A stretch of 49,075 nt of DNA from Lindgomyces ingoldianus (Eukaryota > Ascomycota > Dothideomycetes > Pleosporales > Lindgomycetaceae), in the NCBI RefSeq assembly GCF_010093535.1, contig NW_022985176.1, positions 263,719 through 312,793 of the forward strand, given 5' to 3'. The position numbers were made by a program, and so were the translations under genes. Positions 1 through 49,075 of this stretch are shown here, piece after piece. The notes under the pieces are model-generated. The model did no database searches and was not told where the DNA came from. It saw only the letters and a list, made by a program, of their open reading frames with translations. Position 1 is the first letter of the stretch, and each line of letters starts with the position of its first letter.

Positions 1-43
1 CCCCCCAGCTTCCCTCTCGCCCTTCAAAGGTGCTCCACTCCAT

Positions 44-700
44 CTAGATGGTCTTGTGCGGCGGGCTAGCCTCACGTTTGATAGTTTTGTGTGGTGGGCT
101 AGCAATGGGTTCAGCCTCACGCTTAATTGTCTTGTGGGGAGGGGAGGGATCCCTCTTGATCGTCTTGTGAGGAGGAGACGGGTCCCGCTTGATTGTCTTG
201 TGAGGAGGAGATGGATCCCGTTTGATGGTCTTATGAGGAGGAGATGCCTCCCTCTTGATCGTCTTGTGAGGCGGGCTAGCCTCTGCCTCACGCTTGATAG
301 TCTTGTGCGGCGGGCTAGCATTGGGTTCAGCCTCACGCTTGATAGTCTTGTGAGGTGGGGAAGCCTCGCGTTTGATGGTCTTGTGGGGAGGGGAAGCCTC
401 GCGTTTGATGGTCTTGTGGGGAGGGGAAGCCTCGCGTTTGATGGTCTTGTGAGGAGGGGAAGCCTCGCGTTTGATGGTCTTGTGGGGAGGGGAAGCCTCC
501 CGCTTGATAGTCTTGTGCGGCGGACTCCTCTTCCATGGAGCCCGCTTGATTGTCTTATGGGGCGGGCTGGCTACCGCTTCGCGCTTGGAGAATTCGACCG
601 CATCACGTGCAACCACACCTGCTGCCGCCGGGGCAGGAATGACGGCCGCCGAGACGGTACTAGCAAGAAGAGTGCTTGCAAAGAGCGCGGAGAACTTCAT
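44..700 (-). CDS. Secreted multi-copy peptide precursor (15 x SPPHKTI), Kex2/Ste13-type processing
   Basis: A 218-aa single-exon protein. Residues 1-18 form a signal peptide (hydrophobic core, cleavage after VSA). A short pro-segment runs to the first Lys-Arg at 39-40. The rest is 15 copies of the heptapeptide SPPHKTI. Every copy but the last, which ends at the stop codon, is followed by Lys-Arg, the Kex2 signal. After the KR come spacers EA, EAEA, DP, EAVA, EAEPNA or EAEPIA, all chains of X-Ala/X-Pro dipeptides as trimmed by Ste13-type aminopeptidase. The Pro at position 3 of the core should stop further trimming. One spacer, APWKR, is aberrant. Core codons vary between copies but all changes are synonymous. 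The architecture is that of alpha-pheromone precursors and Kex2-processed repeat proteins. The core has no Tyr, Trp or Cys, so it matches neither the usual filamentous alpha-pheromone nor UstYa-cyclised dikaritins. No modifying enzyme is seen nearby, but the window edge is 43 bp away. Confidence 0.9.
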   Translation of the reverse strand: MKFSALFASTLLASTVSAAVIPAPAAAGVVARDAVEFSKREAVASPPHKTIKRAPWKRSPPHKTIKREASPPHKTIKREASPPHKTIKREASPPHKTIKREASPPHKTIKREASPPHKTIKREAEPNASPPHKTIKREAEASPPHKTIKREASPPHKTIKRDPSPPHKTIKRDPSPPHKTIKRDPSPPHKTIKREAEPIASPPHKTIKREASPPHKTI

Positions 701-806
701 GGTTGAAGATTGAAGGAGAACGAAGGATGTATGGAAAGGAAGTGAAGAATTTTTGAAGAGATTTGAGTGTCAAGGTCTAGTTCTCGGTCGGTGGGAGTCT
801 ATGGGC

Positions 807-812
807 TTTATA
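807..812 (-). promoter_or_regulatory. TATA box of the peptide precursor gene
   Basis: TATAAA reads on the minus strand 107 bp upstream of the precursor ATG, a usual distance for a fungal TATA promoter. Position and motif are the only evidence. Confidence 0.45.
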
Positions 813-1172
813 TTCACGTCGCAACCTCTAGAATTCAACAACCCCCGACACATCGTTGGTCCCGCACTGGCCGACCAAAAGTACACAGCTGCATCAGACG
901 CTTCCTCCTGATTCACTCGTCGCTAGTAAGTTCTCACATCTTAGGCAAGGCACTACCGCGTGACCGCAGGATCATGAAGGCGCAGTCAGTATCCAAAGTT
1001 TCGACTCTCTCTCGGTGCGAGCGCCCTGACAACATCCTCGCCTGGGGATTGCAGGCTTGCTATTGGGTGACGTCGCATACCGAAGGAACTAATTGTTGGA
1101 CCAACCTTGCCACTCTTTACTTGAACTCGTACAAGGTCTTGTGTTGCATTACCGGAATTAGCAAATTTGCGA

Positions 1173-1180
1173 TATAAAAG
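1173..1180 (+). promoter_or_regulatory. Candidate TATA box upstream of the kinase gene
   Basis: TATAAAAG on the plus strand, followed by a CT-rich stretch at 1196-1206 as at many fungal transcription starts. It lies about 430 bp before the annotated ATG, which implies a long leader or an unrecognised 5' exon. Confidence 0.35.
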
Positions 1181-1610
1181 GGTTGGCATCGTCGTCTTTC
1201 TTTCACCAAACTCAGGACTAAAGTGGCGAGGGCCGGGGTTTGGCACAGCCTGGTGGAGTTCGGGGATTATCTTCTCGTTGGAATTGGACCGTGTCGTCTC
1301 GGATGATTCCGAGGTTCGAAGACCACTACTTGGGGTTATGAGTTAGTAGTCTGATGCTTGCTTACTTCAGCTTTATGCATCAATCTTATATGTTCAGATA
1401 CGTGCTCACGCTCTCTGTGGCTCTGATTATATTGGCTTATGCGGTTTTGGGGCTAACCTCATCGTCCTCAGGGAAGGGTCGGGTACCTCGCACCATTGTT
1501 CAGACAGAAATCGGTGGCCATTTACACCGCCTCGCCAGACACAAAAACATCTAGAACAACTAGAACAACTAGAGCAAGTCGGCGGAAAACTCACAACTGC
1601 CGTCGATATC

Positions 1611-2824
1611 ATGTGGGGCGTCAAGGTATTTTTCGTAATCCCTGGACTCCTGTTATTACATTCTCGCCCAACAAAATCACTGCCCTGGCAATGCAATTCC
1701 AAAAATGTCGACCTCAACCATATCTACAACATTCTAGCCTCTGAGCAATCGGCTCGCCATCCAAAATCAAGCATCGGCGAAGGCACCGATGGGCAAATCT
1801 ACCTCTCAACGAATTCCCTCGCGATCAAGCGCTTCGACCCCGAACACACTCTCCCCCACGAAATCCATCACGAATACTGGATAGGTCATTCGCTCTCGCA
1901 TCAAAATCTAGCTCGGTCGCATTCACTACATTACGATAATGACAGCAGTGCCTGGGTTATGGAAATGGATCATGTCCCTTTTCCGCTGTTGGATCTTTTG
2001 GATCATGATACCTGGCAGGGGAGAGAATGGGGGTTTGAAGAGGTTAGTTGCTTATTTAGACAGGTTCTGGATGCTGTTGCATATATGCATTCCCGTGGAC
2101 TTGCGCATCGCGATCTTAAGATTGAGAATATTATGGTGGCGCGGAATGGTGTTGTTAAAGTCATCGATTTTGGCAGTGCTGCAGCGTCGCGAGATTTACT
2201 GCAGACTAGCGACATCTGCAGTACACAAGGGAATGGTATGTTGGTTTGTCTACGCCTCATTTTTGAACTATGGGAATTTTAACATGTCTCTTAGTTCCTT
2301 CTCATCACAAAATCTTCAGCATAGAAAACTGGGTCGGCACACCCATCACCATGGCGCCTGAAACTCATGGAGAATCTTTCTACGATCTCGAAGCCGCCGA
2401 TGTATGGTCCTTAGGAATCATCTTCGTCAGGTTGTGGCTTGGCGTCTACCCTTGGGAACCTGAGGCAATTGTCGGTGCGCTTTCAGAAGATGAAACATTC
2501 CAGGAGTACGTGCGCGAAAGGGAGGAGGATCTCGATTGTGGCGCTGAAGGTCTGCATGAAGTTCGACATGCAAGTAGGTTCACCCTCCCAGCACTGACCA
2601 CAAGAATCACAATGTGCTTTGTTCTTAAGAACATGGCGATATTCGTGGTACTGCACAGGCGCTAACTCCATATAGACATGGAGCTCAACCCCGAGTCAGA
2701 CACTCTCCTTTGCCAAATCCCGGAACTGGCTAGGGACGTCGTTGCAAGCATGTTGGAGGTGAATCCCGACCAGCGAATCACCTTGGACAGAGTCATGGCC
2801 AGCGCATTGGCGCACACGACTTAA
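1611..2824 (+). CDS. Serine/threonine protein kinase, three exons
   Basis: Exons 1611-2235, 2295-2573 and 2676-2824 join in frame to a 350-aa kinase. Intron 1 (59 nt) is GTATGT...TTAG; intron 2 (102 nt) is GTAGGT with branch GCTAAC and ATAG. All core motifs are present: glycine loop GEGTDG (56-61), AIK lysine (K73), HRDLK (166-170), DFG (186-188), GTPITMAPE ending at 231, DVWSLG, and a C-lobe motif MLEVNPDQR in exon 3. It should therefore be catalytically competent. The [15 protein letters not shown] block resembles fungal Npr/Hal-type kinases, but that subfamily call is inference. The N-terminus has a hydrophobic stretch (residues 5-17). The start is uncertain because the frame is open upstream; 1611 is the first ATG in frame. 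No substrate can be inferred. Confidence 0.85.
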
Positions 2825-4349
2825 CAACTATCACAACAATCATCTTTCTAAACTCGCACATTAAACGCATATTTTCTAGCAACAGATGTCGAAACTAGAT
2901 TGTGGAGCGATGTCCCCGGGCGTAAAGCTTGTTGTCAAGGACATGTCTTACATTGGGGCCGTTTTCGGAAGTAGGGGCTTTACCCCAGTGAAGGTAATCC
3001 TGCGACATCAGCTAGGCTGAAGGATTTGCATTCCAGGAAGCCCCACCGTTCGATGCATTGTGGTCGACAAGGGTAGAGAGTCCTTTAGGCATACACGCGT
3101 GCTAGTTTTCCTTTTTTGGCGATGCGAGGGCGAGAAGTAGGAGTGACATTTGGCCATGATTCTCGAACAATACCAAGTTGGATCAATGTACTTTGGATTC
3201 ATGCCAAGAGCACTTCACTGCCAGTTATCCAGCGCCTGGACTTTCACTTTAATTTGCTTTTCGTATGTGCAGCGTTGGGGATCTTGGAAAGCACTCATGT
3301 CAACTCTCTTGCACTGCATCGCGAGCACAAAGACAGTGCACAAGGAATGAAGGAAGCTTGGAATAAAACAGGACCTAATAGAAGGATCCGATAAGAATAC
3401 GAAACCGTATGCATACTTCATTCTCCATATATCGAAGGATCTAAGTTAGAACTAGAGCACCATATGTCCACTGCCCTTACCCGTCTTTCATGCTTCTTGC
3501 ATCCGTGATTTTCAACCTCGAATCGCACGGGGACAAACGCATCATGTGTGCGCGAAGGTGTTATTCCTTCTGGTTGTTGCTTTCCAGATGCGGGAGTGTC
3601 TGGGAATGAAACTACCGCCGTCAATCTAACTCTAACGATTTCTTAAATGTCTCTCTTTTACTAAAACTCAACCTAATCAGCAGAAAAAAATGAATCCTGA
3701 GATGAATCCTTAAATAAATGCAAGCGTGCGCAGCGAGTTGGCGAGCGATCTAGTAGTGCGCATTCAGTCTCGCCCAACATGCTAGCGGTATAGTTTGGCC
3801 AGGATTTGACGGGACTCTGTAGCCCCCCTCGAGTAGCGAAGGTTCTGAATGCAATGGAGACCGGTTAATATGGATTCGGTCAGATAGTAGGATGAAGTAT
3901 AGCAGTCTCGATAGTTCGGTAGGCGATGTCGATGACGATGTGGGCAGTGGTGTGTGGGGAGAAGCCGTACTATTGCTAGGGCTACATGTTAGTGCAGCAC
4001 AATTGAGGAGCTTATCGTACGCTCGAGGCCTTCACGATTGACGAGAGGGGATAAAGTCTGAGCTTAAGTAGGCCAAATAAGTAAACAGAGTTATGACAAA
4101 ATGTGGTGGGTTCAATATCAAACCGTGCTAGGGTTCCATGGTAGATGGAGAACATCAAACCACGTGCATGCTTTCTTCAAGTGAGTTCGGCCCGAGTTCT
4201 CCACGCTGGAGAAGAAACTAGCGGCGTACCTTCCCCGCGATCTGTCTCTTTCCTCGTTCCCTTCTCAGTTTCTTCTTCAAAAAACCGACCTTTTCTGGGC
4301 TTATGTATACTGATTAATTTCCGAAATCATCTATCATCAAGTAAATCCA
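2825..4349. other. Intergenic region, no gene recognised
   Basis: Base-balanced sequence with only short open frames that lack recognisable domains or splice structure. I see no repeat or RNA gene here. It separates the kinase 3' end from the tRNA. Confidence 0.5.
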
Positions 4350-4367
4350 GCATCGGTGGTTTAGTGG

Positions 4368-4419
4368 GTTAGTGCATCCTCTCTCTCGGCAATCGCACAC
4401 TTGAACTGACGGCTCCTAG
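4368..4419 (+). other. Intron 1 of tRNA-Gly, D-loop, spliceosomal-type signals
   Basis: 52 nt, 5' GTTAGT, branch-like CTGAC at 4406-4410, 3' CTCCTAG. The branch A lies 10 nt before the final G. It interrupts the D-loop right after the conserved GG (positions 18-19). A one-base shift of both boundaries gives the same tRNA, so GT-AG is compatible here rather than forced. Confidence 0.85.
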
Positions 4420-4460
4420 TAAAATTAGCCGTTGCCATCGGCTAGCCCCGGGTTCGATTC

Positions 4461-4512
4461 GTAAGTCTTTCGAGATTTATCACTCGAAATGTGAGTTCTG
4501 ACGTTTAAGTAG
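4461..4512 (+). other. Intron 2 of tRNA-Gly, T-stem, spliceosomal-type signals
   Basis: 52 nt, 5' GTAAGT, branch-like CTGAC at 4498-4502, 3' AAGTAG. The boundaries are unambiguous: only an exact GT...AG excision restores the T-stem CCGGG/CCCGG and the acceptor strand. Same length and same branch motif as intron 1, with branch-to-AG spacing of 10 versus 11 nt, but otherwise unlike it in sequence. Confidence 0.88.
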
Positions 4513-4536
4513 CCGGCCGATGCAGAACATCGTCTC

Positions 4537-4552
4537 TTTTTTTTTTTTTTTT
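4537..4552 (+). terminator. RNA polymerase III terminator of the tRNA-Gly gene
   Basis: A run of 16 Ts beginning 12 nt downstream of the tRNA 3' end, and the first run of four or more Ts after the A box. Confidence 0.85.
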
Positions 4553-5395
4553 AGCTTTTTTGTTGATAATAAATTTAGGGGTTTTTGCTATTAAAAAAAA
4601 AGAAAAAGAATTTACATCATCCAGATAGAGAGAAAGATAACATGAAGTTAAAGTATTTGATGTGGCGCTATTAGAGCCAAAGGCATTGAATGATTTTTAG
4701 ATGGACCCATGGGCTTTGTGGGCTCCAGGGGGTGCGGAAGCGAGGTGCGTTATTCGTTCAGTCGGTGAAATGACCTGAAAGCACGGGATTGAAGGATGAA
4801 CAAATCTTACAGGGCAGCAGCCATAGTGGTTGCAAGGGCCATTAAGATGCACGGTGATGAAGGTTGTCTTTGTGGAAGTGTGGGGACGTTTGGAGGTAAG
4901 ATGACTAATGTCGGATCCACGTGATAAACACTCTACTCTGGGGTTCTTCCCAATTTGCTCAGTTCATTGCAAGTTCCAGCACTTCGAAAATACGATTTTT
5001 GCGTTATCTTTTGGGGTGTTCTACAGCCGGAATAAGATGAACCTAAATAAATGGATGTCATGGTACTGTCAGCGAACTTGTGGATTAGCTTCCTAAGCAA
5101 TGCACAGAACACAATTGTAATTTGAAGTCAAGGAAACAGAATTATATTTAGGTCCCGGGTTAGGGGCGGCATCATAGGATAACAGAGAACTAAGCCAGGG
5201 CAGAATGGAGGCAGGGATGTGCCGAGCAGTAGATTAGGGCCAGCCCAATCTACAAGCCCATGTGTCCATCTAGGCTCGTCCTGCTCGTTTCGCATTCGAG
5301 GTGAGATGAATGTCATTAAAGAACCAGAGAAAATACATGCGCGTTCGAAATCTCTCAAACATGGAAATCCTACATCAGGGCGGGCAAGCATTCGG
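4553..5395. other. Intergenic region, no gene recognised
   Basis: Begins with A/T-rich low-complexity sequence (T runs, then an A-rich run at about 4592-4610), then ordinary base composition. No supported gene. The 3' end of the convergent minus-strand gene abuts it. Confidence 0.5.
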
Positions 5396-8034
5396 TTAGG
5401 CGTTCGACTTCCGCTTTCCCAGTCTTCTGCTCGACCTGCGGGTCGCATTTTTCGGCCGAAGTGAAGGTTTATTCGTCGACACTGGATCCAGAGGACGGCA
5501 AACTTGTTCAAGCTCCTTTGCAAATTCAGGCTTCAGTTTCCAGGCTCCAGTAGATTCGCCATAAGGAGACCGCAGCACCCAGTCCTTCCATTTCTGAAAG
5601 ACTTTCACTGCCTGCTTCTCGGGTATTTGAAACCACTCCTTGTGTTCCTTGCCGCACCCTTCGCACGTCATTACCATCCGGATATCCTTGAATTCGGCAT
5701 GGATGAGTTTCTCCACGCGGCTGACATGAGGTATATGAACAAGTTCTCCTGCCCAGGAGCGTTTGTGGAGTTGGTATTCCTGCTTACATTGTTTGGCCCA
5801 TTGCTTCAAACGCCGATCCACGTTTTTCGTAAATCCAATCTTCAGGAGGCCGAACTTACCCTTCAACCAGAAGATGTAAATGTATCCAGATTTCAATTCA
5901 TATGCCGAAAGATCTTTCCGGACAAGATCTTGCAGGACTTGACCGACGGATTTTCCCTTAGTCCTCTTTGGTTGCCAGGGCCGAAATTTTCCAAGTGGGG
6001 AAATGTCCCATGTAGAAGGCAGTGAAGATTGATGTCTAAGCGGTATATCCGAAAGAGGCGAATCCGCAACATCTGGTTCCGACGGCTCGTTATTTTTCAA
6101 AGCTTTGGTTTTCTGAGCAGCTAGTGGAATCGAGGTCACGCGTTTCACAGGGTTCGGTCTCTGAATCGGAACTTCGACATGGCTGTCTTCCCTATCTTGC
6201 GACTTCACTTCTGCCTTAGATCTAGGAGGGGTTGTTATATCACTGGGGGTTTCCGCTTTCTTCTCGGCCTTGATAGCAGAACTGGTGTCGCACTCGGAAG
6301 TTTCAGTTGAGTTGCAGATGATTTCGGCCCAAGTAGTGAAATCATCCCAGCTGACGCTACCGACTGTAATAAGGGAATGATTCGACTTAGATTCTAATCG
6401 TCTTTGAACCAACTCTTTGATCGTCTCAGATCGTTTTTCAGCAGGCTTAATATGAACACCGCACAGGGCTGACGCAGTGAGACTAGCAAGCCAGGTTAGA
6501 AATGACTGGTAGTCATGTTGTTTGTGTGCTTTCGTTAGGGCATTAAGGAACTGCTGAACGTTTTTGGGTCCCTTTGCCGCATTCCCACACTTCTGCCCCG
6601 GCTTCTTTGGTAAAGAGGCGACACATTTACTGGCATCATCAGCGATCCTTTGATGGATCTCAAAAGGGATAATACACCCCAGCACCGCCTTGGAGGCTGC
6701 CGAGACTGTGGGCTTTTCTGTTGGTGTGGAAATCCCCGTTATCTGTAGTTCTTCTGCGGTGGCCGTTTCGGGTTTAATGTAGGCATCGTGACGAATATCC
6801 AGCTTTATCTTGCAAATAGTATCAGCCCATGTAAGGAATGAGGCATGCTCGGAGTCGAACAAGACGTTTGAAGATGCAATGGTGAAGCTTTCTGCTTGCA
6901 AAAGCTGTTGAACGAACCTCTCTAGGCTCCCAAATTTTCCTGGCTGCATGGCTGAGTTGTAGTGAGTCCCACAGAGAACCGATGCAAGCAATGATTCAAG
7001 ATTGGGGAGAAAAGTGTCATAGTCCTTGTGTGCAAGGCTGCTGGCCAGTATCTCCAGCCGTTTTGGAGCCTCCTGCGATTTTTTCGCTGACCAATTGCAC
7101 TTTTTACCGGGGTTCTTGACAAGTGAAGCAATACATTTCCTGGAATTGATGCTCTCGGAGATTCTTTGCTGCAATGTGGACGGCAAGATAGCATCAAGGA
7201 CATCGCTAAAAGCAGCTCTCCCTTTTCGGGTCGCAGTTACTCTTTTCCCAGCCCCCTGACTAACGCTTGTTGTATGCCCATTTGTCGTTGCAGTGGTGGT
7301 ATCCTCGTTGCTCTGGAATCCGAATGAGGTATTTGGTTGACTGTAGAACTCCAACTTGGAAGCCTTAATAAGGGCCTCACGAGCAGCATTCACTGTTTCA
7401 CGTTATCAAAATAGAGTAATGCACACGCTGTGGGTGGCGTACAATTTTCCATTGGTAGTGTTGCGTTTCGGAATATCTTTTTATATCGAGGTTCACACGG
7501 CTCGCTATGTTGCCCGTGAGTGCTGTATTCTCCTGTAGCATCTCCAACAACACCCGGTGTAGATTTTATCTTTCGTGCTAATGGAGACTCAGGGCTGGCG
7601 ACCAACGTCGGCTTGTCGCTCCCTCTAGTGGTCGGGGGTGTGATTGGAGTGCTGGTGCTCCATAAGACACCTTTGTCGTTTGACCTAATGCTACTCCATG
7701 TATCATCCGCGAATGGGTCAGAGGACGTCCCGCTTTCCACTGATGTCGCCGAGCCGTGAGTCGTGTATCCTGGTCGAGTCGATTTCGGGGTTTCAGGGGG
7801 CACTATCTCGACAATCCTGACGACTGAGGTCGCTTTCATATTCATGGCGTTGGAGGATGTGAGCCCTCCGTCTGCTTCGTTGTCCGGGGGAGACTTCTGT
7901 GATTCATGAGGCATTATGGCATCCTTGGAAGAAGATGTGGGGCACTCTGCACGTTGCCAAGCCGGAGAATCCTGGGGGTTTTCTGAGGTCCGTTCTATGA
8001 GATGTTGATCTTCGGTATAGTATGAGACCTGCAT
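5396..8034 (-). CDS. T5orf172/MUG113-domain protein with duplicated Cys-containing module, two exons
   Basis: Exon 1 (8034-7443) and exon 2 (7392-5396) join in frame across a 50-nt intron (GTACGC, branch-like GATAAC, 3' ACAG) to an 862-aa protein. The exon 2 frame has no ATG at its 5' end, which supports the splice. Residues 1-197 are Ser/Thr/Pro-rich and probably disordered. Residues of about 264-391 and 434-558 are two copies of one module: C-[IV]-AS...KxPGxKC, a helical LxxLxxxL segment, LCGxH, then FxTWAxxIC. Residues of about 695-805 match the T5orf172 (GIY-YIG-related) fold: GYIYIFW, then LLKIGFT, RRLKQW, a histidine-rich segment HIPHVSRVEKLIHAEF, and CEGCGKEHKEWF. The tail (846-859) is basic, a likely NLS. 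Fungal proteins of this class are mostly uncharacterised, with a DNA-binding or nuclease-like role proposed. Family call good; function unknown. Confidence 0.85.
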
Positions 8035-8820
8035 TATTTGTGACTCTTGATCAACGTATAACGGTCAAATCGTATGAGGCTGAAGAAGATGTGGTGTGTG
8101 AGATCCCACAGAAAGCAGACGAGTTACCTTAAGAAGATTGTAAAGTAGGCTATAGGGCCTATATATGACTGCTTCTTTGGCATACAAGGGACTCGACGCA
8201 CGGAGCCCCGCGAACTCCGCCTGACTTCGCAAATGGGCAGTGTATGCCAGGAGCCGCCCTACCCATACCCTTCGATCAACTAGGAAGGTGAGACGACGGC
8301 CAATTAAGGTTTCGTGATCTCCATGGATAAACACCACGTGCCATAGAGAGACACCGCAATCCTAGGACGGTAGACATGCGTGACAAGTTCTCCCCTGACT
8401 TTCAACTTAGTTTAAGCGTTCCTAACGTCCCGCGAACGTCCCGAGAACGATGCACTCTATAGTAGCAGTAATTTCATCGAGCCTTTCAGGCTGCTTGCTG
8501 GGATAGAATGATTCGTGTCTCCCCCTGTTTCCGCTGGGGTGGTGAACCGCTGGGGGTGAACATACTGTGCTGTGCCACGCACATGCAGTTTCGAAACCAA
8601 AGGAGGTTCGGTGCACCAAAAATAGCGAGACGGCAGCAATTTATTCTCGAACCCATGGAGAGTGGCTTTCCTAACCCATGCAACCGTTTATAACCTTACT
8701 TAGAAAAGGGTTGCACTGTCATAAAGTAGATACTACTCGCCCCACGCGCCAAGGTGAGGGTCCCCTTGGCCCTCCCGGGTTCAACCAGAAAACCAGGTTC
8801 AACATAAAAGCGTCGCAAAG
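8035..8820. other. Upstream region of the T5orf172 gene and edge of the base-balanced segment
   Basis: No recognisable gene. An open frame at 8065-8337 (minus) has no domain and no typical coding character. A B-box-like GGTTCAACC near 8750 has no tRNA around it. GC content falls sharply after about 8,820. Confidence 0.5.
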
Positions 8821-9294
8821 AGCTACCTTAAAGCTTAGGAAAGCGTACAACGAATAGATATTTTTAAGGGGTTTCGCTTAGGTATGTAAAATACATGTAT
8901 TTTAGCTAGTCTTTAGCATTTGCCACTGAATAATTTCAAAGGGGGGAGGTGTTAGGGGCACTGCTGAAGGCTCTGCTTCCGCAGATACCCTAGCCTTTAG
9001 ATCACCCTTTTAATCCTTATTGTTACGCGCAATAACAGCTTCGCACGCATCTTTTACGCAGAGCGTCCTACTAGCTTGTACAACACAACAATTAGTTTGT
9101 TGTTGTTTTATATGTAATTTTAACACTTATGTAATCTCTTTAAGATTACGCTTAGCAACCTTAAGCTTATGCGTCTGTAACACTGTCGCCTTTATATAGC
9201 AATTAAAGTAAGATTTCTTAACCTCTTCTTGCTTATAGTAACATATAATAATCTCCTTAGCTAGCTAGATTATTAAGGGAGCGTTATAGAGCGT
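8821..9294. other. Transition into AT-rich DNA, unassigned repeat relic
   Basis: Composition shifts to the TpA-rich state of the rest of the window. The stretch at about 8,940-9,240 keeps patches of higher GC (around 8960-9070) and may be a decayed 3' part of a transposon read on the minus strand, but I cannot match it to a family. Confidence 0.4.
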
Positions 9295-9296
9295 TA

Positions 9297-10273
9297 ACGT
9301 ACTTCACAGGCGAGTTGCTTACACACCTAAGTTACTTACTTTTGCTAAGACCCTACTAAACTACTCTTCCTATACTAATGCATTCCCTATAATACTACTT
9401 AGACACACTAAAAGAACATTAGATACAGCTTATACTTAAAGCTTTTAAATAAGACATAAAACTCTTAAAAAAATGTGCTACAGCTATATATAAAGTTCTA
9501 TAAAAAATAATAAATAACTATAGCGCTAGGTAATGTTTACAAGCTAATTCTATAGCTAAATTACAAAGGCTAGGTAATAAAAAAAAGTAGAGAATTATTA
9601 CAACTATACTTAAGCTATAAGCGTAAAGAATTTCCCTTTAGATAGCATTTATAGCTAATATAGCTAATTTTTTACGCGCTAAGTGTAATCTAGGCTATAT
9701 TTACATAAACTAGCCTAGTACATTTATAAAGTGTTATTTAAAGCTTAAAGTAAAGTTTTAAGTATAAGTATAGTTAAAAGATATTTAGCTAATTATTAAG
9801 CCTGTCTTACTAAAGTTGTACATGTTATTATTTTAGATGCTATACTTAGCTTTAATATTCTTTATAAGGCTAAACCTACTTTAAATTACTTTAGAACTTT
9901 TATAAAAAGCTTTTTTATAGTTATCCTTACACTTAAATGTTACTTTAAGCTCTAAATAACACTTTACAAACATACTAGGCTAGTTTATGTAAACATAGCC
10001 TAGATTACACTTAGCGCGTAAAAAATTAGCTATATTAGCTATAAATGCTATTTAAGAGGAAATTCTTTACGCATATAGCTTAAGTATAGTTTTAATAATT
10101 ACCTGCTTCTTTTATTACCTAGCCTTTATAATTTAGCTATAGAATTAGCTTATAAATGTTATCTAGTGCTATAGTTATTTATTATCTTTTATAAGACTCT
10201 ATATATAGCTATAGCATATTTCTTTAAAAGTTTTATATCTTGTTTAAAAGCTTAAAGTATAAGCTGTATTTAA
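9297..10273 (+). mobile_element. Fold-back element, Fot1/pogo-derived, right end missing
   Basis: Starts with the pogo-family TIR (ACGTACTTCACAGG...) directly after a TA dinucleotide (9295-9296). Left and right halves are inverted copies of the same pogo 5' region. The inner junction (GTTAAAAGATATTTAGC) is the same as in the copy at 26390-27489. The last part of the right arm, with its TIR, is cut off by TGTAACGACC at 10274. RIP-type changes are dense. Confidence 0.8.
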
Positions 10274-13200
10274 TGTAACGACCGGCTATCCAGGTGTTTC
10301 CTAGGCTGTCGTAGACTGGCCTAGACTGCACTAGGCAGTCCTGGACAACTCCTAAACTGTGCTGTTAACCCCGCACTTCCTAGATAATGCCTACCTCGCC
10401 TAAAAAGCTAGGCATCCTAGACAGGTAATACTTTGAACTGGACCTACAGCATACTAGATCTGTTGCTACCCGCGCTGCTGTGCCTGGCTCTCTAGAGAAG
10501 TATATAGCTAGTTGTAGAAGCCCTCTTTAGATAGTAAAGGATTGCTTTAAGAATTAAGTAAGTACTAATTATACTTCTATGTTATAGTTACACTTTTATT
10601 AGTTAATACACCTTTTAATTATAAAGTGTATACCTTATTTTTTATAATATAATCCTTTACTTACTTAATAATACTTAGCATAACTGTTGCTACTTAAGCT
10701 AGTGTTGTATAAAACTTATAAACTCCCTCTACAAACAGACTACCTAATAAAGGGGGGACATCTGCGCAACCCCTTTAAAGACTACCACCCTTAGACTTCT
10801 TTACTTAGGCTAAGACACTCTTAAAGAAGATTATAATAAGTAATATTACCTAACTAAATACTAAGATCTAATAAGAAAAACTAAAAAAAAAAGTAAAAGA
10901 AAAAAGAAAAAAACTAAAATAACTTTAAAAGAACTAATTAAGAGAAATATTATAATCTTTTTAAAGGCCTTATAACTCCCTCTATAATAACTTAACCCCT
11001 GTAGGGCTAGGGCTAGCAGCCCCCCTATAGACAGCTACTAGCTAACCCTTATTATTCCCACCTAGAACAGCTGCTCCTGTAGGCACCCCTTTTAGGCTAT
11101 AGTTACCTAAGCCTAACTAACCTCTAAAGTTTAAAGAAAAGTCTTATAAGTAACTATAAGCATATATTAAAAGCTATAAAGAATACATTTAAAACTTCTT
11201 AGTCTTCCTAAATGCAGCATTATAGGTGGAGTTTTGCTAGCGCTACCTAGGGGAGGACCCCTGCAACTATTAGGATAGGGTAGTACATGTAATCTTTATA
11301 GTTAACTACCTAACCTAATTACACTAAAGCTTTATAAAGGAAACACTATTAAGCTTTCTTAAATATGCTTAAAAAAAAAAATTTAGCTAAGTAAAAAATT
11401 AAAAATATAAATTAAAGAAATTAAACTTTTACTAAACTTCTTAACTATTTTAAAACCTAGTAAGAGGATATTAACTTTATTAAAGCTTTAAATAACTTAA
11501 ATTAAAACTTAATATATAACTTTTTCTTTACCTTAGATAGAAAAGTGCAGTACAGGCTAGACTTTTAACTAAGAGTGTAAAGTAGTCTTCTTAAATTAGA
11601 GATAGAGGCTAACTAGCACTAGCAGGTCCTCTAGGCAGGAGGGAACTGTAGGGGTAGTAAAAGGCCTCTAAAAGAAGCAGAACACCCCTTAAAAAGCTAA
11701 GTAAGTTATAAAAAACTCTAAAGTAACTAACACTAAAGAAATAATATAAAGCCTTATAACTTTATAGCTGCTAGGCCTTAGAAGTTAGAGGCTAAAAAGG
11801 CATAAAAAGCTAAAGACTAGAAAAAAAAAAGCTACTATAACTATTATAAGTAGAGCTATATGTAAAGAAACTGCCCTCTTAAAAAGAACAACCTAGCAGG
11901 AAAAGCTGTGCTCTAGAACACCCCCCCCTGCGTCTTATAGGCTAGGTAGAATACTTAGAGGGGCAGAAAGCAGCAGCAGCAAGTACCTAGAGAGCTAGGC
12001 CTAGTGCTATAAAAGTAACACTTATATCTTTTTTAAAAGCTATTAAAGGTTTAACCTTTTCTTACTACTACTAAGCTATAATAAACTTTAAGGCAGAGGT
12101 AAACTTCTTAGATTAAGACCTTACTAAATAAGCAGGTGTAGTAGTTAACCTAGTAGACCTAAGCTCCTTTATATCTCTAAAAGGACAGCTATTAGAGGTT
12201 ATAGAAAAGGCTAACATCTTTTACTATATTAAGAATAGTAAAAGGCAGTCTTAAGTAAGTAAATTTACCTTTTTTATAATAAAAATCTTTAGTTATAGTA
12301 TAATATTAGGCATGCCTTAGCTAAAAAAAATAAAACTTAACTTTTAACTTTATACATAAGATAGTTTATTTCTAAAGACACTACTAACTTTATAAGAAGA
12401 TTAGTCTAGACAGCTTAAAGGCATTTATAAAAGTACTAATAAACTTTAATAATAATATGTTTATAATAGTAATTACTTACACATCCTAACTAACTTTAAA
12501 GAAGCCTAGGCTGCTGTTAGTATACCTAAAAAAGTTTTAAAGAGCATTTTTAGAACATAACACTTCTTTTCTGCCTAACTATAGCCTACACAAGCTTGCA
12601 ATTAACTTAAATAAAAAAAAAAACCTTTATATAGCCTCTTTTATAGTCTCTTTACTACTAAGGTAGAAGTCTTATAAAAGTATATCTAGACAAACCTAAA
12701 ATAAGAATAAATACGCTGCTTAACATTAAAGGCAGAGGCCCTTGTTTTATTTATAAAAAAAAAGAATAGAACACTTTAACTTTACATAAACTACTAGGGC
12801 TTTAACACTATTATAGTAAAGAACTAACACTTTCTTCTGTTAATTAGAGAGTCTTTAGATTAATTAAGCTACACTAAAATTTACTTTAAACTAGACCTGT
12901 GTAACACCTACTACTGCATTTAAATTAAAAAGGGGGATAAGTAGAAGACTGCTTTTTAGACCTGCTATAGCTATTTTAAATACACTATAATGCCTTTTAG
13001 ACTTATAAACGCTCTAGTAGTCTTTTAAAGTTACATTAACTTTATGCTGTTAGACTTTCTTAATATATGTTATATTATCTACTTAAATAATATACTTATT
13101 TACTTTTAAAATAAAGTTAAGTATAAAAAGCATATTTACTTAGTCCTATTTAGGCTTTTTTAGCATAAGCTATATACTAAGCTTTTAAAATGTAAATTTT

Positions 13201-13551
13201 ACATAGATAAAGTAGAGTACCTAGGCTTTGTTATTACTCTAAAAGGGGTCTAAATAAAGAAGGACTAAGTTAAAGCTATCTAAAGGTGGCTAATCTCTAG
13301 AACTATAAAGAAGATTTAGATTTTTTTAAGGTTTACTAACTACTACTAACACTTTATAAAAAGATTTTTATAGATTACTACTTTTTTACACTAGCTTACC
13401 TAATAACTCTAAAGTTTAGCTAAGAAAGGCTATTAGTAATGTAAGAAGAAGTCTATCCTCTTAGCGCTAAGTCCTTAAGTAGTGTTTACTTTTAATAAAC
13501 TAAAAGGCAGATTTGCTAGAGAACTACTACTAGTACATTTTAATTCTAACC
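10274..13551 (+). mobile_element. Ty3/gypsy retrotransposon relic, truncated
   Basis: Begins TGTAACGACC, a plausible LTR start inside the fold-back element. An inverted pair GTAAAGGATT/AATCCTTTAC sits at about 10538-10655. A decayed gag zinc knuckle lies at 11830-11885. A gypsy reverse transcriptase lies at about 12,700-13,350: KTAF, a MPF-type motif, and the catalytic YLDDILIY, now YLNNILIY because both Asp codons became Asn (13078-13104). The start of RNase H (VHF motif near 13530) is cut by the LTR at 13552. No downstream integrase or matching 3' LTR is present. Frames are full of stops. Confidence 0.75.
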
Positions 13552-13752
13552 TGTAAAGATGGGATAGTAAGTAGCACAGATAGCACTGAGAGCAAGCTTT
13601 CGGAGAAAGATAGGAGTGTATTGTAAGAGAGACGAATCGCTGCCAAGCTTCGCTTGTCAGGATTCATGCTTATATACGAAGCACAGGTCATACAACCTCC
13701 AAACAGGTCAGGTGAGGCTATACTAGCCCTTTCTGGGACATCCGGCCTTACA
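13552..13752. repeat. LTR with mismatched flanks (solo or recombinant)
   Basis: A 201-bp TGTAAAG...CCTTACA unit, clearly less mutated than both sides. Left flank is gypsy RNase H; right flank is the middle of a pogo element. The flanking 5-mers (TAACC and CTAAG) do not match. This suggests recombination between two LTR copies that deleted the DNA between them, rather than simple solo-LTR formation. A TATATAAG on the minus strand hints that the LTR reads right to left. No second copy is in the window. Confidence 0.6.
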
Positions 13753-16370
13753 CTAAGTGTAATATAAGTTATATTAGCATAAACTAGCTTAATATATTTA
13801 TTAAGTGTTACTTAAAGCTTAAAGTAAAGTTTAAGCATAAGTATAACTATAAAAGAGCTTTTTATAAAGATTCTGTAGTAATTTAAAGCTAGTTTAACTT
13901 TATAGAGAATATTAAAGCTAAGTATAGCATCTAGAATAATAACATATACAACTTTAACAAAATAGGGTTTATAAAAGGCTAGATATCTACTAGAGCAGTT
14001 ATTACAAGTTTAGAGAGATAAGAACAGCTAAAAGCAGTCTAGCTAGGTAACTAGAAGTAGATAACAGCTATCTAGGGCATTAATGCTAAAGGGTGGGCTA
14101 TTTTGCCTTTTATTATTTTTTAGAGTAGCAACTACTTTTTAAACTAGTATAAAAAAGAAAATCTACTTTAGAATTAAGTTATTATAATCTCTAAGCACAG
14201 CTAGACTACTAATTAGTTTAGTTTAGACTAGTTAAAGCACTTTAACGCGCATATAAAGAAGTGTACTGTTAGCAGCTACTGTCTGCTAGTTATTAATAGC
14301 TATAAAAGCTATAACTTACTTTATTTCTAGTAATACTATAAAAATAATAAGATTATTACTATTTATATGCTTTTTTACTTATTGCACTTCTTACAGCTAC
14401 TTAATGTAGGTTGTTTTACTTCTTTAAAAAAAGCGTATAAGCACTAAGCTAAAAACCTTATGCGCAACTAAATTACCTATATTATAAAAATAAAGTTCCT
14501 ACTATGCTTTAAAGCAGCTTATAATGCTATAATTACTTTTAGTAATATCTAAGAAAAGTTTTAAAGCCCTAGATTAGTTTCTGTTAACTTATAACAGGTT
14601 ATAATAGGCCTTAATATAAAGTTGCGCACTCTATTACTACTACTACCTATATATAATAAGCCCTAGTAGTTATAAACCCTAAGTAATACTCTAAAACTTA
14701 AGTTATAATTAATGCTTATAAAGATAAGAATTTAAAAGCATAACGTACCTAACAGGTTAGCCGGCCACACAGGTCAGCCGGCCACTTTTGCTAAGCCCCT
14801 ACTAAACTCTACCTATCTACATAATGCCTTAACAACAACACTAGATTAAATCTTCTAAAGAACATTAGATACAGCTTACTCTTTAGGCTTTTAAGTAAAA
14901 CTTAAAACTCTTCTTATAACGCGCTGCAGCTATTTATAATGTCTTTTACATAACACTAAGCAATTAACGCGCTAGACAGCCTTTACAAGCAGAATGCTAG
15001 CTTAAATTAAGAAATCTAACTAATCTTAAAAAGAAGGTAGTTATTAAGTACATACTTAAGCTTATTACGCGCAGATTTCCCCCTAGGCTTACAGCTATAG
15101 CTAATATAGCTAATTCCTTGCCTGCAGAGCGCAATCTAGGCTAGGTTAGCTTAAACTAGACTAGTATATAGGTTAAGCACTGCCCTAAGTTTATAATAAA
15201 GTTTAATTATAAGTATAATTATAAAAAAGTACTTTATAAGGATCTAGAGGTTATCTAAGGCTAGTTTTGCCTAGTAGCTAACATAAAAGCTAAGTACAGT
15301 ATCTAGGATAAAGACAGGTATAACTTTAACAAGTTAAGCTTTATAATAGGCTAGATATTAACTAGAGTAGTTATTATAGCTTTAGAGAAATAAAGACAGC
15401 TAACAGCAATATAGTAAGGCAATAGAAAGTAAACAATAGTTATTTAAGGCATTAATATAATAGAGTAGGCTATAAGATTATAAAGCTTTAAGCAGCAGAT
15501 AAAGCTGCTATATAACATAGATTGCATAAAAAAAAGTAGATTTAGGCAAAAAAGACCTTAATAGTTAAGAATAAGGCTTGTCTAACTACTTTAAAAGAGT
15601 TTAGAGCGAGTAGTAATAGAAAAAAGCTAAAGACGTAAGTGCGCGCTAAAGAAAGTAAGCTAAGTTAAAGGCAATGTAAGCAGTGTAATTAGACTAGGCA
15701 TAACTTACATACATGTAAGTAAGTAGCAAAAGTAGACTCTAAATAATATCTTGTGTTGTATTACTTTATATAAGGCTAAAGTAGGCTGTTTTGCAAGAGA
15801 ATGGGGTGGTTTTAGTAGGGGCTTAGTAAAAGTGGCTGGCTAACCTGTGTGGCCGGCTAACCTGTTAGGTACGTTATAAATAGTTTACTAACTTTTATAG
15901 TTAAAGTATTTAAGAAAGTTTTAAAAGAGGCAGTAATAATTACATATAAGCTAGTGTTAGTGTAATAGAAAATTACTAAGCTTTAAGCAGCTAATAAAGC
16001 TACTATGTAATGTAAATTGCATAAAAGAAAGTAAATTAAAGTAGAAAAAACCTTAATAATTTAAAAAGGCCTACGCTTAATAGCTTTAAAAGAGTTTAAA
16101 GCGCGTAGTAATAGAAAGAAGGCAAAGAAGCAGGTGTAAGCTAAAGTAGGTAAGCTATCCTAAAGGCGCTGCAGACAGTGTAATTAGACTAGGCATAAAA
16201 CACAAACATGTAAGCAAGAAGTAAAAGTAGTATCTAAATAATATTCTAGGCTGTACTGTACTATATAGTGCTAGAGTAGGTTGTTATAGGCTATAATTAA
16301 GTTTGTTAGGGTGGAGTCTTGGCAAAAGTAAGCAACTTAGGTGTGTAAGCAACTTGCCTGTAAAGTACGT
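13753..16370 (+). mobile_element. Fot1/pogo (Tc1-mariner) DNA transposon, 5'-truncated and RIP-mutated
   Basis: Encodes a decayed DDE transposase on the plus strand. Motifs still readable include a VITSLERR-like block (about 14000), GINAKGWAILPF (about 14080) and the LQLLNVGCF region (14390-14410) equivalent to the pogo LQPLDVGCF motif. It ends in the pogo TIR (right end ...AAGTACGT) followed by TA at 16371-16372. The 5' TIR and first part are missing at the LTR junction (13752/13753). A second, smaller pogo derivative is inserted at 14743-15874. Combined with the neighbouring copy, an intact element of about 1.87 kb can be inferred, usual for Fot1-type elements. Confidence 0.82.
14743..15874 (+). 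mobile_element. Internally deleted pogo derivative (second family), TA target
   Basis: 1,132 bp with terminal inverted repeats ACGTACCTAACAGGTTAGCC and its complement, flanked by TA (14741-14742 and 15875-15876). The empty site is preserved in the paralogous pogo copy (AAAAGCATATAAATAG near 48890), which proves insertion with TA duplication. It is collinear with the larger pogo but lacks the DDE core: 5' transposase sequence runs straight into C-terminal sequence near 15480. It is therefore non-autonomous. Confidence 0.85.
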
Positions 16371-16693
16371 TATTATAAAATAAGCTTATAAGTAAAGTAA
16401 TACTTAACGTACTTTATAGGCAAGTTGCTTACACACCTAAGTTGCTTACTTTTGCTAAGACCCTACTACACTACTTTTTTTACACTAATGCATTTCTAAC
16501 AATACTACTTAAATATGTTAAAAGAACATTAAATGCAGCTTATGCTTTAGGCTTTTAAATAAAACATAACACTTTCTAAGCAACGCGCTGTAGCTATTTA
16601 TAAGGTTTTTTAAAAAATAATAAGTAACTAACACACTAGACAACTTTTTTAAGCTAATTATATAGCTAACTTATAAAAGCTAGATAATAATAA

Positions 16694-16998
16694 TGTAACA
16701 ATTCTACGAATCGTTCCATCTCAGGTCGCTCGGATCCTATCCGAAGGGTCCCCGTATCGGCTCCGACCCTGGCTCAACCCTGACTCAACTCTGCCCAGCC
16801 CCCTGCGGTTACCCCTATTCCCTTATGTATTTAGTCGCACCTCGCCCCTGTAGCTAGCTTAGTAGTTTTCTAATATCCTACGTACAAGGCCTATAGGTGT
16901 TATTAGCATTCCCAGGTTTAGAGTCCCCACGCACTCCTATATGCCTCTAAGTGGACTCCCACTGCATTTAGACCTATTGTCTTGCCTGCGCTGTTACA
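16694..16998 (+). repeat. 5' LTR of the chromovirus
   Basis: 305 bp. The left (outer) half keeps CpG and YCR sites, while the right half is RIP-mutated. The mirror pattern is seen in its partner at 38643. Confidence 0.92.
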
Positions 16999-17199
16999 TT
17001 ATATTAGAAAACTTGCTTTTGCTAGTAATAGCTTTATTAATAATATTACATTAATTATTTATTTAACTATGTCTAACTCTAAAAAGTGTCTAATTTAGTT
17101 TAGGTTGCTGTTCTTACACACTGTTACATTAAATTATTTAGTTAGTATAGATAGAATTTTAGAGACCTTTTGTTAACTAAAGCCTTTAGGTTTAGAACT

Positions 17200-18480
17200 T
17201 CTTATCCCCTATAATTAAGATTGCCTTTAGAAAAGTTATAAAGAGTGCGCTAAAGTAGAAACTTAGAGACTACTAATAACTTATTAGGATTAAGGATAAC
17301 TACTAATGCCTAACTTTTAACTACTATTAGATCTTATTATAAAGACTGCAACCTTTTCTAGCTGCAGCTAAGGTAAAATGCCTACTCTTAGAACTAAACT
17401 ACTACTAACCTTAACAGCTAAACCCTCTTTTATAGGACTTAAAGCTAAAGACCTACTAGATTTAGAGTTAAACTAGAGTAACGTAGCTCTTAAAGACTAA
17501 GTTGCTTAATTAAGGGCATAAATTAAATAGTTAACTAGATTAAAAACTATTAGTTCTAATTAACCCCTACTAACTACTAAATTACCTATAATAATGCCTT
17601 AAATTACCTTTACTACTCTAATAGTAAGAGACCTTTTAGGCACCTTTAAGCTCTCTTAAAGCTACCTTACTAAACGCACGCTTAAGATTAAGAACCTTAT
17701 AAATAGCAAAGAACTTACATTTAAATAATAGTAAGCCTCTATTATAAACAGACTTAACATTAATGCAGATTACTATTAGAGTAAGCGCGCACGCATAGCG
17801 CTAGTATAGAGACACACTGCTGGTATCGCAAAGAAATACCTAGAGTCTAGATACCTAGCTAAATTAGATTACTTTTAGTTTAGAAACATAAAAGAAATAA
17901 TTAAGCTTTTATAAACTTACTTTATTACTAGTAATAAAGAGACAAAGGTGTAATAAGCGTTTTAAACTTTAAAAATAAGTAAAAAAAAAGCGTTTTCTAC
18001 TTTTAAAGCTTACTTTATTAGTGCTGCTGTTAAAGGGTTTATATTAAAGTTAAAATAGTTTTTCTACTTATAAGAAAAGATACTACCTAGCCTAAAAGTA
18101 CTAAACTTAGGTTTTAAGCACACTTAGAAGGGCTTCTTTAAGACTATAGTAGCCTACCTAACAGCCTATAACATAGAAAGAAGGAATACCCCTGCTAATT
18201 TAGAGTAAACTGTTAATTTTACCTAACAGTCTACTATTAGACCTAGTACAGATTAGTCTTAAAAAGTTTCTAGTAATACATCTAAGATGGTATACTATTC
18301 TAGTGCACCCTGACCTGCACCTCTGTTAGTACCCTAGTCTACCTTAATTACTTATAGACAATCTAGCTAGACACCTGCTCTAGAAAGACAGACAACTCCT
18401 AGCAACTATTATAATTATAGAAAACTAGAACATTTTACTAGCAACTGCTTTATCCCTAGAGTATAAAAAATAAAGGTAGA
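17200..18480 (+). pseudogene. Decayed gag of the chromovirus
   Basis: No open frame remains. A CCHC zinc knuckle is recognisable in degraded form at about 18395-18455 (NYYNYRKLEHF...NC), just before the PR/RT part. Limits are approximate. Confidence 0.55.
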
Positions 18481-19559
18481 GTAGTAAGATTCTAAAAAAG
18501 AATTTATAGACATAAATAATTTTAATTTAAATGCCTTCTAAATAAGAAACAGCAACGCCTAGAGAAACTTTTTATTCTAAGCTTAAGTAAGTATAAATTA
18601 TTAATCATTAATCTATTACACTTATTTAAAGGAAAATACTTCTAAGTCTCTACTATTTTGTATTTAAAAAGCATTAGAGTTTATTTAAATTTTTTAGTTA
18701 ATACTAGCGCCTATAGTTTTTTATTTATTAACTTACTAACTACTAAGTTATTATCTTAATGCCTTTATATCTCTATCTAACACTTACTATTTAAAGTTAT
18801 AGTTAAGGGCTTTTAAGATTAGATCTAAGTCCCTGTCTACTAGTATATCTGCCTGCACATGCAAATTAATAAAAGAAGCATCTAAAACTACCTCTTTATT
18901 ATTATAAACCTTAGCTTCTAAGATTACATTATTAGCATTAAATAGTTACATTGTTTTAAACTCTATTTAAATATAGAAAGGAATTAGATTATATAGCCTA
19001 GTAAATATCTGCCTACTTATAAACCTTTGCTACTCTTGCTTATGCAATTAACCTAGCCTACACGTAATAAAAAAGTAGAGCTAAATATTAAATAACACAA
19101 CGCACTATAAAAAAAGAACTAATTTTAGCAGTTATACAGCCTAATAATCTACTGCATTAAGAGTTTGCTAAGGCTACTAAAATTATACAGATCTTCTATT
19201 ATCTACAGTCTAAAGACACTTAAATTATTCTTCTGCCTATCTATTAAGAAGTCTAGAACAGGTCTAAAGAAGGTCTATTTAGCTACTATTACTCTAATTT
19301 TAGCAAATGCTTTTTATTTTAATATAAAAAGAAAAAAAAATAAGTTTTTTTTAACTTCTATTTATAAAATTAAGCAGTTAATTAAAGATAAGTAAGCTTT
19401 ATAGTTAGACGCTAAACATAAAACTAAAGCATTAGTAAACCTTTAATTACTATCTAAATACTGTTAGTACTAAGATGTATTTAGCCACACTACAGCTTAC
19501 TAGCTACTAGTACATTGTCTATATAACAACAAGATTATCCTTATAGAGCCTCTCTTTAA

Positions 19560-20652
19560 CAGTTACAGTCTGTTATATAAACAGAACCTTAAGGAGCTAG
19601 AGGCAACAAAGAAATATGTTATAGATAATCTAAAATATAGCTTTATTAAGCAGAGTTAGAGCTCTTTTACATTTCCTATCCTTTATGTACAGAAACTAAA
19701 TAGCAACTTCTGTATTTACATTAATTACTATAAACTTAACACTCTTACCTGCAAGGATATGTATCTAATACTATGCATAGACAAACTTCTATTAAGACTT
19801 ACTAAGGCAGTAATCTTTACTAAGTTTAATATTTACACAGCTTTTAATAAAATTAGAATAGATCTAAGCTCTAAGAAGTGTACTACCTTTTAGACATAAT
19901 ATAAAACCTATAAGTGTAAAGTTCTACTTTTTAGATTATGTAATAGTCTAGCAACTTACTAGCGCTATATAAATAACATATTAATTAACTATCTAAATAA
20001 TTTTTACATTGCTTATTTTAATTACATCCTTATTTACTTTAAAAATAAGGCAACTTATATTCTTTATATTAAGAAAGTCTTAGAAAGGCTCTAGTAAGCA
20101 GGATTATAAGTAAAGATTAGAAAAAGTAAATTTTATGTTACTTAAACAAGGTATCTTAGCTATATACTTTTAAACAAAGAACTAGAGGTTAACCTACAGA
20201 AAGTAGAGGTGCTACGCAACTAGCAGGCGCCTACTACTGTAACAGGTGTGAAATCCTTCTTAAGCTTTACTAGATTCTATTAGTAATTTATTTTAAAATT
20301 CTTTTATGTAGCAAAACTTATTATTACACTTTAAAGCTCTACTACCTTTTTTATATAAACTTTAGAGTGTAATGTGGCTTTTAAAAAGCTAAAGTCTGCG
20401 CTACTAAGTATACCTACACTCTACTATTTTAACTTTATATTATAAACTAAAATTAAAACTAACGCTTTTAATAGAGTAGTAGTAGAAGTCCTCTTTTAGA
20501 AACAAGCAGATAGAAATTAGTGCTTTATATTATTCTATAGTAAGGTCCTATCTAGTTTAGAGCTAAACTAGGAGATACATAATAAAAAGCTATTTGCAAT
20601 TATTACTATGTTTAAATAATAAAAGGCTAAGCTTACATTTATAGCAATAAGC
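19560..20652 (+). pseudogene. Decayed RT and start of RNase H (gypsy)
   Basis: Reverse transcriptase blocks are recognisable in order: substrate-binding segment with FPILYVQK (about 19670-19700), INYYKLNTLT, the YLDDILIY box degraded to YFNYILIY (20011-20036), the FLSF.RFY segment (about 20255-20290), and RNase H with FILFYSK and EIHNKKLFAII (20520-20610). Interrupted at 20652/20658 by a retrotransposon; continues at 30189. Confidence 0.75.
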
Positions 20653-20657
20653 ACCTT

Positions 20658-20937
20658 TGTTGAATAGGCTCTAACAGCTAGCTGCTTATAGTATAAGCAC
20701 TTAAGTAGCAAGAGTAAGAGTAGTGTACAGTGTGCACAGCGTATAAGGTAGGTAAGGTAAGGGCAACATGTTTCTAGTTCTATTACTCTTATCTTTCCTC
20801 TATATAGAGGAAAAGGGGGATATCTAAATGTTTACGCATAAAGGTTTACGCACAAGCATTATGTAACATAGATACGTGATCCTGCTTGTGCGCAATTGCT
20901 TGTATCTAGGCCGCAACACTGCTGCTGCGTATAGACA
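20658..20937 (-). repeat. LTR, left copy of the minus-strand copia-like element
   Basis: 280 bp. Outer (left) part clean, inner (right) part RIP-mutated. Contains an inverted pair around a conserved GATACGTGATCCTGC core. Confidence 0.92.
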
Positions 20938-23689
20938 CTAGTAACTTTTCTTTTTATCTAAAAAGTTACCTTCTGTACGTGTTACCTTCTTTCTATCTAT
21001 ATAGGTCTATCTAATTATGTTCTGCCTTTACTCCACCTTATTTATTAGGACTTGCCTTAGTAATGCTATGCATTAAGATAGGCTAGTTATGCTATGTAAA
21101 TAGCTTTTTTTTTTTTATTCTTTACTTTCTAAGCCTTACTGTACAATCCTCTAGCTCTTTTCTTTTTTTATATAGTGCTAGCAGTAATAGATCCTTATAA
21201 TAAAAAAGATAATTATGTATAATATAAAAAAAAAAAAAAATAAAACAAAAAAAAATAGGCCTTATATAAAGGTGTTATTAGTCTAGTTAGTCTAAAGCAT
21301 CTTTGCGCACAGGATCTAGCTAGTCTACAGATGCTTCTATTTAGATAGAGAGGTAGTTAATTAAAACTAGTAATTAAAGAGCCTAGTTTAGTGTTTTCTT
21401 TATACATACATTTACTAAGTTATTTTTACTATTAATCTACTTAATTTTAGTAATTTCTCTTTTCTTATATAATTTATAGAGTAACATAATGTTAATTATA
21501 AGTTACTTTTTACTAGTAGTGCCTAGCTTAATAAGGTAATTATATAAAGACCTTAAATCTGTGCAGATTACTACTAGAATTAGTAGTAGTTTAAGTGTTT
21601 ATATAATTTACTATAGAGTTGTACTAAGTGTAATTATATTATTAAACTCTCTAACTATTTTATATAGTTTACTAGTAAAAACACTTCTAGTTACTTTTTT
21701 ACACTTAGTAGAATTCTAGTGTATAATATTACTTAGTATTTTAAAGTAGTTACTTTACTTTATATAGTCTTTATTACTTAATATAATTAAGAATCTTAGC
21801 TATAAGCTAAAGTTCTTATTATTAGTAAATAATTTATTTATAAAAATAAATAGCTTTACATAATTAAGCTATAATAGTAGAAAAGTAAGACTGCGCTTAC
21901 TATTATCTATCTACTATTAGATTTATGCATTAAGTATGTTAATATTATTATATAAAGAGTCTATAGTTTGTGCAGTAATAGACAAGTTAAATGCTGCCTC
22001 TAGTTAACACATAAATGTAATGTATACCTCTTTTACATGTTACTTAATATATTATTATGCAGCATCCTTATTTTTTAGGTTAATTATATAAAAGTAGCTT
22101 ACTTATCTTTTTTAAGTAAAAACTACTATATTATGCGTAAGTTTAATTCTTCTACTATTAAACTTAATAGGCTGCTTTTTTACTAAAATAGTTTTACCTT
22201 TTATATAAAACTTTGCTTTTTATAGTTTTTTTTTTTCTTTTTGCGTAAAATTCTTTATTATAATGCTTAAAGTGTTATTTATCTATAGGCTAGTAATACT
22301 AAAAGTGTGCTCTCCTTTATTAGTAATTAAAAGGTAAAAGTTGTATAAAAAGATATGTATATATAGCTTTTTTTTATAGTAGTTATAGTATGTCTTAAAC
22401 TAATACAGTCCTAATTTAGCAGCTCTATATAAGAATTGTACAACCTAGAGTATTATATTTAGTAGAAAGCTTTAGCGCATCTCCTTTAGTAGCTTTATGT
22501 ATAGTGTGCGCATAAGCTTATTTATTAATTAAATATATACTTATATAATATTACATAGTTTAAAATACATTTTGTACATAGCTTTTAAGCTTACTTTTAT
22601 AGCTAAGAGTAGTCTCTAGCTTATTTTTTAAATAGTTAGTAACTAGGTAAGGATTTTTTTTTTCTTTATTTAAGTAGCTAGTAAACACTAAGCAGAATTT
22701 CTTATATAGTTAGGTTGTTTTGCCTTTTACTTTTTATATAAGGTAAAGGTTAAAAATCTAACCTTTATGCTTTATTAAGTTATATGCTATAACCTTAAAA
22801 GTGCTATTAGTAATTAAAGTGTTTATTTTTATGTAGTTTAATTTCTTAAATAGTTTTTTAAGTGTAGTAATTACACTATCTATATAGAGCTTAATAGATA
22901 AGGCCTAATTATTTTTTTTTTTTAAGTTAGGAATACCTAGTCTAGACTTTATGCAGGTTTTCTTTGCCTTTTATTTCTTCTTATATCTATATTTTCCTTT
23001 TGCACTAGTACAGCATTGCTATTCTAAGGGGCTTAGTCTATAGTAGGCTTTAGTTCTACCTTTGTAATATTTTTATAGAGCTATTCTCTCTTCCTCTTCT
23101 TTAAAAGATCTTTTTATATAAAGATTAGTTTATCTAGGTTATTTATTATAAGTAAGTTATCTTTTTTTTTTCTTTATAGTATAGTTTAACCTGTGTATAT
23201 TAGAGCTTTAGTAGGCTATTTTTTTTTAATAATAATGTCTCTCTCTTTAATGCTTTTAATTTTGTATAGGCTAGTTTAGCTTTTCTTCTCTCTCTATGCT
23301 ATAATCTTTAAGCTAAGGGGAAGGTTAAGAACTTTATATGTTATAAAGCTATTATAAGTGTTAATTATATAATTAATGTTTACTTTTACATAGTTTTTTT
23401 AAAGTATCTTTATTACTTTTTATATAGCGCTTGCTTATGTAATAATGTCTAGTAATAGTAAAAAGTTTAGGTTAATTTTTAAGTATGCTCTAAAGACTAG
23501 TAGTGTGGGTACTAGACTGTGCAGGCTAGCTATGTTGTTTAGAGCCTTAACTGCTATCTGCAGGATAGCCTTATTATCTGTACAGTTACCTAGCTTAGTC
23601 TTTAGAATGTTAAACACTTGTTAGAGAGGTGCATGTGCGCGCTTAACCTTTTTAACTGCCTAATATGCTTCTATAGGTATCTGCCTACA

Positions 23690-23699
23690 NNNNNNNNNN
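23690..23699. other. Assembly gap (10 N)
   Basis: Ten Ns, a fixed-length placeholder. See the flanking duplication. Confidence 0.99.
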
Positions 23700-25471
23700 T
23701 ATAGTTTACTAGTAAAAACACTTCTAGTTACTTTTTTACACTTAGTAGAATTCTAGTGTATAATATTACTTAGTATTTTAAAGTAGTTACTTTACTTTAT
23801 ATAGTCTTTATTACTTAATATAATTAAGAATCTTAGCTATAAGCTAAAGTTCTTATTATTAGTAAATAATTTATTTATAAAAATAAATAGCTTTACATAA
23901 TTAAGCTATAATAGTAGAAAAGTAAGACTGCGCTTACTATTATCTATCTACTATTAGATTTATGCATTAAGTATGTTAATATTATTATATAAAGAGTCTA
24001 TAGTTTGTGCAGTAATAGACAAGTTAAATGCTGCCTCTAGTTAACACATAAATGTAATGTATACCTCTTTTACATGTTACTTAATATATTATTATGCAGC
24101 ATCCTTATTTTTTAGGTTAATTATATAAAAGTAGCTTACTTATCTTTTTTAAGTAAAAACTACTATATTATGCGTAAGTTTAATTCTTCTACTATTAAAC
24201 TTAATAGGCTGCTTTTTTACTAAAATAGTTTTACCTTTTATATAAAACTTTGCTTTTTATAGTTTTTTTTTTTCTTTTTGCGTAAAATTCTTTATTATAA
24301 TGCTTAAAGTGTTATTTATCTATAGGCTAGTAATACTAAAAGTGTGCTCTCCTTTATTAGTAATTAAAAGGTAAAAGTTGTATAAAAAGATATGTATATA
24401 TAGCTTTTTTTTATAGTAGTTATAGTATGTCTTAAACTAATACAGTCCTAATTTAGCAGCTCTATATAAGAATTGTACAACCTAGAGTATTATATTTAGT
24501 AGAAAGCTTTAGCGCATCTCCTTTAGTAGCTTTATGTATAGTGTGCGCATAAGCTTATTTATTAATTAAATATATACTTATATAATATTACATAGTTTAA
24601 AATACATTTTGTACATAGCTTTTAAGCTTACTTTTATAGCTAAGAGTAGTCTCTAGCTTATTTTTTAAATAGTTAGTAACTAGGTAAGGATTTTTTTTTT
24701 CTTTATTTAAGTAGCTAGTAAACACTAAGCAGAATTTCTTATATAGTTAGGTTGTTTTGCCTTTTACTTTTTATATAAGGTAAAGGTTAAAAATCTAACC
24801 TTTATGCTTTATTAAGTTATATGCTATAACCTTAAAAGTGCTATTAGTAATTAAAGTGTTTATTTTTATGTAGTTTAATTTCTTAAATAGTTTTTTAAGT
24901 GTAGTAATTACACTATCTATATAGAGCTTAATAGATAAGGCCTAATTATTTTTTTTTTTTAAGTTAGGAATACCTAGTCTAGACTTTATGCAGGTTTTCT
25001 TTGCCTTTTATTTCTTCTTATATCTATATTTTCCTTTTGCACTAGTACAGCATTGCTATTCTAAGGGGCTTAGTCTATAGTAGGCTTTAGTTCTACCTTT
25101 GTAATATTTTTATAGAGCTATTCTCTCTTCCTCTTCTTTAAAAGATCTTTTTATATAAAGATTAGTTTATCTAGGTTATTTATTATAAGTAAGTTATCTT
25201 TTTTTTTTCTTTATAGTATAGTTTAACCTGTGTATATTAGAGCTTTAGTAGGCTATTTTTTTTTAATAATAATGTCTCTCTCTTTAATGCTTTTAATTTT
25301 GTATAGGCTAGTTTAGCTTTTCTTCTCTCTCTATGCTATAATCTTTAAGCTAAGGGGAAGGTTAAGAACTTTATATGTTATAAAGCTATTATAAGTGTTA
25401 ATTATATAATTAATGTTTACTTTTACATAGTTTTTTTAAAGTATCTTTATTACTTTTTATATAGCGCTTGC

Positions 25472-25654
25472 TTATGTAATAATGTCTAGTAATAGTAAAA
25501 AGTTTAGGTTAATTTTTAAGTATGCTCTAAAGACTAGTAGTGTGGGTACTAGACTGTGCAGGCTAGCTATGTTGTTTAGAGCCTTAACTGCTATCTGCAG
25601 GATAGCCTTATTATCTGTACAGTTACCTAGCTTAGTCTTTAGAATGTTAAACAC
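25472..25654 (-). pseudogene. Fragment of copia-like polyprotein (also at 23435-23617)
   Basis: A 60-aa open stretch containing AILQIAVKALNNIASLHSLV. It resembles a conserved motif of ascomycete copia-like polyproteins, but much of the surrounding frame has stops. The same frame at 23435-23617 is the duplicated contig end, not a second gene. Confidence 0.55.
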
Positions 25655-26389
25655 TTGTTAGAGAGGTGCATGTGCGCGCTTAACCTTTTTAACTGCCTAA
25701 TATGCTTCTATAGGTATCTGCCTACATGTAGCTTCTATAATCTTTGCATAAGCTTAAAAATCCTTTAAAGCAAAGTTTATACTAAAGTTATGCATAATAT
25801 AGTCTAGGGGTTCTTAATAGGTGTTAATCTAGCATTTGCACAGTGCATTCTAGGTATCTTGTGTAGACATAGATTTTAGGAATATAGCAGCCTAAAATAA
25901 TGTGTCTATATTAATAACATATAAGACATCTTTATTATTAATTTATATAACATTAATAATAACTTTATAGTTAAAGTAGGTGTTATCTTTAATTATAAAC
26001 TTAAATCTTTATAAGGCCTAGTTATATAATTAGTAGAGGTAGCAAAACTTCTTAATCTTTTCTAGCACTGCAGCATTAATGTTATAGCTAGCGCTAGTTA
26101 GCATCTTCTAGAGTCTCTTTATGCAGGGGTGTCTAAATTAGTAGTAGAGGTAGTAGAGTTTTAATTTAGTAAAAAAAGATATAAATTCTTTCTTACTAAC
26201 ATTAAAAAAAAGTGTTTTTATTTTTATATAATAAGTACTATAGTTTTATCTTTACATATAATAACATTTAAAATATTATTAAAGTATGCTTTAAGTTAGT
26301 TAGCATCTACTAGTAATAGTAGAAATAGTGTTAGAGTCTTTAAAATATAGTATGTAACTAGACTAATTAAGTTTTAAATTTATATAGTA

Positions 26390-27489
26390 ACGTACTTCAT
26401 GGGCGAGTTGCTCACACACCCGAGTCGCTCACTTTTGCCAAGACCCCACCAAACCACCCTTCCTACACCAATGCATTCCCCACAACACCACTTAGACGCG
26501 CTAAAAGAACATTAGATACAGCTTGCGCTCTAAGCTTTTAAATAAGACATAAAACTCTTAAAGAAATATGCTGTAGCTATGTGCAGAGTCCTATAAAAGA
26601 CAATAAATAACTACAGCGCTAGACAACCTTTATAAGCTAATTCTACAGCTAAATTACAGAGGCTAGGCAATAAAAAGGAGCAGGTAATTGTTAAGACTAT
26701 ACTTAAGCTATATGCGCAAGGAATTTCCCCTTAGATAGCATTTGTGGCTAATATGGCTAATTCTTTGCGCGCTAAGCGTAATCTAGGCCATGTTCGCATA
26801 AACTAGCCTAGTACGTTTGTGAAGCGTTATTTAGAGCTTAAAGTAAAGTTTTAAGCGCAAGTATAGTTAAGAGATATCTAGCTAATTATAAACCCTATCT
26901 TGCTAAAGTTGTACGTGTTATTATCCTAGATGCTATACTTAGCTTTAATATTCTCCACAAGGCTAAACCTGCCCTAAATTACCCTAGGACTCTCGCAGAG
27001 GGCTCTCTTATAGTTGTACTTACGCTTAAACGTTACTTTAAGCTCTAAATAACGCTTCACAAACGTACTAGGCCAGTTTATGCGAACATGGCCTAGATTA
27101 CGCTTAGCGCGCAAAGAATTAGCCATATTAGCCATAAATGCTATCTAAGGGGAAATTCCTCGCGCATATAGCTTAAGTATAGTCTTAACAATTACCTGCT
27201 CCTTTTTATTGCTTAGCCTCTGTGATTTAGCTGTAGAATTAGCTTGTAAAGGTTGTCTAGCGCTATAGTTATTTGTTGTTTTTTATAGGACCTTGCACAT
27301 AGCTATAGCACATTTCTTTAAGAGTTTTATGTCTTATTTAAAAGCTTAGAGCGCAAGCTGTATCTAACGTTCTTTTAGCGCGTCTAAGTGGTGTTGTGGG
27401 GAATGCATTGGTGTAGGAAGGGTGGTTTAGTGGGGTCTTGGCAAAAGTGAGCGACTCGGGTGTGTGAGCAACTCGCCCATGAAGTACGT
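26390..27489. mobile_element. Complete fold-back element, Fot1/pogo-derived, TA target
   Basis: 1,100 bp between TA dinucleotides (26388-26389, 27490-27491). Both ends carry the pogo 5' TIR and more than 120 bp of nearly perfect inverted repeat. The inverted arms extend through most of the element (about 487 bp left, about 610 bp right). Both arms match the pogo 5' region (compare 16407-16693 joined to 38953-39300), meeting head to head near 26876. No pogo 3' end and no transposase core are present, so it needs a transposase in trans. It is less mutated than its host, so it is a younger insertion. Confidence 0.88.
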
Positions 27490-29505
27490 TACTAATTAAT
27501 CCCTTTAGTGTCTAGCTTTTAAAGCTAATATCTATTTAGCTAGGTGTTTAATTAATTTTTATATATAAGTTTTCTTATATGTACACTTTAAGTTAGAACT
27601 TGCTAATAGTAGAGATTTTTACTGCACCTATGTTTTATAATTTGCCTTAGTATACTATATAGTATTAGTTATTAAGGATAAACTGCTTAGCATATTTTTT
27701 AAGTTTAATGCTGTAGATGTTTTCTTCTATTGCATAGTGTAGATAGGTAGCAGAGGTAAAGTAGTTAATAGCTTTTTTAGTATTTTTACCTTTTTATTTT
27801 ATTTTTTTTATATTATGCAAATTATTCTTTTTCTTAGGGTAACTTTTAAAGTCTTAGATGTATAAGGTAATAGCTTTATATAATAAGGTCTTATTATAAA
27901 AATTTTTATATAAGGCAACATACTAGTTCTTTGCTTATGTATAGTTATTATAAAAGTAGTTTAATAACTAATATTTTTTTTTATAGCAGACAAAGCACTT
28001 TTTTATCTGTGTATAGTTGTCTTTAGATTATAGCCTAAACTTAGATAAAGATCTTCTATGTTATCTTTTTCTACACAGAGGGAAGCTTTCTTCTTGTTGT
28101 GCAGACTTTTGTTATGTAGAGTTATATTAGTAGTCTATGTAGTATATATTAGGCAGTTCCTAAAGGTATTAGTTTCCCTTTTAGTTTATAGTAACTTAGA
28201 GTAATGCCTGTAGGTTACTAAATAAGGCTTTACATAAAGGCTTAATAGTAAACATAGCATATTCTAGTTTTAGTTATCCTTAATAGGCTTATATAACAGT
28301 AGTATGCAGTAGAACATCTTTTTAAAATTTTATTTTTAGTGCCCTTTATATAAGTGTAAGCTTATTAATTATTATTTTAAAAGCTTTATATAAACTTTTA
28401 TTAAAGTTTTTTTATTAGCATTATGTAAAAGTTATTATTATCTAGTCTATCTAGTACTAGCTATAGTTTACATTAGTGTTAAAGTAACTACTTAAGGTGT
28501 TATATAAATGCTTCTAGTTATGTCTAAAGCTTATGTTGTGCATATAGTACATATTTACCTAACTTTTTAAAATATCTAGAAAAATGTTTATATACTAAGT
28601 TTTCTAGATATCTAGCTATTAACATAGATTAATAAAGATCTTTCTTTTATTTATAAAAATGTTATATAGTTAACTTATATAGTTATTATTTTTTTTTATG
28701 CTTTTTAGAATTATATAATCTTATTTACTAAAAGTTTTTCTTTAGCAGTTTCTCTCTAAGGTAGAAGTTTATACAGGTTGTAATGTAGTATAGATTATGC
28801 AGGTGGTATTAGTAGTGCATACACTACTGCAGGCAGTGGTGTGTACAATTAAGGGTGTGGAGCAGGCGTTAGGTAGAGTGGCATGTATTGTTTGTACAGT
28901 AATTAGTGTAGTGCTAGCTAAGGTATAGAAGCAGGTAATACTAGTATGTTTAGTGTTAATAGCAGTATTATGTTTAGTCTGCTTCTATGCAGAGCCTTAT
29001 ATAGTAATAAAGGTTATGTATAAAGCTTTTTTAGTGTAATTACTTTTTCTTATGCTATATTATACAGCTTCTAGGCTTAGGTACCTTTAGTGCCTAGCTA
29101 TAGTGTAATTTTCTTATTTTTTAGCACTTATATAAGCTTCTTTTTAAACGCGCAGCTAAGTGCTAAGAAGTTTTATAGTGTTTATTTTTTAAAATTCTTT
29201 ATATACATACTTAGAAGAGTAGCGCCCTTTTAAGTTATTATGCGTAAATTAGTAATTATATAACTTATATATAATTAAGTTTATAAGCTTATTAAAGCCT
29301 TTAACATGTTAATCTTATTATTTTAGTACTCTAGGCTAGTCTTGTTCTATAGTGTTGCCTCTAATATCCCTATGTCCTTTATAAGTTATTTATATAATAG
29401 AAATTATTCCTTATTCTTCTTATTATTACATAAAGTTGTTAGTTGCTAGTAAGATTTTATTATAATAGTATAGTTAATTACTTTTCTAGTAGATTACACA
29501 GGTAC

Positions 29506-29737
29506 TGCTATTATCTAGCTGCTAGGTTGTGCAGCTTTAATAGCTTTAGTGTGCGCCTTACACTATCTCCTCCTTACTTTGTACAGTAGCAGAGCTTGCT
29601 GTACAATGCAAAGAATTAATGTGCTATTGTCTAGCTGCTAAGTTGTGCAGCTTTAGTAGCTTTAGTGTGCATCTTATACTATCTCCTTTTTACTTTATAC
29701 AGTAGCAGAGCTTGCTGTATAATGCAAAGAATTAATC
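29506..29737. repeat. Tandem duplication, two copies of a 116-bp unit
   Basis: Units 29506-29621 and 29622-29737 share the run from TGCTATT.TCTAGCTGCTA to TGCAAAGAATTAAT with scattered C-to-T differences. It lies in the 5' internal part of the minus-strand copia-like element. Confidence 0.85.
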
Positions 29738-29754
29738 TGCTATTCTAAAAAATA

Positions 29755-29880
29755 AGTAACTAAATAAAGTACTTTATAAAGTGTAAGTACTCTGCTGTTA
29801 CTTTTTCTAAGGGATAAGTAATAAAATAAAGTACTTTATAAAGCATAGGTACTTTATTATTACTTTTACTAATTTATAGT
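29755..29880. repeat. Tandem duplication, two copies of a 62-bp unit
   Basis: The block AATAAAGTACTTTATAAAG recurs at 29763 and 29825, with diverged sequence around it. Next to the LTR at 29904. Confidence 0.65.
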
Positions 29881-29903
29881 TAATTAAATTAACTACTAAT
29901 TAG

Positions 29904-30183
29904 TGTTAAATAGGCTCTAATAGCTAGCTGCTTATAGTATAAGCACTTAAGTAGCAAGAGTAAGAGTAGTGTACAGTGTGCACAGTATATAAGGTAGGTA
30001 AGGTAAAGGCAATATGTTTCTAGTTTTATTACTCTTGTCTTTCCTCTATACAGAGGAAAAGGGGGATATCTAGATGTTCGCGCATAGAGGTTCGCGCACG
30101 AGCATCATGTGACATAGATACGTGATCCTGCTCGTGCGCGATCGCTCGTATCCAGGCCGCGACGCTGCTGCTGCGTACAGACA
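29904..30183 (-). repeat. LTR, right copy of the minus-strand copia-like element
   Basis: 280 bp. Here the right (outer) part is clean, with many CpG sites such as TTCGCGC and GCGCGATCGC, while the left (inner) part carries C-to-T and G-to-A changes. Confidence 0.92.
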
Positions 30184-30188
30184 ACCTT

Positions 30189-31990
30189 AGTATATACTAA
30201 TTATTATTTATTAGAGTACTTTATAATAACAAAGGTGCTAAATGCTTGTTACGTCTATTAAGCTAAAAAGTTAGCTTAGTATTACTTTTAAATTAAGTAC
30301 ACCCCTAGCAAGAACAACACTAGGGCAGACATTCTTAGTTATTGCAAATAAGACGTAAAAAATTTAAAAGCAGCTTAAACTAATAATAAGTTAAGAGTCC
30401 TACTAGAACTACACTAACTACACCCCTAAATTAACTCTAAACTAGCCTAGTACTATATTACTTAAACAATAACTTAAGCAGCTACGCTAAACATTATAAA
30501 AGAACTAGACTAAGTTATGTCTTTAAATTCTTTAGAATTAATTAATATATTACTTTAAAAAAATTAAGCCTTTTTTACATAAAAGCAAGAACTTTTACTT
30601 TACTATTATTAAATAGGAAACTAACTACTCCTTTATGCTAACTGCTTATGTGTGCTAGCAAACTTATTACTATGTACTTAACTTATCTAAGAAGTCTATA
30701 ACTAAGTATCCTTAGCATACCTAAGTGCTACTAAGACCTATTAGTTACTAGCTTAAAAGTACTACTAAAAAGGTATAGAGGCTACTTATAAATAATATGT
30801 ATAGAATTACCTCCCCTGTTATAAGGCTTATTTAAAATAGACCTAAACTCTAGAGTTTATTAACTTTTTTCTAATTCTTAATTAACTAATGCAGCACCTG
30901 TGTATTAACTTTAAAGATTTTTCTAAAGACAAGTCTAGTTATAACTAGATTATAGTTATAATTAATTATATGTCTAAACAAGCTATTTCTATTCCCTACT
31001 ATAAAATAATTAACGCCTAAGAAATAGCTGCCTTATTTGTTTAATAGGTGTACTATTTTAGCTACACACCTAAAACTATTATCTTTAACTAGAGACCCTA
31101 GTTTATATCTAGTTTCTAGTCTAAATTTTGTTAAATTTTAGGTATAAAAGTTAAGCTCTTTACTGCTTATTATAAGGAAATAGATAGCTAAATAAAGATT
31201 ATAAATAAGTATATTAATTAAAAACTAAGGCCTTTTATATTTTTTTACTAAGACAACTAGAGTTCCTTACTGCCTTTAATTAATTAGGCTTAGATAACTT
31301 TACTTTATGCAATAATTAAAATGTTTTTGTATTAAGTTTTATATAGCTTTAAACTATGTTAAAGCTAGGACTAGAAACATTCTACAGAACCTATTACAGC
31401 TACAGACAAGCTAAATTATAAGGATGCCCTAGCATTAGCAACCTGCATACATGCAGCCTAGGAGTTAGCTAAGACCTATATAGAAAAGGCCTAGGATTAG
31501 ATGCAAACTGTAGTTAACTACTACTGCTAGCTAGTTAACTAGGAGGTTAGCAACATAGTCTACCTAGACACTAAGAACCTAGCTGTTTAAAGACCTAGCT
31601 AAAAACTATCTAAATAATAAAAAGGCCTCTTTAAAGTACTTAAATAAGTTAGAAACTTATACTGCCTAAAGCTACTTTTAAGGTTAAAGATACATAACAT
31701 CTTTACACTAAATGTACTCTATAAAGATCCTTAAGATCTACTTTTAAAATAAGAACCTCTAAAACCTTCTAAAATTACTATTAATAAAGTAAAGAAGTAG
31801 AAAGTAAAGAAAATACTTGCTAGCAAGCTCTACTAGAAAACGCTTAAGTACTAAGTAAGATAAGTAAGACATAACTCTAATCTAGTCTAGTATAAAGCTT
31901 TAAATTTTATAAGTTTTTTTTATAAATTAAAAGCTTTTTATAATAAGCATCTAAATTAGCTAGGACTTTTAAAGGCCTTATAAAAGTAAA
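30189..31990 (+). pseudogene. Decayed RNase H end, integrase and chromodomain (gypsy)
   Basis: Resumes the frame broken at 20652: EYFITTKVLNA and NNTRADILS close RNase H (30205-30350). Integrase follows with LMQHLCINFKDFSKD and SKQAISIPYYK (about 30880-31010). A chromodomain-like end WTGYNSNLVWYKA lies at about 31870-31910. All frames carry TAA/TAG stops from RIP. Confidence 0.75.
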
Positions 31991-32147
31991 TTAAGGCTTT
32001 TAAAGCTAGTGTAAAAGGCATAGATTACTTAGTAAATAATAAAGTATAAAAGTAAGAAGTAAATTTATAGTTATATATAATAGTATTATAACTCTATAGA
32101 CATTGCGCTAAGAAGGTCTAACAGCAAGCTATTAGACACCTCTAGAC

Positions 32148-32222
32148 TCTCCTCTTCCTCCTCCTCTGCCCTTCTTTCTTTTCTTCCTCCCCTTCTCCCT
32201 CCCCTCTAGACTCTCCCTAAAC
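32148..32222 (+). other. Polypyrimidine tract in the 3' part of the chromovirus
   Basis: About 75 nt almost purely C and T (CTCCTCTTCCTCCTCC...). It keeps its cytosines because they are followed by C or T, not A or G. It lies after the chromodomain; function unknown. Confidence 0.7.
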
Positions 32223-32832
32223 CCCCTTTACTTTATCCTTAACTGCCTAAGAGCGCTGCAATGTCTGCCTAAAGGTTAAACACTAGAGCCTCTAGGGCTA
32301 AAACCTAACAGAGCAGCTTAGTGTTTTAGTAGAATAAGGCTACCTAGACACTAGCTGTAGGAAGACTAGCTTCCTAACTCTTTATAACTTACACTACCTA
32401 TGCTTAGTTCTAAGTAGACTCTAAAACAGCTTTAAAGGCCCTTTTCTTATTCTTCTTACTCCCTGCGTTTTAGGCTGCCGCCTATAGCTTAAGATAGCTT
32501 TAAAGGACTAGAAATTTCTTTTTATAATATAAAAGAACTTACGCGCGCGTTAGTAAACTATACCTTAGCAGTATTAGACTATATTTATATAAAGTTACAT
32601 TTTTTATTACATAAAGTGTAATATTTACATTTCTTTAATTTAAAGGACTAATAAGAAAACTTAACCTAAAGGCTATAAGTAAGGGCGTAGGCAGCTTAAA
32701 GGCAGATAACTTAAAACGCCTTTAAAGAGGCTCTAAAAGGGGGGCAGAGCAGCATAGTAATTTTCTTTAATGCTATAATTAGTTAGCAGACTAAGCTATA
32801 GAATGTTAGGTGCACAACAATACTTATAAGGT

Positions 32833-33184
32833 TGTCAGATATGCGCACCTACTGTCAAGACAGGAGGAACGTTTGACGAAAGCTGCTACATAGTACGAGC
32901 AATAAGCTCGAACAGTATGTTGCTGCAAATTGCTGCATTTTGCAGCATTTTGCAGCATGTTGCAGCAAATTGCAGCATTTTACAGCATGTTGCAAGCTGG
33001 TCGCGCATAGGGCTAGTGCGCGAGGGACTCAGATTAGCAGAACAAAAAGCTAAGCAACACAAGTAGAGCAGAAAAAGGATTAATAAATAAAACATAATTA
33101 ATACAAATTAATTAATTATCTATACATTACATCTAAACCTATTATTTATCTTAGGAAGCCTAGAAATAGTGCTTAAATCTAACA
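32833..33184 (+). repeat. 5' LTR of the copia element
   Basis: 352 bp; outer left part clean, inner right part mutated. Carries the TGCAGCA array. Confidence 0.92.
32920..32994. repeat. Degenerate TGCAGCA array inside the LTR (second copy at 38057-38131)
   Basis: About seven spaced units of TGCTGCA/TGCAGCA, most at 10-11-bp intervals, on alternating orientation. The array is intact in both LTRs. All the C's are in GCA or GCT context, which resists the mutation process here. It lies in the part of the LTR where upstream regulatory sites are expected; a role is inference. Confidence 0.7.
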
Positions 33185-33216
33185 ATTAAGAGTCTCAGTG
33201 CCTCTATTAATACAAA

Positions 33217-33545
33217 ATGGCCACCCAGCCTCCTCGAGACGCGACAGTCGTCCTTCGAGACCACACCGACTACAGAGCCTAGATGATGCAGCTGCAATTG
33301 AGATGTGTAGCGCACAGCATCTGGCCGCAAGTGGATCCTAAGTTGACCATCTAAATGATCTCCAAACTAAGAGCTCTAGAGATGCCGCTAATAGCTAAGT
33401 TTTCACCAGCCTCTAACGTTAAAACGCCTACGCACCTAAACAAGCTATTAACAAGCAGTGTTAGAGCCTTTAAAGAAGCTATTAAATACTACAAGATTAA
33501 GGCTAACAAGTACAAGAGTAACAGACATAATTATAAAAGAGAGTA
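33217..33545 (+). pseudogene. Start of copia gag
   Basis: ATG at 33217 opens MATQPPRDATVVLRDHTDY, followed after two single-codon stops (Trp and Gln codons turned to TAG/TAA) by a gag-like helical segment to 33545. The first 130 bp are nearly unmutated. Confidence 0.7.
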
Positions 33546-34939
33546 ATTAAGCCTCTAACAGATTATTATCTTTATCTAGTTAATAGTTAGCCCGCATCTG
33601 CAGCGTACATGCTGTTCCCTAGATTAACTACTTAGACAGTGGATTATAAACCTTAAAGCCACAGTGGGCGTTAACAACTAATTTAAACAAGAACGCGCGC
33701 GCGACTAATATAATGCATCCCTAAAGCCGCCAAGAAACGCGAGCATATAGGACCTGTGGCTAGCGGAGTATGACTACGCTGCCACAGAAGCAGAGACACA
33801 AAATGTTCCAGAAACAACGCAGTTTAATGCTGTAGCAAAGGACTTTTTAACTGCTGTAAATAAAGTCGCCCCTTATTAGTCTATAACCTTTTAGAAAAGC
33901 AGACAGTTCGCACTAGACATAAATTAGAAAAAAATAATAAAGCGCTTCTAAGAACATATAATGTTAAATTATCTAATATATATAGAAAAGCATAAAGCTG
34001 CCTTTACAACAGATAACTTATTATACCTTACTAAAAGTAAGAAGACCACCTAGAGCACAAATAAAGACGCCTGTAGTGCAGAAGTTATAACATTAAGAAA
34101 ACAAGGTAGACCTTAACATTAATGTTATTAAGAAGATAATAGGAAGTTATTCTTAAGCTAGAAACCTACTAAAACAGAAAGCACTAAATGTCCTGCATGC
34201 AGACACATCTATGCACTAAAGGACTGCTTCTATGTCTATCTAGACAGAGCACTAGACTAGTAGATGCTAAATAAAAGAGTTAAAAAGCTTATAGCATTAA
34301 AGCGCAAGCACAACTTAGAATTTTAAGGCCTACTAAAAGGGCAGCGTAGACATAATTTAAAAATACTAATCCTAAAGAGTTTACATACACCTACACTAGA
34401 GATACAAGAAGACTAACTTAAAGGCTAGAAAGTATTAAGAGTTAAGGCAGCTGCATTGCTAGCTATAGTTAATTTAAACTAAAACAGATATCTGCTAAGA
34501 GAATTATTTATCCTTAACTTAAGCTTAACATGCTACATTATAAATAATCTTAATTAGATCTACAACTATTATTTACTAACACTAGAAGACTTTATCTAGT
34601 CTAGAAACTCTTACATATAGATTTAAGGCTACAGATTAATTACACTAAGCCTAAAAAGTAAGCATAGAACACACAGTTAAGCATATAGTCTTGTACTTTA
34701 TAACACTGCACTATGCCTAGACCTGCTGTGCAACCTAGTCTTGTTCCGCCTACTGCAACAGAAAGGAATCTAGTAGGACACACAAGCAGAGCTAACTGCT
34801 TTAAAGGCCCTAGACAGGACAACAATTAGAGATTTTATAGAGATCTATAGCTAATAGGTGTTAGAGTACTATCTACTACAAAAGGGCTTATATTATACAC
34901 ACACAATTAACACAAGAACTAAACATAGTCTATAAAAGG

Positions 34940-37917
34940 CATTAGCAGAGCTATAGCATAAGCGTCTAGGACACCCTAGACTAGCTACACTTTAACACCT
35001 TGTATAGCAAGCTAAGGGGGTGCAAATTAAAGGAATCACAACAGTCTAATGTAACTTGTGTGGCAGAGCTAAGATATAATAATAAATTAGCTGCGCACTG
35101 CAAATTAGCAACAGCAGACCTAGCAAGAGACTGTTAATTAATTTCTATGCATATAAAGCACAGAGCATTATAAAAAAGCAAAGTTAAATGCTAATTACTA
35201 ACAAGTATTCTAGCCTCTAGTAAGACCTTTACTTTAAGGACAACAGGCCTACTAAATTAATTATTAAAGCTCTTATAATCTTTATCCTCTTTCTAAAGAA
35301 CTATTATAACATTACTATAAAAGTTATTAAAGCTAACAACAAGATTATAACAGTAAAACTAGAGGTAGAACGCTAGCTAGCATTGCAGGGAATAACTGTT
35401 AAGCCTTTAGCACTAGATACACAAGCCTAGAACAGAGGAGCTAAACGCTTAGAAGGTGTAAACAAGAAGAAGTCACAGGCTATGCAACTAGATGCTAACC
35501 TACTATAGGACGTATAGCCATACATCACTAGAGCCAGCGTATACCTATACAATTAGACGCTAAACTATGCTAACAACTAGAAGACACTATACAAGATCTT
35601 CTTTACACAAGCAGCTCTAAATAATAAAGTTGTTATGTTAATTTAAAAGCTAAGCCTTACACATCTAAAAGCCTATAGCTGCAAAGCATTTGCAATAACT
35701 AATAACACACATTAGAACAAATCTAAGCTACAGAGGCTAGACCTAAAGGCGTAGATTAAATATCTAGTTAGGTACTAATTATTAAACATCTACTGCATAT
35801 AGATACCACTGCTAGCAAAAGTAATCTATACACGCAACATTATTTTTAACAAACACTTAATCTTTAGCAGTAAGCCTAAAGACCTAATAGATAACCTTAT
35901 GCATAACACAGTAAAGAAAATTGCTACATATATTAGAATAATTAAGCTTCTAACACCTAGTTATTAGCTAAAGACAGAGTTATTCTACAAAAACAACACT
36001 ACAGACAATACATTAAATTTTAACAAAGTAGACCTACTAGGCTACTATTAAGGAAAAAAGATTAGAGATAACTATCTATCTCCTCTAAACACTCTGCCAC
36101 CTGCAGCATTGCTTATGCAGTTAATAGCTAGAGCAGCACTAAAGCTAAGCTAAATAAGGTCGCTAAAGACTATACTATAAGCTGCAGCCTTTATAGCTAG
36201 CATAAGATCTAGAAGTGTAGAAAAGCATAGCAGCAAGACACTAAATAAAGCAGCATTAATAAAGATGCTATCTAAAAGAAAGACACCTTATAGAAGCTAG
36301 CTGCTACCTCTGCTATTAACCTAAAAGTAACTAGAGAAGCACCCTCTACATAAGATGTTTAAGGCAGCAGAAAGAACGCACCTAGACAGTTATTAGATAA
36401 TAAAATCCTAAACAGAGGTCTAGACAAAGCTAATTAAGGCAGCTAGACAGCAGATTCTAGATTATATGTGGGTGTACACCTACAAGCTTAACAAGCACTA
36501 TAGATTATAAAGATGCAAGGCGCAACTAGTAGTCTACAGCAATTAACAAAGAAACATTACTACACAAGATACCTACGCTGCCACCCTAGCAGGACGCTTA
36601 TTTTAAATGCTAATAGTAATATCTACACGCTTTAACCTAGAGCTTAAACAATACAACGTAACTAACGCGTTTGTACATGCAGCAATTAACCGCGATATCT
36701 ACATGCAGATGCCAAGAGGCTATTAGAAACTAGGTATAATACTAAAGCTTTAAAAGGCACTATACAGCCTACAAATTTCTCCTCTACTCTAGCAACACTA
36801 TTTTATAATAACCCTTAAAGGCCTTAGGTTTTTAGCTGTTCTACACAAACCCTACTGCATAACTAAAGCTAGAATATTTGTCTTCTTCTACGTAGACAAC
36901 CTTATTATTGCGCATAAGAAAGGCTCTAAAGCAGATGCACAGCGTGTAGTAGACTAGTTACAAGAGAAGTATACCCTAACAGGAGGCAAGGACCTATAAT
37001 AGTTCCTAGGAGTTAAGATTATTAGAGATTAACAGCAATAAATAATTTAGCTATTATAGGCATTATATATTAATAAGATAGCTAGGCTAGCTGACAGAAA
37101 GGACCTGCAGCATGCTACACTTATAAGTGGGATTAAACTTATGCTGCAATCTAGTTTTGCAACCCTATTAGAAGTAAATTAATATTAGCAGAAGATTAGA
37201 TCTCTGCTCTTTGCAGCAGTCACTACAAGACTAGACATTGCCTTTGCTACATCACGCCTTGCACGGTTTCTCACGAATCCCGCATCTGACCATTAGGATG
37301 CAGCCGATCGAGTCATCCTGTACCTACATGCGACACGGACGTACGCACTCTAATTAGGAGGAGAAGACTACCTTGTAGTAGCAAGCAATGCGTTATTTAC
37401 AAATAATACACTAGATAGGAAGAGCTCTTAGGGCTATGTTATTTAACTATTTAGCAGATAGATTGCATAGCAAGCAAACAAACAAGATACAGTCACAATG
37501 TTAATAACAGAAGCAGAATTACTTGCACTGTTCTAAGTTACTAAGGAAGCTATGTTTACAAGAATGCTCTTTAATAAACTGCAGGTTAAGCTGCCTAATT
37601 TAACTATTATAATCTAGTGCGACAACAAGCAGACAATCTAATTAGTAAATGAAGAGATATCTTAACTTTAAACTAAGCTCTAACATGTCAACATCTATAA
37701 CTACTAGCTCTGACAGGAAGTCTCTTAACAAACAATTAAGGTTGTCTATGTCCTCTCTAGCAAGATGCTTGCAGACAGACTTACTAAAGCGCTTCTAGCT
37801 AGCAAATGGCTAAGCTTTCTTCAGCAAATTTAGCTAGTTGACGTTAGGGAGAGGATAGTCAGTCAGGAAGCGGATATGGAAGAGATTGAAGCAAGAATGG
37901 AAGCCCTGGAAGCATAC
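34940..37917 (+). pseudogene. Decayed copia pol: GAG-pre-integrase, integrase, RT, RNase H
   Basis: Readable blocks: HKRLGHPRLAT (about 34955-34990), the RT segment NAFVHAAI..IYMQMPRGY (36660-36725), the catalytic YVDD as YVDN (36888-36900), LGVK (about 37005), RNase H with DRKSS (about 37415), TEAELLAL (37505-37530) and ADRLTKAL (37768-37795). The frame ends at TAA 37918-37920. Many Trp/Gln codons are now stops, so it is not functional. Confidence 0.85.
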
Positions 37918-37969
37918 TAACGTTGCGCAATTGGGGACCAGCTTAAAGCATGTCCAAGCTGAGGGGGTG

Positions 37970-38321
37970 TGTCAGATATGCGCACCTACTGTCAAGACAG
38001 GAGGAACGTTTGACAAAAGCTGCTACATAGTACAAGCAATAAGCTTAAACAGTATGTTGCTGCAAATTGCTGCATTTTGCAGCATTTTGCAGCATGTTGC
38101 AGCAAATTGCAGCATTTTACAGCATGTTACAAGCTGGTCGCGCATAGGGCTAGTGCGCGAGGGACTCGGATCGGCAGAATAAAAAGCTGAGCAACACGAG
38201 TAGAGCAGAAAAAGGATTAATAAATAAAACACAATTAATACAAATCAATCAATTATCCATACATCACATCCAAACCCATCATTCATCTCAGGAAGCCCAG
38301 AAACAGTGCTTAAATCTGACA
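37970..38321 (+). repeat. 3' LTR of the copia element
   Basis: 352 bp; outer right part clean, inner left part mutated (for example GACGAAAG in the partner is GACAAAAG here). Confidence 0.92.
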
Positions 38322-38642
38322 AAGGTAGAGAATTAGATAATAGCTAAAAAAGAAACTAACAAAATTAACTAAACTATATAAGTAAAGTAAGCAAACACTT
38401 GTTACTATAAATAATAAATTTGCTATATTAATAATAACTACACTACTAGTTACTACTTAAACAAAAACATTATAATAAAGGCATTATATTAGTATTAGGT
38501 TTTTAGTCTATTTTTTAGTAATAAGAAATTTTAGTTAAAATAGTTATACTTATTATATCCTATTTAAATTAGTTTTAAAGCATTTTTAAATACTTTCTAA
38601 ACACTGTAGATAGGGACTATTAGCCTATAGAGGGGGGGGTAG

Positions 38643-38947
38643 TGTAATAATTCTACAAATTATTCTATCTTAGGTTGCTTAGATCCTATCTAAAGGGTCC
38701 CTATATCAGCTCTAACCCTAACTTAACCCTAACTTAACTTTGCCTAGCCCTCTACAGTTACCCCTATTCCCTTATGTATTTAGTTGCACCTTGCCCCTGT
38801 AGCTAGCTTAGTAGTTTTCTGATATTCTATGTACAAGGCCTATAGGTGTCATTGGCATTCCCAGGTTCAGAGTCCCCACGCACTCCCATATGCCTCTGAG
38901 TGGACTCCCACCGCATTCGGACCCATTGTCTTGCCTGCGCCGTTACA
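38643..38947 (+). repeat. 3' LTR of the chromovirus
   Basis: 305 bp, same length as the 5' LTR. Here the left (inner) half is heavily mutated and the right (outer) half, from about 38850, is nearly clean. Confidence 0.92.
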
Positions 38948-39428
38948 AATAAGAAGTAAGTAATTATTTAGCACATACTTAAGCTAAATATGTAAGGATT
39001 TCCCCTTTAGCTAGTAGCTATAGCTAATATAGCTAATTCTTTACACGCTAAGTGTAATATAGGCTATATTAGTATAAACTAGCTTAATATGTTTATTAAG
39101 TGTTACTTAAAGCTTAAAGTAAAGTTTAAGTGTAAGTATAACTATAAAAAAGCTTTTTATAAAAATCTTATAGTAATTTAAAGCTAGTTTAACTTTATAA
39201 AGAATATTAAAGCTAAGTATAGCATCTAAAATAATAACATGTCTAACTTTAATAAAATAGAGTTTATAATAAGCTAGATATCTACTAGAGTAGTTATTAT
39301 AAGTTTAGAGAAATAAAAACAGCTAAAAGCAGTCTAGCTAGGTAACTAGAAGTAGACAACAGCTATCTAGGGCATTAATGCTAAAGGGTAAGCTATTTTA
39401 CTTTTTATTATTTTTTAAAGTAGCAACT

Positions 39429-39631
39429 TGTCACGGTCAACTTAGACATGCCTCGGACTCTCCCCGGAGAGCCCTCGGCCCAGCCTTGGGCACATGACGT
39501 CCCGTCACGTGCCCCAGCACATATATATATATCCTCTTATAAACCCCTAAGTCTCCTTAAGGATTTGTCTATTAATACTATCCTGTACCCCCTTCTGCGC
39601 TTTACGCTTCCTGCTTTATAGTGCTCTTACA
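39429..39631 (+). repeat. 5' LTR of the second chromovirus
   Basis: 203 bp. The outer left half is rich in intact CpG and CpA; the inner half (from about 39535) is mutated relative to its partner. Contains an alternating TA run that may act as TATA. Confidence 0.92.
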
Positions 39632-42389
39632 ATTTAAATCCTTTATACTCTCCTACAGAGACGCAGTTAGTTTAAAGAATAGAAGGCTACTTCTACTACT
39701 GCTTTTTAAGCTCTACCTTAATTAAAAAGCTATAACAATAATAGCTAATAGCAGTTGCACACATAAAAGCAGGGCTACAGCTACTACCCCTTCTAAGGCT
39801 GTTCTAGAGACGCCCTATAACAACTCTAGTGCTTAACTCCTTAAGCACCTTACATCCTAGCGCCTTAACTAAATTCTACTAAATTAGCAAGTATAAGAGG
39901 TAGAAAATAAGAAACACTAAGTCTTTAAGTTAGAGAATAAGTAAGACCTTAGAAACTGTTAGAGACGCAGTTAAACTAAACCTAGAAACTTTTTAAGTTA
40001 CACTAGATAAAGATTAAATAACCCTTTTATTACACTAAGCCCCTTAGGTTTTAGAACTCTAGAGACTGCTAGTTAGCTCCCTATAGGCTACTTACAGCAA
40101 CTGTTAGCAACAGGGGCAAACGCAATACGCTGTAGTACCCTTCTAGGGCAGGCCTAAACTAGCTCTACTGCTGTCCTAGTGCAACCCTTAACTAATAAAG
40201 TGTTTATATAATTACTTTTTATAAAAGCTTTTTAGCTTAAGGCTAAAAAAGCTTTAGAAGCTAAAATTAGTTAAGCTTATAAATAGGCCTAGATTACTTC
40301 TGCAACTCTTAGCTTATCTCTTAGAACTACTCTAGATTAACTCTAATTCTAAGCTAGCCTAGATAAGACTCTAGGTTAGCTGTCTAAGATTAAGGCCCTT
40401 TTAAAGCTTAGCTTTTTAAAAAAGTCTTTAACTCTACAGTAAGTAGACACTTAGGTAAGAGATATAAACAGTATCTAAAAATATGTAAACCTTTTAAATA
40501 ACTCTGCTACTTAAACTTAATAGATTATTAACTAGATCTAGTTTAAAGTTTATAAGGACCTAATTAGTTGCGCTATTAATAAAGGCACTATTAAAACCTA
40601 GGCTTAGCTTTAAACTAAAGTACATAAGCTTACCTAGAATTCTTTTCTAACGCAGTACAAGAACTACTATTACTTTTAGAATATAAAGTAAAAAGTAGGT
40701 AATACATTTAACACTTTTATTGCCTAGCTATCTTAGTAAAAGGGTCTTTTAAAAAACACTCCTTTCTAAACCTCTAATAAAGAGGAACTTTATAAAATTA
40801 AAATTACCTTTATATAAAGCTACTTTTTAAAATCTATCTAAAGAGAAATATAGCATAACAGCTTACTTAAGTCTATAAACACTTAGCTAGAGTTTAAGTG
40901 CGCTATACGCAACACTAAAACTATTACTTGCCCTAAGTAAGCTTTAATAATACTGTAGGCTAGCTCTAAGAACGCTTTAACTTAGAAAAAAAAGCAGTCC
41001 TACTCTACCTTAAACTTTTAATAGTAGTAGAAAGATAAAAAATAAAACTAGAAGCTTATAAGCTAATTAATAAGTAACTAACAGTCTTTAGTATAGAGGA
41101 CTAATACTGCTATAATAACGCCTTAAGAGACCTTTAGTAAACATAAGCCTTACTAGAAAAACTAATTTAACTAGAAGAACAATAATAGCATAAAAAAAGA
41201 AAAGCCTTAGTTGCAAATCTTGCACACTTATAACTAGGGCCTAAATTAAATAGTAAGCAGCTTTATATTATAGTTTAAGTGCAGCTTAAACTCTCTAATA
41301 GTAGAACAACTATCCTTTGCAGCCTTTATAACATAGGTGCTAAATTAAACCTAATAAACACTAGCGTTATTTAGAAATATAGCTTTTTATATAAGCACTA
41401 CTATAAAAAGCCTAATGTAAGCTTTATTAATAATTACTAATTATAGTTAGGATTGCTATATAATTTTTCCCTTGTCTGCATAGATAATAGGGGTACTAAT
41501 AAAGAAGTTAGCTCTTAAAGATTCTAGTTAGCTAATTTTTTAAGTTATAACTTAATTTTAAAGTATTCTTAGCTATAAGAAGCTAACCCTAAAATCTATT
41601 TTAAAGACAGTATATTTAAGTAGTAGAAGAATAATAATAGTAGAATCTAGTTAGTATTTACTAAGAAGCTCCTAAAGGACTTTAGTCCTAAAGAGACTGT
41701 ATACATGCTACACCCTACCTCTTATACTATTTAACTAATAAGCAACAATGTTAGGAAGAAAGCCCTCTTAGAGGAACTGCTTTAGAGACACCCTAAACCT
41801 GCTCTGTAAGCCCCTAGGCCTAGTAGCAATGTAGTGCAAGATGCAGAGTACTTTTATTATTAAGGGCTACTCTAGTTAAAGAAGTACATGCTTAAAATTT
41901 AAAAGCATTTTTAAAAGTGTGTTAAAATGTTTTTAAAGCTTTTATAGCTTTCTAAAGCTATAGCCTATTATGTAGTAGCTAGTATTTATAATTAAGGCCA
42001 CTGCTAGGCCACACTGCCTGTAGGCGTTGCCTAGGTACTTCTTAACAACAGCAATAGGTATTTAGGCACTAATAATGCTAATAACGCTCTAGACCTTAAG
42101 GAACTTGCGCATGTTCCCTTTAAGTTTTACTCTTAGTAGTATGCTTTTAGTAAACATTATATAAATATTTTTAGGCTAAATAGTAAGCATAATTATGCTA
42201 TAAAGATTAAAAAGAAAAAGAAGATTTTAAACCTTTTAATTTATAACCTCTCCTACTACAAACTAGATATCCTGCGGGAATACCTTAATGCGGCCTAGGA
42301 GAAGGGTTAGATACGCCTAAGCAGGTTGCTAGCAAGTGCTTTTATTCTCTTTGTCCTAAAACTAGATAGGACACTATAACTTTATGTTA

Positions 42390-42960
42390 ACTATTAAGGT
42401 CTTAATAAAATTATAATTAAAAACTAATATCTTATTTTACTTATAAGTAAAATATTAAATTACTTATTAAAAGCTAAAGTCTTTATAAAGCTTAACCTTT
42501 ATAACGCCTACTATAGGCTTTGCATTAAGGAAGGGGATAAGTAGAAGACTGCTTTTAAGACGCAGTATAGGCATTTTAAGTACCTTATTATGCTCTTTAG
42601 CCTAGCTAATGCCCTAGCTACCTTTTAGTCTTATATCTATAGGGCTTTAGAAAGCTTATTAGATAGGATGTGTGTTATCTATCTAAATAACATTCTTATT
42701 TACTTTAAAGATAAAAAAGACTATAAGTAATATGTTTTTAAAGTTCTTAATTAACTAGTAAAATAAAGACTATACTATAAGGCATCTAAATGTTTTTTTA
42801 AAACAAAGGCTGTTAAGTTCCTAGGCTTTATAGTTACACTAAAAGGTGTAGTAATAGACTTATTACGCGTCTAGATAATTAAGGAATAGCCTAAGCTAAA
42901 AAGCTTTAAGGACATCTAGGTATTTCTAGGCTTTATAAACTTTTATTAAAGATTTGTTTA
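42390..42960 (+). pseudogene. Decayed gypsy reverse transcriptase
   Basis: Motifs in order: KTAFKT (about 42548), MLFSLANALATF for the usual MPFGLANAPATF (about 42590-42628), and YLNNILIY for YLDDILIY (42680-42703). The two active-site Asp codons are both mutated to Asn. Confidence 0.8.
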
Positions 42961-44279
42961 TAATTACTTAGAGATTACACACCTACTAGTTAACTATATA
43001 ACAGCTGCTTAAGCCCTAAGTCTGCCCTATAGGGGCCCTAACTTAAAAAAGAAGAAGGAAGTAAAGTAGAATTATAAAAGTTTTATAAAGTAGTACTAGA
43101 AATAGTTCTAGCCTAAAAAGGCCTATAACGCCTTTCTAACTTTTAAGTTAAAATTTATAAATGCTTTAGTCTTTTAGCACTTTAATTTATTAACGCTAGT
43201 TATAATTATTATAGACACTTCTAAGTTTACTATAGCAGTAATACTGCTCTAGCCTTAGTTCTCTAAGCTAGTAGTAAATTACTACTAGAGGCCTATAGCC
43301 TTCTAGAGCTGTAAGTTAAGCAGCCTATAACTCTGTTAGCATACGCACAACAAGGAGTTGTGCGCAATTGTAGAGAGCTTTAAACATTAGAGGCACTACT
43401 TAGAGTACACTTTAAGCATAATCTAGGTACTCTCTAATTATAATAATCTGCGCTATTTTATAATAATAAAGAAGCTTTCCCCTAAGTAAGCTTACTAAGC
43501 AGAAGAGCTAGCGCAGTTTAATTTTAAGATTAAATATAAGCTAGGTTTAAAAAACCTAGCTAATAGACTATCTAGAAGACCTAATTATATAAAAAAGGTC
43601 TTCTTAAAAGAAGTAAAATTACTGTAAGACATAATGCTCTTAACTTTATAGTAAAAGCTTTAAGTGTAAATAATTTAAACGTCTACAGCTTATTACGCTA
43701 GTTAGGCAGCATGTAGTATAACTTCTCCTAACAGTGACCTAGCAAGGTGCTGTACTATACCTAAGGAATCTCTAAATCTACCTAACATAATGTTAATTAT
43801 TAGAGGTACGCCTCTATTAACCTAACCTGTTGTTCCCACAGACTATAGCAGTTACAGGGCAGTTAATTCTAAAGAGCTATAGGTCCCCTATAGGGAACCT
43901 ATAATGCAACAATAGACCTAGGATGTTATAAAAGAGTTCCTTTATTACTTTTATATTTATAAGATGTTATTGCTAAACTATCTTACTATTATAGCTATGT
44001 AAAATAAAAACACCTATACTTTAAAAGTCTTAGAACATCTCTCTAAGTATATTAAGTAAGTGTAGAAAACTAATAAGGCTTATTAGTTAAATGCGCTTTT
44101 AATAAAAAGGAAGGTAAGTAAGGCAAAAAAAGGCACTCTGTTTTAGAAGCATAACTCTATAGGTGTCCTGCGCAGGAATAGGAGAGTGTAGATTCTAGAC
44201 AATAAAGCCTTATGTTAAAACATTCTAATAAAGAACTACAACAACCTTATAAAAGAGCATTATAGTGTTAAAAAGACTA

Positions 44280-45745
44280 TAGACCTTCTTAAAAAGAAAT
44301 ACTACTAGCTATACCTTTACTATAATGTTTACAAGTACATTACAAGGTGCGCACTATGCTAGCTAAATAAGATTTAGTAGCATAAGCCTTAAAAGTTACT
44401 AAAACCTTTACCTCTACTTACTTTTTTATAAAGGCACTACTTACTAGACTTTATTACTAACTTACTAAAGTTAAGAGACTTTATAGGCAGTACTTATAAC
44501 TTAATTTTAGTACTTGTTAACTACTTTTTAAAGTACGTCTAGTACTTTCCTGTTACTAAGACTATTATAGTAAGAAAACTAGCTACCCTTTTAAAAAAGT
44601 AATTCTTTATAAAGATAAAACTACTAGATACTTTTATTTCTAATTATAGTTTAATCTTTACTAGTTAGTTTTAGTTAAACATTTACTTTTACTTAAAGAT
44701 TAACTACTAGCTTAGTATAGCTTTTTATTCTTAGACTAATAAGCAAACTAAGTGTTAAAATTAAAAATTAAAGTTATTCTTATAGTTATACTTAAACTAC
44801 TAGTAAGACAATTAGTATAAGCTGCTACTATACGCAGAGTATGCTTATAACTCTAAGAAACACTCCTTTTACAGTAAATACCTGTTTGCATTGGTGACAC
44901 TCGGATGCGTTGTCACCATAGTCGCACGATAGTTGGATGTGTCGTCACACGATGATCATGCGTCGGCACTATAGTCGTATGCATCTCAGCACAGTCTCTT
45001 GCCACGACTCACCCACTTATTTCGCATATATATAGACTCTTGCATAGGACTCCTTGAGCAAGGAATTCAATCTAGTTCCTCATGTCTTTGGTGCTCCACA
45101 TAGCTTCACAATACCTAATACGCGTAGCGTATAGGGTTACCCTAAAGGGCTTTAATAGGGTTAAGGATAATTATTAGCTTAGGCGCCTGCCTTAGGTATA
45201 GAACAAGTCTAGAAAGGCACTAGCTCTGCAGGACTAGGTAGTTGCTTATCTCTTAAGATAGAACAAGCAATAGAAAGCTGCGCGCTTATGCCTTAAGTAG
45301 GCGCAGCAGCACTAAGTTAAATAGTACAACACTAAGCATTTAAAAAAGCACTTTAGTGTAGAAGATTAAGTTATTCTAAGGTTAAAGTATATTAAAACAT
45401 AGTGTTTATTAAAGAAGCTTAATGTAATATACTTAGAACTCTTTAAAGTACTTAAGAAAATTAGGAAGCTAGCATACTAGCTAGACCTACTATAATTAAT
45501 GCAAAGGATTTATTCTGTCTTCTATGTTTTACTGCTAAAGCAATAGAACAAGCCTTTTTAAGAAAAGCTCTTCTAGCCTAGGCCTGTACATGTTTTAGAG
45601 ACAGATAGTAGAAACTGCTATAAAGTTAAAGGAATTCTTAAACATAAAGATCTAAAAGTAGGATAATAGTTTCTTATAAAGTAGCTTAGGTAGCCTTTTA
45701 AAGACTCTACTTAAGAACTTAAAAAACACTTTAATAACTATAAAA
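44280..45745 (+). pseudogene. Decayed gypsy integrase and chromodomain, split by a solo LTR
   Basis: Integrase zinc-binding and core sequences run from about 44280 to 44877 (LILVLVNYFLKY, AYNSKKHSF). The solo LTR at 44883-45110 cuts it. Downstream, KLAYQLDLL and IYSVFYVLLLK (45460-45535) match the integrase C-terminal domain. A chromodomain follows (GILKHKDLK...FLIK, about 45596-45745). Confidence 0.8.
44883..45110. repeat. Unmutated solo LTR
   Basis: 228 bp, TGTTTGCATTGG...AGCTTCACA, with a perfect 5-bp target duplication ATACC (44878-44882, 45111-45115). Unlike its surroundings it is CpG-rich and shows no RIP. No internal region or second copy is in the window. It contains CATATATATAGAC, a possible TATA. 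Confidence 0.88.
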
Positions 45746-45769
45746 AAGTTTTTTAGAATTATTAGCTTA

Positions 45770-47930
45770 CTTTATGTAATATATTACAATAGAAGCAACA
45801 GCTAAACGCTACACCTGCAGGTACCCCTTAGGGGATAACTGCACTAACTTTAGCACTTGCAGTAAAACCTAATGTAATCTAAACTCTATAACACAGAAAT
45901 TACTAAAGGAAGTTAGCATATAGATAAAAAAAGGATAAAGTAATAACTTATACTTTTTACTATAAAATTTTAACTTTATATAGCTTATAAAGTTATAACT
46001 TAAAGTAGAGTGTAAATGTCTGTATTAAAGGTACTGTCTAGGGCCCTACTAGACCTAGAGAGGTCCTAGGTAAAGTCTAGACTAAGTATTATCTACATAT
46101 ATAACAAAAACATTTTAAAGATTCCTAAAAACATTACTAGCTACTTTTTTAGTAAAATAAAAGTTCTGCGCGCTTTTAATCTATCTATGCTGTACTAGAC
46201 TACTAATTTACAACTAGTAAGCTTACCTTCTTAGTAGCAGGTATATTTAGCCTATAGTAGTACTACTGTTTCTTCTAGTTAGTTGTGCAGCTGTCTTTAA
46301 GAAAAATTACCTTAGACTTAGACTAGATAATAGTATTATTTAAATAGTTTTTACTAACACTACTAAGACTACTTTAAAGTAAAGTTAGCTATAATCTAAA
46401 TAACTTATAATACTAAGACATACCTTATGCTGCTTATAGTTATGTTTCTAAGAAACCTAACGCTACTAGGCATACTTTGCTAGTGTAAAGCCCTTAGTCT
46501 TACACTTTAGCTACTAGAAGTATGCATTAATATGCTCTCTAAGGGCTAGGGCGTATAAGAGAATATTTTTTTAATAGTAAAGCTAAGCCTTAGCGTCTAG
46601 GTTAAGTTCTTAACTTAGGTTACCTATAGTCTTAATAGCATATCTGTTATAGTTAAAAGCTTAGTTAATATAGTACTAGAGAATATTTCTAGCGCAGCAG
46701 AAGTAGGGATTAAGCTATACATAGTTAGCATAAACTTAAAAAGCTTTAAAAGACCTACTTTTACACAGCTACCTGCCTTTTTATTAACACAGCCTTTGTA
46801 AATACTAAACAGCATGCTTTTTATACACACGCTAGTGTTTATAGCTATGTAAAGATTAGAAGCTAAGAGCTTCTTACTACCTTTCTTAGACAACAGCGCA
46901 GCAACACAGCTACAGCACTATTTCTAGATAAGTAGCAGCTAAGGCTCTAAGTAAGGCAGAAGCTTATAGACATACATAAGAATCTCCTCTTTAAAGCACT
47001 AAGCAAAAAATGTAATAGGCATAGTAAAAAAAAAAAAAGTTATAGCTAAAAAGACTAGTTAAAAAGAAGCTAAAGTAAAAGTAAAGAAAAAAAGGTTTAA
47101 AAGTAGTAAAAATAGTGTTTTATACTTAAACTTACACTTACTTTTTTTACTTTATGTAAGGTCTAAAGTTACTTTAAAGCCTTACTACTTATAACCTACT
47201 TAGTATAAAATGTTAGAGAGATAAGAAAATATGTAAATAGCTTAAGAAAACTATTACTTATGCTTATACTTAACTAACTAAAAAAGTAACTACTTTTAGT
47301 AAATAGCAACACATTAAAAGCATTATTCTTAAGTATTTTGCGTATAGAGATATCCCTAAAGCACTAATTTATTAGTACTTAAGAGAAATAGTAGAATAAC
47401 TTGCTTATATAGCACTATACTTTTTTATTTAGCACTTACAACTCTAGACTAGAGCAGCTATAGATTTAGTCTTAGAAGCTTTACAGCACTAACTTTAGAA
47501 CTGTCTTAGTAATATATTAGAACTCTAAGCTATTTTAAATAAAATTATAATATTATAAGCTTACTAATAACTATTCTTTTAATAGAAAAGACCTAGTAAT
47601 TAACTACTGCATTTAAAAGAACTACTTGCGCAGGAGTAGTGCATCTACAGATGCCTTGTAGTACTTATAAGTACTAAAACTAAAACCTTAGGACCTTTAA
47701 AAGTAGACCTTAACTAGATAGTAAAAAAAAAAAGTTATAATCTTAAGTTACTTTTATAAAAGTAGGCTTTTTAATTATAGACTATCTACTTTACTTAGCC
47801 TCTGCAGGCCTATTAGGCTTAACCTAATAAGATAAGAACGCCCTACATTAGTAGCTATAGTGCTAGTAATAATGTTCTAACTTTTCTAGTTATACTTTTT
47901 TAGACATAGTTTTCCTTTACTAAGGTTTTC
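45770..47930. other. Unassigned 2.2-kb segment at the 3' end of the second chromovirus
   Basis: AT-rich and RIP-mutated, after the chromodomain and before the last clean stretch (about 47955-48077). It holds an 89-aa open frame on the minus strand (46624-46893) without recognisable family. It may be an extra 3' ORF of this retrotransposon or a buried, decayed insertion. No TIR, LTR or polymerase motif was found. Confidence 0.45.
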
Positions 47931-48077
47931 TAAAGTTTAGTTACTAGTAATAAGTACTACCTAGGCGTAACCTGTACAGTCCCCACCGCAGGTCCGCCTA
48001 GGGCTAGTCTAAGTTACCATAATATCCTACCTATCTAATCGCAGGATTAAGGACGACCTGCAGAAGGAGGGGGGCCA

Positions 48078-48282
48078 TGTCACAGTCAACTTGGACATGC
48101 CTCGGACTCTCCCCAGAGAGCCCTCGGCCCAGCCTTAGGCACATGACGTCCCGTCACGTGCCCTAGCACATATATATATATATCCTCTTACGAACCCCTG
48201 AGTCTCCTCAAGGATTCGTCTATCAATACTATCCTGTACCCCCTTCTGCGCTTCACGCTTCCTGCTTCACAGTGCTCTCACA
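48078..48282 (+). repeat. 3' LTR of the second chromovirus
   Basis: 205 bp, two bases longer than its partner through an extra TA. The outer right half is essentially clean. Confidence 0.92.
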
Positions 48283-48955
48283 CAACTACTTTTTAAACTA
48301 GTATAAAAAGAAAAATCTACTTTAGAATTAGGTTATTATAATCTTTAAGCATAGCTAGACTACTAATTAGGTTAGTTTAGACTAGTTAAAGCACTTTAAC
48401 GCGCATATAAAGAAGCATACTATTAGTAGCTACTATCTGCTAGTTATTAACAGCTATAAAACCTATAACTTACTTTATTACTAGTAATACTATAAAAATA
48501 ATAAAATTATTACTATTTACATGCTTTTTTACTTATTACACTTTTTATAGCTACTTAATATAAGTTATTTTACTTTTTTAAAAAAAGTGTATAAGCGCTA
48601 AGCTAAAAACCTTATGCATAACTAGATTACTTATATTATAAAAATAAAGTTTTTACTATGCTTTAAAGCAGCTTATAATGCTATAATTACTTTTACTAAT
48701 ATTTAAAAAGAGTTTTAAGGCGCTAGATTAGTTTCTTTTAACCTATAATAAGTTATAATAGGCCTTAATATAAAGTTGCGCACTCTATTACTACTACTAC
48801 TTATATATAATAAGCTCTAGCAGTTGTAAACCCTAAGTAATACTTTAAAACTTAAGTTATAATTAATGCTTATAAAAATAAAAATTTAAAAGCATATAAA
48901 TAGTTTACTAACTTCTATAGTTAAAGTGTTTAAAAAAGTTTTAAAAAAGGTAGTA

Positions 48956-49075
48956 ACGTACTTTATAGGCGAGTTGCTCACACACCTAAGTTGCTTACTT
49001 TTGCCAAGACCCTACTAAACTACCCTTCCTACACTAATGCATTCCCTACAACACTACTTAGACGCGCTAAAAGAA
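48956..49075 (+). mobile_element. Left end of another pogo-family element, cut by the window end
   Basis: Begins ACGTACTTTATAGGCGAG after TA (48954-48955) and follows the family TIR through CGCGCTAAAAGAA. It could be a full pogo or another fold-back element. Confidence 0.8.

What the first reader, a model, noticed from the sequence alone, without database searches (positions are those of the whole stretch)
4350..4524. tRNA-Gly(GCC) gene carrying two 52-nt spliceosomal-type introns, in the D-loop and T-stem
Seen: removing 4368-4419 and 4461-4512 leaves a 71-nt tRNA with acceptor 7/7, anticodon 5/5 and T-stem 5/5 paired, U33, anticodon GCC, A box intact, B box 10/11, no T4 run before the 16-T terminator. 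Both inserts are GT...TAG, both 52 nt, both with CTGAC 10-11 nt before the end. Known: nuclear tRNA introns in fungi sit at 37/38 and are cut by tRNA endonuclease; U6 snRNA (also pol III) and lichen-fungal rDNA can carry spliceosome-type introns. Inferred: a pol III tRNA transcript spliced by the spliceosome. I know of no described case in a fungal nuclear tRNA. Standard tRNA finders would miss or mis-score it.
Basis: partly seen in the sequence, partly recalled or inferred. Interest (0 to 1): 0.96.

Follow-up and report, generated by a model that had tools for sequence, protein, structure and literature searches.

The report
tRNA genes interrupted by spliceosomal introns
In the genome of the freshwater fungus Lindgomyces ingoldianus, at least a dozen transfer-RNA genes, including the one in this window, are cut by short inserts that carry the sequence signals of messenger-RNA introns, so the spliceosome would likely have to cut them out to make working tRNAs, a job that our literature searches did not find described.

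Summary
Removing 4368-4419 and 4461-4512 leaves a 71-nt tRNA-Gly(GCC) identical, 71 of 71, to an intronless copy elsewhere in the same genome. A third copy has only the second insert, at the same site. Between the two insert-bearing copies 0 of 71 exon bases differ, against 20 of 55 columns of insert 2. It is not isolated. In this genome (Lindgomyces ingoldianus, Pleosporales) I found 13 tRNA genes for 10 amino acids with 15 inserts outside the normal 37/38 site: 13 GT-AG, 1 GC-AG, 1 GG-AG. All 15 have a YTRAY branch motif with 9-15 bases after the branch A, as in mRNA introns. None of 19 ordinary 37/38 introns is GT-AG. Seven of the 13 also carry a 37/38 intron, so their transcripts would likely need two splicing machines. 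Best explanation: pol III pre-tRNAs spliced by the spliceosome before the normal tRNA pathway. This is inferred from sequence; no RNA data were available. Ten searches of open-access papers showed no such case; a 2017 paper names U6 and U3 as the only small structured RNAs often interrupted by introns (PMC5832005).

The parts
4350..4367 (+). tRNA-Gly(GCC) exon 1: acceptor 5' strand and D arm up to G19; holds the whole A box (4357-4367)
   Evidence: identical to the intronless copy C7:148355-148425; A box
4368..4419 (+). spliceosome-type intron 1 at tRNA position 19/20, 52 nt, GTTAGT...TAG, branch motif CTGAC 4406-4410 (A 4409)
   Evidence: absent from both other Gly(GCC) copies; signals
4420..4460 (+). 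exon 2: D-stem 3' strand, anticodon arm (anticodon GCC 4434-4436), variable loop, T stem 5' strand and T loop to C61
   Evidence: 41 nt identical in all three copies
4451..4461 (+). B box GGTTCGATTCG, 10/11; its last base is the first base of intron 2
4461..4512 (+). spliceosome-type intron 2 at tRNA position 61/62, 52 nt, GTAAGT...TAG, branch motif CTGAC 4498-4502 (A 4501)
   Evidence: same site in copy C7:109479-109603 (54 nt, 35 of 55 columns identical)
4513..4524 (+). exon 3: T stem 3' strand, acceptor 3' strand, discriminator A
   Evidence: identical in all three copies
4537..4552 (+). run of 16 T, likely pol III terminator

Best explanation
In Lindgomyces ingoldianus at least 13 tRNA genes, this tRNA-Gly(GCC) among them, contain short inserts bearing U2-type spliceosomal intron signals (GT-AG ends, CTRAY-like branch motif), and the spliceosome likely removes them from what would be a pol III pre-tRNA. 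Shown by sequence: the inserts, their signals, the intact cloverleaf after removal, the intronless twin, and constrained exons with a drifting intron. Inferred: pol III transcribes the interrupted gene from the A box, a near-intact B box and the T-run terminator; the spliceosome acts in the nucleus and rebuilds the D and T arms that end processing and exportin-t recognise; genes that also have a 37/38 intron then go through the ordinary tRNA endonuclease and ligase. In the window gene two such introns, at 19/20 and 61/62, would be removed.
For: (1) Three Gly(GCC) copies with 2, 1 and 0 inserts and the same 71 nt; exon differences 0/71 against 20/55 columns of insert 2, Fisher 6e-9. (2) 15 such inserts in 13 genes: 13 GT-AG, 1 GC-AG with a CAG|GCAAGT donor, 1 GG-AG; YTRAY in place in 15 of 15. 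(3) Six mRNA introns of the same genome (3 actin, 2 of an actin-related gene, 1 of the window gene at 5399-7914; borders set by me from protein matches, or from the public gene model for the last) are 50-101 nt with GTRAG or GTACG donors, CTAAC, CTGAC or CTAAT in 5 and TTGAT in 1, and YAG. (4) After removal, acceptor 7/7, T stem 5/5 and anticodon stem 4-5/5 in 13 of 13; ARAGORN makes a call for 15 of 15 genes with inserts removed (2 uncertain genes included; Thr and Phe with a shifted anticodon) and 3 of 15 with them. (5) Interrupted Ser, Phe and Lys genes differ from insert-free paralogues, over 12 acceptor and T-stem pairs each, by 1, 6 and 2 two-sided compensatory changes and 0 broken pairs. 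(6) A DNA query with spliced tRNA-His found only the one gene, split by its insert. (7) Spliceosomal introns in U6 and in fungal U3 genes are established (PMC5832005, passages and section 3.2).
Against: No RNA data: neither spliced tRNA nor lariat was seen. One insert (Leu AAG, 30/31) starts GG. Two further genes are imperfect: Asp C36 is one nt short after GT-AG removal and then has 1 broken pair against its insert-free paralogue; Tyr C6 has no placed YTRAY and an odd G1-C72/C73. Eight of 15 inserts lie inside the B box (53/54, 58/59), and those at 58/59 leave G or A at its conserved C61. Acceptors of His (AAG) and Thr (GAG) are not YAG. The intronless Gly copy could supply the cell. Identical Gly exons could partly reflect gene conversion. 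ARAGORN also makes a call in 180 of 750 random-removal decoys, so its call alone is weak. Common descent of the two Gly insert-2 copies rests on the shared site and a modest score (7 of 500 shuffles reach it); with longer kept ends the pair was not among those passing at 2 of 200.
Confidence: 0.88

Rival explanations
1. The inserts are removed by the tRNA splicing endonuclease at non-canonical sites, as in Cyanidioschyzon merolae and nucleomorphs; the GT-AG look is incidental.
For: Non-canonical tRNA introns in D, T and anticodon arms exist in those eukaryotes (PMC4090602, passages). The sites 30/31 and 53/54 are also used in archaea (same passages).
Against: No insert has a full bulge-helix-bulge: the 4-bp central helix reaches at most 3 of 4 over all equivalent placements of 17 inserts; but 16 eukaryotic 37/38 controls do not reach 4 of 4 either, so that test alone is inconclusive. 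GT-AG ends in 13 of 15 and a placed branch motif in 15 of 15 have no reason under this rival; 0 of 19 ordinary 37/38 introns are GT-AG.
Confidence: 0.05
2. The interrupted genes are pseudogenes; intact copies supply the cell.
For: An intronless Gly(GCC) copy exists, and insert-free Ser(GCT), Lys(CTT) and Phe(GAA) paralogues too. [quoted passage not shown]
Against: Exons of two interrupted Gly copies are 71/71 identical while the intron drifted; two-sided compensatory stem changes in Phe, Lys and Ser; both His(GTG) genes found carry an insert, and a direct search gave no intronless copy of the one queried. Decay looks different in the two relics seen: C16:3987, a mutated Trp-like relic, and C60:187103, a truncated Ser, neither with a GT-AG insert that I could see.
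Confidence: 0.05
3. The inserts are introner-like mobile elements that landed in tRNA genes and are tolerated because the spliceosome removes them; a statement on origin, compatible with the best explanation.
For: Sites recur across isotypes (58/59 in 5 genes, 53/54 in 3). ATC at intron position 9 in 6 of 17 (2 of 2000 shuffles reach this; 5 of 16 and 12 of 2000 without the Gly C7 copy). Introner-like elements are reported in Dothideomycetes (PMC4457414, listing with start of abstract).
Against: Only 3 of 136 intron pairs have at most 2 of 200 shuffles reaching their score, about what chance gives; the ATC signal was noticed after the fact; of 12 intron-like strings from fetched loci 0 have ATC at that place.
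Confidence: 0.2

Closest known systems
Spliceosomal introns in fungal U6 snRNA (pol III) and U3 snoRNA genes
   Same: Short introns, mostly GT-AG with RCTRAC branch motif, inside small structured RNA genes; several sites; genomes with intron-bearing and intronless copies (for U3: PMC5832005, section 3.2 read; U6 from passages and recall).
   Different: Here the host RNA is tRNA, for 10 amino acids, with internal A and B promoter boxes that the intron must leave usable.
Spliceosomal introns in ascomycete 18S rDNA (Cubero 2000, Bhattacharya 2000, both seen only as cited in PMC11889510, passages)
   Same: mRNA-type introns in non-coding RNA genes of ascomycetes
   Different: rRNA host, pol I transcript
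Non-canonical tRNA introns of Cyanidioschyzon merolae, nucleomorphs and archaea (PMC4090602 and PMC3978253, passages)
   Same: Introns in D, T and anticodon arms of tRNA, sometimes with a second intron at 37/38
   Different: Those of C. merolae and archaea are tied to bulge-helix-bulge motifs and tRNA endonuclease; these carry GT, branch and AG signals
Canonical 37/38 tRNA introns of the same genome
   Same: Same genes: 7 of the 13 have one as well
   Different: After position 37; 6-29 nt in the 19 examined, 0 of them GT-AG

Membership tests
U2-type spliceosomal intron | GT (or GC) donor and AG acceptor | tested here: met
   13 GT-AG and 1 GC-AG of 15; 1 GG-AG fails; YAG in 13 of 15
U2-type spliceosomal intron | branch motif YTRAY at 6-36 nt before the acceptor | tested here: met
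   15 of 15 with 9-15 bases after the branch A; of the 2 uncertain genes Asp has it, Tyr not
U2-type spliceosomal intron | length and motifs like mRNA introns of the same genome | tested here: met
   48-86 nt, median 51, against 50-101 nt in 6 mRNA introns
U2-type spliceosomal intron | removal through a lariat by the spliceosome | not testable with these tools
   no RNA data
functional nuclear tRNA gene | complete cloverleaf after intron removal, U33, anticodon | tested here: met
   13 of 13 for acceptor, T and anticodon stems and U33; anticodons of Leu CAG and Leu AAG taken from ARAGORN and by eye because my script misplaced them, those of Thr and Phe from my script because ARAGORN shifted them
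functional nuclear tRNA gene | A box, B box, T-run terminator | tested here: met
   A box matched in place in 11 of 13 (Phe not matched by my expression, His C9 matched off place); GTTCRA present in 13 of 13, but the five 58/59 genes lack C61; T run of at least 4 starting within 12 nt downstream in 13 of 13
functional nuclear tRNA gene | expression and charging | not testable with these tools
   none
tRNA-endonuclease intron | position 37/38 | tested here: not met
   sites 19/20, 24/25, 30/31, variable arm, 53/54, 58/59, 61/62
tRNA-endonuclease intron | bulge-helix-bulge at the junctions | tested here: inconclusive
   no full motif in any insert, but 16 eukaryotic 37/38 controls lack it as well
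introner-like element | near-identical copies at many sites | tested here: inconclusive
   tRNA inserts are not near-identical: 3 of 136 pairs pass a loose test; the genome's mRNA introns could not be compared in bulk
group I or II intron | catalytic core of hundreds of nt | tested here: not met
   48-86 nt; Rfam gathering search of the window gave 0 matches

The most novel reading that the evidence does not exclude
In this fungus the spliceosome is an obligatory tRNA-maturation machine: tRNA genes for ten amino acids, including both His(GTG) genes found, carry U2-type introns at seven different sites, and seven of these genes send their transcripts through two unrelated splicing systems in order, spliceosome first, tRNA endonuclease second, so translation directly depends on spliceosome capacity.
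Probability: 0.65. Interest if true: 0.96.

Novelty: new variant of a known kind. Interest (0 to 1): 0.93.

Why it matters
tRNA introns and mRNA introns are taught as two separate worlds with separate machines. A nuclear genome in which many tRNA genes carry mRNA-type introns would give the spliceosome a new class of essential pol III substrate, put two splicing systems on one transcript, and make open questions testable: how the spliceosome finds a 50-nt intron in an uncapped transcript with a last exon of 12-20 nt, how pol III and TFIIIC tolerate stretched or altered promoters, and how introns invade genes that have no reading frame. It also means that tRNA annotation in such genomes is likely incomplete: of the 13 genes RF00005 listed 4 over its cut-off and ARAGORN called 2 unspliced.

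Tried and rejected
Rejected: (a) that isotypes missing from the RF00005 list must be interrupted. Four Pro genes and one Phe gene with ordinary 37/38 introns were also missed, so absence from that list is no evidence. (b) A shared intron family: weak. (c) My bulge-helix-bulge test as a discriminator: controls fail it too. (d) Asp C36 and Tyr C6 as clean cases: not counted. (e) A depletion of T runs in the inserts: the longest run is 4 in 15 inserts, but I built no fair comparison set. (f) The idea, written in an early note, that inserts avoid the B box: wrong, 8 of 15 lie inside it. (g) The typed tRNA-Phe query found nothing though Phe genes exist; that search needs near-identical letters, which also limits as proof of no other His gene. 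(h) Chance of an intron-like string: a strict motif gave 12 strings, and 6 for the pattern read backwards, in 260,597 fetched bases, known tRNA inserts left out.

Counts: 50 tRNA-like genes were read: 34 RF00005 hits plus 16 others. Of these 13 clean, 2 uncertain, 35 without an insert outside 37/38 that I could see; 2 relics (C60, C16) left out. The sample is not unbiased: the two Leu genes came from a pattern that contains the donor motif (9 hits, of which 5 tRNAs and 4 not), and Gly C7 came from a query that contained both window introns. Of the 52 hits, 4 were already in the RF00005 list, 4 stretches were fetched, and the rest were not read.

Full report
Where it is. The window is C15:263719-312793 of a 68.4-Mb, 99-contig genome. 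The protein at 5399-7402(-) is 100% identical over 660 aa to BDR25DRAFT_314062 of Lindgomyces ingoldianus, on a contig of 1,325,492 bases, the length of C15. This is a Pleosporales ascomycete. The tRNA lies between a protein-kinase ORF (1350-2282) and that T5orf172/MUG113 gene.

Exons 4350-4367, 4420-4460 and 4513-4524 join to a 71-nt tRNA-Gly(GCC) with acceptor, anticodon and T stems paired. The genome has two more Gly(GCC) genes: C7:148355-148425(-), intronless, and C7:109479-109603(+), which lacks insert 1 but has an insert at the very site of insert 2. All three spliced sequences are identical. The two versions of insert 2 agree at 35 of 55 columns; 7 of 500 shuffles with kept ends reach their score, but with longer kept ends the pair was not among those passing at 2 of 200. 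Shared site plus this modest likeness make descent from one intron probable. Exon differences 0/71 against intron differences 20/55 give Fisher 6e-9. Gene conversion of exons could contribute.

It is recurrent. Reading the 34 RF00005 hits, weak hits and pattern hits gave 13 tRNA genes with 15 inserts away from 37/38: Gly C15 (19/20, 61/62), Gly C7 (61/62), Ser-GCT C33 (variable arm), His-GTG C12 and His-GTG C9 (53/54), Thr-TGT C34 (53/54), Arg-TCT C31 (24/25), Lys-CTT C1, Ile-TAT C26, Glu-TTC C14, Leu-CAG C39 and Leu-AAG C8 (58/59), Phe-GAA C21 (30/31, GC-AG), and a second insert in Leu-AAG (30/31, GG-AG). Position numbers are my assignment from the stems. Thr, Arg, Lys, Phe, Ile, Glu and Leu-AAG also have a 37/38 intron. 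Asp C36 and Tyr C6 are possible further cases with flaws.

The inserts look like mRNA introns. Lengths are 48-86 nt, median 51. YTRAY lies in place in 15 of 15, with 9-15 bases after the branch A. Fungal values given in PMC5832005 (section 3.2) are GTRWGT, RCTRAY, YAG and 6-36 nt. Six mRNA introns of this genome show like signals (one has TTGAT in place of CTRAY). Of random 50-mers of window 1-9000, 0.37% are GT..AG and 17% have a placed YTRAY. Alternative placements exist for some inserts; allowing three per insert and taking inserts as independent, the binomial probability of 9 of 10 is 3e-17.

The genes look functional. After removal the acceptor is 7/7 and the T stem 5/5 in 13 of 13. Between interrupted genes and insert-free paralogues, the 12 acceptor and T-stem pairs differ by two-sided compensatory changes only: Phe 6, Lys 2, Ser 1, none broken; the two interrupted His genes differ by 6, none broken; the uncertain Asp gene has 1 broken. 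The acceptor pairs span every insert, and in Lys the T-stem pairs span it too. T runs of at least 4 start within 12 nt downstream in 13 of 13.

Promoter fit. Intron 1 of the window begins right after the A box and intron 2 at the last base of the B box. Eight of the 15 inserts lie inside the B box, but their own ends copy part of it: the three 53/54 introns end in AG and so supply G53 (AGTTCRANNC), and the five 58/59 introns begin GT and read GGTTCGAGTRA, departing at the conserved C61. That this keeps the promoter usable is inference.

Mechanism and order (inferred). Introns in the T or D arm prevent the fold that RNase P, RNase Z and exportin-t recognise (recalled knowledge). Nuclear splicing by the spliceosome is therefore likely first; 37/38 introns would follow by tRNA endonuclease. 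U6 shows that a pol III transcript can carry a spliceosomal intron (Tani and Ohshima 1989, seen only as a reference in PMC5832005).

Literature. Ten searches of the open-access library showed no report of spliceosomal introns in nuclear tRNA genes; 30 of 89 papers were listed and 12 of 76, the others in full. The exact phrase 'spliceosomal introns in tRNA' had 0 papers. [quoted passage not shown] PMC8450103 (tRNAscan-SE 2.0) has 0 occurrences of 'spliceosomal', and the passages on non-canonical introns shown to me concern archaea. Passages of PMC11782384, PMC3978253, PMC4377836 and PMC4494063 held no such case. Subscription journals and preprints are not held, so a report there could have been missed.

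Limits. No RNA, no relatives of this species and no full file of the genome were available; counts are lower bounds from partial searches.

Noticed in passing
window 10001-49075: AT-rich (24-36% GC per 2.5 kb) with TA/AT 1.65-2.28 and (CA+TG)/(AC+GT) 0.49-0.96, and no stop-to-stop ORF of 110 aa from 8065 on: looks like repeats mutated by RIP; the tRNA sits in the 46-51% GC part.
   Followed up: partly
window 44-769 (-): ORF with 15 SPPHKTI units, most followed by KREA or KRDP, behind a signal-like start: looks like a Kex2-processed repeat (pheromone-like) precursor (recalled resemblance); no Pfam match.
   Followed up: no
C36:258520-258720 (L097): tRNA-Asp(GTC) with a GTAGGT...CTAAC...AAG insert near 52/53 whose removal leaves one base too few: possible shifted splice site or decaying copy.
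   Followed up: partly
C6:146110-146325 (L096): tRNA-Tyr(GTA)-like gene with a 61-nt GT-AG insert in the anticodon stem and a 37/38 intron, but G1-C72 and no placed branch motif.
   Followed up: partly
C8:354024-354220 (L105+L100): tRNA-Leu(AAG) with three inserts: GG-AG at 30/31, 37/38 intron, GT-AG at 58/59; the 30/31 site is that of the GC-AG insert of tRNA-Phe C21 as well.
   Followed up: partly
L070, L077, L078, L079, L080: Dispersed repeat with a tRNA-like A box (ATAGTATTAGCTTAGCAGGTAGAGCG, L078 a variant) in 5 places; may be a tRNA-derived SINE.
   Followed up: no
C60:187103-187153 and C16:3987: Truncated Ser tRNA and decayed Trp-like tRNA relics without a GT-AG insert that I could see.
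   Followed up: partly
U6 hits on C38, C6, C20 and others: 12 U6-like loci, 8 over the Rfam cut-off, matches 97-107 nt long, so no insert of this kind inside the matches; scores fall widely (90.8 to 30.4 bits), suggesting pseudogenes.
   Followed up: no
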